From Thiomicrorhabdus arctica DSM 13458 (GTDB taxonomy: Bacteria > Pseudomonadota > Gammaproteobacteria > Thiomicrospirales > Thiomicrospiraceae), in the NCBI RefSeq assembly GCF_000381085.1, contig NZ_KB905899.1, forward strand, positions 806,001-870,000: 64,000 bases of DNA, written 5' to 3'. This document shows, in pieces, positions 1-64,000 of this stretch. The position numbers and the translations under genes are program-made. The stretch's first letter is position 1; each line of letters opens with the position of its first letter. The notes under the pieces were generated by a model. That model saw nothing but the letters and a program-made list of their open reading frames with translations. It was not told where the DNA came from and did no database searches.

Positions 1-599
1 AAGTTCTTGAAAACTTCTTCTTCTTTATACGTGAACTCCCAATGACCTGTCATAACATCAACACCTAAGATATTAGATGCTTCAACCATGCACATACCAC
101 GCGTAAATAACGCAGCACCTGAACCGTGCCATAAATCGCCACCATCCATAGTCAGGGTGTTGTCAGTTCCACCAGCTTGCTCACGCAACTTGTCTAATAG
201 TGTTTTAATATGTGCGAAACCACCCACTTTACCGTACTGTTCTGCAGCATCTTGGAAGTTTAGGTAAGAAAATGCATGCGCTAAAGGCGTGTTTTCAGCA
301 ACACCAATTTTCTTCAATAACTTATGACCAACAACGTGAGGTAACTGACCAAATGCTGGACCCGTTCCTAAATTTACGTTCGGCTCACGGAAATAGACAG
401 GGTTTAACTGCGCGTGAGTATCTGTAATGTGTAGTAAACGAACCTTACCTTGCATTGGTTTATTATAGATTTCTGCAGATGCTTTTGCGGCAGCAGCTTT
501 ATCCACTCCACCAGACATTGCATTCGCAGTACCAGGCAACATACCTGCAGCTGCTGCCATTGACATTACGTGAAGAAATTCGCGACGATTTAAAGACAT
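1..599 (-). CDS. soxB: SoxB thiosulfohydrolase, N-terminal part (cut by window start)
   Basis: About 199 N-terminal codons are present; the 3' end lies before base 1. The ATG at 597-599 is preceded by a GGAGAG ribosome site. The protein opens with a twin-arginine type signal (NRREFL at residues 4-9, then an Ala-rich stretch), consistent with export of a folded periplasmic metalloenzyme. It continues with LLHITDTHAQLNP, MDGGDLWHGSG and TGHWEFTYKEE, the metallophosphatase-type motifs of SoxB (binuclear Mn site). Known role of the family: hydrolytic release of sulfate from the thiosulfate adduct carried on SoxYZ. No other sox gene is beside it here. In Thiomicrospira relatives soxB is reported apart from soxXYZA, which fits. 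Identity is firm; the length is unknown. Confidence 0.93.
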   Translation of the reverse strand, partial: MSLNRREFLHVMSMAAAAGMLPGTANAMSGGVDKAAAAKASAEIYNKPMQGKVRLLHITDTHAQLNPVYFREPNVNLGTGPAFGQLPHVVGHKLLKKIGVAENTPLAHAFSYLNFQDAAEQYGKVGGFAHIKTLLDKLREQAGGTDNTLTMDGGDLWHGSGAALFTRGMCMVEASNILGVDVMTGHWEFTYKEEEVFKN

Positions 600-662
600 A
601 GGTCTCTCCGTTGTTGTTAAAAATTGCCTACAAAATCCATAGGCTTTTAAAAAAGTTGTATT

Positions 663-691
663 AATTTAATGGGTAAATAGATTAAAGTCAA
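663..691 (-). promoter_or_regulatory. putative soxB promoter
   Basis: Read on the minus strand, TTGACT (686-691) is followed 17 nt later by TAAATT (663-668), about 65 nt upstream of the soxB start. This is a fair sigma-70 type match (5/6 and 4/6). It is inferred from sequence only. Confidence 0.35.
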
Positions 692-767
692 ATAAAGAAA
701 ACTTGTCTATTATTAGAATTTGCTTATAACCTGGCTTTCACCCAGTCATAATTTTTGGTATTTTATT

Positions 768-3700
768 TTATCCAACCCACTTACGAGCATTTCTAAAAAG
801 GCGCATCCAGGGAGCATATTCTTGCCACTCGTCAGGATGCCATGAATTCTGAACCGTTCTAAAAACACGTTCAGGATGCGGCATCATAATCGTTACTCTT
901 CCATCCGGTGTCGTTAGGCCAGTCATACCATTCTCAGTTCCGTTTGGATTAAATGGATAGCTTTCCGTTGGCTGCCCGACAGAATCAACATAAGTTAATC
1001 CTACTAAACCGCTTACATCAGCTGCTGACCCTTTGCCGAAGTCCATACGCCCCTCGCCATGAGAAACCGCAACAGGAATACGCGTACCTTCCATGCCTTT
1101 CAATAGAATGGAAGGTGATTTTTGAATTTCTACCTGAGAAAAACGCGCTTCAAACTGTTCTGACTCATTACGCACAAATGCAGGCCAGCTTTGGGCACCA
1201 GGAATAATTTCTTTTAGATTGGACAACATTTGGCAGCCGTTACAGACTCCTAATGTAAAGGTATCTTCTCGATTGAAGAACTGCTCAAACTCGGAACGTG
1301 CTATAGCGTTAAAGAGAATAGAATTGGCCCAACCACGGCCAGCACCTAAGACATCACCGTAAGAGAAACCACCACATGCAACAAGGCCTTTAAACCCTGC
1401 AAAAGAGACTTCACCAGACAAAACATCTGTCATGTGAACGTCAATTGCATCAAAACCAGCTTGATCAAATGCAGCCGCCATCTCTAACTGACCATTAACA
1501 CCTTGCTCACGTAAGATAGCCACTTTTGGCTTATTCTTGTTAGGGAAATGAGCAGTAATATCCTCATTGAGATCAAAAGTGACAAACGGTTCAATCTGAG
1601 TATGTTCATCGTTTTGTATTGAGTCGAACTCTTGCTGCGCGCAGTTTTCATTGTCACGTAAAGCTTGCATGCGATAAGACGTTTCAGCCCACCATGACTG
1701 TAGAGATTTACGATTTTTAGACAATAAAGTATTACCATGTGCGGTGATATTGATTTGATCATCGCTTAATGGGGAGCCGATCCAATGCGAAAGGGTCGAC
1801 AGTCCATGCTCGGCTAATAAAGCTTCAACCTTTACTTTGTCATCTGCTTTTACCTGAATGACCACCCCGATCTCTTCTGCACATAATGCAGCAATTGGCT
1901 CTGCACCCAACTTGGAGACATCAACATTCAATCCACAATGACCTGCAAACGCCATCTCTAACAATGTGACCAACAGGCCACCATCCGCTCTATCGTGATA
2001 AGCCAACATTAAATCGTCAGCCATCATCGCCTGAGTCGCATTAAATAAATTCAATAAATCTTCAGCACTTTCTAGATCCGCAGAAACATCGCCAATTTGA
2101 TTATAGACTTGCGCGAGACAACTGCCGCCAACACGGTTTAGACCGTGACCTAGGTCAATGACCATTAGTTCAGTCTCACCCAAATCTGTTCTTAACTGGG
2201 GCGTCACTGTTTTACGCACGTCCTCGACGGGTGCAAACGTCGTAATGTTCACAGACATAGGAGAAATAACGGCTTTTGAGACACCCTCTTCTTCCCAAAC
2301 CGTCTTCATTGACATTGAATCCTTTCCAACAGGAACGGCAATACCAAGCTGAGGACATAACTCCAAACCAACGGCTTCAACTGCGTCATACATAGCTGAA
2401 TCTTCACCAGGATGGCCGGCCGCTGCCATCCAGTTCGCGGAGAGCTTAATATCACTCATCTTCGCAATTTTAGCGCAACCAATATTGGTAATAGCTTCGG
2501 CAATAGAGAGACGAGCTGAGGCTTTTGGATTAATCAAGGCAACAGGGGGACGCTCACCAGAGGCCATTGCTTCACCAGTATAACCTTTATAGTCAGAACA
2601 GGTGATGCCCGCATTGGCAACAGGAACCTGCCAAGGGCCAACCATTTGATCACGAGTCACCATTCCAGTAATAGAACGGTCACCAATAGTGATCAAAAAG
2701 CTCTTGCTAGCAATCGTGGGTAACTTCAATAAACGTTCAGTTACATCATCAAAGTCCAATACCGCCGTTTCAAAACCCGCTTGAGGTATCTTGCGTGATT
2801 CTGCCGTACGGTGCATTTTAGGAGGTTTTCCTAATAAAATGTTTAATGGCATATTCACCGGGTTATTTTCAAATACCGTATCATTAACCACTAACTCTTG
2901 AGCTTTAGTCGCTTCACCGACAATTGCATACAAACAACGTTCACGTTTGCAGATCGCTTCAAATTGCTCAATTTGATCTGGAAAAATCGCAATAACATAA
3001 CGTTCTTGAGATTCATTACACCAGATTTCCATCGGTGCCATGCCTGGTTCATCATTAGGAATAGAACGCAAATCAAACATCGCACCTTTACCTGCATCAT
3101 TCACTAACTCAGGAAAAGCATTCGATAACCCCCCTGCACCCACATCATGAATTGATGCAATGGGTGTGTCTTTCCCTAAGTAAGTACAACGATCGATGAC
3201 TTCTTGTGCACGGCGTTCCATCTCAGGGTTTTCACGCTGCACGGAAGCGAAATCGAGAGTTTCAGAACCTGAACCACTGTCAATTGAAGACGCCGCACTA
3301 CCGCCTAAACCAATTAACATGGCTGGACCGCCTAAAACAACTAACTTTGCACCAACAGGAATATCACCTTTTAGGACGTGCTCTTCACGAATATTCCCTA
3401 AACCGCCTGCCAACATAATTGGCTTGTGATAACCCCGAACCTCTTCACCATCATGTGTGGTGTATGTGTTTTCGTAGGTACGAAAATACCCGTTAATTGC
3501 AGGACGACCAAATTCATTATTAAAACCAGCCGCACCTAAAGGGCCTTCAAGCATAATATCCAATGCTGAAACAATACGCGCAGGCTTACCATAAGGACGC
3601 TCCCAAGGCTGTTCAAACCCTGGAATATTTAAATTCGAAACAGTGAAACCGGTCAAACCAGACTTAGGTTTTGAGCCTCGACCGGTAGCGCCTTCATCCC

Positions 3701-4637
3701 GAATTTCGCCGCCTGCGCCTGTTGCAGCACCTGGCCATGGCGAAATAGCCGTCGGATGGTTGTGGGTTTCTACTTTTATTTGGAAATGCACATTTTCGGT
3801 GTGGGCTGCATAAGAACGTGTCACCGGATCCGGGAAAAAACGGCTGGCGTTCGGGCCTTCTAAAACGGCGGCATTATCACTGTATGCTGACAAAACACCT
3901 TCGGGATTCTTTTGGAAGGTATTACGAATCATGCCGAACAGAGAGTAAGGTTTATTTACACCATCAATCGTCCAGTCAGCATTAAAAATCTTATGGCGAC
4001 AATGTTCTGAATTGGCTTGAGCAAACATCATCAACTCGGCATCGACTGGATTACGTTTTAAACCATTAAAAGCATCGACCAAATAATCGATTTCATCACT
4101 GCTTAGGGCCAAACCCATCTCATTATTGGCCTTATTAAGTGCAGTTTTACCACTGCCAAGTACATCAACAATAGAATAAGGCTTTGGTGATTGATGCGAG
4201 AAAAGACCTTCGAGAATAGCCACTTCATGAAAAACTTGCTCCATCATGCGATCATGCACTAACGCTTCCATCTTTGGCTTATCAATGGCTGAAACACCCT
4301 CAAAGAAATAAGCAATGCCACGTTCAATACGGTGGACATGCTCAATACCACAGGTATGAGTGATATCAGTTGCTTTGGATGACCAAGGAGAAATTGTTCC
4401 TAAGCGAGGAGTCACAATACAAGAATCCGCACTCAAAACGGATGTTTGATCAGATTCTGAATTATTTAATAAAACCTTAAGATGCGATTGTTCTGTATCG
4501 GTAAGTTCATTATCGACACCTATGAAATAAATGTATTGTGATTGCATTGCTGAGATACGGCCAACGGCTTGCAATTTATTAAGTAATTGAGTGCGACGGT
4601 AATCTGAATGAGCGGGATTTCCCCAAATGATCTGCAT
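768..4637 (-). CDS. purL: phosphoribosylformylglycinamidine synthase (FGAM synthase), large single-chain form
   Basis: Fourth step of de novo purine synthesis: FGAR + ATP + glutamine to FGAM, in the cytoplasm. The 1289-residue length matches the fused proteobacterial enzyme (about 1295 in enteric bacteria). Visible parts are the N-terminal domain, the AIRS-like ATP-binding halves (for example the Gly-rich [13 protein letters not shown] segment and [13 protein letters not shown]), and a C-terminal class I glutaminase beginning near residue 1030 with [12 protein letters not shown]. The glutaminase nucleophile sits in GVCNGCQML (Cys1135) with PHPER (His1254, Glu1256) completing the triad. The ATG at 4635-4637 follows AAAGGAC. 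It is separated from bamC upstream by a terminator hairpin, so it is probably its own transcription unit. Confidence 0.98.
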
Positions 4638-4653
4638 AGTTTTTGTCCTTTAC

Positions 4654-4681
4654 AAAAAACAAAGCCCTCAAATAAGAGGGC
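4654..4681 (-). terminator. intrinsic terminator after bamC
   Basis: On the minus strand GCCCTC and GAGGGC form a 6-bp stem around a 6-nt loop (4664-4681), followed by TTTGTTTTTTG. It lies between the bamC stop and purL start, and so separates dapA-bamC from purL. Confidence 0.75.
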
Positions 4682-4698
4682 GTTTAAGTCTGACTGAA

Positions 4699-5820
4699 TT
4701 ATTCTGCCAATAACCCCAGACTTTCAAACACATAGCGTCTTTGCTGTGCATTTAACGGCTTATTACCTTCGGTATTTTCGACCGTTAAGATGGTTTGAGC
4801 AGGATCTATTTTAGAAGGAGTTAGTTGAAGCTCAACAATACCAGGTAAATCGGCTTTACCTTTATCTTTCCAAAACGCTAAGTTAGACAGAAATGAATCT
4901 TCTTTTTTAGCACTGTCAGGCACCTTAACCCACATTTTATGATCACCAATACGGACCTTATCCATCTGCCAATTTGCGCGATATACCATGGCCTGAATAT
5001 AACTCCAACTCTTATCAATATCAGCCCTTAATGATAGGCCTTTAAACTCTTCACCATCAACGATTTCAACCATTTTTTCAGTGATTTTCAACTGAGCTAA
5101 AGCCTTTTCACTGGTCGAGCCAAAGAAAACCATTGCTTGGTAAAGCGCTTCTGCCTCCATAACCGGATTATAAGGCTTAATTCTCCAACGATCGCCTAAG
5201 TCACGCGCTTCATTTGCATCCGGTGAAAAAAGCATATGATGACTGAAATAGATGCGTGTTTTATTGCCCGACACATCCGTTTCAACTCTAGCAACGTACT
5301 TGTCGTAAACCCCTTCGGCAAGCTCTGGACGCCAGCTATTTAGCATTCTAGTGAGGGGCCCAACATCATCCAATGGCACTAACTCAGAACGTTGCAGATA
5401 CGCGGTTTTCATCACCCCGATATCCTTGCGTTCTTCAGCAATCGTAAAGCCAACCGATTCAAAGAAGCGCTTTAAGCCTGACCAAACTTCTTCACTATTG
5501 TCAGATTCAATCTCTAACCAACGCTCTGATAAATTCGATTGAATAGAAATTCCATTAGATTTAAAATTTGGAATATGGTCGTAGCTATCTTGCTGAGCAA
5601 GTGTATCTTGTTCAGCTTGAGCCAAAGCCAGTGAAAGATTACTTTTTGCCTTACCTGGATTAAATAAATTAGGTGGCATTTCTAGGTTTTGAACAACCTT
5701 ACCTTCACTATTACGATATTCACGATCAGATCCAAACAGAGCGGTAGTTGTTGAACAACCACTTAAACTCGCTGCTATTAACGACGTAGAAATTACAACT
5801 GTTTTTGCAGTTAGACGCAT
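4699..5820 (-). CDS. bamC: outer membrane protein assembly lipoprotein BamC
   Basis: Accessory lipoprotein of the BAM complex that folds beta-barrels into the outer membrane (known family role). I place the start at the ATG 5818-5820: it has AAAGG about 11 nt upstream and gives a clean signal peptide ending in the lipobox LSGC (Cys22). A GTG four codons earlier (5832) is the alternative. The protein is 373 residues, close to the usual 340-380. After the lipobox comes the unstructured lasso-like region with YRNSEGKVVQNLEMPPNL, then two helix-grip modules (for example SEEVWSGLKRFFESVGF and SWSYIQAMVYRANWQM). dapA lies 32 nt upstream on the same strand, the same dapA-bamC order as in E. coli. 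Confidence 0.92.
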   Translation of the reverse strand: MRLTAKTVVISTSLIAASLSGCSTTTALFGSDREYRNSEGKVVQNLEMPPNLFNPGKAKSNLSLALAQAEQDTLAQQDSYDHIPNFKSNGISIQSNLSERWLEIESDNSEEVWSGLKRFFESVGFTIAEERKDIGVMKTAYLQRSELVPLDDVGPLTRMLNSWRPELAEGVYDKYVARVETDVSGNKTRIYFSHHMLFSPDANEARDLGDRWRIKPYNPVMEAEALYQAMVFFGSTSEKALAQLKITEKMVEIVDGEEFKGLSLRADIDKSWSYIQAMVYRANWQMDKVRIGDHKMWVKVPDSAKKEDSFLSNLAFWKDKGKADLPGIVELQLTPSKIDPAQTILTVENTEGNKPLNAQQRRYVFESLGLLAE

Positions 5821-5852
5821 AAACCCAGACACCTTTTAATGTGTTAAAAAAA

Positions 5853-6746
5853 TTAAACTTCTACACCAGCTTCTTTCATGGCTTGCAACACTTTCGGTTG
5901 ATAACATTCAGAAAGAGGCGTTAAAGGTAGACGCAGAGCTCCCCCCATCAAGCCCATCTTCGCGACAGCCCACTTAACAGGTATAGGATTTGATTCTATA
6001 AAAAGATCACGATGCAGGGCTCGTAATGGCGCATCCAATGCATAAGCTTGCTCTGCATTACCCGATAGCGCTAATGCATAAACATCATGTATTTGCTTTG
6101 GCACAATATTCGCAGAGACTGAAATTCCACCGTGTCCACCCGCTAAAATAAAATCAACGGTTGTCGCATCATCACCCGTATATAAGTCAAAACTATCAAC
6201 AACACCGGCTTTAATTATAGCGACACGGCCAATATCTCCCGTCGCCTCTTTAACCCCGATAATATTAGGGATTTTTGAAAGCCTAATCACTGTTTCTGGT
6301 AGCATATCAACTGCTGTTCGGCCCGGAACATTATATAAAATCTGAGGAATATCAACGGTTTCAGCGATTTTTTTATGATGTAAAAACAGACCTTCTTGTG
6401 TTGGCTTATTATAATATGGACTCACTAACAAACAGGCATCAACGCCTGCATCTTTAGCACACTGCGTTAATTGAATAGCTTCACTTGTCGAGTTAGCCCC
6501 CGTCCCAGCTATGACCGGAATTCGACCTTTGACTTTTTCAACGACAAAGCGAACGACTTCACAATGCTCCTCAAAATCTAACGTTGCAGACTCACCCGTA
6601 GTGCCCATCGTAACAATGGCATCCGTTTGTGCTTCAATATGAAATTCCACCAGCCTTGCTAGTGATTCAAAATCAACTGATTCATCCTCTAACATCGGGG
6701 TGACTAACGCCACCATACTGCCTCTAAACACGGCGATTTTCTCCAT
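5853..6746 (-). CDS. dapA: 4-hydroxy-tetrahydrodipicolinate synthase
   Basis: Condenses pyruvate with aspartate semialdehyde, the first committed step to diaminopimelate and lysine. It is a TIM-barrel aldolase of 297 residues (family about 292). The Schiff-base lysine is K166 in IIGVKEATG; Y138 in LYNVPGRT and the TMGTTGES loop at residues 46-53 complete the active site. The start codon ATG (6744-6746) gives four extra residues compared with the common MFxGS start. It is transcribed with bamC just downstream. Divergently oriented to bcp, the two sharing a 187-bp promoter region. Confidence 0.97.
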   Translation of the reverse strand: MEKIAVFRGSMVALVTPMLEDESVDFESLARLVEFHIEAQTDAIVTMGTTGESATLDFEEHCEVVRFVVEKVKGRIPVIAGTGANSTSEAIQLTQCAKDAGVDACLLVSPYYNKPTQEGLFLHHKKIAETVDIPQILYNVPGRTAVDMLPETVIRLSKIPNIIGVKEATGDIGRVAIIKAGVVDSFDLYTGDDATTVDFILAGGHGGISVSANIVPKQIHDVYALALSGNAEQAYALDAPLRALHRDLFIESNPIPVKWAVAKMGLMGGALRLPLTPLSECYQPKVLQAMKEAGVEV

Positions 6747-6933
6747 TCAATTAACGCAAACATAAAAAAGGTAATATTAACCTTTCCCCCCTGACACTTC
6801 AACAAATTAATACTGATATTAAAGAGATACAACCAGTTAATTCCAAGCCTTAAATTTTCGTCTCATAACGGTTGCCAACAATTTTAAAAGCCGTCATACT
6901 GAATTTAATTCTTTCATTAAAGGAACGCTGTTA

Positions 6934-7413
6934 ATGAGCATTCAGATTGGTGCAAAACTTCCTCAATTTTCGGCCTTAGCAACCTCAAATATCCATCTAA
7001 CTGAGGCGGATTTAAAGGGTCATTACACCGTAATTTATTTTTATCCAAAGGACAGCACACCCGGCTGCACGACAGAAGGACTAGAATTTAGCCAGCTCAC
7101 TCCACAATTCAAATTACAAAATACAGTTATATATGGCGCATCAATGGATTCCATGAAACGTCATGACAACTTTAAGGCTAAAAAAGAATTAAGCTTCGAT
7201 CTTATCTCAGACCCTGAAGGTCAATTTTGTTCCCTCTTTAATGTCTACCAACCTAAGAAAAACTTCGGGATCGAATACATGGGTATTGTTCGCAGCACTT
7301 TTTTATTCAACCCTGATGGCGAATTGATCCATGAATGGCGTCAAGTCAAAGTCAAAGGTCATGCACAAGAGGTACTCGACACAATTCAATCACACCAACA
7401 AATAACACTATAG
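6934..7413 (+). CDS. bcp: peroxiredoxin of the Bcp/PrxQ family, apparently 1-Cys
   Basis: Thiol peroxidase that reduces hydroperoxides in the cytoplasm. It is 159 residues, the normal size. The peroxidatic cysteine is C45 in KDSTPGCTTEGLEF. In E. coli Bcp a resolving cysteine lies five residues later; here that place is Leu50. The alternative resolving position in helix 3, seen in Xylella-type PrxQ, is also not Cys (HDNFKAKKEL). The only other cysteine is C99 in EGQFCSLF, at a position that is also Cys in E. coli but is not thought to be catalytic. So it either works as a 1-Cys enzyme or uses C99. AAAGGAACG before ATG supports the start. phoH-like gene follows 34 nt downstream. Confidence 0.93.
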   Translation: MSIQIGAKLPQFSALATSNIHLTEADLKGHYTVIYFYPKDSTPGCTTEGLEFSQLTPQFKLQNTVIYGASMDSMKRHDNFKAKKELSFDLISDPEGQFCSLFNVYQPKKNFGIEYMGIVRSTFLFNPDGELIHEWRQVKVKGHAQEVLDTIQSHQQITL

Positions 7414-7447
7414 ACACCCCTTAAATACTTCAAATGGAGAATCCCTT

Positions 7448-8854
7448 ATGAACATCAAAGGCAACCGACTGTTTATTTTAGATACTAACGTACTCATGCA
7501 CGACCCCATGGCACTGTTCCATTTTGCTGAACACGACATATTTATCCCCATGACCGTTTTAGAAGAGTTAGATGCCGGTAAAAAAGGCTTGTCAGAGGTC
7601 TCCAGAAACGTACGTGAAACCAACCGATTGATTGATCAAGTCATTAGCGATGCAACCTTTGAAGACATCAAGAATGGCCTTTCCTTAGAACGAATCCACC
7701 CAAGCCATAAAAAGTCCAGCATTCATCTAGGTAAACTCTACTTTGAAACCGAGCCGTTATTGGTTGAGCTCCCTACCTCCTTACCCAGTCACAAAGCCGA
7801 CAACCATATTTTACAAACAGGCCTAGCACTGAAACAAATCCTGACGCAGTGTCAGGTCACCTTAGTGACCAAAGACATTAATATGCGTATTAAGTCTTCA
7901 ACCGTGGGTCTTCATTCTGAAGACTACTACAATGACCGAGTACTTGAAGACACAGATTTACTCTATCGTGGTTGGGAGTATTTACCCGAAAACTTTTTTG
8001 AGACACAAGGTAAATTCATGAAGTCTTGGCAAGATGAGGGGCGTACATTTTATGAATTAGACGTTGATGAACATTGTAAATGGCTGCCCAATCAATCTTT
8101 AATTAGTACAAATGAGGCGGGTTTCAATGCCATTGTTAAAAGCATTGAAAACGGCAAAGCCGTTTTAGAGTATATGCAAGACTTCAGCCAGCAGAACCAC
8201 ACTGTTTGGGGAGTCAATGCACGTAATACTGAACAAAACATCGCCTTCAATTATCTCATGAACCCAGAGATTGACTTCGTCACCTTACTTGGGGTTGCAG
8301 GCACTGGTAAAACACTATTGACTTTAGCCGCCGCCTTAGAGCAGACCCTTGACCTAAATATCTACAATGAAATCATCATGACACGAGCAACAATCCCCGT
8401 GGGTGAAGATATCGGATTCCTACCGGGCACTGAAGAGGAAAAAATGACTCCTTGGATGGGGGCACTAATGGATAACTTAGAAGTTTTAAGCGCTTCAGAC
8501 AGCGGGACTGAATGGGAAAATGCAAGTACCCAACAACTGATAAGTAAACGTATTAAAATCAAATCAATGAACTTTATGCGTGGTCGAACATTCCTAAATA
8601 AATTCATTATTATTGATGAAGCCCAAAACCTAACACCCAAACAAATGAAAACCCTCATCACCCGATCAGGTGAAGGCACGAAGGTTATCTGCCTTGGAAA
8701 TATAGGACAAATTGATTCTCCTTATTTAAGCGAGACGACCACGGGCTTAACCTACGTAGTAGATCGCTTCAAAGAATGGGAGCACAGTGCTCATATCACA
8801 TTAGAACAAGGTGAACGTTCACGCCTTGCGCTATTTGCTTCAGATAATCTTTAA
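7448..8854 (+). CDS. PIN-PhoH family ATPase (YlaK-type)
   Basis: The 468-residue protein has an N-terminal PIN nuclease-like domain (FILDTNVLMHDP at about 9-20, acidic residues also in LEELDAGKKG and VTKDINMRI). The C-terminal PhoH-type P-loop ATPase has Walker A GVAGTGKT at 282-289 and Walker B IIIDEAQNLTP near residue 390. PIN-PhoH proteins are thought to couple RNA unwinding to cleavage; the substrate is not known for this protein. The start has GGAG 8 nt upstream. It is probably co-transcribed with bcp. A bidirectional terminator follows. Confidence 0.92.
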   Translation: MNIKGNRLFILDTNVLMHDPMALFHFAEHDIFIPMTVLEELDAGKKGLSEVSRNVRETNRLIDQVISDATFEDIKNGLSLERIHPSHKKSSIHLGKLYFETEPLLVELPTSLPSHKADNHILQTGLALKQILTQCQVTLVTKDINMRIKSSTVGLHSEDYYNDRVLEDTDLLYRGWEYLPENFFETQGKFMKSWQDEGRTFYELDVDEHCKWLPNQSLISTNEAGFNAIVKSIENGKAVLEYMQDFSQQNHTVWGVNARNTEQNIAFNYLMNPEIDFVTLLGVAGTGKTLLTLAAALEQTLDLNIYNEIIMTRATIPVGEDIGFLPGTEEEKMTPWMGALMDNLEVLSASDSGTEWENASTQQLISKRIKIKSMNFMRGRTFLNKFIIIDEAQNLTPKQMKTLITRSGEGTKVICLGNIGQIDSPYLSETTTGLTYVVDRFKEWEHSAHITLEQGERSRLALFASDNL

Positions 8855-8884
8855 ACGAATATAAAAAGACGAATCCTAGAAACC

Positions 8885-8910
8885 AAAAAAGGCCGTAAAC
8901 GGCCTTTTTT
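8885..8910. terminator. bidirectional terminator between phoH-like gene and lysR
   Basis: A run of six A, a GGCCG/CGGCC stem with a TAAA loop (8891-8904) and a run of six T. It can stop transcription from both converging genes. Confidence 0.85.
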
Positions 8911-8937
8911 GGTGGGAAGAATTTAGCCTTGCTAAAT

Positions 8938-9888
8938 TTAACGCCCCATTTTTTGATCTTCTTGAGTTGGTACTCTGAAGCCAAGCTCTGTCGCTCTTTC
9001 GCGACAATAATCTACAGCAAACTCTAACAGCTCACCCACTGCTCTATGGCGAAACTTGTGCTTTTGTCTCACATGCGAAAAAGGTCTAAGAATCGGAGGA
9101 TCTAAAGGAATTGCGACTAAGGTATCCAGCTTTAACTCTTTCGCTAAAGTGCTACGCGAAACAATTGCAATCCCGACATCAGACTCAACAGCCATCTTAA
9201 TTGCTTCAGGACTGCCTAATTCCATAACGACTTTCAAATCACTATACGTTAAGCCCTGCTCTCGAATATACGAATCAATAACAGTACGAGATCCAGAACC
9301 CTCTTCACGCGTAATGTAACCATACTTACGGAAGTCTTCAACCGTCACTTTATCGCGTTTAGCTAAAGGGTGCGTCTTAGGACAAATCAATTGCATCTCA
9401 TCAATCCGGCAGACATCCACTTCTAAGTTTTTATTATGTACGGGCGCCTCAACCAGACCAAGGTCAATCATATTATTTTCAACCATTGAAACAATGGCAT
9501 CCGTATTACCAACCTGAAGACGAATATTGACATCATCATACTGCTTTTTGAAAGCACCTAACAAGCTTGGCAGCATGTATTCAGCAATCGTGGTACTGGC
9601 TCCAATCACTAATGTGCCCGTCACTTCACCCGTCATCTCACGCACATCACTGTTCATTCTCTCATACAGCTCAAGAATCTGATCAGAATAGTCATACACG
9701 ACTTTCCCAGCATCCGTTAAGGTAATTTTATTATGAGTACGATCAAAAAGACGAGTATTGAAAAAATCTTCTAGCTGTTTAACTTGGAAAGTTACTGCGG
9801 GCTGAGTCATATGAAGAGTTTCTGCAGCTTTGGTAAAACTCATAACCTTGGCAACGGTATGGAACACTTGAAGACGTCTGTCTGCCAT
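8938..9888 (-). CDS. LysR family transcriptional regulator (CysL/CbbR-like)
   Basis: 316 residues, the normal LTTR size. The N-terminal winged HTH spans about residues 5-62 (VFHTVAKVMSFTKAAETLHMTQPAVTFQVKQLE in pieces). The effector domain begins with LVIGASTTIAEYMLP, a pattern seen in CysL-like and CbbR-like regulators. Such regulators control sulfur assimilation or carbon fixation genes in autotrophs, but no target operon is adjacent here and the effector cannot be read from the sequence. The gene is monocistronic, bounded by a terminator and by the upstream 175-bp gap next to the K+ channel 3' end. Confidence 0.9.
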   Translation of the reverse strand: MADRRLQVFHTVAKVMSFTKAAETLHMTQPAVTFQVKQLEDFFNTRLFDRTHNKITLTDAGKVVYDYSDQILELYERMNSDVREMTGEVTGTLVIGASTTIAEYMLPSLLGAFKKQYDDVNIRLQVGNTDAIVSMVENNMIDLGLVEAPVHNKNLEVDVCRIDEMQLICPKTHPLAKRDKVTVEDFRKYGYITREEGSGSRTVIDSYIREQGLTYSDLKVVMELGSPEAIKMAVESDVGIAIVSRSTLAKELKLDTLVAIPLDPPILRPFSHVRQKHKFRHRAVGELLEFAVDYCRERATELGFRVPTQEDQKMGR

Positions 9889-10063
9889 TCGTAATTTCCT
9901 TTATGCTGTATAAATTAATTTTGGGTGGAGTGAATATAGGCTGTTATACGGCAAAAGTCAAACAACTTGTCGACCTATAAACAAAACATGGAATAAAACA
10001 GGATTTTTAGAAAGGTAGCCCAGATAAACAAAGGCATCCAAGCAACTATTTTAATAGATTTTT

Positions 10064-10894
10064 CTAATTTTTACGCTCTTTTTCAAGTGCTCGTTTTAAA
10101 TCGGCCAACTCGTTTGAAAAATGGGTCATTAAGCGCTCTACATGTTTCTCATTGGCAACTGACTGTTGGGCTAAACGATCCTCTGTTTTACTCATATACT
10201 CTAAAAGATCGGCTTCCGATTTACGTTGGTCTGATCCAATTAAGAATGCTGCAATATTTGCGGCTACCAATGAGAAAAATACGACTCCAAATAAAATCAG
10301 TATCACACCGAAAATATGACCCGCTTTAGTCAATGGCACAACATCTCCGTAACCGACAGTCGTGATGGTGACGACAGCATACCAAACACCATCACTAAAG
10401 GAACGTTCTTCAAGATAGGAAAAAATCCCACCAGCCCCAATGATAATGAAGGCAAACGCCAACAGGATTTGACCAAAGCGATTACTTTTGAGAATAATCA
10501 ACACATTACGAAAGAAACCACTGATAAAACGCAAAAATAAAACCAATCTTAAAGAACGAATAATGACAGCCCAATCGCTGCCATAATCAAGCCATGGAAA
10601 TGCCAATATCACAATGAACAAATTCATCCAGTTTTCACGTAAATAACGTGAACGATCACGAACATTAAACAGGTTAACGACTAATTCCAGCGCAAAAACA
10701 GACCAGATAACCAGAGAGAACCAAAATGACTCTAGCGACTCACCTGAATAGAGCATTAATAACTGGACAAAAACAGCAAACAGGGCTACTAATACCAACC
10801 ACTCAAAGCGATGGCCAATCTTAATGGCATAATCACTTTCTAAGTGATTCACACCCGCAACTCCTAAAAGAGCCTTAAAGTTCAAACGTTTCAT
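10064..10894 (-). CDS. voltage-gated-type potassium channel with C-terminal coiled coil
   Basis: A 276-residue inner membrane protein with six predicted membrane segments. Segment 4 carries spaced arginines (IIRSLRLVLFLRF, 111-123) like a voltage sensor. The pore has the potassium selectivity filter TVGYGD at 179-184. After the last helix (about 194-217) a charged, probably coiled-coil tail (225-276) replaces a nucleotide-binding domain. Its ATG directly abuts the ubiI stop (TAAATG), so it is translationally linked to the ubiquinone genes, an unusual partner. Family assignment is firm; gating and physiological role are unknown. Confidence 0.9.
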   Translation of the reverse strand: MKRLNFKALLGVAGVNHLESDYAIKIGHRFEWLVLVALFAVFVQLLMLYSGESLESFWFSLVIWSVFALELVVNLFNVRDRSRYLRENWMNLFIVILAFPWLDYGSDWAVIIRSLRLVLFLRFISGFFRNVLIILKSNRFGQILLAFAFIIIGAGGIFSYLEERSFSDGVWYAVVTITTVGYGDVVPLTKAGHIFGVILILFGVVFFSLVAANIAAFLIGSDQRKSEADLLEYMSKTEDRLAQQSVANEKHVERLMTHFSNELADLKRALEKERKN

Positions 10895-12187
10895 TTATCT
10901 TTCCTGAAAACCGATTGATTTAGCGAGTTTTGGCAGGGCCTCTCGGCCATTTAAGGCTTGTCCCATTAACCAATTTTTGATCGGAGTGAGGCGATTGGCA
11001 AGAGGAAGAAGTCCTTTTCTGACAATGACCTTAAGAGACGCATCTTGTTTAAATAACCAGTCAAAAGCTTCCATCGATCGTTGCACTAAAGCATTATCGC
11101 CACGACGCCAACGCTCATACTTTCTTAACACGGAGTACCTACCCCATGCTTTATTCAATGCCTTAGCGTCTAACACGGTTTCAATTAAAGCCGCCGCATC
11201 AAGCAATCCCAGATTTACACCTTGGCCTGCTTGCGGATGAACAGTATGCGCGGCATCGCCAACCAAGGCTAAGTGTGGCTTAACATAGTGTTCAGCATGT
11301 CTTCGTACCAGAGGGAAAGCCCCTCTTTCAGCCACTTCAACCACGGCTCCCAATCGGTAATCAGAAGCCTTGGAGACTTCTTCTGCAAAATCTTTATCCG
11401 AAAGTGCCAAAGCCCACTGCATTTTTTCCATCGGCAAATACCAAGCAATAGAGCTGACGTTCTCCCCCATTGATAGATAAGCAAATGGGCCATTTTGGGT
11501 ATAACGTTGCCAACAGGTGTCTTCACTCGACAACTCTGTTTTGACACAACCGACTACGGCACACTGTTCATAGTCATGCGTGTCTAAGCCAATACAAGCC
11601 AGCTCTCTCACTTGCGACATGGCGCCATCGGCTCCAATAAGCAATTCGGTTTGTATCTCACCCACGCTTTCTAGTGTTAACCAGGCCTGGTCGTTTTCTA
11701 AACGTAACGATTCTAAACGATGATCGAGAAGCACCGTTATATTGTCACAAACCTCAACCTGTTCCCATAAAGCGGACTGAATGACATCATTTTCGATGGT
11801 ATAGCCTAGATTAGGTTCACCCATATCTTTTGCCGAAAAATGTATCTCCCCCGGAGTCACTTCATCCCAAACATGCATCGCCGTAAACGGATGGAAGCGG
11901 CGATTCTCTATGCCTTGCCAGGCACCTAGATTTCGTAATATTTTTTCAGAGGCTCTCGTGAGTGCACTGACTCTCATCTGATAAGCTGAATCAGCTTTCC
12001 ATGATGTCTCAATCGCCTGCTTTTCCAACAACAAGACCGACATGCCTTGCTGGCCTAGCCCTAAAGCCACGGTGGCACCAACCATGCCGCCACCGACAAT
12101 GACAGCATCCCATTTTTTAGAAGCGATATCTGTCACCGGCTTTTCAGTGCTCTGACTCTCTATAGTCTTATCTAAAGGGGCATTCAT
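10895..12187 (-). CDS. ubiI: UbiI-type FAD-dependent ubiquinone biosynthesis monooxygenase
   Basis: Flavin hydroxylase of the UbiH/COQ6 family; by gene order the C5-hydroxylase UbiI of aerobic ubiquinone synthesis. 430 residues. FAD dinucleotide motif GGGMVG at 32-37, the substrate-side motif LIGADGAMSQVREL and the second FAD motif LVGDAAHTVHPQAGQG near residues 300-316 are all present. Its start codon overlaps the ubiH stop by 4 nt (ATGA). The N-terminus is about 20 residues longer than usual before the Rossmann strand. One copy of the CCAGGCCTGG palindrome lies inside the gene at 11681-11690, coding for DQAW. UbiI versus UbiF is decided by synteny, so the exact position specificity is inferred. 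Confidence 0.9.
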   Translation of the reverse strand: MNAPLDKTIESQSTEKPVTDIASKKWDAVIVGGGMVGATVALGLGQQGMSVLLLEKQAIETSWKADSAYQMRVSALTRASEKILRNLGAWQGIENRRFHPFTAMHVWDEVTPGEIHFSAKDMGEPNLGYTIENDVIQSALWEQVEVCDNITVLLDHRLESLRLENDQAWLTLESVGEIQTELLIGADGAMSQVRELACIGLDTHDYEQCAVVGCVKTELSSEDTCWQRYTQNGPFAYLSMGENVSSIAWYLPMEKMQWALALSDKDFAEEVSKASDYRLGAVVEVAERGAFPLVRRHAEHYVKPHLALVGDAAHTVHPQAGQGVNLGLLDAAALIETVLDAKALNKAWGRYSVLRKYERWRRGDNALVQRSMEAFDWLFKQDASLKVIVRKGLLPLANRLTPIKNWLMGQALNGREALPKLAKSIGFQER

Positions 12188-13416
12188 GAGTGATCGCCTC
12201 CCATTGCAAATCGTGAAAAACGTCTTTTTAACGTGGGCATCGCCTGCATTGCCATCAATCCAATCCCTCTTAAATGTCCGACAATAGGTGATTGGTGCTG
12301 AAAGAGATCAATCAAACCATCTGTCATTCCCATTACCTTTTCATGGTCAGATTTTCTGGCGTTTGCATACTCCGTTAGAAACACTGGCATGCCAATATCG
12401 TCGGTTAAAGAAGTCATCTCCAAAAACACCTCAATATCCCGAATCCCCAAATTCAAACCTTGCGCAGCAACCGGGTGCTGCGTATGCGAGGCATTGCCCA
12501 TTAATAATGCACGCCCTTTAGACATTTGAGGCACATAGCTCTCTTTTAAGGGATAAATAACACGTGGACTAACGTGCTTAAATTGACCTAAACGCTCCCC
12601 CATCTTTGAGGCAAACAATGCAATATATTCGTCATCATTTAACGCCTTTACCCTATCAATTTCATCTTCAGGGCAAACCATTACGGCTTTATGAAAATGG
12701 CCTTTCATGGGCAATAATGCCACAGGACCTTTTTCAGTAAAACGTTCAAATGACCAACCCTGTGGATGCATTTCCGTTTCTATCTGTGTTATTACGCCAA
12801 AGGCTTGATACGATTTTTCTTCAATCGGTAAACCAAGTATTTTTCTGACCTGAGAATCCGTACCATCCGCCCCAACAATCAACTTGGCCTCAACTTCATA
12901 GGATGTATCTGAAATACCTGCACTCTCTGAAGTCATCGCTATTTCAGCCTGAATAATCGATTCATGCTCTTCAAAAGTCATTAATCGAGCCGGACAAAGC
13001 ACTTTAATCTGTTGATTTTCCAGGACATGCTGCCAAAGAACCTTACCTAAATCACTCGACTGGATACTGTAGCCTAAAGCAGGCACATCAGCCTCTTTTG
13101 CATGTAATTTCGTCAGCCCCAAATAGCCTTTTTGCGACACATGAACGTGATGAATCTCCGTGACGTGTTCAACGAGGTCATTCCAGATATTGAGTTTTTT
13201 TAAAATCAGCATTGAACCATAGGACAAGGCTAAGACTCGGCCATCAAATGAAGTAGGGGCATCTGCACTGGGTACATACATCTCTGCCAGAACAACTTGA
13301 AAAGTTTGCTGGGCTAAACCTAACGCTAACATCAATCCAACAGGCCCACCACCGGAGATGACTGCATCGCACTTAATTAACTGAGACGTTTTTTCTGAAG
13401 AGATATCTGAATTCAC
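12184..13416 (-). CDS. ubiH: 2-octaprenyl-6-methoxyphenol hydroxylase UbiH
   Basis: FAD-dependent monooxygenase of ubiquinone synthesis, 410 residues. The FAD motif GGGPVG is at 22-27, with LIVGADGTDSQVRK in mid-protein and LLMGNASHTQHPVAAQGLNLG in the second FAD site; the Asn-Ala-Ser version of this last motif is typical of UbiH rather than UbiI. The start is GTG (13414-13416) with AGGA 8-11 nt upstream. It is the third gene of ygfB-pepP-ubiH-ubiI, the same order as in E. coli, and overlaps ubiI by 4 nt. Confidence 0.92.
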   Translation of the reverse strand: MNSDISSEKTSQLIKCDAVISGGGPVGLMLALGLAQQTFQVVLAEMYVPSADAPTSFDGRVLALSYGSMLILKKLNIWNDLVEHVTEIHHVHVSQKGYLGLTKLHAKEADVPALGYSIQSSDLGKVLWQHVLENQQIKVLCPARLMTFEEHESIIQAEIAMTSESAGISDTSYEVEAKLIVGADGTDSQVRKILGLPIEEKSYQAFGVITQIETEMHPQGWSFERFTEKGPVALLPMKGHFHKAVMVCPEDEIDRVKALNDDEYIALFASKMGERLGQFKHVSPRVIYPLKESYVPQMSKGRALLMGNASHTQHPVAAQGLNLGIRDIEVFLEMTSLTDDIGMPVFLTEYANARKSDHEKVMGMTDGLIDLFQHQSPIVGHLRGIGLMAMQAMPTLKRRFSRFAMGGDHS

Positions 13417-13457
13417 TGTTTCAATCCTGCCCTGACTTAAATCTAAATAACATTGCT

Positions 13458-14783
13458 CTAGCGTAACGCGGTAAAGGCTGACATCTGTGCTTCAATCTCA
13501 GCCACCGTTCTTGGCAATCCAACGGTTAAGATTTCATGCCCTATCTCAGTCACTAAGATATCATCTTCGATTCGAATTCCAGTGTTATGCCATTGACTGT
13601 CCACATCAGAATGCTCCGCAGAAATATATAAACCCGGTTCAACCGTTACCACCATACCGGGTTTAAATTCTCGCCAGGCCTGGTTCTGTTTATAAGCGCC
13701 TACATCATGCACATCCATACCCAACCAGTGGCCAATACCATGCATAAAAAATCGTTTATAAGACTCTTCTTTTATCAAAGTCTTAAGCTTGCCTTTTAAA
13801 ATACCCAAATCTATCAAACCTTGAGTCAATACCTTGACGGAGGCTTCATGTGCGACATTATATGCAACTCCAGGTTGAATGACCGAGATGGCGGCTTGCT
13901 GAGCCTTTAGGACTAGAGAATACAACTTGGCTTGCGCCGAACTGAACTTACCATTAGCAGGGAATGTGGTTGTGATATCGCCTGCATAACCTTGCCATTC
14001 TGCACCGGCATCGACCAGCACTAAATCACCGTCTTGAATCTCATCTCGATTTTCAGTGTAGTGTAGGATGCAGGCATTATGCCCACTTGCAATAATCGAA
14101 CTGAACGCCACTCGCGGAGAGCCTTCGCGAACAAAAGTAGCCTCTAATTCGGCTTGCACTTGAAACTCAAATTTTCCAGGTAAGGCTGCCGCCATCGCCG
14201 CTAAATGGCCTTTTACCGAAATTTGTGCCGCTTGACGCATTCTAGAGATCTCTTCTGCGGATTTAAACAAACGCTGTTCGTGTAGAACCCCATCTAAGTC
14301 ACAAATCTTACTCGGGGCTGAGATACCCTGTCGCCCCTTCTGCTTCAGACCATCAATCCAAGCACTGACGGGGGTCAACCAATCTGATATTTGAGAAAAT
14401 GAAAAGTAGACCGATTCAATATTCTCAAGCAGTTCAAGTAGACCTTCATCCAACTCATCAATTGACCAGGCCTGGTCAACTGATAAAGCTTCACACGCAT
14501 TTTCAAGACCCAAGCGCCTACCCTGCCAAGTTTCCTGTTCAGGATCCTTAGGACGCAAAAACAGATGAGTGACCCGCGACTCTTTTTTGAGCAGGACCAG
14601 GACACAATCAGGCTCGGTAAATCCTGTTAAGTAAAAAAAATCACTTTCAGCCCTAAACGGAAACTCTACATCTCGATTGCGAATTTTTTCAGCTCCCGAA
14701 GAGACCAATACAGCGCTATTATCGGGCAAACTAGCCAATAATTTATGACGATTATGCTGATGAAATTCATTGCTTTTTAACAT
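13458..14783 (-). CDS. pepP: Xaa-Pro aminopeptidase PepP
   Basis: Cleaves N-terminal residues preceding proline; a cytoplasmic dimetal (Mn) enzyme of the pita-bread fold. 441 residues, like E. coli PepP. The N-terminal creatinase-like domain covers about 1-170. Metal ligands appear in LVDAGAEWQGYAGDITTTFP, GIGHWLGMDVHD, VTVEPGLY and GIRIEDDILV. The start ATG shares one base with the ygfB stop (TAATG). Two copies of the CCAGGCCTGG palindrome lie in the gene: an 18-bp perfect one at 14462-14479 and a shorter one at 13674-13683, both coding for QAW. Confidence 0.95.
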   Translation of the reverse strand: MLKSNEFHQHNRHKLLASLPDNSAVLVSSGAEKIRNRDVEFPFRAESDFFYLTGFTEPDCVLVLLKKESRVTHLFLRPKDPEQETWQGRRLGLENACEALSVDQAWSIDELDEGLLELLENIESVYFSFSQISDWLTPVSAWIDGLKQKGRQGISAPSKICDLDGVLHEQRLFKSAEEISRMRQAAQISVKGHLAAMAAALPGKFEFQVQAELEATFVREGSPRVAFSSIIASGHNACILHYTENRDEIQDGDLVLVDAGAEWQGYAGDITTTFPANGKFSSAQAKLYSLVLKAQQAAISVIQPGVAYNVAHEASVKVLTQGLIDLGILKGKLKTLIKEESYKRFFMHGIGHWLGMDVHDVGAYKQNQAWREFKPGMVVTVEPGLYISAEHSDVDSQWHNTGIRIEDDILVTEIGHEILTVGLPRTVAEIEAQMSAFTALR

Positions 14784-15379
14784 TAGTGAATCGTACCGTT
14801 TTCTTCATCTTCCGCACTGAGCATAGGAATCGGTTGCGCATCCGCAGGGTTCAACGATTCATTCATCGTCAAAATGCCAATTTTCACAAATTCAACCAAT
14901 TGCATCAGGTCTGACTCTTCGGTATCACCATCCGCTACGGACTTACCTAAATCTTCAACATCGATACTGGCGATATCACTAAAATCATTTACAAGCTCTC
15001 GAACATCTGGGGCAATTTCATTTTCAGCGTCATTTAGACAACCTATTAGCCCTAAGCCATAAAGAATACCCTCGCAAAGTTGCCCTACCATCATAGCGCG
15101 ATAGACTAAGGCCTCATTATCGTCCGGCAGGCACAACTCCAATTCAAAACCAGAGCCATTCATGCCCTTATTGGTTTCTTGATAAAGGTCATGCAAAACC
15201 TGTAGAAATGACTCTTTAACCGACTTAATATTGGCCTCTTCAATCAATTTCTTAATCCAAACTGCTTCTTGAATATCATTATCGCCACACAACAACCCAA
15301 TGAGCATCCCTTGAATAAATGCGGGTGACTCTAACTCTGAATGTGGTGTGACCACTTCTTTAACTCGATCGAAATCCAT
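14783..15379 (-). CDS. ygfB: YgfB/UPF0149 family protein
   Basis: 198 residues, all-alpha and acidic, with the typical family blocks SPAFIQGMLIGLLCG near the N-terminus, a Cys/Gly-rich FELELCLPDD, the LCEGILYGLGL helix, and a C-terminal SLNPADAQP. The biochemical role of this family is not well defined. It is the first gene of the pepP-ubiH-ubiI run and overlaps pepP by one base. Transcribed divergently from zapA, with 95 bp between the starts. Confidence 0.9.
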   Translation of the reverse strand: MDFDRVKEVVTPHSELESPAFIQGMLIGLLCGDNDIQEAVWIKKLIEEANIKSVKESFLQVLHDLYQETNKGMNGSGFELELCLPDDNEALVYRAMMVGQLCEGILYGLGLIGCLNDAENEIAPDVRELVNDFSDIASIDVEDLGKSVADGDTEESDLMQLVEFVKIGILTMNESLNPADAQPIPMLSAEDEENGTIH

Positions 15380-15474
15380 TAAAACCTTCCCTTGTTTATC
15401 CTTAGTGATTAGTGAATAATATCATAATTAGCTTAAATTCAAATTGCTTAACCCCTAATTTTCGGAGCAAACTC

Positions 15475-15756
15475 GTGTTAACGCTTACCTTAATGAATCA
15501 CACCTTTGAAATCCCTTGTGAAGCGGAAGATCGTGAACGCCTAATCGAAGCCGCTACCTTGCTAGAAGACAAGCTTGACCAACTACCTGATTTAAAAGGC
15601 GAAGGTAAGGTTTTAATGATGGCTTTAAACCTTTGTTATGATTATCTTCACCTCAAAGAAGACACCACACAATACACTTTAAGACTTGAAGATCAGGTAG
15701 ATACGGTAATGAAACACGTTGCTACTAATAACAATAAAGAAAACCCACATTCTTAG
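15475..15756 (+). CDS. zapA: cell division protein ZapA
   Basis: Small Z-ring associated protein that bundles FtsZ filaments. I choose the GTG at 15475 because CGGAG lies 8 nt upstream and the resulting 93-residue protein aligns with the start of the ZapA head domain (VLTLTLMNHTFEIPCEAEDRE). The open frame runs 21 codons further upstream to 15412 but that part has no family-like sequence. The head is residues 1-40 and the C-terminal coiled coil about 50-85. zapA-ssrS-fau is a conserved gammaproteobacterial order, which supports all three calls. Confidence 0.88.
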   Translation: MLTLTLMNHTFEIPCEAEDRERLIEAATLLEDKLDQLPDLKGEGKVLMMALNLCYDYLHLKEDTTQYTLRLEDQVDTVMKHVATNNNKENPHS

Positions 15757-15964
15757 AATCAACCACTCTACTGAACTTAAAATTATGATTTAGTGGGCTA
15801 AACCCACCTAAAATTCATTTTTTATCTACGTGCACAATACAAAACGTCATCATTAAAACAGTCAGACTTGAGTGAATCGCCACTAAACTTAAGTGTATTA
15901 ACGTATCATTAATTCTATTACTGGTTATTTATTAAAACAAATGATCACAATTCCAGATCAATAT

Positions 15965-15993
15965 TTAAAATCTGATAGTCATTTTGTTATAAT
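15965..15993 (+). promoter_or_regulatory. promoter of 6S RNA
   Basis: TTAAAA (15965-15970), a 17-nt spacer and a perfect TATAAT (15988-15993), placing transcription start at about 16000, exactly where the closing stem of the 6S RNA begins. Confidence 0.7.
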
Positions 15994-15999
15994 AGATTC

Positions 16000-16177
16000 C
16001 TAGCATTTAGTCATCGGGCATTAACCCCTTTCCGATAATTAATATATTGGGGTCTGAACTTGAATATGGTGTGCATCTCGTTAGCTTGCTAACCCGAGAA
16101 GCCTAAATACCTTGAGAAGACTGCCACCTAGAACTCTTCGGTTCCAGGATTTTTTGTTCGTTGGCTATTTGCTTTTC
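16000..16177 (+). ncRNA. ssrS: 6S RNA
   Basis: Global regulator that binds sigma-70 RNA polymerase by mimicking an open promoter. The segment CCGAGAAGCCT at 16093-16103, with CTCGTTAGCTTGCTAACCCGAG forming the neighbouring stem, matches the most conserved block of proteobacterial 6S RNA. The ends pair: TAGCATTTAG-TCA-CGGGC at 16001-16019 with GTTCG-TGGCTA-TTTGC at 16156-16172, giving the long closing stem, with the unpaired central bubble between. A strong hairpin, CCTAGAAC/GTTCCAGG (16127-16148), followed by six T is the internal hairpin seen in gammaproteobacterial versions. Position between zapA and fau is diagnostic. The 3' end is approximate. Confidence 0.9.
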
Positions 16178-16288
16178 CATTCCTTCCAAATATTCAATGT
16201 ATGTTTTATTGACTTATTAATAGTTTAGATTTTCTGTTTTATCCGTTAATATAAAAAGACCTACATAACCATTCAGGGACGTTTCATT

Positions 16289-16942
16289 ATGACGACTCTT
16301 GTAACAAACTCAAAGATCCTCAGAAAACAACTTCGCGCGTTCAGAAATCAATTAACACCAGAACAACAAAGCCAACACGCTTTAGACGCTCTAGCGTATT
16401 TAAAAGTATGTCTAAAGCACTACGAAAACCAAGTGGCGCCGGATCCGCTACCTCATCCTCTAAACATTGCACTTTTTCTTTCTCAAGACGGTGAGCTAAA
16501 AACGCAATCTGCTATTGAGTATTTGTGGCAACAGACTGGACATCGTGTCTTTTTACCGACATTGGAAACCAAACCTGATCTTCACATGGCCTTTGTGGAA
16601 TACCATAAAACGAGTCAGATGGAAAATAATCGATTTGGCATGCCTGAGCCTAAAACACCATTAGATCGACACTTTGCCGGCTCACACATGGACATAGTCT
16701 TCATGCCTCTAGTCGGATTTGATCTTCAAGGTAATCGACTCGGAATGGGCGGGGGTTACTATGATCGAACTTTTGCATTTAAACGTCTGCCACAAGATTC
16801 TGCGAACCCGACACTCTTGATTGGATGGGCACATAGTTGCCAGCAAGTCCCACAGCTGCCGAATCAACCCTGGGATGTGCCTTTAGATGGCATTATCACG
16901 GAAAAAGGGCTTGAATTCTTTACGGCAGAACAGCTTGAGTAG
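16289..16942 (+). CDS. fau: 5-formyltetrahydrofolate cyclo-ligase
   Basis: Converts 5-formyl-THF to 5,10-methenyl-THF using ATP (E. coli ygfA). 217 residues. Visible family features are the basic N-terminal LRKQLRAFRNQL, FLPTLE in the middle and the phosphate/folate-binding GMGGGYYDRTF near residues 151-161. CAGGGACG before the ATG serves as ribosome site. It follows the 6S RNA, as in many gammaproteobacteria, and ends at an intrinsic terminator. Confidence 0.94.
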   Translation: MTTLVTNSKILRKQLRAFRNQLTPEQQSQHALDALAYLKVCLKHYENQVAPDPLPHPLNIALFLSQDGELKTQSAIEYLWQQTGHRVFLPTLETKPDLHMAFVEYHKTSQMENNRFGMPEPKTPLDRHFAGSHMDIVFMPLVGFDLQGNRLGMGGGYYDRTFAFKRLPQDSANPTLLIGWAHSCQQVPQLPNQPWDVPLDGIITEKGLEFFTAEQLE

Positions 16943-16959
16943 AATGGATATTTCTATGC

Positions 16960-16988
16960 AAAAAAGCGCCTAATAAGGCGCTTTTTTT
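16960..16988. terminator. bidirectional terminator between fau and amiB
   Basis: Six A, stem GCGCC/GGCGC with loop TAATAA, seven T (16966-16988). It serves both convergent genes. Confidence 0.88.
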
Positions 16989-17020
16989 AAAGTCGATTAT
17001 ATTTTTTATATTTCGCCCAA

Positions 17021-18601
17021 CTACAAACCTGCCACTATTTTCTCTGACAACGGGATTTTAACTTTTTTACCGACATACAATGCATTGGCATTTTTGATCT
17101 TATTGATTTTCTTTAGACTCTGAGTGGACACTTCGTAGTTTGCGGCTATTTGTGACAAGGTATCACCCTTCTTCACTTTATATTGAACGTATAACGATTC
17201 ACCCCATCGAGGTTTTTGGACATTTCTTGCAACAAATTTCGTTAAACCACTGGCGATTGCACTCGCCATTTTCGTTTGGAACGTTTTGTTCATAAGGTTA
17301 CGTGCTTCGCGTGGATTAGAAATAAATGCCGTTTCAATCAATAAAGATGGCATATCAATCGATTTTAAAACTGCAAATTTAGCCGACTGAACGGAATTCT
17401 TATGCATTTTGACCTTTTTTTGCATTTCGTTCAAAACCGTATGCGCAAGTTTACGGCTTGCTCTGACATTCGCTTCGCGCGTTAAATCACTCAAGGCAAA
17501 AGCGACATCATCATCACGCCCTTTCAATTGAACATCTTGCAACGAAGCATTCTCACTTTTCGCCAATAAACGAGCCATCACACTACTCGCACCGCCTCTT
17601 GAAAGAATGTAAACCGAACCACCACGCACGGAGGTATCATGAAAGGCATCAGCATGAATCGAGATAAACATATCGGCATCCTGACTTTTTGCAATTTTCA
17701 CGCGCTCGCCGAGTGGGATAAATACATCCTTGTCTCGTGTTAAAATAGCTCGCATACTGGGCTGCAAATCAATTAAACGCTTTAATTCTTTTGCCATGCT
17801 TAACGTCGCAACTTTCTCTTGCACATCATTATGACCTATGGCACCCACATCTTTACCACCATGGCCGGCATCAACTGCAATGACCAGCATTTTTGGTTGT
17901 GCAAAGACAGAACTCCCTTTATTTAATAAATTTTGCGTTGCGAGCTGGCTATCTGATTTTTGTTGAGATTTAACTTTCGTCATTTTAACTAATGGACGAA
18001 TATTTTTCTCAACGGGGACTTTAATGCCCGTTTTTTTCCTTGGCTTCTCAACTTTAGCCATGACGTTTGGAGTCGCTTTAACGGATGAATTTGCAGATGC
18101 TTTGATTAAGGGTTTTACTGGAGATTTAACCTTGGTAATCTGCGTGGCGGGTTTATGCACGATCTGATTTGAAACCGTATCGCCTAAATCGACCACCAGA
18201 CGCTGATGACCAGCTTTATCTTTAGACAAGGTGAACGCTTTATAAGTTGAGTGTTTATGCAGATCTAAAACGACTCGGGTCCGTTTTGCACTATCAGAGA
18301 CGCGAATTTTAAACAATCGCTTATCGGTAATACGCTTATTTTTAAAGGAGAGCTTATTGGCCGTTTTATAGAAATCAACAACTAATCGGGAAGGATTTCT
18401 TAGTTGAGAGACTTTATATCCGTCCATCTGCTTTAAGTCGAACACTACACGCGTTTTGTCATCTGTTTGGCCGATTCGCATCCCCGAAAGTTCGGTTTTT
18501 GCAATCGCATTTGAGACCCAAACAGAAAGCATGACGAAGAGCGCTACACTGATAAATTTTTGAGAGAAATTAAGTAATTTCATACTGGATAGCCTGTTCA
18601 T
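17021..18601 (-). CDS. amiB: N-acetylmuramoyl-L-alanine amidase with AMIN and LysM domains
   Basis: Periplasmic zinc amidase that splits septal peptidoglycan during daughter-cell separation. Domains in order: signal peptide (1-34, cleaved after SNAIA), AMIN domain (about 36-150), a basic Lys/Pro-rich linker (150-230), Amidase_3 catalytic domain (about 238-460) with VDAGHGGKDVGAIG and SIHADAF, and one C-terminal LysM repeat (478-522) for glycan binding. 526 residues. The ATG at 18583 (Met7) gives a neater signal peptide and a better ribosome site (CAGG) than the first ATG and may be the real start. tsaE lies upstream on the same strand, as in E. coli, but 141 bp away. Confidence 0.93.
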   Translation of the reverse strand: MNRLSSMKLLNFSQKFISVALFVMLSVWVSNAIAKTELSGMRIGQTDDKTRVVFDLKQMDGYKVSQLRNPSRLVVDFYKTANKLSFKNKRITDKRLFKIRVSDSAKRTRVVLDLHKHSTYKAFTLSKDKAGHQRLVVDLGDTVSNQIVHKPATQITKVKSPVKPLIKASANSSVKATPNVMAKVEKPRKKTGIKVPVEKNIRPLVKMTKVKSQQKSDSQLATQNLLNKGSSVFAQPKMLVIAVDAGHGGKDVGAIGHNDVQEKVATLSMAKELKRLIDLQPSMRAILTRDKDVFIPLGERVKIAKSQDADMFISIHADAFHDTSVRGGSVYILSRGGASSVMARLLAKSENASLQDVQLKGRDDDVAFALSDLTREANVRASRKLAHTVLNEMQKKVKMHKNSVQSAKFAVLKSIDMPSLLIETAFISNPREARNLMNKTFQTKMASAIASGLTKFVARNVQKPRWGESLYVQYKVKKGDTLSQIAANYEVSTQSLKKINKIKNANALYVGKKVKIPLSEKIVAGL

Positions 18602-18742
18602 TATTACTTTTACTGGTTATATAACAAATTCCGTGCCAACACACATGCCAAAAACTCGACAGGCAAACCGGTTTGCTCAGTGGAAAACAACCATGACCAT
18701 TGATACACTTCATTAAAACGTCATACACATTACAGCAACGGA

Positions 18743-19264
18743 TTATTTACGCATATTCATCATCAGCTGTTCAACTACCGCACCCCCTAATACAGAGCTC
18801 GCGGTCATTTCGACCCTTCTATTTTCTGACTCAAATTCTTGGGGGTGCTGAAGCTCAATGACGACATCAGCTTCCGGAAAAATCGGCTCACCCTTTTGTG
18901 GCCACTCAACTAATGCGACATAAGATCCCATAAGTAAGTCCCTTATGGCTAAGTACTCTAACTCCTCTGGATCACAAAGTCTATACAAATCAAAGTGATG
19001 AATAGTAACTGTAGAAGTTTTATAGCTTTCAACGATAGTATAAGTCGGACTTTTGACCTTTTGTCCAGGTAAAAAGTTTTGAATAAATGCTCTTGAAAAA
19101 AAGGATTTTCCCGCCCCTAAATCTCCTTTCAAATAGACGATAAGCCCTTTATTTACGGCATTTGTGGCCTCACAAGCGAAAGCAAAGGCATGCGCTAAGT
19201 TAATGGTTTCCTGCTCATTTATTAAGGTAAATTGATTTGTTACAACGTCGGTATCGCCTGACAT
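18743..19264 (-). CDS. tsaE: tRNA threonylcarbamoyladenosine synthesis ATPase TsaE
   Basis: Small ATPase that with TsaB and TsaD makes the t6A37 modification of ANN-decoding tRNAs. The start at ATG 19262-19264 is chosen because AAAGGA lies 7 nt upstream; a start 8 codons earlier (19288) has no such site. 173 residues. Walker A is GDLGAGKS, followed by the family motifs SPTYTIVESY and HHFDLYRL, with VEWPQKGE near the C-terminal half. Transcribed divergently from queG. Confidence 0.94.
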   Translation of the reverse strand: MSGDTDVVTNQFTLINEQETINLAHAFAFACEATNAVNKGLIVYLKGDLGAGKSFFSRAFIQNFLPGQKVKSPTYTIVESYKTSTVTIHHFDLYRLCDPEELEYLAIRDLLMGSYVALVEWPQKGEPIFPEADVVIELQHPQEFESENRRVEMTASSVLGGAVVEQLMMNMRK

Positions 19265-19468
19265 AGGTCTTCCTTTAAATTTTTGCACATATTTTACGTA
19301 GAACCTTCATTTATATCAGTAGTCCCCTTAACAACACGTTCGAAATACCGTTATGGCTGACACTTATAAAACAGCTTAGCTTGATTATTAAACACAGTGC
19401 CCGATACTATTTACATGAAGGAACCAATAAATAGACGATTTAATAGCAGGCTTGTTAAAATAAACAAC

Positions 19469-20767
19469 ATGCCAAATCAAAACAACCATTCCACCCCTCA
19501 ACCGACCTTCGATCCAAAATCCAGAACGAGTCTATCTCACTGTATTAAGCAGTGGGGCAAAGAACTCGGTTTTGCAGACGTAGGTATCACCAATACTGAC
19601 CTTTCAAGCTATGAGACGGACTATTTTAACTGGATAGGTCAAAACTTTCATGGCGAAATGGAGTATATGGCTCGCCATGGTACCAAACGTACTCGTCCCA
19701 ACGAATTAGAACCTGGCACTCAGAGTATTATCAGTGTGCGCTTGAACTATTTAGATTTAAGCCGTGAATCCGCGACTGAACAGCTCCACAATCCAGAGCA
19801 GGCCTACATTTCACGTTATGCATTAGGTAAGGATTATCACAAGTTACTCAGAAAACGCTTGCAACTTTTAGCTGAAAGAATCGCCGTCGAAGTCGATGAT
19901 TTCAAATATCGCGCTTTCAGCGACAGCGCGCCTGTATTAGAACGCCCTCTGGCTGAAAAAGCCGGTCTTGGCTTTATCGGTAAAAACAGTTTGATTATCC
20001 ACCCACGTGCGGGGTCCTGGTTCTTTTTAGGCGAGCTCTATACAAATCTTGACCTGCCGGCCGATGCGCCTTTTGCAAAACAAGGGTGTGGCCCTTGTAC
20101 AGCGTGCATTCAGGAGTGTCCGACCCAAGCCATTTTAGACAATGGCGTGGTTGATGCACGTCGCTGTATCTCTTACTTGACCATTGAATACCAAGGATCG
20201 ATCCCTGAAGAATTCCGCCCCCTTATGGGTAATCGAATCTATGGCTGTGATGATTGTCAATTGGTCTGCCCTTGGAATAAGTTCACCGAAGACACTGAAG
20301 AAATCGCCTTTAAAGCCAATGATGTCTCAAACAACCAACTCGATAATCAATCACTTCTGGATCTTTGGCAATGGAATGAATCGACCTTTCTTAAAAATAT
20401 GGAAGGCTCTCCTATTCGTAGAATCGGCTATGCGCAGTGGAGCCGTAACTTGGCGGTCTCTTTAGGCAACATTGAATTCAAGCAAAAATCACTCAATAGC
20501 CCAGAGCGCACGATCTTTTTAGAGCGTGTTATAGAGGCTTTACAGGATAAATTAAACCAGATCAGTGAGCTGGTGGATGAGCATATTTTGTGGGCGATAA
20601 AGCAGATACAAAGCCGAATTGAACGTTTATCAAAAACGCAACAGACCAGGCCTGGTGATTTTGAAGCGAATCCAATTCAACTTACTCCTGAGCCGGCTAT
20701 TAACCTCCTCATAAAAGAAATTAAGCCGTTTATCGTTCGCAAGTACTACCTACCGAAGAAAAAGTAG
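19469..20767 (+). CDS. queG: epoxyqueuosine reductase QueG
   Basis: Cobalamin- and [4Fe-4S]-dependent reductase for the last step of queuosine synthesis in tRNA. Two ferredoxin-like cluster motifs are visible, CGPCTACIQECPTQAI and CDDCQLVCPWN. The N-terminal HGEMEYMARHGTKR and the FSDSAPVLERPLAEKAGLGFIGKN segment are typical. I choose the ATG at 19469 because E. coli QueG starts close to this point; the frame is open from a GTG at 19397, with another ATG at 19415, and no choice has a strong ribosome site. The C-terminus (about 60 residues) is longer than in E. coli and carries a CCAGGCCTGG palindrome (20646-20655) read as TRPG. Confidence 0.93.
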   Translation: MPNQNNHSTPQPTFDPKSRTSLSHCIKQWGKELGFADVGITNTDLSSYETDYFNWIGQNFHGEMEYMARHGTKRTRPNELEPGTQSIISVRLNYLDLSRESATEQLHNPEQAYISRYALGKDYHKLLRKRLQLLAERIAVEVDDFKYRAFSDSAPVLERPLAEKAGLGFIGKNSLIIHPRAGSWFFLGELYTNLDLPADAPFAKQGCGPCTACIQECPTQAILDNGVVDARRCISYLTIEYQGSIPEEFRPLMGNRIYGCDDCQLVCPWNKFTEDTEEIAFKANDVSNNQLDNQSLLDLWQWNESTFLKNMEGSPIRRIGYAQWSRNLAVSLGNIEFKQKSLNSPERTIFLERVIEALQDKLNQISELVDEHILWAIKQIQSRIERLSKTQQTRPGDFEANPIQLTPEPAINLLIKEIKPFIVRKYYLPKKK

Positions 20768-21136
20768 TTAAATGGCGCAAACGTCTTCACAATACCCCCC
20801 TTAAATCTGATTGAAGCAAATTGACCAGGCCTGGTCAAATCTAAAAGCACTACAAAAACTAAAGAGGAATAAACAATCTCACGTAGAAACTCTACCCTTT
20901 TGTAAGCAATCGTGATTTCACTTAGTGAAGGACGCGTTTAAACATTCCCTGTGTTTGAGCTGAAAGCGAGTTTAGGGAATGTCAGCGGACAAGCTTAGTA
21001 AAATAGAGGGCGTCAGCAGGGTTCGTTTTTTGGTTACTTTTTGCCGAATAGCAAAAAGTAACGTGAAGCCTATAGAAAATAAGAAAGGTTTATCAGAATC
21101 AAAAAGGCTTCTCAACCACATACGAAAATTAGTTAT
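20768..21136. repeat. intergenic region with repeat-like inverted repeats
   Basis: No gene is apparent. It holds an 18-bp perfect palindrome with the CCAGGCCTGG core (20821-20838), an inverted pair CATTCCCT (20943-20950) / AGGGAATG (20974-20981), and a perfect 12-bp inverted repeat GTTACTTTTTGC (21033-21044) / GCAAAAAGTAAC (21051-21062) with a 6-nt loop. The last two together look like a mobile or repeat-derived noncoding element rather than a promoter. I see no second copy in this window. Confidence 0.5.
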
Positions 21137-22501
21137 TTAAAGTCGATCAAAGATAGAACCATGAGCAGGCGTAAACAACTTAGCATAAAGTCTCGCCGCA
21201 TACGTGTTGGTCATACCTGCTATGTAGTCTGAAATAACACGTTGCTTTGCTTGCTCTGTCGGGGCATTTTTATACTTTTCATAAGCTGTCGTGGTGAGTA
21301 AAGCACTCGGATTGGCTCGTAAAGATTTAAATAACTCCAGCACAATCAACTGGCCTTTATATTCCATCTGTTTTACTTCTGGAATAGTAATCACATTCTT
21401 ATACACAAATGTTTTTAACAGCTCTAAAACCGCAGCATGTTCTGGCTTCAACTTCGCTTGATAACGTAACAAAGGGTGTTCAAATTCTGAATTTTCGTCG
21501 ATAAAAATACTTTCAACCATAATGCCAACCATCTTACTGATAGCATGTTTACGACCTCGAGATGAGTGACTAAAGAGACGTGTGGTCATTTCGTCATCCC
21601 ATAAGGCATACTCTTGAAACAGTGGGTTTTCCATGACCTCAGCTTGCCAAAGTTCACGCGCCACCATTTTCATGGCAACCGCATCTTCTAAATCATGAAT
21701 ACCGTAAGCGATATCATCTGCCAGTTCCATAATGGTCGTGTCCAAAGCCTTATATTTTGTTTGCTTATGACAACCATCACAATCAGCAAGTTGCGTGAAC
21801 TTTGCCCTATCTGCCAAAGAGAAAGGCTCCAACACCCAATCAAATAATACCTTCTCTTCTAAATAAAGGCTTTTAGGGGGCGACCAACGATTCATCTGTA
21901 AAGTTCTAAAGTCATCGACTTGCTGTTCTTGTAACTGAGCCAGGTAATTGGTATTTGATGCGGTCACATCATTATAGATGGCCGGGTACTTCATGACGCC
22001 TAGTGCGGTTCTACGGGAGAGGTCCAAGCCATTTTCCGGGGTATACTCTCCCAGTTTGGCCAATATTCTTAAGGTCTGAGCATTACCTTCAAAACCGCCA
22101 TAATGGCGCATCATATAGTTTAAGGCGACTTCACCGCCATGTCCAAAAGGCGGATGCCCTAAGTCATGCGCTAAACAAATCGCTTCTATTAAATAGAAAG
22201 AAGGTAACCACGCTATGTAATCCGCCTCTTTATCACTCTCATCCGTACCGACCGTAATCAACTGCTCCACCAGACCGGAACCAATTTGGGCCACTTCCAT
22301 AGAGTGCGTCAGTCGTGTGCGATAAAAATCGGACTCGCTTAACCCAAAAATCTGGGTCTTGGCCTGTAGCCTTCGAAAGGAGGCTGAATGAATAACCCGG
22401 GCACGATCTCTTTGATAGACAATTCGGGCGGGTCGCGCGGGCAAGTCATGCAGATAATCGGTATAGCGTTGTGTCCAATTAGGTGTCTCAAGAGAGTCCA
22501 T
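21137..22501 (-). CDS. dgt: deoxyguanosinetriphosphate triphosphohydrolase
   Basis: HD-domain enzyme that cuts dGTP to deoxyguanosine and triphosphate. About 454 residues from the ATG at 22501, chosen because AAAGAG sits 9 nt upstream; an in-frame ATG 13 codons earlier (22540) is possible. HD motif residues: RLTHSMEV, then LAHDLGHPPFGHGGE, and ELADDIAYGIHDLEDA for the later Asp. The IHSASFRRLQAKTQIF block near the N-terminus is the family signature. It stands alone, convergent with queG across the repeat-containing gap. Confidence 0.94.
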   Translation of the reverse strand: MDSLETPNWTQRYTDYLHDLPARPARIVYQRDRARVIHSASFRRLQAKTQIFGLSESDFYRTRLTHSMEVAQIGSGLVEQLITVGTDESDKEADYIAWLPSFYLIEAICLAHDLGHPPFGHGGEVALNYMMRHYGGFEGNAQTLRILAKLGEYTPENGLDLSRRTALGVMKYPAIYNDVTASNTNYLAQLQEQQVDDFRTLQMNRWSPPKSLYLEEKVLFDWVLEPFSLADRAKFTQLADCDGCHKQTKYKALDTTIMELADDIAYGIHDLEDAVAMKMVARELWQAEVMENPLFQEYALWDDEMTTRLFSHSSRGRKHAISKMVGIMVESIFIDENSEFEHPLLRYQAKLKPEHAAVLELLKTFVYKNVITIPEVKQMEYKGQLIVLELFKSLRANPSALLTTTAYEKYKNAPTEQAKQRVISDYIAGMTNTYAARLYAKLFTPAHGSIFDRL

Positions 22502-22706
22502 ATACGTTTGCTCTTTCAAAGTTGTGTGGTGGATTAACATGATACTAAAAAACAGTGATTCTAAGTGGCTTTACTTTAAATACAACTATTTCCATTGGAT
22601 GTGGTGCGCCCCCTAGACGAAACCTATTTTTGGCGTTATTCTAATACCCTAAAGTTGACACTAAATAGAATCTACAAACGTCCATTGAACAGTATGAGGT
22701 TGAACA

Positions 22707-22934
22707 ATGATTACAGTTACCAATCCGCTTAGAAAGCCCAGTATCCATGCAAAACTGCCCTTCCTTATGGTGCTAACGGCTTCAACGTTATTGCTCTCTG
22801 CTTGTGGACCCTCACCTGCTCAAGTATGCATTGAAAAAAAGAGCTCTCTTTGGGACAGTAAGGCCGTGAGCAAAGCTGACAACCAGACCTACTGGGATGC
22901 GGTTAAATTATGCAATGAAAAATACAAAGAATAA
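22707..22934 (+). CDS. small lipoprotein of unknown function
   Basis: 75 residues, with a hydrophobic stretch and lipobox LSAC (Cys33), so probably a lipid-anchored protein of about 43 mature residues. Two further cysteines (in AQVCIEKK and VKLCNEKY) could form a disulfide in the periplasm. GAGG before the ATG supports translation. I do not recognise the family. It precedes ydbH by 85 bp on the same strand, and may share its transcript. Confidence 0.7.
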   Translation: MITVTNPLRKPSIHAKLPFLMVLTASTLLLSACGPSPAQVCIEKKSSLWDSKAVSKADNQTYWDAVKLCNEKYKE

Positions 22935-23019
22935 TTCTTCCCAACCTTCCCCCTAATGTCTTTAAATAGGGGGAATCGGTTTCTTAGGAAAACTATCCAC
23001 ATAACTTGAGAAGCAAACG

Positions 23020-25989
23020 ATGCGTTGGATAAAACCTCTTGGCCTAATTTTCCTGGTAACGTTGCTCCTTCTTATAGTGGGGCTTTCCTTCACGCTGCAC
23101 CAAAAAATTAAACAAGCTGAGATTACCAACCTTACCTGGTCACTTGGCCACCTGGGGTTTAATTCCCTCGAATTAGAAAACATTAGCGCAACTTACCAAC
23201 AGCAACAGCATATTCGATTGGAGAATGTCCAAGTCCATTGGACAGATATCAGTACTTGGTTTGACTCCTCTTTTCAAATCACAACGTTAGCCATCGAAAA
23301 TGCGCAGCTGCAATTAACCTTTCAAAAACGCATCGAAGGCCAAGTGCCTAACAAAGAAACGCCTCTAGAATTTTCTTGGCCTAAAACGCCAGAAGAGTGG
23401 CAAGCTAATTCTTTTTTAAGTGAGCGGCTCCCTTGGTTGGCTTTACTGCCTAAAAAAACTGTGATTAAACACTTTTCATTCAGTCGTCATTGCCCAGAAG
23501 GTTTATGCAGTTTGACTGGACAACTCAGTGCTTCAATTGAAACCAGACAGACAACTCAGCAATCTATGCCCTTGCAAGCAAACTTTCAAGGTTTGATCTC
23601 GAATCCGATCTCTCCCGACAATCAACTCTCTTTTCAATTGAAAGCCGCCCTATCCTCTGAAAAATTACCCAGCCTGCAGTTACAACTTTCACTCGATAAT
23701 AGCCTTAACTTAACTCTGAATAATGAGATCAGACTGCATCGCGATTTAAGCTCTGAAAACCAACTTTACACAAGTTTACAACTGTCCGGGACTATTCCCA
23801 ACCCCATCTGGTTTAAAACGCTTGAGAACTGGTCTGGACTAAAACTAACAGAAGCGACTTTATTACAACTGCATCAGCAGGCATCGACGCCTGTTAACAT
23901 CGACATTCTCAATAACATGCCTTTAACATCCGTTACCTTACTTGTTAAACAGCTGAGTTCGACAAACCCGAAAATTAAAAAAACAGCAACCACTGAACCA
24001 TCACCTTTCAGCAAACCGGTTGAATTCGTTTCCAAACTGTCTACCCAATTTGAGATGAACATTGAACTGCCAAAACCCATCCCTATTCCTGCAATCGGTT
24101 TGCTCCAAGGGACACTCAAAGCTAAGCTTAAACTGCAACAGGGACTCTTACAGAATTATCAACTGCATGCCAGTGGTAACCTCTCAGAGCATGCCTTCTC
24201 AGAAAAGTTAAAAGCATTCGGGCAATTTAAAGGACTTGATATTGCGAAGATTTCTTTTGACCTAAACAGTCAAATTCGTTCTCAGAAAAACGATTTAGCC
24301 AACATTCCATTTAATCTGTCTTTAAACTCCGTTACGCCGACGATGAGTAAAAGCCAACTCCGTTTGGTGACTCAGGGTGAACTCTTTATTGGAGACAACC
24401 CTCGTCTCAAGCTGTATGACGCTCGAATCACTTTGCAGCAACCTGCATTAACCATTCAAGTCACTTCAGACCAACCACACTATGACATTCAGAACCTTGC
24501 GCTGAATATTCCCTTTACAGCGGATTATCAAAATCAAGTCTTTACTTTCAAATCACCTTCAGCGCTGATTAAGAGCGATGTCAAAATCGTTGATCAATCG
24601 AATGGTGCCTCTTTAGCGATATTCAACCAATCTAGCCTGCAACTGAACAGGCTCAATGTTCATTTAAGAACCGATCCTATTAACCCTCTAACGTGGTCAC
24701 TCTCAAGCAAAAAAACAGTTCTTAATGCCCAATTTACAAGTCCACCGTTAAAAGCTAAAAACCTTCAGGTTAGCTTAACTTCTCTGCAATTAAACAATTC
24801 TGATAATGGACTGAGCTCTCACCCCGTACAAATCAATGCCCATTATAATGTCTCTACGGCACGGTTAGAGCAGGCTAAACTCGTGCCTCAATTCTGGTCG
24901 GCTAAAGGGGTTTTATCGGGAGGAGTGGATGACTTTAAATTTTCAGGTCGCATTAGCAATGCCTCTGAATTAAGCATTAAGCACAATAGCCGCTGGAAAA
25001 ACCAAAACCTCAGCAGCACCTGGTCGCTAGAACCGCTGTTTTTTCTGGGCGGTAATCCACTGAAAAAGTCTTTCTCTTTTTGGCCTCAAGAACTCACATT
25101 GGCCAGCGGCCAAATGGCTTTACAAGGTCAATTAAAATTCAATTTTAAGCTTTTAAAAGCTCCCCTTGCAGCACTGTCTGGCACAGTCAATGCCGACATT
25201 AAACAAGTAAGCGGTCTCTATCAGCAAACGGCTTTCAGCCAAATCAGCGTATTATCAGCCCTTAATTTAAACAATAAACACTTTAATGTCTCTCTACCCA
25301 CCTTACAGATCACCCGAGTCAATCATGGCCTGATTGCCGGGCCAGTTCAAATGACTGCTCGTTATGAAGGTGCATTGGCCAACCCTCTAAAGGGAGTACT
25401 CGAAATAGAGACTCTACGCAGCGGACTTTTTAACGGCCAAGCCTGGTTAGATCCTCAAATCATCAATCTGTCTAAACCTTTTAAAACCACACTCCATTTA
25501 AAAGACATTGATATTGAAGAACTACTGAAACAGCATCCAACGAGTAATTTAAAAGGCAAAGGATTGATCGATGGTACATTGCCATTAGAGATTGATTTAA
25601 CAACGGAATCGCCAAGCTTCTTAATTCAACAGGGTCTAGTCACCTCTCAAGCCAGTGGAGGTTTATTACAATATCAACCAGAGGCTAAATCAGGCATTGG
25701 TAAAAGTAATCAAGGTATGCAACTCGTCTTAGATGTATTGGATGATTTTCACTACACATTATTACAGAGCAGTGTCAGCATAGGAGTGGATCAAAAACTA
25801 AATTTAGGATTGACCCTAAAAGGGCAAAATCCGAATGTCGAAAAGGGTCGAGCGATTAACTTAAATATCAATCTGGAAGAAGACCTACCTTCTTTGATAA
25901 CCAGTATGCAAATCACCAATCAAGTGAGTGAAACCATTAAACGCAGAGTTCAAGAAAAAATTCGACAACAATCTAATCAGGAAAAATAA
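23020..25989 (+). CDS. ydbH: YdbH-like AsmA-superfamily intermembrane lipid transport protein
   Basis: A 989-residue protein with a single N-terminal membrane anchor (about 6-26) and a long region of repeated beta-rich segments with no cysteine-rich or enzymatic motif, as expected for a bridge-like periplasmic lipid transporter. The C-terminal part has the characteristic Gly-rich SGGLLQYQPEAKSGIG block followed by a DFHYTLLQSSVSIG-type strand and KGQNPN. The call rests heavily on context: the next two genes are a YnbE-like lipoprotein and a YdbL-like DUF1318 protein, the ydbH-ynbE-ydbL order of E. coli. In E. coli YdbH acts redundantly with TamB and YhdP in phospholipid transport to the outer membrane. 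Confidence 0.85.
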   Translation: MRWIKPLGLIFLVTLLLLIVGLSFTLHQKIKQAEITNLTWSLGHLGFNSLELENISATYQQQQHIRLENVQVHWTDISTWFDSSFQITTLAIENAQLQLTFQKRIEGQVPNKETPLEFSWPKTPEEWQANSFLSERLPWLALLPKKTVIKHFSFSRHCPEGLCSLTGQLSASIETRQTTQQSMPLQANFQGLISNPISPDNQLSFQLKAALSSEKLPSLQLQLSLDNSLNLTLNNEIRLHRDLSSENQLYTSLQLSGTIPNPIWFKTLENWSGLKLTEATLLQLHQQASTPVNIDILNNMPLTSVTLLVKQLSSTNPKIKKTATTEPSPFSKPVEFVSKLSTQFEMNIELPKPIPIPAIGLLQGTLKAKLKLQQGLLQNYQLHASGNLSEHAFSEKLKAFGQFKGLDIAKISFDLNSQIRSQKNDLANIPFNLSLNSVTPTMSKSQLRLVTQGELFIGDNPRLKLYDARITLQQPALTIQVTSDQPHYDIQNLALNIPFTADYQNQVFTFKSPSALIKSDVKIVDQSNGASLAIFNQSSLQLNRLNVHLRTDPINPLTWSLSSKKTVLNAQFTSPPLKAKNLQVSLTSLQLNNSDNGLSSHPVQINAHYNVSTARLEQAKLVPQFWSAKGVLSGGVDDFKFSGRISNASELSIKHNSRWKNQNLSSTWSLEPLFFLGGNPLKKSFSFWPQELTLASGQMALQGQLKFNFKLLKAPLAALSGTVNADIKQVSGLYQQTAFSQISVLSALNLNNKHFNVSLPTLQITRVNHGLIAGPVQMTARYEGALANPLKGVLEIETLRSGLFNGQAWLDPQIINLSKPFKTTLHLKDIDIEELLKQHPTSNLKGKGLIDGTLPLEIDLTTESPSFLIQQGLVTSQASGGLLQYQPEAKSGIGKSNQGMQLVLDVLDDFHYTLLQSSVSIGVDQKLNLGLTLKGQNPNVEKGRAINLNINLEEDLPSLITSMQITNQVSETIKRRVQEKIRQQSNQEK

Positions 25990-26296
25990 AACATTCGACT
26001 CAGTAAACAACTCTTACGCAAGTATTAAAGAAGGTTGAAAGTGTGTGTATTTGCTCAACCGACAGATGCGTTACTGTTAAATTCTGCTAAACTACAGCCA
26101 TTATACTAGACGAGGCTGAGTCATTAGGTAGCCTCAATAGGATGCATACAATAATGACAAATATTAACGGTTATCTAGGATTTCATAATGAAAAACATCC
26201 CTTTTTTCATCGTTAATTAAGCCATTTAAAAAATGACTTTAATCCCAACAACGTTAATTTAAGCGCGATTCGCGTTTTAACATAGGAGTTTAAAAT
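25990..26296 (+). other. ydbH-ynbE intergenic region
   Basis: 307 bp without a convincing gene. The end carries GCGCGATTCGCG, a short hairpin, and TAGGAG, the ynbE ribosome site. A separate promoter for ynbE-ydbL is possible but no clear -35/-10 pair stands out. Confidence 0.4.
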
Positions 26297-26500
26297 ATGG
26301 ATTTATTACAAAGCTTCCATAGAACCGTTATTTTGATGGGTCTACTCGGTGTCATTTCCGCGTGTACACCAACCGTTCAAATGGCCTTACCCAATGAACC
26401 CATTAACATTAATCTCAACGTTAAGATCCAACATGAAATTTTAATCAAAGTTGATAAACAACTTGATGCCATGTTTAGCAAATCTAGCGGATTATTCTAA
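26297..26500 (+). CDS. ynbE: YnbE-like lipoprotein
   Basis: 67 residues with a signal peptide and lipobox ISAC (Cys22), then a short mature part containing PNEPININLNVKIQHEI and ending VDKQLDAMF, the features of YnbE. In E. coli YnbE is an outer membrane lipoprotein that pairs beta strands with the end of YdbH and so links it to the outer membrane. TAGGAG 8 nt before ATG gives a strong start. ydbL begins within 25 nt downstream, so the two are co-transcribed. Confidence 0.88.
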   Translation: MDLLQSFHRTVILMGLLGVISACTPTVQMALPNEPININLNVKIQHEILIKVDKQLDAMFSKSSGLF

Positions 26501-26524
26501 GAAATGACTATAAGGATTAATATC

Positions 26525-26875
26525 ATGATGCTTAAAAAAACACTCCAGCCTATTTTCTTTATTCTAATGTTTGCTTTCGCCGCAAATGCCTATGCAATGT
26601 CGTTACAACAGGCCATGGGACAATTAGGTGACTACAAATCTCAAGGATTAGTTGGTGAACACCCTAATGGTTACTTGGGGGTTGTAACAAATCAAAATGA
26701 AGCCACGGAATTGGTACAGTTGATTAATGACGCCAGAAAGGCTCAATACCAAAAAATGGCCAACGCCAATGATATAGCCATTCAAGACATTGAAACGTTA
26801 GCAGGTAAAAAATCTCTCGAAAAAACTCAAGCCGGTCACTATATAGAGATCAATGGCCGCTGGGTCAAAAAATAA
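26525..26875 (+). CDS. ydbL: YdbL-like DUF1318 periplasmic protein
   Basis: 116 residues from the ATG at 26525, chosen because AAGGA lies 9 nt upstream and the protein then starts directly with a signal peptide (cleavage after ANAYA). The mature part has ALQQAMGQLGDYKSQGLVGEHPNGYLGV-like sequence (in pieces MSLQQAMGQLGDYK and VGEHPNGYLGVV), the DUF1318 hallmark, and ends HYIEINGRWVKK. In E. coli YdbL is a periplasmic chaperone-like modulator of YdbH-YnbE. An in-frame ATG at 26504 exists but has no ribosome site. Confidence 0.9.
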   Translation: MMLKKTLQPIFFILMFAFAANAYAMSLQQAMGQLGDYKSQGLVGEHPNGYLGVVTNQNEATELVQLINDARKAQYQKMANANDIAIQDIETLAGKKSLEKTQAGHYIEINGRWVKK

Positions 26876-27027
26876 CGCGCTTCTCTCATCGCCCTCCTTC
26901 AAAACCTTTAGATAAACCTTTGTATTGAAACACAAAGGTTTATCTCTTTTAAAAATCTGTATTCATTCCACTAACGTATCTGTTAGTATTCCCATAATAC
27001 CTAGTAAAAATACGCTGGAGCGTTTGT

Positions 27028-29361
27028 ATGAAAGTCTTACCGTTAATCTTAAAAATAACCGCCGGTTTTGTGGCCATTATTATCATTGCAATCGCTGTCA
27101 TTGCCGTCACAGTGGACCCCAATGATTACCGTGATGAAATTACTCAAGTGGTCAAGAAAGAGACTGGACGTGATTTAAAAATCGAAGCCATGAGTCTCTC
27201 CTTTTTCCCTCATTTGGGGCTAGAGTTAGAAAACACCTCATTAAGTAATGCAACAGGATTCAGTGAACAGCCCTTTTTAAAGATTGATAAAGTCCAAGTC
27301 GGCGCGGCTATATGGCCTTTACTGAGCCAACGATTAGAAATTGACACTCTGACCTTGCATGGCCTAAATTTAAACCTAGAAAAAAATGCCCAAGGCATCA
27401 GTAACTGGGATGATTTAATCCAGAAAGACGATGACGTCAAAATCAAAGAAAAATCAGTCGACAGTGCAAACCCTCTTGATAAATTGGCCGCGCTAAACTT
27501 TGGCGGAATGGATATTCAAAATGGTCAGATACATTGGAATGATCAGCAAACTCAACAGACTGTGGACCTAAACCTCTCCGAATTATCGACGGGCGCGATT
27601 ACTTTTGGTGAATTTTTCAACATCGTTTTATCTGCTGAAACCACCGTTGCCAAGCCTGCACTTAAATCACAGTTGCATTTAACCATTGAAGCGAAACTTG
27701 AGAAAGATGGCCGTTATTTTTTGCGTAATCTGGCCCTTAAAAGTACGACGCAAGGAGCTGGCATTCCCGTGGAAAAAGCAACCGCAGAGCTCTCTATTCC
27801 AACGATTGATTTAGTCATGGCTAAAAACCAACTGTCACTGCCTAACTTAAAACTGACTTATGATGTGATGGGTGGCAAAGAGTTCCCGATGAAGACCATC
27901 CAAGGTGAATTAACCGTCAAAGAGTTTAGTGGAGACATAAAAACGCAACAATTTAAAGCACAGCAATTAACCGTAAATACCGATTTAACGGGTGATTTAT
28001 TACCGGGTGGCAAGACGCAAGTAACCCTAGAAACTCAACCAACTATCGATCTTACCGCGCAAACAGCTAACTTAGATCAGCTGACTTTACGTGCCATGGA
28101 TATTGTGGCAAAAGGCTCTGTAAAAGCCACACAAATTACGACCGATGCCCTGGTTGATGCAAAACTTGATATTGCACAAACAAATCTAAGAACCGCTTTA
28201 AAACAGTTGGAAGTATCTCTTCCCGAGATGGCAGATGCAAAAACCCTAACTCAGTTTGCAGCCACTTTAGGTGTACACTTTAATGCAAAAACGCAAGCAG
28301 TGAATGTTCAAAATCTTAAAGTAACCTTAGATGACAGTGTATTAACCGGTAATGGCTCTATCAGTCAGTTTAAGACACCCAATATTCGTTATGATCTAGC
28401 CTTAACTAAAATTGATTTAAACCGTTACTTGCCCGTGAAAAAAACCGTTTCAGAACCAGAAACCGTTACGGAGGAGACAGATATTCCTCTACCCACGGAG
28501 TTATTGCGCAACTTGACTATCAACGGAACCTTTAAGGCCGGAGCCGTTACCTTTGATAAACTCCAGCCTAAAAACATCGTCTTAACGCTAAAAGGCAGTC
28601 AAGGAAAACTCTACGCCAACCCAATTCGTGCCGACATTTTCAAAACGACTATAAATGCACAAGCAGGGTTAGATGTCAGTGGCAAAACGCCTCAATATAG
28701 CTTTAAAACTGATGCTGAAAATGTTCCTGTGGGAGAGGTCTTGATGGCCTTTACCGGTAAAGACAAAATCAGCGGGACAGGCGCAGTGAGTGCCAATATC
28801 ACTACGGCTGGCACACGTGTATCGCATTTCAAACAAAACTTGAACGGTACCGCTGCCGCCAACCTAGAAAATGGTGCCATCAAAGGTTTTAACCTGGCAC
28901 AATCGATTCGTGAAGCCAAAGCCAAAATGAACGGCACTACCGCACCTGCAGCAAATGGGGATTTGCAAACAGACTTTAGCTCATTGATTGCTCAAGCCAG
29001 CATCAAGCAAGGCATTATCACTACCACCAAACTGCTAGCACAAGCGCCTTTCATGCGTATCTCTGGCTCGGGTACAGTTGACTTACCTAAAGAATCCTTA
29101 AACTATTTGGTTCAAGCCAAAATTGTCGCTTCAGACAAGGGCCAAGGTGGCGCAGACCTTAAAGAACTTAATGGCTTAACCATTCCAGTCAGACTGAAAG
29201 GCGCTTGGGCCACTCCAAGTGTTTCACTTGATTTGGCCTCTTTACTGGAACAAAAAGCCACGGCTGTCATTGAAAAGAAGAAAGATGAAGTGATTAATGA
29301 GACAAAAAAGAAAGTTGAGGAGCAGCTTAAAGACACTTTGCTTAAGGGATTTAAGTTCTAA
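27028..29361 (+). CDS. AsmA family protein
   Basis: 777 residues. An N-terminal membrane anchor (about 8-30) is followed by the AsmA N-terminal signature (DPNDYRDEITQVVKKETGRDLKIE, in pieces DPNDYRDEI and KKETGRDLKI) and ENTSLSNATGF. The C-terminal third carries the AsmA_2 type motif GTAAANLENGAIKGFNLA and ends in a Lys/Glu-rich helix. AsmA proteins are inner-membrane anchored, periplasmic lipid-transfer-like proteins affecting outer membrane composition. GGAG 8 nt upstream supports the ATG. It sits 150 bp after ydbL, so two different AsmA-superfamily members are neighbours. Confidence 0.92.
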   Translation: MKVLPLILKITAGFVAIIIIAIAVIAVTVDPNDYRDEITQVVKKETGRDLKIEAMSLSFFPHLGLELENTSLSNATGFSEQPFLKIDKVQVGAAIWPLLSQRLEIDTLTLHGLNLNLEKNAQGISNWDDLIQKDDDVKIKEKSVDSANPLDKLAALNFGGMDIQNGQIHWNDQQTQQTVDLNLSELSTGAITFGEFFNIVLSAETTVAKPALKSQLHLTIEAKLEKDGRYFLRNLALKSTTQGAGIPVEKATAELSIPTIDLVMAKNQLSLPNLKLTYDVMGGKEFPMKTIQGELTVKEFSGDIKTQQFKAQQLTVNTDLTGDLLPGGKTQVTLETQPTIDLTAQTANLDQLTLRAMDIVAKGSVKATQITTDALVDAKLDIAQTNLRTALKQLEVSLPEMADAKTLTQFAATLGVHFNAKTQAVNVQNLKVTLDDSVLTGNGSISQFKTPNIRYDLALTKIDLNRYLPVKKTVSEPETVTEETDIPLPTELLRNLTINGTFKAGAVTFDKLQPKNIVLTLKGSQGKLYANPIRADIFKTTINAQAGLDVSGKTPQYSFKTDAENVPVGEVLMAFTGKDKISGTGAVSANITTAGTRVSHFKQNLNGTAAANLENGAIKGFNLAQSIREAKAKMNGTTAPAANGDLQTDFSSLIAQASIKQGIITTTKLLAQAPFMRISGSGTVDLPKESLNYLVQAKIVASDKGQGGADLKELNGLTIPVRLKGAWATPSVSLDLASLLEQKATAVIEKKKDEVINETKKKVEEQLKDTLLKGFKF

Positions 29362-29424
29362 GTTAAAGTCCTGAACCTTTACTTTTAAATATTATGACCT
29401 TAACGTCCAGGCCAACCTCAAAAT

Positions 29425-29438
29425 GACCAGGCCTGGTC
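29425..29438. repeat. CCAGGCCTGG palindrome (intergenic)
   Basis: 14-bp perfect palindrome GACCAGGCCTGGTC between the asmA-like gene and the permease. One of ten exact-core copies in the window. Confidence 0.85.
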
Positions 29439-29618
29439 TAAATTTGTCATCACACTTCACGCCTATTTCATCAATGACGATTAGATAGGCTTTTTTATGG
29501 TCTCGATAAAACCTTCTATGAATGACTGAACTACCTTTCTATACGAGAAGAAACCTTTAAAACTAGATATGCGTATTCTTTTAAACGTTAACTTTGTATA
29601 CTCAAGGAAGCGTTCATT

Positions 29619-30878
29619 GTGAATACAAGAGATTCAATCCATATGCCCCAATCCACTCGTTTAAAACGTGTAATATCTCTGCCTATGTTGGTACTTTATG
29701 GTTTAGGCACAACAATTGGTGCAGGCATTTACGCGCTTGTGGGTGAACTCGCCGGCGTATCAGGTTATCTTGCACCAGCAGCCTTCTTGGTGGCCTCTAT
29801 ATTAGCAGGTATCACGGCCTTATCGTTTGCTGAGCTCTCTAGCCGTTACCCATGGGCGGCCGGTGCCGCGCTTTATACGCGGGAAGGATTGGGTTCTGAA
29901 CGCTTTTCAACCTTAGTCGGTTTATTGGTGGTTTCAGCGGGCCTAGTCTCTTCGGCCGCCTTAGTGAATGCGTTTGCCGGTTACCTAAACCACTTAATAG
30001 CTCCATGGGTTGAATTAGACCGTATGACGATTGTTTTGTTGGCCACTCTTTTTTTGGGTCTATTTGCACTTTGGGGCATTCTGCAATCTATTCTCATTAC
30101 CACAGCCATGACCCTGCTAGGAATTGCGGGTCTTATCATTATCATTTATGTAGGTCATGGCGCTTTAGCGGACCTTTCTACCGAATGGCCAAAACTGATA
30201 CCCTCTGCAGACTTTACCAGCTGGGGTTTTGTTTTCGCAGGTACCTTATTGGCATTTTATGCCTTTATCGGGTTCGAGGACATGGTGGATGTTGCCGAAG
30301 AGGTCAAAGACGTTAAACGTAACCTTCCGCTCGCAATCCTAATAACATTAGGGTTCACAACAGTACTTTATATGTTGATTATGACCATTGCCGTGCTGTC
30401 CATGCCACCAGAAGTTTTTGCTCAAAGCTCTGCACCCATGGCGTTTCTGTATCAATACCATACAGGAGAGGATGCCAAACTTATCAGTATCATAGGGTTA
30501 TTTGCGATTATTGATGGGGTATTGATCCAGATGATCATGGCTTCAAGGGTACTTTATGGTCTAAGTTCAAGAGGACAACTACCGGCTCTACTGAGCCGTG
30601 TGCATCCAAAAACACAGACACCACTTTATGCGACCGGACTAACGATTTGCTCTGTACTCATACTTTCTTTAGTAGGACGACTGGGATCTTTAGCCGAATT
30701 AACTTCGATTATCATGTTAATCGTCTTTTCACTGGTCAACCTTTCATTATGGCGTATCAAGCAACGTGTACCGAATAATGAAGGCCATATCAACTTGCCA
30801 CCCTGGATTTCACTGACGGCTTTTATGCTAAGCTCTACTTTTGTGACGCTAGAGATCTCAAAACTATTTTTAAAATAA
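29619..30878 (+). CDS. APC-superfamily amino acid permease
   Basis: 419 residues with about 11-12 hydrophobic helices. The first helix has the APC signature YGLGTTIGAGIYALVG; FIGFEDMVDVAEEVKD is the conserved loop after helix 6. The GTG at 29619 is chosen because AAGGAAG lies 8 nt upstream; the ATG at 29643 is an alternative. Substrate cannot be read from sequence; cationic or neutral amino acids are typical for this clade. It stands alone, with a convergent DUF4332 gene downstream. Confidence 0.9.
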   Translation: MNTRDSIHMPQSTRLKRVISLPMLVLYGLGTTIGAGIYALVGELAGVSGYLAPAAFLVASILAGITALSFAELSSRYPWAAGAALYTREGLGSERFSTLVGLLVVSAGLVSSAALVNAFAGYLNHLIAPWVELDRMTIVLLATLFLGLFALWGILQSILITTAMTLLGIAGLIIIIYVGHGALADLSTEWPKLIPSADFTSWGFVFAGTLLAFYAFIGFEDMVDVAEEVKDVKRNLPLAILITLGFTTVLYMLIMTIAVLSMPPEVFAQSSAPMAFLYQYHTGEDAKLISIIGLFAIIDGVLIQMIMASRVLYGLSSRGQLPALLSRVHPKTQTPLYATGLTICSVLILSLVGRLGSLAELTSIIMLIVFSLVNLSLWRIKQRVPNNEGHINLPPWISLTAFMLSSTFVTLEISKLFLK

Positions 30879-31085
30879 TCGCTTTTACCATAAATAAAAT
30901 AATATTTTATACTGGCGACTTTAGCGACAAGGCACGATCTCGTTATTATCGATAATGTCAAAAATTCCACCAACCAATCAACTGGTTATAGAACCCTAAT
31001 ATTTATCAACCGTTTAAGAATTTATAATCAACGCTTTATCCTCACAGAATAAACCTGCCCATTTTTCTCATAAAAAGGCACCCAC

Positions 31086-31105
31086 CCCGTAAAAGAGAGG
31101 GGTAG
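31086..31105 (-). terminator. weak terminator after DUF4332 gene
   Basis: On the minus strand ACCCC/GGGGT form a 5-bp stem, then GGGTGCC and five T. Weak stem, plausible by position. Confidence 0.4.
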
Positions 31106-31152
31106 ATTCCTCAAACAACAAGCTGCTGTTTATTTAATAGACCCATTGCGTC

Positions 31153-31557
31153 TTAGTGAGTGACTACGCGAGGCAGTTCTTTAGCTTGTGCCACCCAATC
31201 CTCTACTTGCGAAACAGAGGGCAATTTGCGAACCAAATTTTTGGCGTCATTTACTTCAGTCATTTTGGTTTGAAGGTTTTCAGCATTACGTTGTGCAAGT
31301 TCAGGAATAGTATCGACACCTGCGCTTTCAAGTAAATCAGCATATTGCGTACTGACCCCTTTAATGCGAGTCAAATCAGCACGATTTACCCAGCTCAATA
31401 CCAGTTTTTCATTAACACCTGATTTATTTGCAATCTCTTTACGGCCCTTTTTACTGGAACCCGTTTCTAATAAGTTTTCTAAAGAAGTAACACCAGCTTC
31501 TTTTAATTTAGTTGCGTAGCGTCCACCAATACCTTCAATTTCAGATAATTTAGTCAT
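31153..31557 (-). CDS. DUF4332 helix-hairpin-helix protein
   Basis: 134 residues made of two helix-hairpin-helix units: LSEIEGIGGRYATKLKEAGV (1st) and LTRIKGVSTQYADLLESAGV (2nd), each followed by a basic or amide-rich helix. This is the DUF4332 arrangement, which resembles DNA-binding HhH domains, but no function is established. No signal peptide. GGAACG before ATG. The neighbouring minus-strand gene upstream is the HerA-like ATPase (107 bp away), a possible DNA-related partner. Confidence 0.85.
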   Translation of the reverse strand: MTKLSEIEGIGGRYATKLKEAGVTSLENLLETGSSKKGRKEIANKSGVNEKLVLSWVNRADLTRIKGVSTQYADLLESAGVDTIPELAQRNAENLQTKMTEVNDAKNLVRKLPSVSQVEDWVAQAKELPRVVTH

Positions 31558-31664
31558 TTAGCGTTCCTTTCCTTTCGGTTTTTTACAGTTAAAAACATCA
31601 CATTTGATCGATTAATCGTTTGTACCTATTTGTTTTGTGAAAGATTAAATTAAAGACTGCCTGA

Positions 31665-33119
31665 TTATTTTCCACCAAAGATGGATCCCATAAGTCCACG
31701 CATAATTTTGCGACCTAATTGGCTACCCATAGCACGAGCTGCACTCGTAAATAAAGCTTCTGTTGGACTTTGGCGAGAGGAGCCACGCGTACTTTTAGAG
31801 TGACTACGTGCACTCTCACCAGATTGGGCTAATTCTGCTTTACGATGCTCTGCCTGAGCTTTTTCTAATGCGTCGGTTTTAGCTTGTTCAAGTTGTTCAT
31901 TAGCACGGGCCGCCAAAATTTCGTAAGCTGAGTGGCGATCCAGGACCTCTTTATAACGGTCTTTTAACGGCGAACGGTCAATACGTTGTTGGCGCTCTTC
32001 ATCACTTAGTGGTCCTATACGTGATTCAGGAGGACAAATGAGGGTTCTCTGGACAGGTTGCGGCCTACCTTTCTCATCCAACACAGAGATAAGTGCCTCT
32101 CCTGTGCCAAGATCGGTAATGGTCTCTTGGGTATCAAATGCAGGGTTGGTTGGAAAGGATTCCGCCACACTTTTAATGATTTTACGATCTTTGGGAGTGT
32201 AAGCTCTCAGGGCATGTTGAATTTTTAGGCCAAGTTGGCCTAGAATTTCCTCGGGGATATCAAGCGGAGTTTGGGTGATAAAATAAACACCCACACCTTT
32301 AGATCGTATTAAACGAACAACCTGTTCGATTTTATCCACCAGTAATTTTGGTGCTTGATCAAATAGCAAATGCGCTTCGTCAAAGAAAAATACCAATTTC
32401 GGTTTATCAGGGTTACCTACTTCAGGCAATTGTTCAAACAACTCAGAGAGCAACCACAATAAAAAAGACGAATAAACACGCGGAGATTGCACCATTAATT
32501 TTGAAGCATCCAACAAGCTAATTACACCGTTACCCGAGAAATCGACTTGCATCAAATCACTGAGTTTTACCGCTGGCTCGCCAAAAAAATGCTCTGCACC
32601 TTGCTCTTCTAAAACGAGCAATTGGCGTTGAATAGCACCGATACTCGAACTGGAAATATTGCCATATTTACCCGTCAATTCTTTCGAGTTCTTGCTCATC
32701 CAAGTCAGCATCGCTCGCAAATCTTTTAGGTCTAACAGCAACATACCTTGGTCATCGGCGATTTTAAAACAGCCATACAAAATTCCCGACTGGGTGTCAT
32801 TTAGGGAGAGTAAGTTAGAAAGCAGAAGTGGCCCCATTTCGGAGATAGTTGCCCGAATAGGGTGGCCTTTTTCACCAAAAATATCCCAGAAAACCACAGG
32901 ATAAGGACGTTGTTGAAAATGTTTAAGCGGAATTTTTGCTAAACGTTCATCTATTTTGGGGTGTGGATTACCCGCGATACCTAAGCCTGATAAATCACCT
33001 TTAATGTCCGCGGCAAACACCGGCACACCTAAACGAGAAAAATTTTCGGCCAACACCTGTAAAGTAACCGTTTTACCTGTCCCAGTGGCCCCTGTAATGA
33101 GGCCATGTCGATTGCTCAT
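31665..33119 (-). CDS. HerA/YjgR-like ATPase (DUF853), N-terminus cut off by an in-frame stop
   Basis: 484 residues from the ATG at 33119. Walker A is GATGTGKT (about 8-15), Walker [12 protein letters not shown], and the protein ends in a basic, Ser-rich tail plus [14 protein letters not shown], as in E. coli YjgR. The family normally has 20 or so more residues before [14 protein letters not shown]. Those are encoded here too: an ATG at 33183-33185 with TTGAGG 6 nt upstream starts MDDLKKFAIGGADGVLVE, then TAA (33129-33131), then LCKMSNRHG in the same frame. So the natural start and ribosome site are upstream of a nonsense codon. Translation from 33119 lacks a good ribosome site. The gene may be weakly expressed by restart, or inactive. 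Confidence 0.85.
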
Positions 33120-33128
33120 TTTGCAAAG

Positions 33129-33185
33129 TTATTCTACTAAGACGCCATCCGCCCCGCCAATCGCAAACTTTTTTAAATCGTCCAT
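33129..33185 (-). other. orphan 5' end of the HerA-like gene ending in TAA
   Basis: Eighteen codons with their own ribosome site and family-like sequence, stopped by TAA in frame with the HerA-like coding region. A single-base change (TTA Leu to TAA) would explain it, since Leu is usual at that place in YjgR homologs. Confidence 0.7.
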
Positions 33186-33510
33186 GTAACCTCAATGCTT
33201 AGCTGTTCCTACTAGAGTCTCTATGTACTTGTACTTACAATACGTGTTACATGTTTGATTTTACTACGAATAAATTTAAAGTTAAAGGATATTTTTCCAT
33301 TTACATTAAGTGGCTTATTTCAGCGTTAAGGAGTCTTATATTTTTGCTTATAATGACCTTTTAAAGAGAAGTTCCTAGACAATTTTTGACGAATCCCTTT
33401 TCGCGATTAAGCAATTACAATTGCTCTTGATGGGTTGTCTCCTAAAATAAGACACGCTTTACGCTAGATTATCCTCTAAAATAATCATCTTCTTTATTTG
33501 AGACAGAGTT
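33186..33510. other. divergent intergenic region (HerA-like / SDR)
   Basis: 325 bp without a gene. Contains a palindrome AGCAATTACAATTGCT (33410-33425) and the near-repeated string TCCTAAAATAA / CTCTAAAATAA (about 33440-33485). The palindrome could be an operator for either gene; nothing more specific can be said. Confidence 0.4.
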
Positions 33511-34275
33511 ATGAACTATCAAGTTGCCCTCATTACCGGCGCCTCTAGCGGTATCGGCAAAGCCACTGCCGAAAATCTTGCCAAGCAAGGCATTAAATTG
33601 ATCCTGCTTGCGCGAAGAGCTGAGCGACTCGAAACCTTGAAAACGACACTTTCTGCACAGACGCAATGTCACATAATCGCCTGCGATATTAATGACCACG
33701 CCACATTAGAAAACGAATTAAGCAATCTGCCTGTCATTTTTCAAAATATCGATATTCTGGTGAATAATGCTGGCTTGGCGTTAGGCATGAGTCCGGCACA
33801 TGAAACGGATTGGATTGATTGGCAAACCATGATTAATACCAACTGTATGTCTTTGGCATTTTTAACGCATCTAATCCTGCCAGGCCTGGTTAAACGTAAT
33901 CACGGTCACATTATCAATATCGGCTCGATTGCTGGGACTTATCACTACAAAGGTGCCAATGTCTATGGCGCGACGAAAGCATTTGTTGAGCAATTCTCAG
34001 GCAATTTACGCAGTGATCTATTAGGTACCGCGATACGAGTAACAAATATTGAACCCGGTATGTTGAATGAGAGTGAATTTTCTCTGGTACGTTTTAAGGG
34101 CAATGAAACGAAAGCAGATCAGGTTTATGCGGACCTAGAGCCGCTTAAATCATCCGATATTGCCGAGAGTGTGAGTTGGATTTTAAACCAACCAGGACAT
34201 GTCAATATAAATCGAATTGAGATTATGCCCGTGCAGCAAGCTTCTGGCGGACCCATTACGGCCAAAAAGGTTTAA
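33511..34275 (+). CDS. short-chain dehydrogenase/reductase (YdfG-like)
   Basis: 254 residues, classical SDR fold. NADP-binding TGASSGIG at 9-16 with a basic pair (ARRAER) after strand 2 favouring NADPH; NNAG at about 88-91; catalytic YGATK near 151-155 with the Ser in NIGSIAG. The whole pattern, including NIEPGMLNESEFSLVRFKG, is like E. coli YdfG (3-hydroxy acid / malonic semialdehyde dehydrogenase), but the substrate here is inferred. One CCAGGCCTGG copy (33880-33889) lies in the gene, read as LPGLV. Confidence 0.9.
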   Translation: MNYQVALITGASSGIGKATAENLAKQGIKLILLARRAERLETLKTTLSAQTQCHIIACDINDHATLENELSNLPVIFQNIDILVNNAGLALGMSPAHETDWIDWQTMINTNCMSLAFLTHLILPGLVKRNHGHIINIGSIAGTYHYKGANVYGATKAFVEQFSGNLRSDLLGTAIRVTNIEPGMLNESEFSLVRFKGNETKADQVYADLEPLKSSDIAESVSWILNQPGHVNINRIEIMPVQQASGGPITAKKV

Positions 34276-34484
34276 TCTTTAGCTGCTTACGTTGTAGCCC
34301 GAGGCCACTTCTTCGGGCGAAACGTTCACCTTCGAGCATAATCACCTGCATTTTTTGCCTCATTCAGCACAATTCTTCTTCCTTTTTATCTTCTCCCCTT
34401 AGGCCTGAAAAAATAAAAGTAAACTAATTTCTCTAAGCCGTTGTCCTTAAACATTTTTGGCCACTAATTTCAGCAATCTCTGAT

Positions 34485-35021
34485 ATGATAATTTACATGA
34501 TTCGATACTTAAGACTAAAAGTCCATCAGATTGGTCGCGCCACTAAACGCTCAGCGTTTTTAAACCAATACTTCCCAAAACTTAAGGATCCCGTTTATTG
34601 GGCGGGTGACAGGCACTCCTTTGCAAAAGCTGGCTTTATCGGCATGTTTTGCATGATGCTGCCTATTCCTTTTCAAATGTTGCTTAGTTCTGCGCTCGCC
34701 TATTACCTGCGAGCAAACATCCCACTGGCGACAGCCTTAGCCTGGATTACCAATCCCTTAACCATGTGGCCAATTTGGTATGGTGGATACCTTTTTGGCA
34801 CTTGGGTTTTAGGCACGCCCGACCTTTTTGCAGCCTCCGCACATATTACTATTGGCTCACAGGTCTGGTTTAATGAAGTCTTTCCGCTGATTTGGAAACC
34901 TTTTTTCTTAGGTAATTTTTTATTGGGCAGCCTTTTTGGCTTCGTGACCTATCTTATGATTGGTTCCTTTCGTTGGTCGTACATTCGTAACCTAATGAAC
35001 ACTGTTTTAAGAAGACATTAA
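34485..35021 (+). CDS. DUF2062 membrane protein
   Basis: 178 residues (174 if started at ATG 34497). Basic N-terminus, the DUF2062 signature SFAKAGFIGMFCMMLPIPFQM then ATALAWITNPLTMWPIWYGGY, and a second hydrophobic pair near the C-terminus; about three to four membrane segments. Function of the family is unknown. A DUF924 gene follows 47 nt after the stop. Confidence 0.88.
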   Translation: MIIYMIRYLRLKVHQIGRATKRSAFLNQYFPKLKDPVYWAGDRHSFAKAGFIGMFCMMLPIPFQMLLSSALAYYLRANIPLATALAWITNPLTMWPIWYGGYLFGTWVLGTPDLFAASAHITIGSQVWFNEVFPLIWKPFFLGNFLLGSLFGFVTYLMIGSFRWSYIRNLMNTVLRRH

Positions 35022-35068
35022 GCCTTTTTGCTTTGAGTGTAACAAGGCTTAAAATTCACGAGGTATAT

Positions 35069-35659
35069 ATGTTTAACGTAAACCCCAAACCATCAAACAT
35101 ACCTGTCGCGGCACAAGATCTTCTGGAGTTTTGGTTTTCTGCAGACGTTCAGCCTTTATGGTTTCATTCAACACCCAAATTCGACCATGAAATCAAATGT
35201 CGATTTGAACATTTATGGCAACAGCTTCAGAAAGATCCGCAATCAGATAGGTTCACCGAATGGTCGCAAACGCCTGAAGGTGTTTTGGCCTTATGTATAC
35301 TGTTTGACCAACTCCCCTTGAATATGTATCGGGGTGAATCAAGCAGCTTTCAAACCGAATCTCTGGCCATTGACGTCGCTAAACAAGGCATAACGAACGG
35401 ATTTGACCAACAGATTGCGCATGATAAACTGATGTTTTTCTATATGCCACTGATGCACAGTGAAAAACTAGAGGACCAAAACCAGTCTGTCGCGCTTTTT
35501 AGCAAAGCCGGACTTATTCATAATCTCCGGTTCGCTCAACATCATCAGCGTTTGATTAAACGCTTTGGGCGCTTTCCACATCGTAATGCTATTTTAGGTA
35601 GAAATAGCACGCAAGATGAAATGGAATACCTTGATTCTAAAGAAGCTTTCAGAGGATAG
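35069..35659 (+). CDS. DUF924 family protein
   Basis: 196 residues from ATG 35069, chosen because GAGGT lies 6 nt upstream; the open frame extends 12 codons further upstream without a ribosome site. Typical DUF924 features: LLEFWF near the N-terminus, PEGVLALCILFDQLPLNMYRG, FYMPLMHSE and a C-terminal GRFPHRNAILGRNST. All-helical, TPR-like fold by family; no catalytic function known. Only 2 nt separate it from the next gene, so they are translated together. Confidence 0.9.
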   Translation: MFNVNPKPSNIPVAAQDLLEFWFSADVQPLWFHSTPKFDHEIKCRFEHLWQQLQKDPQSDRFTEWSQTPEGVLALCILFDQLPLNMYRGESSSFQTESLAIDVAKQGITNGFDQQIAHDKLMFFYMPLMHSEKLEDQNQSVALFSKAGLIHNLRFAQHHQRLIKRFGRFPHRNAILGRNSTQDEMEYLDSKEAFRG

Positions 35660-35661
35660 TC

Positions 35662-36273
35662 ATGTCGAACAAACTTAACGTCCCCCAAAATCTCACCCTT
35701 TTTTTGTCCGAGAGTGACATCATTAACTTCAACCACCCACATGTCAAAGCTCTTGCTAACGCTTTAAAAGAAACGAGCACGGGTGAATATGAACTTGTAA
35801 AAAACTGTTTTGAATACGTGCGTGATTCTATTCGGCACAGTGGTGATTTTCCAGACAACAGTATCCAAACAGCCGTCTCTGCAAGTGATGTTTTAACATT
35901 TAAAACAGGCTGGTGTTACGCGAAAAGTCATCTTTTGGCGGCTTTACTCAGAGCCAATCAGATTCCTATCGGATTTTGTTATCAACGTCTTAGTTGCTCA
36001 GAATACCAACCGGATATTTTTTGTTTACATGGATTAAATGCAGTTTATCTGACAGACTTTGGCTGGTATCGTTTAGACCCTCGTGGCAACAAAACAAGTG
36101 TTAACGCTCAATTCAAACCGCCTGTTGAGCAACTTGCTTTTGCTTTAGCGGAGGGGGAACAAAACATTCAAGAGATTTATGCCGAACCTATGCCGATCGT
36201 TATCAACGCTTTAAAAAGCCATCAAACCTACGATGAAATGGTTCAAAACTTGCCTGATCTAAGTATTGAGTAG
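35662..36273 (+). CDS. transglutaminase-like cysteine protease fold protein
   Basis: 203 residues with the transglutaminase-like core: TGWCYAKSHLLAALLRA gives the nucleophilic Cys (about residue 87), FCLHGLNAVYL the His, and WYRLDPRGNK the Asp. Bacterial members act as peptidases or amidases on unknown substrates. No signal peptide, so cytoplasmic. It follows the DUF924 gene by 2 nt and ends in a strong palindromic terminator. Confidence 0.87.
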   Translation: MSNKLNVPQNLTLFLSESDIINFNHPHVKALANALKETSTGEYELVKNCFEYVRDSIRHSGDFPDNSIQTAVSASDVLTFKTGWCYAKSHLLAALLRANQIPIGFCYQRLSCSEYQPDIFCLHGLNAVYLTDFGWYRLDPRGNKTSVNAQFKPPVEQLAFALAEGEQNIQEIYAEPMPIVINALKSHQTYDEMVQNLPDLSIE

Positions 36274-36326
36274 CCCGCGAAATACTAATACATAATGCAG
36301 ATCACTTCGACACATGAATCAACAAC

Positions 36327-36366
36327 AAAAATGGCAATTGACCAGGCCTGGTCAATTGCCATTTTT
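36327..36366. terminator. perfect 40-bp palindrome used as terminator, built on the CCAGGCCTGG repeat
   Basis: Twenty-base arms meet at 36346/36347 with no spacer and no mismatch. The centre is the 10-bp core (36342-36351), extended outward by TTG/CAA, AATTGCC and a run of A/T. As RNA it gives a very long GC-centred hairpin followed by six U on either strand. It lies between the transglutaminase-like gene and proS. Confidence 0.85.
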
Positions 36367-36535
36367 TGAGTTTTTATCCTTTTTAATACGTTCTCCTACA
36401 ATTTCTAAGCGTTCATCAACAGAAAATGCATATTAGCGTTTAAGCATTCAAGACCACATGCTAAAATAACCGGTTACTAAGTCCTAAACTTCATTGAATT
36501 GCACCCAAACTTTACACCTAAGGTAAAACACCATA

Positions 36536-38254
36536 ATGAGAACTTCCAACCTACTACTCGCCACCACCCGTGAAACCCCTGCTGATGCCGTTGTTATCAG
36601 CCATCAATTGATGCTTAGAGCAGGTATTGTTCGCCCACTGGCTGGTGGACTCTACAATTGGTTGCCATTAGGTGTCCGAGTATTAAGAAAAGTGGAAGCC
36701 ATTATTCGTGAAGAGATGAACCGCGCCAATGCACAAGAAGTCTTGATGCCAGTGGTTCAACCGCTTGAATTATGGGAAGAGTCTGGACGTTTACAAGACT
36801 ACGGCCCGGAACTACTGCGTTTTGAAGATCGTCACGGTCGTGGTTTTGCCCTTGGTCCAACACATGAAGAGATCATTACCGACTTAGTGCGTAAAGAGAT
36901 TCGTAGCTATAAGCAATTGCCCGTCACCTTCTATCAAGTTCAAACTAAATTCCGTGATGAGATTCGGCCGCGTTTCGGTGTCATGCGCTCGCGTGAATTC
37001 ATTATGAAAGATGCTTACTCTTTCCATATGGATCGTGAAAGTCTTGAGAAAACCTATGCCGAAATGTATGAAACTTACAACCGCATCTTTAGCCGAATCG
37101 GTCTAGACTTCCGTCCAGTACAAGCTGATACCGGTTCCATCGGCGGCGATGGTTCACATGAGTTCCACGTACTGGCTGATTCAGGTGAAGACGATATCGC
37201 CTTCTCAACTCAATCAGACTTTGCCGCCAACGTAGAACTTGCAGAAGCCCTAGCACCGCGTGGTGAACGTGCCGAAGCAACGGAAGTTTTGACCAAAGTA
37301 GCGACGCCAAACAAACACAGCATTGAAGAAGTCTGTGATTTTTTACAGATTAAGAAAAAGAAAGCCGTTAAAACCTTATTGGTTAAGGGTGCTACACAAG
37401 CTGCACCCGTGGTGGCCTTAGTGCTTCGTGGCGACCATGAACTCAATGAGATCAAAGCACAAAATTTAGAACTCGTCGCCGAACCTTTTGAAATGGCAAC
37501 CGATGAAGAAATTCTGGCGGCCGCAGGTTGTAAGGCCGGTTCAATCGGTGCTGTTGGCTTAACGATCCCAGTGATTGTCGATCGCACAGCGGCACACATG
37601 GCTGACTTTGTCACCGGTGCCAATGAAGATGGCTTCCACTTCACAGGCTGTAACTGGGAAAGAGATGCCACATCGACTTTAGTGGCCGATATTCGTAATG
37701 TGATCAAGGGCGATCCTAGCCCATGTGGTCAAGGTAAAATCCAAATCCGTCGTGGCATTGAAGTTGGGCATATCTTCCAACTGGGTAATAAATACTCAAC
37801 CGCTTTGAACGCCAATGTCCAAAACGAAAGCAGCCGCTCGCAAATTTTAGAGATGGGCTGTTACGGAATTGGGGTAACACGAGTGGTTGCGGCTGCGATT
37901 GAGCAAAACTATGATGACAAAGGTATTATCTGGCCAGAAAGCATCGCGCCTTTCCAAGTCAGTATTGTGCCAATGCAAATGCACAAGTCACCACGCGTGG
38001 CAGAGGTCGCGGAAGCAATCTATCAAGAACTGATGACAGCGGGTATCGAAGTCCTTTTTGATGACCGTAGCGAACGCCCAGGTGTTATGTTCTCTGATAT
38101 GGATTTGATTGGTATTCCACACCGCATCGTGATCGGTGAGCGTGGTTTAGATAATGGTATGTTGGAATACAAGTATCGTCGTGATGAAAAATCGCAAGAT
38201 ATCCCGCAAGCGGACTTTATGGCATTTTTATTAGAAAAACTAGGTAAACACTAA
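36536..38254 (+). CDS. proS: prolyl-tRNA synthetase (bacterial type, with editing domain)
   Basis: Charges tRNA-Pro in the cytoplasm. 572 residues, as in E. coli. Class II motif 1 around [15 protein letters not shown], motif 2 in [25 protein letters not shown] (in pieces [10 protein letters not shown] and REFIMKDAY), the INS/YbaK-type editing insertion from about 225 to 405, motif 3 with [11 protein letters not shown], and the C-terminal anticodon-binding domain (about 475-572). The start ATG follows AAGGT. Separate transcription unit. Confidence 0.98.
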
Positions 38255-38652
38255 ACGCTCACCCCACACCTTTACGTCACTTCAAAAAAGAAAACCGATC
38301 GACTCCGATTGGTTTTCTACCCATTTCTACTCTACTTCAAGCTTAATCGATACAACACGTAAGTAGGCTCTTACAAGAAACCGTATTTTAGATGGTATAG
38401 ACGCTTAAATATAACGATATTAAAGCTCATAAACGCTTTAATCCAAAACCAGCATGCCTGCTAAATTGACCCAACTACCAGATAAGGTGTGTGTCCAAAC
38501 CGACTTCAACCGTGATAGTGAAGAGGTTTATGAATGACTTACAAAAAAAGATCAATATCAGCGTAATTGACATAAGACTGTCTTATGTCGGTATTGAAGA
38601 ACGACATTCTCAGGAAACGTTAAATGCGTCAAATAATACTCATCATGAACAT
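38255..38652. other. proS-lipoprotein intergenic region with a 21-bp palindrome
   Basis: Apart from the hairpin at 38290, it holds GACATAAGAC-T-GTCTTATGTC (38569-38589), a perfect palindrome with 10-base arms around one base, the look of a dimeric repressor operator. The same DNA lies within a possible 44-codon frame (38530-38664) that I do not regard as proven. Confidence 0.5.
38290..38317. terminator. hairpin after proS
   Basis: Stem GAAAACCGATC (38290-38300) / GATTGGTTTTC (38307-38317) with a 6-nt loop, 11 bp including one G-U. The T run is short and internal to the stem, so efficiency is uncertain. Confidence 0.55.
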
Positions 38653-38664
38653 TTACGGTTGTGA
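38530..38664 (+). CDS. possible small ORF, unproven
   Basis: Forty-four codons, MNDLQKKINISVIDIRL to a His-rich end. GAAGAGG lies only 3 nt before the ATG, too close for a good ribosome site. It overlaps the end of the convergent lipoprotein gene by 12 bp. No family recognised; may be chance. Confidence 0.2.
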   Translation: MNDLQKKINISVIDIRLSYVGIEERHSQETLNASNNTHHEHLRL

Positions 38665-38985
38665 CACAGTCTTACAACGGTAGATATCAAAATTCATCTG
38701 CCCATCTATTAATGGAGAGCTTGATACAATAGTATTGCCCTGCATTTTGATGGCTTCATTTTGAGCCAATTTGATCAACTCCTTTTTAATCGCCTCATCA
38801 TCGCGTTGGTAAAAGCCAACCTTAGACAACGTAGTGGTCGAACTGCTGCCTAATTTTTCACAGCGACTCACTTCATCGCTTTGTAAAACGGCTACCCTTT
38901 GCGCGCCTTCGATAGGATTGATCCAACTACACGCCGATATCGATATTAGCACAATTCCCAATAAACCTATTTTCAACATACCCAT
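38653..38985 (-). CDS. DUF4156-like lipoprotein
   Basis: 110 residues, signal peptide with lipobox ISAC (Cys19). Mature part resembles DUF4156/YjeI-type small lipoproteins: RVAVLQSDEVSRCEKLGSSS, a charged helix KKELIKLAQNEAIKMQGNTIV and a C-terminal DIYRC that can pair with the first Cys. Role unknown. Stands alone on the minus strand. Confidence 0.75.
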   Translation of the reverse strand: MGMLKIGLLGIVLISISACSWINPIEGAQRVAVLQSDEVSRCEKLGSSSTTTLSKVGFYQRDDEAIKKELIKLAQNEAIKMQGNTIVSSSPLIDGQMNFDIYRCKTVSQP

Positions 38986-39102
38986 TCCTTTTATTAAATG
39001 CTTATTAGCCCGGTAAGGTTTCCCAAATTAAGTACCACTTTATACTGCAAAACCTTCTACAATTAGTCAAGTACAACTCAAAAATTGTAAAAGACCAGCA
39101 TG

Positions 39103-39114
39103 ACCAGGCCTGGT
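39103..39114. repeat. CCAGGCCTGG palindrome (intergenic)
   Basis: 12-bp palindrome ACCAGGCCTGGT in the promoter region of the DUF938 gene, about 55 bp before its start. Confidence 0.85.
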
Positions 39115-39166
39115 AACTTATTCAAACACATTAAATTTACGCTTTAGACGAATATAAAGACACATT

Positions 39167-39769
39167 ATGAACCTAATGAAACCTTTTTCAGAATCCACTG
39201 AACAGAACAAGCAAGTCATACTTGCCATCATCCAACCACTTTTCTCGAAGCTTAAGCGTGTTTTAGAAATCGCCAGTGGTACAGGCCAACATGCTGTTTA
39301 CTTTTCACAGGTTATGCCACACTTGGATTGGCAACCTTCGGATTTGGAAAATGCCCTTCCTGGCATACAGAGTTGGGTGAATGAAAGCGGCCTTAAAAAT
39401 CTGAATCCACCCATTGCACTTGATGTCTCTTCTCCAAATTGGCCTCAACAAACCTTTGATGCCATTTTCAGCGCCAACAGTTTGCATATTATGAGCCAAC
39501 AGCACGTTAAGGACTTCTTCTCTAATGTGGGCCGGGTATTGGATATAAACGGGCTTATCGCCGTTTATGGTCCCTTTAATGAGCACGGCCAATTTACCAG
39601 TGAAAGTAACCAACACTTCGATGCTTGGTTGAAATCTTGCAACCCTGACAGTGGCATCAAAGCGTTTGAGTGGTGTAATGAGCTTGCACAAAAAGCAGGA
39701 TTCAAATTGATTGAGGATCATCCAATGCCACAAAACAATCGAATTCTAGTCTGGCAGAAAATGGCTTAA
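39167..39769 (+). CDS. DUF938 SAM-dependent methyltransferase-like protein
   Basis: 200 residues. Rossmann-type methyltransferase fold with the SAM motif VLEIASGTGQHAVYFS near residues 32-47 and the acidic WQPSDLE after strand 2; FSANSLHIMS marks motif IV. The substrate is unknown. Start is ATG 39167, with ATG 39176 as an alternative (MKPFSEST, closer to the usual family start). Six nt separate it from trmO, so the two form an operon. Confidence 0.88.
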   Translation: MNLMKPFSESTEQNKQVILAIIQPLFSKLKRVLEIASGTGQHAVYFSQVMPHLDWQPSDLENALPGIQSWVNESGLKNLNPPIALDVSSPNWPQQTFDAIFSANSLHIMSQQHVKDFFSNVGRVLDINGLIAVYGPFNEHGQFTSESNQHFDAWLKSCNPDSGIKAFEWCNELAQKAGFKLIEDHPMPQNNRILVWQKMA

Positions 39770-39774
39770 ACACG

Positions 39775-40497
39775 ATGAACTCAAATCAACTCTGTCTGCA
39801 TACCATCGGCACCGTCCACAGTCCTTTTAAAGAAAAATTTGGTGTCCCTCGGCAACCTGGCCTGGTCGAAGGCAATATTGGTCGAATTGAATTATTGGCT
39901 CCCTGGAATAGAGAAGAGTCTCTGCAAGGCTTAGAAGGTTTTACTCATCTGTGGGTCATCTTTATTTTTCACCGGTCCATAAAACCTGATGCTGTCTGGC
40001 GACCAACGGTACGTCCTCCCAGAGAAGGTACAAAACGCCAGGGTGTTTTTGCCACCCGCTCACCTTACCGACCCAATCCGATTGGTCTTTCCGTATTGAA
40101 ATATCACGATTGGATCAAGGAAAACGGCAAGCTCTATTTGAATGTTTCAGATTTAGATTTGATTGATGGCACACCGGTTATCGACATCAAACCTTACCTT
40201 CCTTATGCCGATAATATCTCAAATGCAACAGGAGGTTTTGCACATCAGGCACCAAAGGCAGCCGATGTGGCCGTTATTTTTACTGATAAAGCGTTAGACC
40301 AAATAAAACGGCTTAATAAAAAATATCCACAGCTTCAAGTCTTAATTGAAACCACATTAAAGCATAACCCACGTCCTGCATATTTTGGCAGTATTGATAA
40401 ACGCAAAACGTTTGGCATTAAGCTGTATGAGTTTAATGTCAAATGGCAATTTGAAAACAGTTCCATCACCGTCTTATTACTTGAACCAATACCTTAG
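39775..40497 (+). CDS. trmO: tRNA (t6A37) N6-methyltransferase TrmO (TsaA)
   Basis: 240 residues. Adds a methyl group to t6A37 of tRNA-Thr(GGU) using SAM (known for E. coli TrmO). The N-terminal TsaA domain starts IGTVHSPFKEKFGVPRQPG and contains GFTHLWVIFIFH, FATRSPYRPNPIGLSVL and DGTPVIDIKPYLPYAD, all strongly conserved. A degenerate copy of the window's palindrome (39855-39866, one mismatch) codes PGLV in the first motif. Downstream partner of the DUF938 methyltransferase. Confidence 0.94.
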   Translation: MNSNQLCLHTIGTVHSPFKEKFGVPRQPGLVEGNIGRIELLAPWNREESLQGLEGFTHLWVIFIFHRSIKPDAVWRPTVRPPREGTKRQGVFATRSPYRPNPIGLSVLKYHDWIKENGKLYLNVSDLDLIDGTPVIDIKPYLPYADNISNATGGFAHQAPKAADVAVIFTDKALDQIKRLNKKYPQLQVLIETTLKHNPRPAYFGSIDKRKTFGIKLYEFNVKWQFENSSITVLLLEPIP

Positions 40498-40785
40498 GAC
40501 TTGGCCTTAAAGACCCTCATTAAATACAACAAGGTATGAGCGTTAGACGCGCCCCTCAAAAACCGACACGATGTTATTTACTCCAATAGATAAATAACGG
40601 GTTAAATAACATTTTTTCGCGATAAAAATGGCTACTTTGCAGGGGTTTGTTAACGTTTTATGACCATTTTATTAAGCTTTTAATAAAACCTATACCTTCC
40701 CAAATAAAATATCAATAAAACAGGTCATATCGGACTGGTATTTAGATATAATCAGCTCATTCATTTTAAACAAGCCTCATAAAAC

Positions 40786-41991
40786 ATGCCTAGAAACCAG
40801 CTCAATGCGAGTCGCATTCTCTATTTGTCACAAATGACATTCACCTCTGTCCTTGCTCAGATTGTATTTGCTTTATTACTCTCCACGCTTCTTATCCTTT
40901 CTGGGATAGAAGAGAACTTAGTATTCACCTGGCTCACGATCGTTTACGTTATTCTAGGCTTTCGCTACTATACCGCAAGACAAACCATCAAACAGGAGCG
41001 ATTGTCTCTTAAACCTGATGGCGTTTTGACGATGACCCAAATACGCAGCCAGGCGATTATCCTTTTTGCCTTAAGCATCGCTTGGTCACTTTCCTTTATT
41101 TTTTTATTCATGGTCGAGATTCCAGAGCATCAGTCAGGTTATCATATGATTGCCGCCATTTTTACAGTGGGTTTAATTGCGGGCGGTGTCACCTCCCTGG
41201 GTACGGTTCGTCTTGTTCTATTTTCCTTTGCTATACCTATGACGTTGACCGTGGCCTACTTATTTTTCGCGCAAGGTGACCTATTCCATATCATGTCCGC
41301 CACTGCGACGATTGCAGGTATTTCATTTCTGTTGATTTTCAGTACCTTCTTTAGCAAACAATTTGATAAGAGCATCTTACAAACACAAGAAATTAAAGAC
41401 ACTGAATTGGAAATTATTACCCGTTTAGCGAAAGCATCTGAATTTAGAGATGAGGAGACGGGAAATCACATTCTTAGAATGAGTTATAACTGTTACTTGC
41501 TGTCAATGGCGTGCGGTTTTGATAAAGAGCGCGCCGAGCTCATGCTGTATGCAAGTTCGTTACATGATGTCGGAAAAATAGGCATTTCTGATACCGTTCT
41601 GCTTAAACCCGGCAAGTTCACGGCCGAAGAAAGACTCATTATGAACAAACACCCACTGATTGGGGCGAATATCTTGGGTAACTCTAAATCTGCTCTCATC
41701 AAGCTCGCCAGAACCATTGCTTTATACCATCATGAGAAAGTCGATGGCACAGGTTATCCGCATGGTCTAATAGGCGACAAAATTCCTATTGAAGCACGTA
41801 TTGCGGCCATCTGTGATGTCTATGATGCTTTGACCTCCGTACGCCCCTATAAAGAGGCCTGGACGAATGAACAGGCACTTACATTCATCATTGATAATGC
41901 AGGTAGCCATTTTGATGCAGAACTCGTGCAAAATTTTCAAAACATTTACCCGCAAATACTCGAATACGCACAAACCTACTCTGACTGTTAA
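40786..41991 (+). CDS. HD-GYP domain cyclic-di-GMP phosphodiesterase, membrane-bound
   Basis: 401 residues. Six or so hydrophobic segments occupy residues 20-205, without a recognisable periplasmic sensor. The HD-GYP domain follows (about 210-395): ASSLHDVGKIG (HD), then NKHPLIG, ALYHHEKVDGTGYPHGL with the GYP signature, and AICDVYDALTS. All metal-binding positions look intact, so an active phosphodiesterase is likely. It ends at the same bidirectional terminator as the cyanase gene. Confidence 0.92.
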   Translation: MPRNQLNASRILYLSQMTFTSVLAQIVFALLLSTLLILSGIEENLVFTWLTIVYVILGFRYYTARQTIKQERLSLKPDGVLTMTQIRSQAIILFALSIAWSLSFIFLFMVEIPEHQSGYHMIAAIFTVGLIAGGVTSLGTVRLVLFSFAIPMTLTVAYLFFAQGDLFHIMSATATIAGISFLLIFSTFFSKQFDKSILQTQEIKDTELEIITRLAKASEFRDEETGNHILRMSYNCYLLSMACGFDKERAELMLYASSLHDVGKIGISDTVLLKPGKFTAEERLIMNKHPLIGANILGNSKSALIKLARTIALYHHEKVDGTGYPHGLIGDKIPIEARIAAICDVYDALTSVRPYKEAWTNEQALTFIIDNAGSHFDAELVQNFQNIYPQILEYAQTYSDC

Positions 41992-42003
41992 CCTATCTTT
42001 CTC

Positions 42004-42017
42004 GACCAGGCCCGGTC
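42004..42017. repeat. degenerate copy of the CCAGGCCTGG palindrome
   Basis: GACCAGGCCCGGTC, one base away from the perfect 14-mer, just before the HD-GYP / cynS terminator. Confidence 0.6.
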
Positions 42018-42044
42018 ATTATTTCAAACATTAATTTCTAAATT

Positions 42045-42070
42045 AAAAAACCGCTAAGAAGCGGTTTTTT
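42045..42070. terminator. bidirectional terminator (HD-GYP / cynS)
   Basis: Six A, CCGC/GCGG stem with TAAGAA loop, six T. Confidence 0.8.
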
Positions 42071-42092
42071 AAGACATTGGCTGAGACTTAAC

Positions 42093-42536
42093 TTACCAAG
42101 ACTTATAGCCTAAAAACTTACCATTCATGGTCACGACTACGCGATCACCTGCTGGATTTTCTTCCTTTTCGATGTGCATTGAAAAATCGATTGCACTCAT
42201 AATGCCGTCTCCAAACTTTTCGTGAATCAACTCCTTCATCGTCGGGCCGTAAACGCCAACGATTTCATATAAGCGATAAATAAGCGGATCGGTTGGCACC
42301 GCCTTTTCCCAAGTTTTATGCGGAAACATCTGCAATGCGGTAGAGACATCTGCCTCTAGCCCTAAAAAATCACAAAGTGCTTCAGCAGCTTGTGGATTTA
42401 AACTGTTCATACCCAAGCAAGCTGAGGTGGTATAAACCTCGCTTAATCCTGTCGCGGTGGCAATTTCACTCCAGCTCACTTGCTTGTGAGCTTTCGCTAG
42501 AATAATAGTTTCTGTCATTTCAATTTTAGTCATCAT
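42093..42536 (-). CDS. cynS: cyanate hydratase (cyanase)
   Basis: Decomposes cyanate with bicarbonate to ammonia and CO2. 147 residues; the N-terminal POU-like helical domain (1-85) precedes the catalytic domain. The catalytic triad is visible as R88 and E91 in LIYRLYEIVGVYG and S114 in GIMSAIDF. GGAGAG before the ATG. It is the last gene downstream of an FNT channel gene and a PP2C-kinase gene on the same strand (157 bp from the latter). The reaction yields both nitrogen and CO2, useful to an autotroph. No cynR or cynABD lies nearby. Confidence 0.95.
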   Translation of the reverse strand: MMTKIEMTETIILAKAHKQVSWSEIATATGLSEVYTTSACLGMNSLNPQAAEALCDFLGLEADVSTALQMFPHKTWEKAVPTDPLIYRLYEIVGVYGPTMKELIHEKFGDGIMSAIDFSMHIEKEENPAGDRVVVTMNGKFLGYKSW

Positions 42537-42693
42537 GTCATTCTCTCCTTAATGGATTACAAGGTATTAAAAGTTTTACCAATTTGGTGGTTTTATTGAC
42601 TGAATATGCTTAATGTTGTTCACGGCTAAAGCATCATTTATCAAGGTCTCATATTTATTTAACTTACTCCTCTGTTTACTTTATGCGGGACGA

Positions 42694-44415
42694 TTACTTC
42701 ATTAATAAAAAAATAATTATTAACAGTAAGCCGAACGAAATTCCTTTCCAAAACAACAGTGGATTACGTTCAATTAAAGGCGGTTGTGTTTTATTTAAAA
42801 AAGCACTGCTAGGCCGACGTAAATCTTGAATAAATTCAGAAATCTCAGCATAACGTTTCGTCGGCATAGGCTGAACTGCTTTTTTGATGGCATCATCCAT
42901 CCATGCAGGAATGGATTTATCATCATCCAATACCGTTTGATAACGTAGGTTTCTTTGGGCTGATTTTGTGGTTGCTCTTGCCACGAGAGTTCCGTAAGGC
43001 AATTTGCCAGACAACATTTGATAAGTGATGACCCCCAAAGAAAACAGGTCGGATTGCGTTGTGCCCGCTTCCCCTAGAAAATATTCAGGGGCTGTAAATT
43101 GTGCGGTGCCTAAGTTATCCTGACGATGAAGAGGGGTATTTATCTCCATTAAACCTGCCACTCGGGCAGCACCAAAATCGATAATTTTGACCGTACCATT
43201 TTGGTCAATCATAATGTTATTGGGGCGTAAATCCTGATGTAACATCTCTTGTCGATGAAAAGCTCGTAAGCCTTTTGCCAATTGCTCAACAATTCCACGT
43301 ACGGTTTCAACACTCGGTGCCGGATGATCAACCATCCATTGCGCCAAGGTTTGGCCGTCAATGTATTCTGTCACGATATATAAATAATTACGTTTTCTGG
43401 TCTGTAAGCAAGGCTTTAAGACGTTTTCATGATGAATACGCCTTGCAATCCACTCTTCCATTAAAAATCGCTCTAGATAAGCGGTGTCATCGCGTAAATC
43501 AACCGACGGCGTTTTAATAATCACCTGGGTATTGGTTTCGTGGTCTCGAGCCAAATAAACATGACTGCGACTGGAGATATGCACTTCTCGAAGAATTTCA
43601 TAGCCATCAAATTCCATTCTGGCACTCAGTTTGGCCGCAAATGGCAAGATGGTCAGCCGTTGATGAATTTCATTTTCATCGAAACTTGGCAGCTGCTCTA
43701 TCTTAACAATTTGTAGCGTTAAATTATCATCGCTACCCTTTTGATAAGCTTCATCCAAAATCAATTCAGCTGCAAGATCCAAATCCTCAAGATTTCCATG
43801 AATGGTTTCCAACATAAATTTATCAGTGACAAACTCATAAATACCATCAGTGGTCAGTAAAAAAATATCCCCCTGCTCTAAAGGAAGTTTTTGATAATCT
43901 ATTTCCAGCTGCTCATTCACCCCCAAGGCACGACTCAGATAGCTTTTTTCTTTCGACACCCACATTCTATGATCTTCTGTGAGTTGTTCTAGCTGATGAC
44001 CTTGCAAGCGATAGACACGACTGTCTCCTGCATGAAAAATATACGCTGTAGTAGATTTAAAAATTAGGGCACTAAACGTGCAGACATAGCCTTTATCTTT
44101 ATCGTAACGATACTGACTTTTTCGGGTTTGGTTGTATAACCAGGAGTTGGTGGCGAACAACACACTTTGCGCAGCTCTTTTGACAGACCAAGACTCCGAG
44201 GTACAATAATAGTCTTCTAAAAAGCCTTTCACCGCGGTCTCACTGGCAACTTGGCTCACCTGACTGCTACTAATACCATCGGCCAAAGCGACAACAATGC
44301 CTTTTGAACTGAGTAAGGGATCTTCAGGAATATAAATCCCATGAAAATCCTGATTCAGTACTTTACGGCCTTTGTCAGATTTCTGTCCAATGGAAACTGT
44401 TAATTTATTTGCCAT
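42694..44415 (-). CDS. bifunctional PP2C phosphatase / Ser-Thr protein kinase with C-terminal membrane anchor
   Basis: 573 residues. The PP2C domain (about 1-245) has ALADGISSS, FHAGDSRVYRL, LLTTDGIYEFV and SDDNLTLQIV with the metal-binding Asp residues. The kinase domain (about 270-535) has VIIK as the Lys strand, HQDLRPNNIMI as catalytic loop (HxD...N), and KIIDFGAARV. The glycine-rich loop is poor (EVHISSRSHVYLA, no GxG), so nucleotide binding may be altered. A single hydrophobic helix ends the protein (about 552-572). Such fusions often sit in nitrate/nitrite assimilation operons. Here it is 73 bp downstream of an FNT gene and upstream of cynS. Confidence 0.92.
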   Translation of the reverse strand: MANKLTVSIGQKSDKGRKVLNQDFHGIYIPEDPLLSSKGIVVALADGISSSQVSQVASETAVKGFLEDYYCTSESWSVKRAAQSVLFATNSWLYNQTRKSQYRYDKDKGYVCTFSALIFKSTTAYIFHAGDSRVYRLQGHQLEQLTEDHRMWVSKEKSYLSRALGVNEQLEIDYQKLPLEQGDIFLLTTDGIYEFVTDKFMLETIHGNLEDLDLAAELILDEAYQKGSDDNLTLQIVKIEQLPSFDENEIHQRLTILPFAAKLSARMEFDGYEILREVHISSRSHVYLARDHETNTQVIIKTPSVDLRDDTAYLERFLMEEWIARRIHHENVLKPCLQTRKRNYLYIVTEYIDGQTLAQWMVDHPAPSVETVRGIVEQLAKGLRAFHRQEMLHQDLRPNNIMIDQNGTVKIIDFGAARVAGLMEINTPLHRQDNLGTAQFTAPEYFLGEAGTTQSDLFSLGVITYQMLSGKLPYGTLVARATTKSAQRNLRYQTVLDDDKSIPAWMDDAIKKAVQPMPTKRYAEISEFIQDLRRPSSAFLNKTQPPLIERNPLLFWKGISFGLLLIIIFLLMK

Positions 44416-44488
44416 ATTAATTCCAATAAAAAAGTCCCTGTACCGAATAGTACAGAGACTCTATTGACCAAACAAAAGCTCTTAAAAA

Positions 44489-45304
44489 CTATGCGTTTTT
44501 AGCACGCTCAGCACTCGTTTTAACATGAGTATAGTATAAAGGCAGACCTACAAATAAGAAGCCACCGACTAAGTTCCCTAATGCCGTAGGTAGTTCATTC
44601 CAAAGAAGGTAGTCAGATACGGCAAAGTCGCCGCCCATAATCATAGAGAAAGGGAATAAGAACATATTAACGATTGAGTGCTCAAAACCCATGAAGAAGA
44701 ACAACATGACTGGCATCCACATCGCCACAATCTTACCGGTAGTTGAAGAAGAAACCATCGCACCCACAACTCCCATGGCCACCATCCAGTTACACAGCAT
44801 GCCGCGGATAAAAACGGTCAACCAACCTTCCAAACCATGTGCTTGATAACCTAACGTCCGGGCTTCACCAATACTTGCCACCTTGGCACCAAGTGCTCCA
44901 GGATCAATGCTGTAGCCGTAGGTCAAGACAAACGACATCATAAATGCAACGGTCAATGCGCCCATTAGGTTACCCAAGAACACTAACCCCCAATTACGCA
45001 ATAACCCTGGAAAGGTCACGCCAGGTCTTTTATCCAAAAGGGCTAAAGGCACCAACATAAACACACCCGTTAACAGGTCAAATTTCATTAAATACAGCAT
45101 TATGAATCCGACAGGAAAAAGCAGAGCTCCAATTAATGGTGAACCCGTTTTAAAAGCAACAGTGATTGCAAACATGGCAGCGAGTCCTAAAATGGCACCT
45201 GCCATAATAGCTCTAATCAAGGTATCTTTCGTGGACATAAAAATCTTAGATTCACCCGAATCCACCATTTTGGTCACAAACTCACTGGGTTCTAAATAGG
45301 ACAT
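44489..45304 (-). CDS. formate/nitrite transporter (FNT) family channel
   Basis: 271 residues, six membrane helices. FNT features: AGAILGLAAMFAI, the KFDLLTGVFMLVPLA loop, GNLMGALTVAF, the second NWMVAMGVVGAMVSSSTTGK re-entrant part, and the central His in FMGFEHSIVNMF. The family moves small monovalent anions (formate, nitrite, hydrosulfide). Because cynS is in the same cluster, cyanate, nitrite or bicarbonate are candidate substrates, but this is inference. AGAGGT before ATG. First gene of the FNT-kinase-cynS run. Confidence 0.92.
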   Translation of the reverse strand: MSYLEPSEFVTKMVDSGESKIFMSTKDTLIRAIMAGAILGLAAMFAITVAFKTGSPLIGALLFPVGFIMLYLMKFDLLTGVFMLVPLALLDKRPGVTFPGLLRNWGLVFLGNLMGALTVAFMMSFVLTYGYSIDPGALGAKVASIGEARTLGYQAHGLEGWLTVFIRGMLCNWMVAMGVVGAMVSSSTTGKIVAMWMPVMLFFFMGFEHSIVNMFLFPFSMIMGGDFAVSDYLLWNELPTALGNLVGGFLFVGLPLYYTHVKTSAERAKNA

Positions 45305-45846
45305 ATTGTTTACCTCTCATTTCTATCTATTAATGCATTGAATGTTACTGACGCTCGATTAAGACTTGATGCGACTAAATCTTGCTCATTTATTCTCTAT
45401 TCATGAATTTAAAGTGTCGCGTTGTGTATAGACGTTTTTTAAAACAAAGGATTCGGTAAAAGCAAACATGTGCCAACATATCTGAAAACTCTGGTTAAAG
45501 TCCGTTTTTGAACGCATCACTTTAAACTAATTAAAGAGCATAAAGAAATAAACGCTCCAACAAATTTAAGTTATTAATAATCATAAGGATAGATTTAAAC
45601 ACCCCACTTTCACAGGATCTTTAATGAGAAGTTACGCACCAATAAATGACATTGTCGCACCAAATTCTTTACGTGAATTTACAGGTACAAATAAACTAAG
45701 TAACCCTAGTTCACAATGAACAGACATTGGACTACTTACATAGAATGCATCCTATAAACGATGCTTTAACGTCTGCAATGTAATGAGGCATTACTTTGAT
45801 GCTAGCGAATGAATAAGGTGGATATGGAGATGATAATGGCCAACGT
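45305..45846. other. intergenic region upstream of FNT gene
   Basis: 542 bp. No convincing coding frame on either strand, no strong hairpin. It should contain the promoter of the FNT-kinase-cynS cluster (minus strand) and the 3' flank of the LpxR-like gene. AT-rich with scattered short repeats only; I see nothing specific. Confidence 0.4.
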
Positions 45847-46812
45847 TTAAAAAGACCAACTCACCGTCAAGGAAGCGAAGCTAAACACTTTTTCTGGCTG
45901 CCCTTTATAAACATTCCCAATGGCATTGCCACTTACAGTTACTGCAATATCCTTATAAGATAGCCCCACTCCATACTGCAGCATCGGCACCCAGCGATAA
46001 CGTTCAAAATAAACTTGATCATGGCTCAATACTCTGCCATCTAATAAAGCACTGTAAACCAAATTACTTAAACCAATATTTCCAAAATAAAAATAGCCAA
46101 AGCCCTTAGCGCTAGGTTGAACATGATTAATTTTGTTATACATGATTACAGGACGACTATTCACTGTACGGATCATACCTAAACCGGCATAGACCTCAGT
46201 AGCAGGACTTCCAAGCTTCACCCATGTTGTCTGATAAAACTGCCAATCATCCACTAAAAACAAATCGGTGTTTACATCCAAGCCAATCTGGATCGTGGCT
46301 TGATTCGGTAATTCGTAAAGAGCATCTTCAACAGGGTCATTCCCTATCAACTGATGCAGTTCATTTTGCATCGGCTTTCCAGGGCTATCAGGACCTAACC
46401 ATCCAAAAACAAACTCGACTCCAATTGACTGCCCTTTTCTTTTATAAAAACGTCGCAAATCAATATGCGTCCAAGTTTCATTTAAGATCGGTGTAATTTT
46501 ATTGGCTCGATTCAATTTGGTCAGTGTAAAAGCCTCCACAGACACTTCAGCTTGGTCAAATAATAAAGTCATGCCTAAGTCATTGATCAAAGACTGCATA
46601 GGAGAGACTAAAAAATTATTAATGCCCAAAAAATCATCAGTGAATTTAAACTTAAAGCCTCCGGTATATCCTCTATCCGTTCCAAAAATAACATCATTAT
46701 CGACATGTACTGTCAAAACGCTCTCAGCCTGCGCTGGCTGAATCAATGCCAGCAAGGCAAAACTAACCACTCGTGCAGAAAAAAAACCGTATTTTTGCAT
46801 GACATACCCCAT
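45847..46812 (-). CDS. LpxR-like outer membrane protein (DUF2219)
   Basis: 321 residues with a signal peptide (cleavage after AQAES region, about residue 30). The mature start VLTVHVDNDVIFGTDRGYTGGFKFKF resembles the DUF2219/LpxR lipid A 3'-O-deacylase opening, in which Asn-Asp are catalytic. The rest has alternating aromatic strands, a Ser-Phe C-terminus (LTVSWSF) typical of barrel proteins recognised by BAM. The later catalytic His/Glu region is less obvious, so the enzymatic role is uncertain. Confidence 0.65.
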   Translation of the reverse strand: MGYVMQKYGFFSARVVSFALLALIQPAQAESVLTVHVDNDVIFGTDRGYTGGFKFKFTDDFLGINNFLVSPMQSLINDLGMTLLFDQAEVSVEAFTLTKLNRANKITPILNETWTHIDLRRFYKRKGQSIGVEFVFGWLGPDSPGKPMQNELHQLIGNDPVEDALYELPNQATIQIGLDVNTDLFLVDDWQFYQTTWVKLGSPATEVYAGLGMIRTVNSRPVIMYNKINHVQPSAKGFGYFYFGNIGLSNLVYSALLDGRVLSHDQVYFERYRWVPMLQYGVGLSYKDIAVTVSGNAIGNVYKGQPEKVFSFASLTVSWSF

Positions 46813-47092
46813 CGAAAGAACCTACCCCATTAACGATCGAAGTCTATCAGCTTAATACAACTCAAACCAATCGTCACAAACATTCTCAAACCAGGCTTGA
46901 CGAGCCTTTTCAGACACCTGATGGTTTTAACTTCTATATTTGCGTTTACCGCAACAGTGTTTTCTACTAGGACAACTATATCTCGATGGAGAGTGCGTGT
47001 TAATATTGACCGAAGTTAGAATACGTACAAGACCGCATTTCCATAAAATCAACCTTAAAAACCGACAACCTTAATTCATGTTAGGAGATATT

Positions 47093-48172
47093 ATGACAAA
47101 CCCTTATCCGCACCTCTTTTCTCCCCTTAAGCTCGGGGCCATTCAACTGCCTAACCGTATAATCATGGCACCTTTAACGCGTGCTAGAAGCGAAGAGGAC
47201 CATATCCCGACCGATTTAATGGTCGAATATTATGCTCAACACGCCAGTGGAGGTTTGATCATTGCCGAAGCCACCATGGCGATGGAAGGTTGCAGTGCCT
47301 TCTGGAAAGAGCCTGGCATCTATTCAAATGAACAAATTGCAGGTTGGAAAAAAATCACCGATGCCGTACATGCAAAAGGTGGGCGCATTGTTCTACAAAT
47401 CTGGCATGGAGGGCGTGCCTGTCATCCTGTGCTTAACAACGGCCAAGTACCCGTCTCAGCCAGCGCCATTGCCATTGATGACAAGGTGCATACACCAGAA
47501 GGAGAGCTGCCCTACACCGTACCACATGCGTTAACCATAGAAGAAATTCCTGCGATTATCGAAGGTTTTAGACAAGCGGCAATTAATGCCAAAACAGCGG
47601 GCTTCGATGGCATAGAAGTCCACGGTGCCAATGGCTATTTATTAGATCAATTTCTACGCGATGGCAGTAACAAACGCACCGACAACTATGGTGGTTCCAT
47701 TGAGAATCGGGCACGGTTATTATTAAAAGTGCTTGCTGCGGTATCAGAAGTTTGGGGGAGTAATCGAGTCGGCCTACGCTTATCGCCTTTAAATAGCTTT
47801 AATAGCATGCTCGACAGCGACCCCGTCGCTTTAACAAAATGGTTGAGTGAAAAGCTGAATGAATTTAATTTAGCTTACCTACACATAATGCGTAGCGACT
47901 TTTTTGGTATTCAAAAAGAGGACGTTCTTTCGGTTGCAGAACAATTTTACCAAGGAAATATTATTGGAAATATGGGCTACGATGCTGCAGAAGCTGAAGC
48001 CGCGATTGCCAAAGGTGATTTAGAAGCCGTTGCTTTTGGTGTCAGCTATTTGGCAAACCCAGATTTACCTGAACGCCTCAAAGCCGGCGCTGAACTCAAC
48101 CAACCTAATCCAGATACCTTCTATACAGCGGGTCCAGAAGGTTACACAGACTACCCTTTCATGCAGAATTAA
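47093..48172 (+). CDS. Old Yellow Enzyme family alkene reductase (NemA-like)
   Basis: FMN- and NADPH-dependent reductase of activated C=C bonds or nitro compounds. 359 residues from ATG 47093, with AGGAG 7 nt upstream; an ATG five codons earlier is less likely. Family motifs: LFSPLKLGAIQLPNRIIMAPLTRAR, LQIWHGGR, the active-site pair in EVHGANGYLLDQFL, RTDNYGGSIENR and VGLRLSP. The usual LGxVDYxxxGRxxIANPDL end is represented by VAFGVSYLANPDL. Monocistronic, ends at an intrinsic terminator. Confidence 0.93.
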   Translation: MTNPYPHLFSPLKLGAIQLPNRIIMAPLTRARSEEDHIPTDLMVEYYAQHASGGLIIAEATMAMEGCSAFWKEPGIYSNEQIAGWKKITDAVHAKGGRIVLQIWHGGRACHPVLNNGQVPVSASAIAIDDKVHTPEGELPYTVPHALTIEEIPAIIEGFRQAAINAKTAGFDGIEVHGANGYLLDQFLRDGSNKRTDNYGGSIENRARLLLKVLAAVSEVWGSNRVGLRLSPLNSFNSMLDSDPVALTKWLSEKLNEFNLAYLHIMRSDFFGIQKEDVLSVAEQFYQGNIIGNMGYDAAEAEAAIAKGDLEAVAFGVSYLANPDLPERLKAGAELNQPNPDTFYTAGPEGYTDYPFMQN

Positions 48173-48201
48173 GATTCCAAGATCTTGAGAAAATAGTTAA
48201 T

Positions 48202-48229
48202 AAAAAAACCCGCATAAAGCGGGTTTTTT
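48202..48229 (+). terminator. terminator after alkene reductase
   Basis: Seven A, CCCGC/GCGGG stem with ATAAA loop, six T. Confidence 0.88.
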
Positions 48230-48259
48230 ACTGGATTAGATTTTTAGTGGTTAAAACTT

Positions 48260-48271
48260 ACCAGGCCTGGT
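48260..48271. repeat. CCAGGCCTGG palindrome (intergenic)
   Basis: 12-bp palindrome ACCAGGCCTGGT, 30 bp after the alkene reductase terminator. Last exact copy toward the right of the window. Confidence 0.85.
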
Positions 48272-48358
48272 CATCTTGTTTTTAATTAAAAATTAACATG
48301 CCAGACAACCTTCACAACCAAATATTGATGGTTAATTTTCTCGTGAGTAACTATTGAG

Positions 48359-48610
48359 TTAGGCTCTCTTTACAAGACTAATTACAAACAACAAAATAAT
48401 AGCGCCAACCGTCGCGGTAATAATGGAACCGAGTAAACCACCGGCGACCAAGCCTAGAAAATTAAATACGGACCCTCCCACGATAGCACCCACGATACCT
48501 ATCAAAATATTACCAAGCAGACCAAAACCACCTCCTTTCATAATATTACCTGCTAACCATCCCGCTATCGCGCCAATGGCCAAAAATATTATTAAGCTAT
48601 TTATATCCAT
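48359..48610 (-). CDS. GlsB/YeaQ/YmgE family membrane protein
   Basis: 83 residues, three hydrophobic helices rich in Gly: FLAIGAIAGWLAGNIMKGGGFG, LIGIVGAIVGG, GLLGSIITATVGA. Small stress-associated inner membrane protein (transglycosylase-associated family); biochemical role unknown. AAGGAAGG before the ATG gives a strong ribosome site. Single gene. Confidence 0.9.
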   Translation of the reverse strand: MDINSLIIFLAIGAIAGWLAGNIMKGGGFGLLGNILIGIVGAIVGGSVFNFLGLVAGGLLGSIITATVGAIILLFVISLVKRA

Positions 48611-48853
48611 AATGCCTTCCTTTATCTATTGAGTGTAAAAAAATCGGTCAACCGCCAAAACGGACGACACGACTCATGAAAAACGTCACTATCTTACTGA
48701 TTGAGTCGGCGATTTGGTTATATGTGAATCACCCTTATCCAGTCTTTAAAAACTCATAAGTGAAAACACCTGCCTCACTAATGAAACTATTCAATGCTCA
48801 TGCTGCATTCTTGCCTTCACATTGACAGGTAAGATTTAGCAATGGTCCTAATA
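48611..48853. other. intergenic region left of the surface lipoprotein cassettes
   Basis: No gene seen. Between the YeaQ-like gene and the terminator of the first Ig/DUF3494 gene. The YeaQ-like promoter should be here; no strong -35/-10 pair recognised. Confidence 0.4.
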
Positions 48854-48890
48854 GACAAAAAAAAGGACCCAACTGGGTCCTTTTTTTGTC
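48854..48890. terminator. terminator of Ig/DUF3494 lipoprotein gene 1
   Basis: Long stem GACAAAAAAAAGGACCC / GGGTCCTTTTTTTGTC with AACT loop. Nearly the same terminator follows gene 2 at 50806-50843, part of the duplicated cassette. Confidence 0.88.
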
Positions 48891-48918
48891 ATTGTGCTTT
48901 CACACGGTAACACATACT

Positions 48919-50358
48919 TTATGGAGTTGTAACTACAGTAGTCGTACCAAGTCTAACTTCTGTCTGTGCAAGTAATCGGCCGTCTATGGTAGAACCGGAG
49001 ATCATTTCAATATCGGTTTTAGCCAATATATTGCCCTTAAATGCTGCAGCTGAATTAAGAGTTACTGTACTAGAAGCTTGCCAGAAGACATTTTTGGCCA
49101 CAGCACCGCCCGTAAGAAAAATAGACTTACTTGCTGCGAGATCTAGCGTACCGCTCACCTGGAAAATCCAGACATCATTCGCGCCGCCATCAAGCGTAAT
49201 GTCGCCTGTTAAGTTTACGTTGGTTCCCCATGTGTAAACACCAGGGACAAGTGTTTGAGCAGTCACCGTTCCAGCGCCAATATTCAAGTTTGAACCCACG
49301 CCTGCAGGAGCTGCAGCAGCTTCGGTGTATGCAGTACCCACGTCACCTATTGCAATGGCGGAAGCGTTCTTGTCAGTCGAAACACACGTATTAACAGGTT
49401 CAGCGTTGTCTGTAAACATTTCAGACCCAGCCGACAGTTCAGTACAGGCTACTGTAATAGACGCGCCAGTGATTGGGCTAGTACCAATATTACCAGTGAT
49501 TGTAGTGGATCCAGCAGAGGTAATACCTGCGGCTGTCATGATCGCAAAATTAGCAGCCGTCCTAAGATTGACTGGTGCCGGTCCTTTAGCAACGGTACTA
49601 CCGGTCGTAAATGTCCAGACCTTAGCCGCCGCCAAAGCATTTGCAGGCTTCGCGATGTCTGTAATACCCGTTGTTAATGTAGCCGTATAGGTCGTATTGA
49701 TAACCAAATTATCAGTTGGAGTAAAGCTTGCTACCCTATTGCTATAGCTAACTACGCCTGAAACTGACGTACCACCAGCACTTAATGTGAAGGTCGAATC
49801 ATTAACGGTAGCAGGGTGAACTGCTTCACTAAAAGTAGCACTGATTCGAGGGTTTATAACAACATCTGCCGCCACATCAAGAGGGTTAGTAGAGACTACA
49901 GTAGGCGCGATTGCATCAGCTGCCGTGCCACTAGTAAAACTCCAGACATAGGCTGCTGCAAGCGCCTGACCTGTGGCACTTTTTACTGCCGTTGAAAGTG
50001 TAGCCGTATGAAGTCTGCTAGCCGTGAAAGGTCTATCAGCCGTAAAAGTAGCCGTTTTAGATGCTGCATCATATGACACAGTACCCGTTAATGCTGACTC
50101 GTTTAAGCCAACAACAGTGAAACTACTGGTGGTAATAGTGGTGTCATCCATTGCTTCACTGAAAGTAACAACCACTTTGCTGTTAAGCGCCACATCTGTA
50201 ACAGTATTTATTGGTGCTGTTTCGACCACTGTTGGAGCTGTGCCCGTGGTTGTACCCGTGGTTGTACCACTACTGCTATTACATCCTGTAATAAGAGAGG
50301 TCAGCACAAGTCCGGCTAGCAACAAACTTCGGCCAGTGTATTTTTTAATCATATTCAT
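48919..50358 (-). CDS. surface lipoprotein with two Ig-like (Big_5) domains and a DUF3494 ice-binding-like domain (copy 1)
   Basis: 479 residues. Signal peptide with lipobox ITGC (Cys26), a Thr-rich linker, two Big_5/SbsD-type Ig modules (about 42-145 and 148-252: VALNSKVVVTFSEAMD and VVINPRISATFSEAVHP), and a DUF3494 beta-helix (about 257-479) recognisable by TLDGGANDVWIFQVSG, LTGGAVAKNVFWQ, FKGNILA and DGRLLAQT. DUF3494 proteins include ice-binding adhesins, but many members in non-polar bacteria have no tested ice activity; surface adhesion is the safer inference. Strong site GGAG 7 nt before ATG. Sits behind a long leader RNA region. Confidence 0.88.
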   Translation of the reverse strand: MNMIKKYTGRSLLLAGLVLTSLITGCNSSSGTTTGTTTGTAPTVVETAPINTVTDVALNSKVVVTFSEAMDDTTITTSSFTVVGLNESALTGTVSYDAASKTATFTADRPFTASRLHTATLSTAVKSATGQALAAAYVWSFTSGTAADAIAPTVVSTNPLDVAADVVINPRISATFSEAVHPATVNDSTFTLSAGGTSVSGVVSYSNRVASFTPTDNLVINTTYTATLTTGITDIAKPANALAAAKVWTFTTGSTVAKGPAPVNLRTAANFAIMTAAGITSAGSTTITGNIGTSPITGASITVACTELSAGSEMFTDNAEPVNTCVSTDKNASAIAIGDVGTAYTEAAAAPAGVGSNLNIGAGTVTAQTLVPGVYTWGTNVNLTGDITLDGGANDVWIFQVSGTLDLAASKSIFLTGGAVAKNVFWQASSTVTLNSAAAFKGNILAKTDIEMISGSTIDGRLLAQTEVRLGTTTVVTTP

Positions 50359-50574
50359 TATTTTTCTCCGGGGAGTTTTTAATACCGTGGGTGATAAGTA
50401 GCCATGATATTAATTGGCAAAAAACATATTCTTGCCTAAGGGGGGTTCTCTTTTATCCGCACCGCAGCACACTGTCCAATTACCTTGTATTGAAAGTTTT
50501 GCTGCGTTAAGGGGATTTTTTCGAGACTGTTCCGTCTAGTACTAAGGCCTCAGACGGAAGGAGGAGAGAACCCT
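50359..50574 (-). promoter_or_regulatory. long structured 5' leader of Ig/DUF3494 gene 1 (candidate cis-regulatory RNA)
   Basis: 216 nt between the inferred transcription start and the ATG. On the minus strand it can fold as a three-way junction: P1 GGGTTCTCT (50573-50565) with AGAGAACCC (50451-50443); P2 TTCCGTCT (50559-50552) with AGACGGAA (50537-50530); P3 CGCAGCA (50506-50500) with TGCTGCG (50469-50463). A further hairpin with GGCAAGAA arms spans 50436-50416. The segment CTCCTCCTT beside P1 resembles the 16S anti-Shine-Dalgarno and could mask the GGAG before the ATG. It is 204/207 identical to the leader of copy 2. I cannot match it to a known riboswitch class. Confidence 0.65.
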
Positions 50575-50610
50575 ACTATATACTTTAAATAGACCAATAG
50601 CTAAGTTAAT
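50404..50610. repeat. 207-bp duplicated leader, copy A
   Basis: Identical to 52385-52591 except for three bases (two near the left end, one at the AAGGGG/AAAGGG step). Offset between copies is exactly 1981 bp with no indel in the block. Confidence 0.95.
50582..50609 (-). promoter_or_regulatory. putative promoter of Ig/DUF3494 gene 1
   Basis: On the minus strand TTAACT (50604-50609), 16-nt spacer, TAAAGT (50582-50587). It predicts a start at about 50574, exactly where stem P1 begins. Conserved in copy 2. Confidence 0.5.
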
Positions 50611-50805
50611 CGGTCATTAAATAGGGTATTTCGTCACTAATTACATGGAAATGCGTATAAACACTAAGGAAAGGCTCGTGGTTTTGAGTAGCTATTGATC
50701 CATCACTCTATTTAATTTTCAGTCATACTTTTTGCAAGGCTCAATTTTTGCGCTACATTCTTTCTGTCAAAATCACACTACTAAGGGTAGTTATTCATTT
50801 GACTA

Positions 50806-50843
50806 GACAAAAAAAAGGACCCGATTGGGTCCTTTTTTTTGTC
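50806..50843. terminator. terminator of Ig/DUF3494 lipoprotein gene 2
   Basis: Same long stem as at 48854-48890, with loop GATT. Separates the two cassettes so that each is its own transcript. Confidence 0.88.
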
Positions 50844-50873
50844 ACGGTGCTTTCACACGGTATAACGCATACC

Positions 50874-52337
50874 TTATGGCTGCGTAACCGTATTACTTTG
50901 CAAGGTAACCGCAGTCTGCGATAACAGTCTGCCATTCACCGTTGCACCTGTTTTAACAGCAATCGCTTTTACAGCCAGCACAACACCTTTGAAATCTGCG
51001 TTGGTATCAATAGCAAGACCCGCTCCACCACCGATCTGCCAGAAGACATTCTTGGCTAGAGCCCCACCGGTCAATGTGACATGAGTGGCACTTGCCTGGA
51101 TAACGTCCCCTGCGATCTGAAAGATCCAGACATCATTTGGACCCCCATCGAGAGTAACATCCGTGTTGATCAGGACACTCGTACCCCACTTATAAAGGCC
51201 AGGAACCAGTGTTTTACCACTAACATCACCGGCATACAACTCAGTAAAATCAGGTGTTGTTCTGCCTGCCGCATCGGTATAGGCGATTCCCATATCGAGC
51301 ACCGCATTGGCGACTAACGTATTGTCAGGTGCCGTACCCTTAAAGCAGGTAACTGTACCACTGCCAGTATAGGCCGCATCCGCACCATAAATAAAACCAG
51401 TCATTTCTGAACAGGTCACATTATCCATTGCCGCAGCGGTAATTGGGCTAGCACCAATATTGCCAGTAATAGCGGATATAGGAACGTTTGTGATACCGGT
51501 TTTGGTCAAAATAACAAAGTCTCCCGCCGTGCTAAGATTAACCGGGGCCGGACCTTTAGCAATGACGGTGCCGGTCTTGAACGTCCACACTTTAGCCGTT
51601 GCTAGTGCATTTCCAGGATGCGTAATATCTTTAATGCCTGTTGTTAGCGTAGCAACATAGTCAGTGGAAATCTTTAGATCGCCATCAGGGTTAAAGGTCG
51701 CCACCTTGTTGTTATAGCTTACAGTACCTGAAACGGGTGTTCCGGCATCGGTTACCGTAAAGGTCGATGTATTAACAGTAACAGGATTAAGCGCTTCACT
51801 AAAAACAGCCGTCACGCTGCGATTAAGTAAAAAATCCACTGACAAGTCAACAGGGTCAGTAGAACTTACCGTAGGCGCAGTCGTATCGGTCACACTACCA
51901 CTAGTGAAACTCCAGACATAGGGCGCTGCCAGAGGAATGCCTGTTGCTCTTTTTACCGCAATCGTCAGTGTGGCTGTGTGGAGAGTGAGGGATGTAAAAT
52001 CGGCAGAGGGAGTAAAAGTAGCCGTATTAGATACGGCGTCATACGACACGGCACCGCTTAGTTTTAAACTTGTATTTTCATCAATTACGCTAAAGCTGTC
52101 GGTCGTAATTGTGGTGGCATCCATCGCTTCACTGAAGCTGACAATCACATTGCTGTTAAGTGCCACACCTGTAGCAAGGTCGACCGGTGTCGTTTCGATC
52201 ACTGTCGGAACGCTAGTTGTAGTTGTAGTAGTGGTGGTACTTGTTCCACTACCACTACTACATCCTGCGATAAGTGTCGTTAACATAAGGCCGGCTAGCC
52301 ACAAACTTCGGCCAGTGTATTTTTTAATCATATTCAT
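50874..52337 (-). CDS. surface lipoprotein with two Ig-like (Big_5) domains and a DUF3494 ice-binding-like domain (copy 2)
   Basis: 487 residues, same plan as copy 1: signal peptide with lipobox IAGC (Cys26), Thr/Val linker, Ig modules with VALNSNVIVSFSEAMD and LLNRSVTAVFSEALNP, and a DUF3494 domain with TLDGGPNDVWIFQIAG, LTGGALAKNVFWQ, FKGVVLA and NGRLLSQT. The first 25 residues are almost the same as in copy 1 while the rest looks about 60% identical. A cysteine pair in the DUF3494 domain (NVTCSEM and GTVTCFKG) has a counterpart in copy 1. Preceded by the same leader and followed by the same terminator, so the whole cassette was duplicated in tandem. Confidence 0.88.
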   Translation of the reverse strand: MNMIKKYTGRSLWLAGLMLTTLIAGCSSGSGTSTTTTTTTTSVPTVIETTPVDLATGVALNSNVIVSFSEAMDATTITTDSFSVIDENTSLKLSGAVSYDAVSNTATFTPSADFTSLTLHTATLTIAVKRATGIPLAAPYVWSFTSGSVTDTTAPTVSSTDPVDLSVDFLLNRSVTAVFSEALNPVTVNTSTFTVTDAGTPVSGTVSYNNKVATFNPDGDLKISTDYVATLTTGIKDITHPGNALATAKVWTFKTGTVIAKGPAPVNLSTAGDFVILTKTGITNVPISAITGNIGASPITAAAMDNVTCSEMTGFIYGADAAYTGSGTVTCFKGTAPDNTLVANAVLDMGIAYTDAAGRTTPDFTELYAGDVSGKTLVPGLYKWGTSVLINTDVTLDGGPNDVWIFQIAGDVIQASATHVTLTGGALAKNVFWQIGGGAGLAIDTNADFKGVVLAVKAIAVKTGATVNGRLLSQTAVTLQSNTVTQP

Positions 52338-52555
52338 TATTTTTCTCCGTGGAGTGTTTAATATCGTGGGGTTATAAAATAGCCATGATATTGATGGGCA
52401 AAAAACATATTCTTGCCTAAGGGGGGTTCTCTTTTATCCGCACCGCAGCACACTGTCCAATTACCTTGTATTGAAAGTTTTGCTGCGTTAAAGGGATTTT
52501 TTCGAGACTGTTCCGTCTAGTACTAAGGCCTCAGACGGAAGGAGGAGAGAACCCT
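52338..52555 (-). promoter_or_regulatory. long structured 5' leader of Ig/DUF3494 gene 2 (candidate cis-regulatory RNA)
   Basis: Same folding elements as copy A, shifted by 1981 bp: P1 arms at 52554-52546 and 52432-52424, P2 and P3 between them unchanged. None of the three differences falls in a P1, P2 or P3 arm. The same promoter elements lie at 52563-52590. The RBS region again has CTCC next to GGAG before the ATG. Confidence 0.65.
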
Positions 52556-52591
52556 ACTATATACTTTAAATAGACCAATAGCTAAGTTAAT
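52385..52591. repeat. 207-bp duplicated leader, copy B
   Basis: Partner of 50404-50610. Outside the block the flanks diverge at once upstream (CGGTC versus TTATA). Confidence 0.95.
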
Positions 52592-52986
52592 TTATATATT
52601 TCCTTGTAAATATCCAGGTTAATTCATCATTTGCCTAGCTTAGGTATAAATAGAGGAGTTAATAAACCAAGAGATTACTTTTCAAGACAAGTTTGATGAC
52701 ATAGTTTGGCATGAACTCCCTAGAGGCTTTATCTTGTGAGAGGTATTGAAAAGAGAAGATTAAACTCAAATATCCTCATCCATGCCTCCCTACACACTAG
52801 GTATAAAATGTCATATCGTCTATTTTATGCGCATAACGAAGGCTCCATGTTTTTGAAAACGAGTCATCATCATTGTGACTTTATATGAGAAATAGCTGTC
52901 TTATAATAAGTAGTATAAAAACTATTCTTTCTGAGTTAACATGAGATAACTCTTTGTTTAAACACTTAAAATGGCAGGATACGTTA
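52592..52986. other. intergenic region
   Basis: About 395 bp, AT-rich, no coding frame I can support and no strong hairpin. Contains the promoters of divergent genes on both sides; AGGA 8 nt before the ATG at 52987 is the ribosome site of the right-hand gene. Confidence 0.4.
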
Positions 52987-53679
52987 ATGACTAGAAAATT
53001 TGATATTGAAATCATAGACTATAAAAAAATTTCTAGCATTCAAAATGCTTGGAACACTCAAGACTACACAGCCATTTTAGAACTCATGGAGAATGACGAT
53101 GTTGCAGGGATGTCAGATTCCGATATAAAAGAGATGTGTTTGATGGCTCTTAACGATCTAGAAGCCGAAGAAGCTGCAACGATCGTTTTAACGTATCTGT
53201 TGGACGGTGCGGTAACAGCTGGCAAAATTAGCCAAATGGCACATCAAATGCCTGATGATAAACTATGGGAAGAGTTTGCAGACCCACTCTTTCATGAAAG
53301 ATTGTTTAATGCATATGAGTTATTACGAGAGGCTTTTAATGGCGTTTTTGCCAAACCAACCGGAGTCATCATGCGACTCACGATCAAAGCTGAGAATGAA
53401 CTTGCACAGCAACAGTTTAAAAAATCGCCTAAAGTGAGCCTTGTTCGCATTCTCTCTAAAGGACTCGATGACTCATCCCTGTTAAACCGTTTGTATGAAG
53501 AGCAAATTGCGGGAGAGCATTTTGAAGAAGCCGAAGGCATTATCTGGAAGATGACCCCACTCACCAACAGCGGGCTACAAACTGAATATGAAATCACCAG
53601 TTCTCAACTTTGGTTAGAAGACCTTGAAGGTATCTCACCTTTTAAAGCCTCTATCCCTGCGGATGCACTGGAAGAGTAA
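52987..53679 (+). CDS. conserved-looking cytoplasmic protein of unknown function
   Basis: 230 residues from ATG 52987 (AGGA 8 nt upstream; an ATG 11 codons earlier lacks a ribosome site). Acidic, mainly helical, no signal peptide or membrane segment. The N-terminal half has repeated short helices (WNTQDYTAILELMENDD, LNDLEAEEAATIVLTYL) reminiscent of TPR/HEAT-like scaffolds. Tryptophans and acidic residues cluster at the C-terminus. I do not recognise the family. Single gene ending at a terminator. Confidence 0.8.
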   Translation: MTRKFDIEIIDYKKISSIQNAWNTQDYTAILELMENDDVAGMSDSDIKEMCLMALNDLEAEEAATIVLTYLLDGAVTAGKISQMAHQMPDDKLWEEFADPLFHERLFNAYELLREAFNGVFAKPTGVIMRLTIKAENELAQQQFKKSPKVSLVRILSKGLDDSSLLNRLYEEQIAGEHFEEAEGIIWKMTPLTNSGLQTEYEITSSQLWLEDLEGISPFKASIPADALEE

Positions 53680-53800
53680 CCGACGTAAGCTAATAACGAC
53701 AGCACTTTAATGAAGTATCCTCTCGGATTATTTATTTAGAGTCGTCACACATCCCCTTGATAAATAACAGTAAGCGATATTTAAAGTTCGTTCAGACACA

Positions 53801-53836
53801 AAAAAACCCACTTAACAATACAGCTAAGCGGGTTTT
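53801..53836. terminator. bidirectional terminator
   Basis: AAACCCACTTA / TAAGCGGGTTT stem with one mismatch and an 11-nt loop, flanked by A and T runs. Between the unknown protein gene and the delta-CA-like gene. Confidence 0.7.
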
Positions 53837-53904
53837 ATAATCCATTCAAATAAAAGCATTCAAATAAAGGAAAGAGCTCCCTTTATGGATGACTCATTTA
53901 TAGA

Positions 53905-54789
53905 TTACTGAATCTTAGAAAGTAAGTCAGGATTGGTCACTAAGTTTCTAACGCCATGTGCATGATCTTCATTAAAGACATTACCTTTACACCATTGTGC
54001 AACCGATTTGATATTCACTTTTTCTACTTGAGGACGAACGCTCCATGTAACTTGGAATGGAGAACCCGCTTCATTGTAACCCGGTCCAGTCGTAGAGCCC
54101 GCATACTCAACAGGTGTTCCTGTATTGCTTGGGATATTCAACGCTTGGTAAACGCCCTTTTTCATACCGTATTGGGTTAAGTTATTAAAATCTAAAGCCG
54201 CCTGATCATTAACCAAAACATAGACTTGTGTTTCTACGCGCAATTGAGGATTCTTAATAGAATCGCTTAAACAAGCTCCTAACGTTGGGCCTGGAGTGAC
54301 ATTTGCTGTTGAGTAAACATAATGCACTTCGATCGTGTCACCTGAAGACAAAACACTATGTTCACTCGGACAAATTTTAGATTTAGTTGGCATCTTTTCA
54401 GACGATGTTAGCTTACCGCTATATTTATAACCACTCTGATCACCATGACCATTACCATTGCCTGCAAAAGTAGTGAACTCGCCACCTTTATGCTCCGCAT
54501 TTTTATGAAAGTGAATATTACACAGATTCATATTCGAAGAAGCAGGAGACGAATTAAATATAATCGAATTTGCCCCCATTTTGGCATCAATATCACGGGG
54601 TGATTGTGGCCCGAATCCTTTCCCTGTTGTATTTGCTGCTAAAGCGGCGCGCTGTTGAGAGACGACCTCATCGGCAACCGGACTATGATGGCTTTCATCG
54701 TGAAGACCGGTTGTGGCACAAGCTTGTAAAAGGACGGTTGATGCTAATACTGTAATAATTCTCTTATTCAATTTTCGACTCCTAGTCAT
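53905..54789 (-). CDS. delta-class carbonic anhydrase-like lipoprotein
   Basis: 294 residues. A signal peptide with lipobox LLQAC (Cys24) indicates a lipid-anchored periplasmic or surface protein. The core motif is C90-NIHFHKNAEH (His93, His95, Glu99, His100), matching the CNxHxHxxAEH zinc-site pattern I associate with diatom TWCA1-type delta carbonic anhydrases (CA_like family). Further blocks are DTIEVHYVYST (152-161) and EDHAHGVRNLV (274-284), and a pair of Cys (C140, C173) could form a disulfide. Expected reaction: CO2/bicarbonate interconversion in the periplasm, serving carbon uptake in an autotroph. Family match is from memory and activity is inferred. Confidence 0.8.
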   Translation of the reverse strand: MTRSRKLNKRIITVLASTVLLQACATTGLHDESHHSPVADEVVSQQRAALAANTTGKGFGPQSPRDIDAKMGANSIIFNSSPASSNMNLCNIHFHKNAEHKGGEFTTFAGNGNGHGDQSGYKYSGKLTSSEKMPTKSKICPSEHSVLSSGDTIEVHYVYSTANVTPGPTLGACLSDSIKNPQLRVETQVYVLVNDQAALDFNNLTQYGMKKGVYQALNIPSNTGTPVEYAGSTTGPGYNEAGSPFQVTWSVRPQVEKVNIKSVAQWCKGNVFNEDHAHGVRNLVTNPDLLSKIQ

Positions 54790-55149
54790 TTTTAACGACG
54801 TTTAAAAAGTAAATAATGACTCTGGTTAAGATATTTGCAAATAACCGAGTATCCAACCTATCTAAAAAGTATGGACCCGTTATAAGATCAAAATTCACGA
54901 AGGAAAATTATACTCAAGAATGGTTATTAACAAACCATTAGATGGATAAAAATCACTTTTTTTGAATGAAAAGTGTATGTTTTTTATACTCAATACAGGC
55001 TTTTACGTAACTTACTTCCAGTCGAGCCAACTAGGCCTGTTCATAATCATTTAGCGGTACATTTATCCCATTTGTGTCTCGCCCTTTTCAATAAGCGACC
55101 GACCATTTTGCTCCCACTGAATCCGCTAAGAGATCACATCTCGGTAAGT
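54790..55149. other. intergenic region upstream of delta-CA-like gene
   Basis: 360 bp without a supported gene. Holds the promoter of the delta-CA-like gene (minus strand) and a degenerate palindrome remnant, CTAGGCCTGT (55031-55040). Confidence 0.4.
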
Positions 55150-55515
55150 TTATTTCAAAGGCAACACAACGCTCACTTCCCTGCCACCATACTCATGCAC
55201 AGAATCAAATGCACGCACAGTCACCGATTTGATGTTTTTTGGAATAACCACATCCGCAAGAGTACGTGTAAAAGGCTGTTCATTCACATGTGGGTGATAC
55301 AGAGTTCGAGTGGCTAACACCTTGCCGTGGCTGTCTAAGATCTCCCATTTATTGGCATAATGTTTCCATCCACTGTCTTGATGAAGGACCGTCACATTAA
55401 AATCATAAAGGGTATCCCCTGTTTTCTCCACGGCCACCTCTGTAACGTCAGCTTCACCTGCCAAACAAACTGTTCCAAACATGCACAAAAAACTTATACC
55501 TAAAACTTTATTCAT
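55150..55515 (-). CDS. small exported protein of unknown function
   Basis: 121 residues from ATG 55515, which starts directly with a signal peptide (MNKVLGISFLCMFGTVCLAG, cleavage after CLAG). The open frame extends 19 codons upstream without a ribosome site. The mature part is beta-rich and contains GWKHYANKWEILD, TLYHPHVNEQPFTRTL and VHEYGGREVSVVLP, a pattern I recall from uncharacterised periplasmic proteins of marine bacteria. His-rich HPH and VHEYGG may bind metal. It lies upstream of the delta-CA-like gene on the same strand, but 360 bp away. Confidence 0.75.
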   Translation of the reverse strand: MNKVLGISFLCMFGTVCLAGEADVTEVAVEKTGDTLYDFNVTVLHQDSGWKHYANKWEILDSHGKVLATRTLYHPHVNEQPFTRTLADVVIPKNIKSVTVRAFDSVHEYGGREVSVVLPLK

Positions 55516-55641
55516 CGCGTTATGAAAAATGTCCCAATTTGCTTGGACCTTAAAGAGTGGTTGAAAAAACATGCTTTTTCCCTATCTGTTTTAAAGCCGT
55601 TATTTGAGAGAGTGTCTCATTCTGGCGACTCTAGTTATGGG

Positions 55642-56346
55642 TTAAGAACCGTTTATTAAGCGATAGTTTTCTTTTAAACTGAGATAAAGCTGATCGCCAG
55701 AGAAGTCGGTCATGGTTGCGATGATTTCAAACATGACAATATTATCCTCTTTGCCATTCCACTCTTTAATATACGTGCCCTCTTTATAACCATGATCTTG
55801 TCTAAACTTATTTAGGACGTTTTTGGCCATATAGATTTGATACATCTGTTCAAAACTTAACTCCGCAACTTGGCATGCATTGACAAAACTCTTTGCTAAA
55901 CGCGTAAGGTATCCTTCCGAAACCTCACCTGACTCTAACGCTATTCTCATCAGTGTTTCATGCACCAATACCTGCTTGATGATCGGCATGTCACAGTGAA
56001 CAATCGATACTTGCTCACTGTTTGAGATAAATGCCTCGTCTAACAGGATAGCGGCTTTTGAAATCTCAAGCGTCTCTAACGTCAAACTTAACAGAAAATG
56101 CCAAATATCCACCAACTCAATCCGTACATTTTCCATATCCGTGGTGGCGGTAATATTTTTCCAGTGTTTCCACGGATAACTATCTATCAATTCTGCTGCT
56201 TCCATATAAATACAACGCTTCCAATCAATCACTTTACCCAATTGGGTCAGACCTGAACGCCACTCGGCTCCATTCGTCATCTTATTTAAAGCGCTTTGCA
56301 TGTGGAGCATTTCGTGGATGGCATGGATTGATGATTGGTTTTGCAT
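55642..56346 (-). CDS. dimeric-type dUTPase-like protein (all-alpha NTP pyrophosphohydrolase)
   Basis: 234 residues from ATG 56346 (GAGA upstream; the frame is open 22 codons further). The segment CIYMEAAELIDSYPWKHWK followed by VRIELVDIWHFLLS is the ExxE...ExxD metal-binding signature of the dUTPase_2 / MazG-like all-alpha fold, as in dimeric dUTPases of epsilonproteobacteria and trypanosomatids. Likely reaction: dUTP (and dUDP) to dUMP, limiting uracil in DNA. Whether a trimeric dut exists elsewhere cannot be seen. Upstream is a PilZ gene on the same strand. Confidence 0.8.
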   Translation of the reverse strand: MQNQSSIHAIHEMLHMQSALNKMTNGAEWRSGLTQLGKVIDWKRCIYMEAAELIDSYPWKHWKNITATTDMENVRIELVDIWHFLLSLTLETLEISKAAILLDEAFISNSEQVSIVHCDMPIIKQVLVHETLMRIALESGEVSEGYLTRLAKSFVNACQVAELSFEQMYQIYMAKNVLNKFRQDHGYKEGTYIKEWNGKEDNIVMFEIIATMTDFSGDQLYLSLKENYRLINGS

Positions 56347-56554
56347 GAAATTTCTCGTTAGCGGTAGGGTTGGAACTGTTGGTTTAATGTAAATAGAATA
56401 GAAGATGGTCACTTAAGAAAGCGTTCTGTTGAGGTTTATAGCTTGGGGATGACGGCCATTCAATGAATCTATCCATTGATTTCAAGTTTAAAACCAGAGA
56501 CAACCTCTTATTTTATCTCAGTTTTTATTGACGACAATACAAAAATGACCATTT

Positions 56555-57136
56555 CTATTTCGTTGAGAACCTGCTGGCCTCCCTTTCATGAGCGGCATCT
56601 TCAAGTTGCTTACGGTTAACCCAATCCGTCAAACGGCTTCGATCCGCTTCCACAATACTTTCAAATTCTAGCGCGAGGGAACACCCTTGAGACCCAAATT
56701 TAGGCGGTAATATTTTAACGATTTTACAACGAGTCACAATAGGCTTTATGTCTGGACTCGGCTGAATAAACACATCTACTTTATCATTTTCATTCGGAGC
56801 TTCATTCACATCAAAGGCCATGCCACCCGCACTGATATTCACCATCGTGACCGGCGCATCATTTGACTTAGGCATGGAATCAATTGCATAAGTAACACGT
56901 TTATTAATGACCGATAATGCCTTCGCCATTAGGCTACTTTTTTCACCAATGAGTGCAATGATTTCATTCGCTTCATCTTCTAATGATTTAAGCGTCTTTA
57001 TCGCACTGTTTTGAATAAAACGGGCGTCAGAACTTTCTGATGCAGGCGTTTCTTCAGCTTCCTGCGCAGGGATAATCTGATAACAAAAAGGAATTTTCAC
57101 ATTGATGCGAAAAAAATTTCTATTTTCTTGGGCCAC
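56555..57136 (-). CDS. PilZ domain protein (cyclic-di-GMP receptor)
   Basis: 193 residues. The RxxxR motif is R5-N-F-F... RNFFR near the N-terminus, followed by INVKIPFCYQI; a helical, acidic insertion (about 25-90) separates it from the D/NxSxxG motif NISAGG (about 108-113). The C-terminal part (EFESIVEADRSRLTDWVNRKQ) is the usual closing strand and helix. Both ligand-binding motifs are intact, so c-di-GMP binding is likely. Next to a GGDEF gene on the same strand. Confidence 0.88.
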   Translation of the reverse strand: MAQENRNFFRINVKIPFCYQIIPAQEAEETPASESSDARFIQNSAIKTLKSLEDEANEIIALIGEKSSLMAKALSVINKRVTYAIDSMPKSNDAPVTMVNISAGGMAFDVNEAPNENDKVDVFIQPSPDIKPIVTRCKIVKILPPKFGSQGCSLALEFESIVEADRSRLTDWVNRKQLEDAAHEREASRFSTK

Positions 57137-57286
57137 AATAAAATCTCAATTATTTTAACAATTTACAAACTTAATGAGACCTTCGGCTCAACACACTCAA
57201 TTCCAAATATCCACCCTCACGATTGCTGGTTCATTTTAGTGCAATCCAATGTGACTGTTGTGGACAAATACAGATATTTATTAATG

Positions 57287-58477
57287 TTATTCGGCCAGAA
57301 AGGCCCTCTTTTCCTGCGAGTGATGCCATGCTGAAGTCACTTTATTTCGTCCATTACGCTTACTTTCAAACAGCATATGATCAGCCTCTTTCAGCAGACT
57401 ATCCGCAATGCAACCATCGACGGGTATTTGAGCACTCACCCCTAAACTCAGTGTAATGCCTTGCTGACTTCCAGCAATGTCTATTGGGTCATTCATAATA
57501 CTGTGGCGAATTGTGTCTGCAATCAATACTCCTTCATCTAAGGTTGTATTATGAAGTAAAACGGTGAACTCTTCACCACCATACCTAAACAAAACATCAC
57601 TAGGTCTAAGCTGCTGTTGGAGATTATCTGCTACTCTAACTAATACAGTATCTCCAATCTGATGACCAAAAGTGTCATTAAAATCCTTAAACAAATCAAT
57701 GTCGCACATAATTAAACAAATCGTTTGCTGGTTCATTTTGTGATCGGCCCAAGCGCGGTTCAAAGCTTCATCAAATGAACGTCGGTTTAACACATTGGTT
57801 AAAAAATCAGTCCGAGAAGATTCTGCTAATTTTTGATTAGCGGTTTGCATGTTCGTGATTAAAAATTCATTTTTTAATGTCTGAATAATACTTTTCTTAT
57901 GTGTTCGATGAAGTCGACTCGCCTGCCCATACAACATTCCACCAAAGACCATGATAATCAGGCTAATAATAATGGATTCTAAACTCCATTGCGTTAAATG
58001 ATAGGCAAATTGACTGCCCAGATAAGGCACTACGGATAAAAAAAAAGCCGGCATAAAAAAAGCCGAATACATGGCTGCACTTGCGGCTAAAGCCATGACC
58101 ATCAAACTTAACGATAACGATTCAAGGGGTAACGTCTTAAAGTCCAAAAAAACGACAGTAGAGGCCCATAAAGCTCCACTCATTAAAGAGGTCCCAAGTG
58201 CCATATTCCGCATCCATAAATGTTCTCTGGATTCTTTAGTGGCATTCAACCAAGTTTTGATAAATAAAAACCGAACAAGCATATTTGTCAACAAAATGGC
58301 CAACCAACTGAAAAGCAAGATTGAATCGACTTTACTGAATAGAATGATCGAGACTAACAGGCCAAATACGGTATGAATAAAGACGGTTCCATAGGCATTT
58401 GAATACAATTTGTGAGTGAGCAATAAGTCGATTTTTTTATCTGAGTACTTAAATTCTGATATATCCTGTACATTCAC
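57287..58477 (-). CDS. diguanylate cyclase, membrane-bound (GGDEF)
   Basis: 396 residues. About five to six membrane helices (residues 30-190, MASE-like) precede a short coiled coil and the GGDEF domain (about 218-380): DFLTNVLNRRSFDEAL, MCDIDLFKDFND, and the active-site GGEEF in RYGGEEFTVLL. RPSD lies exactly five residues before GGEEF, giving a complete RxxD product-inhibition site. So an active, feedback-controlled c-di-GMP synthase is predicted. 150 bp upstream of PilZ, possibly its partner. Confidence 0.92.
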   Translation of the reverse strand: MNVQDISEFKYSDKKIDLLLTHKLYSNAYGTVFIHTVFGLLVSIILFSKVDSILLFSWLAILLTNMLVRFLFIKTWLNATKESREHLWMRNMALGTSLMSGALWASTVVFLDFKTLPLESLSLSLMVMALAASAAMYSAFFMPAFFLSVVPYLGSQFAYHLTQWSLESIIISLIIMVFGGMLYGQASRLHRTHKKSIIQTLKNEFLITNMQTANQKLAESSRTDFLTNVLNRRSFDEALNRAWADHKMNQQTICLIMCDIDLFKDFNDTFGHQIGDTVLVRVADNLQQQLRPSDVLFRYGGEEFTVLLHNTTLDEGVLIADTIRHSIMNDPIDIAGSQQGITLSLGVSAQIPVDGCIADSLLKEADHMLFESKRNGRNKVTSAWHHSQEKRAFLAE

Positions 58478-61084
<2,607 letters not shown>

Positions 61085-61115
61085 CTTAATGCACCTCAAT
61101 TCTTAAACAATCAAC

Positions 61116-61148
61116 AAAAAGGACCGAGTTTTCACAAGCGGTCCTTTT
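61116..61148. terminator. bidirectional terminator (katG / nsrR)
   Basis: Five A, GGACCG/CGGTCC stem with a 12-nt loop, four T. Confidence 0.75.
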
Positions 61149-61200
61149 ATTATTCTCTATTGTTTAACCCCACATCCCATAAAAAACAGTCCTCTTCTTT

Positions 61201-61635
61201 TTACGATTTCAGAACATCCCAAAACACCTCAGTACGCACTGACGTTGTCACGATATCTGCAAGCGTAAATTGCCCCAAATGGTTCAAGAAGGCTAACTGT
61301 GCACCTTGAAGAACACTCTTTAATTGGCAACTTTTGTTAATTAAGCAGACGGGTTCATCACAATTGACTGGATTTAACGTGTGCTCCATAAGCTCTACAA
61401 TTTTACGTAGATTAATCTCATGCATCGGTTGCGCTAATATAATTCCCCCACTTTGACCCCGTACCGATTTAATGATCCCATGGGCCACCAATTTTTGCAC
61501 AATTTTCATAATGTGACTACGCGACATAGTGAATGTTTCTGCTATCGTTTGTATATGAGACAACTCACCGGTTTTTTGTGATCCAAGATAGATCAATACA
61601 CGAAATGCAAAATCGGTATGTTTAGTTAACTGCAT
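61201..61635 (-). CDS. nsrR: NO-sensing Rrf2 family repressor NsrR
   Basis: 144 residues. N-terminal winged helix (MQLTKHTDFAFRVLIYLGS, then MSRSHIMKIVQKLVAHGII and the wing VRGQSGGIILA). Three cysteines in NCDEPVCLINKSCQL follow the C-x4-C-x5-C spacing of the NsrR [Fe-S] site. It represses NO-detoxification genes and releases DNA when the cluster reacts with NO. It is divergent from hmp, the classical target, and a matching operator lies between them. Confidence 0.93.
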   Translation of the reverse strand: MQLTKHTDFAFRVLIYLGSQKTGELSHIQTIAETFTMSRSHIMKIVQKLVAHGIIKSVRGQSGGIILAQPMHEINLRKIVELMEHTLNPVNCDEPVCLINKSCQLKSVLQGAQLAFLNHLGQFTLADIVTTSVRTEVFWDVLKS

Positions 61636-61658
61636 GTCCCCTCCTAATATAGGGACTT

Positions 61659-61688
61659 ATTATATTTGACATTCGTACAAATATGCAA
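61659..61688 (-). promoter_or_regulatory. nsrR promoter
   Basis: On the minus strand TTGCAT (61683-61688), 18-nt spacer, TATAAT (61659-61664), about 25 bp before the start codon. Confidence 0.5.
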
Positions 61689-61704
61689 ATAATATGAATC
61701 ATTA

Positions 61705-61732
61705 AACATTCATTTTACATGCATGTTATAAT
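61705..61732 (+). promoter_or_regulatory. NsrR operator overlapping the hmp promoter
   Basis: The 23 bp at 61705-61727, read on the minus strand as AACATGCATGTAAAATGAAT and continuing, match the enterobacterial two-half-site NsrR pattern (AAGATGCATTT twice inverted around one base) at about 18 of 23 positions. TATAAT at 61727-61732 overlaps its end as the hmp -10. So repression by steric block is likely. Confidence 0.7.
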
Positions 61733-61771
61733 TCTCCACAAAACTATTACCCTAAAAGGAACTTGTCTATT

Positions 61772-62962
61772 ATGTTAAGTGAACACGTTATTAAAACCGT
61801 TAAAGAAACCGCACCTGTCCTTGCAGAGCATGGCGAAGCCATCACTACTTTGTTCTACCAAAAACTGTTTGCCAACCATCCTGAATTACAAAACACGTTT
61901 AATATGGCCAACCAAGCCAAAGGTGAGCAATCAAAGGCACTGGCAACCTCAGTCTTTATGTATGCGAGTCACATTGATCAGTTGGAAGCGCTTGGACCAA
62001 TGGTCAGTCGCATTGCTAATAAGCATGCTAGTTTACAAATTCAACCAGAGCACTACCCTATTGTCGGTAAATATTTACTTGAAGCTGTTCAAGACCACCT
62101 GTCTCTCCCAGCAGACCACACGATCATTAAAGCGTGGGAAGAAGCTTATGGGTTTTTAGCGAACATATTTGTGACGACCGAAGAAAAAATTTACACCGAT
62201 AATGAGCAAAAACCAGGTGGCTGGCGTGGGTTTAAGGAGTTTGTCATTACAGACATTCAAACAGAAGCTCAAGGTGTTCGTTCGTTTTACCTGTTTCCCA
62301 AAGATAATCAAAGCTTACCTATGTTTCAGGCTGGACAATACATTGGTGTTAAGGTTAAGCCTAACGAAACAGACTACGAAGAAATTCGTCAATATTCACT
62401 CTCTAATGCACCAGGTGACAACTACTTCCGTATTACGATTAAATCAGAAGCGTTAAATAAAGACCTACCAGGGGTTGTTTCAAACTACCTGCATAAAGCA
62501 CAAATTGGCAACTCTCTTTGGATACAGCCGCCTACTGGAGACTTTGTCTTAAAAGACAATGATTTAGATAAAGTATTTATTGCAGGTGGCGTGGGCATCA
62601 CCCCCGTTTTAAGCATGCTCTTAGATCAATTAAAACAAACGCCTGCTAATAAACTGACCTTTATTCAATGCAGTAAAGATAAGTCAAACCAAATTATGGC
62701 TGAAAGTCTAACGGCCTTACAAAAAGAACACGGCTTTAACTATTATGTGGCATACCAAACAGATGAAGGCGCAGATCATAAGGGATATTTGGACAAAAAT
62801 GTCATGCAAAAATGGCTACCGGCCTCTGCCGATATTTATTTTTGTGGTCCTAAAAACTTTATGAGTGCAGTTAATACATTATGTGGTGAATTAGGCCATT
62901 CAGAGAATCATTTACACTACGAAGTATTTGGTCCAACCATTTCATTAAATGATCCGCAGTAA
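61772..62962 (+). CDS. hmp: flavohaemoglobin Hmp (NO dioxygenase)
   Basis: Converts NO and O2 to nitrate with NAD(P)H. 396 residues from ATG 61772, the same length as E. coli Hmp; AAAAGGA lies 11 nt upstream (a TTG three codons earlier is too close to it). Globin domain 1-145 with proximal haem region NKHASLQIQPEHY; FAD-binding domain with IRQYSLSNAPG; NAD domain with VFIAGGVGITPVLSML and a C-terminal YEVFGP. Regulated by the divergent nsrR. Confidence 0.96.
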   Translation: MLSEHVIKTVKETAPVLAEHGEAITTLFYQKLFANHPELQNTFNMANQAKGEQSKALATSVFMYASHIDQLEALGPMVSRIANKHASLQIQPEHYPIVGKYLLEAVQDHLSLPADHTIIKAWEEAYGFLANIFVTTEEKIYTDNEQKPGGWRGFKEFVITDIQTEAQGVRSFYLFPKDNQSLPMFQAGQYIGVKVKPNETDYEEIRQYSLSNAPGDNYFRITIKSEALNKDLPGVVSNYLHKAQIGNSLWIQPPTGDFVLKDNDLDKVFIAGGVGITPVLSMLLDQLKQTPANKLTFIQCSKDKSNQIMAESLTALQKEHGFNYYVAYQTDEGADHKGYLDKNVMQKWLPASADIYFCGPKNFMSAVNTLCGELGHSENHLHYEVFGPTISLNDPQ

Positions 62963-62967
62963 AAGCC

Positions 62968-62995
62968 AAAAAAAGTCCACTCTATGTGGGCTTTT
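62968..62995 (+). terminator. terminator after hmp
   Basis: AAAAGTCCAC / GTGGGCTTTT stem with one G-U pair and TCTAT loop. Confidence 0.7.
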
Positions 62996-63156
62996 CACTC
63001 TTCTCTCATCCGCTAGCTCTAGTCTAGTTAGATCCACTTAATTCGATGTTTATTCAAGAGATTGATGATGGCTTAAGTCATTAACCTACAACTAAATACG
63101 GATACTTTATCGACACCACTTACGTTATAATTCCAAAAAAATAAGCAAAGTCAATT

Positions 63157-64000
63157 ATGCATAAAGATAAACATGTAGATGGTAAAAAACTCATTAGTGA
63201 GCTCGAATCATTGCTCGATGAAATTCATCGCTATTCCGATACCATTAACCAATATGTTATTACCTCCACTTCTGACCTACAAGGCAACATCACAAGTGTC
63301 AGTCAAGCCTTCTGTAAAATTTCTGGTTATGAAGAACACGAACTCATTGGCCAAAACCACAGCCTGCTACGTCATCCAGACATGCCATCAGAACTCTATC
63401 AAGACCTTTGGAAAACAATTCAATCTGGGGAAACTTGGGAAGGCGAAGTTAAAAATAAAAAGAAAAATGGTGATGCTTACTGGGTGAATGTTCACATAGA
63501 TCCCATTATAGATGAGAGTGACGAAATTACAGGCTATCTAGCCGTTAGACAGGATATTACAGACCATAAGTACATTGAGAGTCTCACCGTGACGGATGAG
63601 CTTACAGGTGCTCACAATCGACGTTATTACAATCAAGTTCTTCAACCTGAAATTGATCGCGCAAAACGCGATGGCCGTTACCTATGTTTCTTAATGATGG
63701 ATGCAGACAATTTCAAAAAATACAATGACACCTATGGACACCCAGCCGGTGATGAAGTTCTTAAAACCATTGTTTCATCCACTAAATCTGTTTTTAAACG
63801 CGCAGGCGATTACGTTTTTAGACTGGGTGGTGAAGAGTTTGCGGTTCTGTTTAGGGCCATGGATCAAGAGCAAGCCTTCCTCGTCAGTGAGAAATGTAGA
63901 CAAGCTATCTTTGACTGTAATATAGAACATTCTGGAAATCCCCCTTTTCAAAGACTCACTTTGTCAATGGGACTTATGGTCCTAGAACCAAAACAGTCCT
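63157..64000 (+). CDS. PAS-GGDEF diguanylate cyclase, N-terminal part (cut by window end)
   Basis: 281 codons visible from ATG 63157. A PAS domain occupies about 28-140 (LQGNITSVSQAFCKISGYEEHELIG, in pieces; LRHPDMPSELYQDLWKTI; GEVKNKKKNG; YWVNVHIDPI), the aerotaxis-like arrangement that can bind haem or FAD. The GGDEF domain follows with DELTGAHNRRYYNQ, MMDADNFKKYND and GGEEF at 224-228. RAGD stands exactly five residues before GGEEF, so the inhibitory site is present. No membrane segment. Continues past the window. Confidence 0.92.
   Translation, partial: MHKDKHVDGKKLISELESLLDEIHRYSDTINQYVITSTSDLQGNITSVSQAFCKISGYEEHELIGQNHSLLRHPDMPSELYQDLWKTIQSGETWEGEVKNKKKNGDAYWVNVHIDPIIDESDEITGYLAVRQDITDHKYIESLTVTDELTGAHNRRYYNQVLQPEIDRAKRDGRYLCFLMMDADNFKKYNDTYGHPAGDEVLKTIVSSTKSVFKRAGDYVFRLGGEEFAVLFRAMDQEQAFLVSEKCRQAIFDCNIEHSGNPPFQRLTLSMGLMVLEPKQS

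Follow-up and report, generated by a model that had tools for sequence, protein, structure and literature searches.

Many of the candidate structured cis-regulatory RNAs described as 'motifs', named after the gene downstream of them, are in Rfam, and the c-di-GMP riboswitches (GEMM-I/II) are often found ahead of adhesin genes. The cspA mRNA is a known thermosensor (PMC6386945, PMC9947658). Here we compare with these systems a duplicated leader found in a 64,000-nucleotide stretch of the Thiomicrorhabdus arctica DSM 13458 genome (contig NZ_KB905899.1, positions 806,001 to 870,000; hereafter the window). Judged from its sequence, the leader is best read as a structured 5'-UTR element that is new, of narrow distribution, and absent from Rfam. 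With Rfam 15, no match at the gathering threshold was obtained anywhere in the window, and the window leader gave nothing up to E 10; its homologs in two other genomes (Kmv17 and G189, see below) gave only sub-threshold, chance-level matches to unrelated families. The earlier note on this DNA had failed to place the leader in a known riboswitch class; likewise, no Rfam family fits the leader or its homologs, and there is no strong hit to a known class. A limited, partial literature search found no account of DUF3494 genes being controlled by a leader.

The two 207-bp blocks, at 50404-50610 (copy A) and 52385-52591 (copy B, promoter and leader with elements as in copy A), both lie on the minus strand and differ at 3 of 207 bases (98.6% identity). 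The earlier note had reported this duplication exactly, and its statement that no difference touches the stems is borne out by the location of all three mismatches (copy A/copy B: 50412/52393, 50415/52396, and 50511/52492). Behind each block lies a lipoprotein gene, gene A at 48919-50358 and gene B at 50874-52337 (minus strand), in which Pfam recognizes two Big_5 domains and a C-terminal Ice_binding domain (PF11999, DUF3494). The proteins are 57% identical overall (about 60% had been estimated), with 61% over the Big_5 portion and 49% over the DUF3494 domain. The identity between the copies falls abruptly to background upstream of ~50610, is 95-100% across the leader, and decays more slowly downstream, with ~82-92% until the start codon, 92-100% over the signal peptide, and 60-75% deeper in the gene.

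A similar intrinsic terminator follows each gene on the minus strand, at 48857-48909 for gene A and at 50810-50862 for gene B (a GGACCC hairpin with A and T runs); the two are 77% identical and nearly palindromic, flanked on either side by A and T runs. The repeated unit is therefore promoter-leader-lipoprotein-terminator, present as two tandem single-gene units. A search of the 2.55-Mb genome found these two leader copies only, each ahead of a paralogous gene, which rules out a mobile repeat (MITE/REP-like) present in many dispersed copies. A weak profile match inside the window (22939-23043) covers an intergenic stretch extending into the next gene. Two more DUF3494 genes of this genome have no leader (L054 2085-2843 and L055 1501-2709), and one of them carries a C-terminal PEP-type sorting end. 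The array is adjoined by a gene for a delta carbonic anhydrase family protein (53905-54789, minus strand; PF10563, E 2e-81), in a genome resembling that of a sulfur oxidiser.

At the upstream edge of the conserved block in copy A (all elements on the minus strand), a putative -35-like element (TTAGCT..., 50594-50604) shows a weak consensus match and is kept in 5 of the 6 known leaders, being diverged in G189. It is followed by a predicted -10 element, TATAGT (50575-50580), preceded by a TTTAAAG sequence that is invariant in all six. The earlier note had placed the transcription start at a stem P1, whose 5' strand, GGGTTCTCT followed by CC, occupies 50563-50573. A promoter is indeed predicted 5' of P1; transcription, however, likely starts within P1, because the -10 box ends at 50575 and the usual spacing is 6-8 nt. 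In the folding model, a pyrimidine-rich tract near this 5' end, UCUCCUCC (50560-50567), would be the complement of the Shine-Dalgarno sequence, the GGAG of which lies together with the start codon at 50356-50370.

The earlier note had pointed to related genomes as the place to look for homologs of the leader, and they were found in two. A family search of 63 genomes returned one further genome, that of Thiomicrospira sp. Kmv17 (G039, a MAG), with three tandem copies (K1-K3), each ahead of a DUF3494 lipoprotein gene. The sixth leader is a single, full-length copy in G189, a gammaproteobacterium of another order, found with a model of the five other leaders built without it (65 bits, E 8e-13), and it stands directly 5' of a DUF3494/Big_5 lipoprotein gene. 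All six leaders, from three genera and two orders, are thus ahead of DUF3494/Big_5 lipoprotein genes; the gene neighbourhoods differ between the genomes, and therefore leader and gene travel together. Near the Kmv17 lipoprotein array there are type II secretion-like genes (L036 9895-11997; GspL/M/N-like, from sequence). In G189, the lipoprotein gene is followed by a transposase-like ORF, and another, divergent DUF3494 gene sits across the leader (the two features are covered by L069 3202-3567 and 6000-6845), an arrangement that suggests, from sequence, mobility of the cassette.

Nothing credible was found in the ten other genomes of the order of G189, nor in further, overlapping class and phylum samples (1,979 genome searches counted in all). 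Phages and plasmids gave no match to the leader, and pattern scans of IMG/VR gave nothing or chance fragments. Two weak model matches were judged false, one spanning the start of a queF-like gene (G097) and the other overlapping a clpB-like gene at its 3' end (G690). The leader element is real but rare. Relatives of the protein occur in 26 of 369 genomes of the class sample. A full-length one in G406 lacks the leader, which is thus dispensable for the gene. Other DUF3494 genes without the leader are one in Kmv17 and a pair in G040, where the contig ends.

The leader region folds better than its own shuffles (z -3.5, 0/200). The stems P1, P2, and P3 of the earlier note are present as stated in both window copies, but the exact three-way junction that it drew from them is not supported, the P1-P2-P3 set being no better than shuffles. 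Only the two window copies have P1 intact; it is not kept outside this genome. The flanks of P3 are supported, as is P2, whereas in every other leader a purine-purine mismatch takes the place of the middle pair of P3. Two 3' hairpins, P4 and P5, were absent from that fold. The revised model consists of P2, P3 (a to f), P4, and P5. In copy A (minus strand throughout), P2 is a hairpin at 50530-50559 with the loop RAGGCCU-N-ACUAG and two pairs changed on both sides. The long arm P3 (50448-50526), supported by compensatory changes, runs from P3a (CUC/GAG) up to a cap, CAAU[ACAAGGUA]AUUG, at 50477-50492. P4 (GGCAAGA/UUUUGCC, 50416-50436) has 100% of its cells paired and is mostly invariant; its U run lies within the stem and none follows the hairpin, so it is not a terminator. 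P5 (AAUAUC.UGG/CCA.GGUAUU, 50381-50411; 52360-52392 in copy B) again has two pairs changed on both sides, and its 3' end is just upstream of the Shine-Dalgarno sequence. The AGAGA strand that closes P1 can also pair with the invariant CUC of P3a. By eye, a loop-loop contact seems possible between GCCU of the P2 loop (50538-50550) and AGGU of the P3 cap (50481-50488); it could form in 5 of the 6 leaders and is broken in K1.

The alignment on which this model rests comprises six leaders from three genomes (both window copies, K1-K3, and G189), which are non-independent because of conversion within genomes. The revised fold pairs 92.6% of the cells, and only 34-45% are paired when the partners are slid by 1-3 columns. 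Pair changes on both sides number 6, compared with 1.7 +/- 1.1 in shuffles (0/500 shuffles reach this value), a count that leans toward the fold because alignment and structure share the same few related sequences. They include U-A to C-G in G189 and U-A to G-C in K1 (both P2), U-A to A-U in G189 (P3e), and C-G to U-A in P5 between K3 and K2. P3c shows the series G-C, G-U, and A-U across the leaders, and wobble cells favour the sense strand modestly (15 G-U vs 7 A-C in the alignment). Within these six related sequences, base pairs appear to be kept by compensatory change.

Taken together, a selected cis-acting RNA structure is likely. The cis-regulatory RNA proposed in the earlier note accordingly stands as a structured leader before orthologous genes in two other genera, with compensatory changes in P2, P3, and a 3' hairpin; the exact fold drawn there is not supported. 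The fuller reading, that the block is a promoter followed by a structured cis-acting 5'-UTR of ~200 nt whose fold is kept by selection and which probably tunes translation, we hold with somewhat better than even confidence. Most likely, the leader would adjust how translation of the surface DUF3494 proteins is initiated, or how stable their mRNA is. No terminator-like site was found in the leader, and without a terminator hairpin and U run, an intrinsic-terminator attenuator is ruled out; this leaves translational control by way of the 5' end as the most economical proposal. In the OFF state, the pyrimidine-rich 5' end (UCUCC) would pair with the Shine-Dalgarno GGAGA; in the ON state, the 5' end would pair with AGAGA (the former P1) or be bound by a factor, and the ribosome site would be freed. 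Both transcription from the predicted start and the switch are what we infer.

The predicted pairing depends on the start site chosen. In folding of transcripts starting 6-8 nt after the -10 box, the Shine-Dalgarno sequence pairs with the 5' end at 85-100% in both window copies, K1, and K3; in K2 the pairing is weak and incomplete, and for G189 none is predicted. If the transcript instead begins at the base right after the box, P1 is able to form, and in the window copies the 5' end no longer holds the Shine-Dalgarno sequence. That the leader acts by covering the ribosome site is a tentative proposal, a little short of an even chance. Rather doubtful is the more ambitious view that the leader would represent an undescribed class of gammaproteobacterial regulatory RNA, in which the 5' end covers the ribosome-binding site or is captured by the internal AGAGA according to a signal sensed by P2/P3.

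The near identity of the window copies raises the question of recent recombination alone, that is, of one copy of a tandem array overwriting the other by conversion or unequal crossing-over, with no RNA function. The leaders group by genome (96% for the window copies, 92% for K2/K3), whereas the DUF3494 domains group by ortholog, copy B with K3 and G189 and copy A with K1 and K2 (81% for B-K3 and 70% for A-K1, vs 49% for A-B). The gene duplication hence predates the genus split, and the 98.6% identity within the genome needs homogenisation by recombination, which also reaches the signal peptide and some of the Big_5 part. Gene conversion, the main alternative in the earlier note, explains this near identity, but not the conservation between genera. 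There the leaders remain 59-78% identical, compared with 30-54% at fourfold-degenerate sites of the DUF3494 domain, which are near saturation, so the leader must be under selection; in the flank 5' of the promoter, similarity between genera does not clearly exceed that of shuffled sequence. The compensatory changes are also left unexplained, and recombination as the whole account is insufficient and improbable. Both forces act, as far as the sequences tell: selection maintains the leader and conversion equalises the copies in one genome.

Selection might also act on DNA, with a promoter containing regulator sites (imperfect palindromes such as P5, which could be an operator) and an incidental RNA fold. 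The conserved block does include the promoter, with its invariant TTTAAAG before the -10 box, yet ~200 conserved bases downstream of that box, changes on both sides of pairs with G-U intermediates, and conserved loops are features seen more typically in RNA, and we regard regulation at the DNA level as quite unlikely. Equally unlikely is a new riboswitch class for a metabolite or ion, with its aptamer in P2/P3, and a small-molecule ligand for the leader is correspondingly hard to credit. The multi-helix fold, the strongly conserved loops (RAGGCCU..ACUAG in P2, ACAAGGUA in P3), and the mutually exclusive pairings near both ends speak for it, but the leader is very rare and precedes one gene family only, which encodes neither an enzyme nor a transporter, and so narrow an association fits a leader bound by protein or sRNA equally well. 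A cold-responsive leader in the manner of cspA would suit the ice-binding annotation, and for it speak the long structured leader ahead of a gene of an ice-binding family and the known cspA thermosensor. The Kmv17 genome, however, comes from a mud volcano at 16 C (PMC7565565), a DUF3494 domain need not bind ice, and the thermodynamic model gives most leaders almost the same access to the Shine-Dalgarno sequence throughout the range of 4 to 37 C (it shifts in K2). The temperature of this one host and the mostly temperature-independent access make a thermosensor less likely, and we consider it very improbable.

The preferred reading, a selected structured leader with probable translational control, gives an orphan element that is absent from Rfam, tied to one surface lipoprotein family, and kept across orders. 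It offers a concrete entry point to the control of DUF3494 proteins in bacteria, and it illustrates cleanly how regulatory leaders stay similar, through conversion combined with selection, as the proteins behind them drift apart.

In respect to the described systems, the surface protein downstream would fit a c-di-GMP riboswitch, unlike which the window copy has no Rfam match up to the E value given above. Like the cspA 5'-UTR, the leader is long and structured and belongs to a gene that may serve in the cold; it differs in the missing Rfam match, in a modelled fold mostly insensitive to temperature, and in one host living at 16 C. From the 'motif' RNAs it is set apart by matching no Rfam model, and its homologs are far fewer and more narrowly distributed than those of most described examples. 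It is nevertheless like these RNAs in its general character, namely a multi-helix 5'-UTR fold ahead of one gene family, with compensatory changes in its helices.
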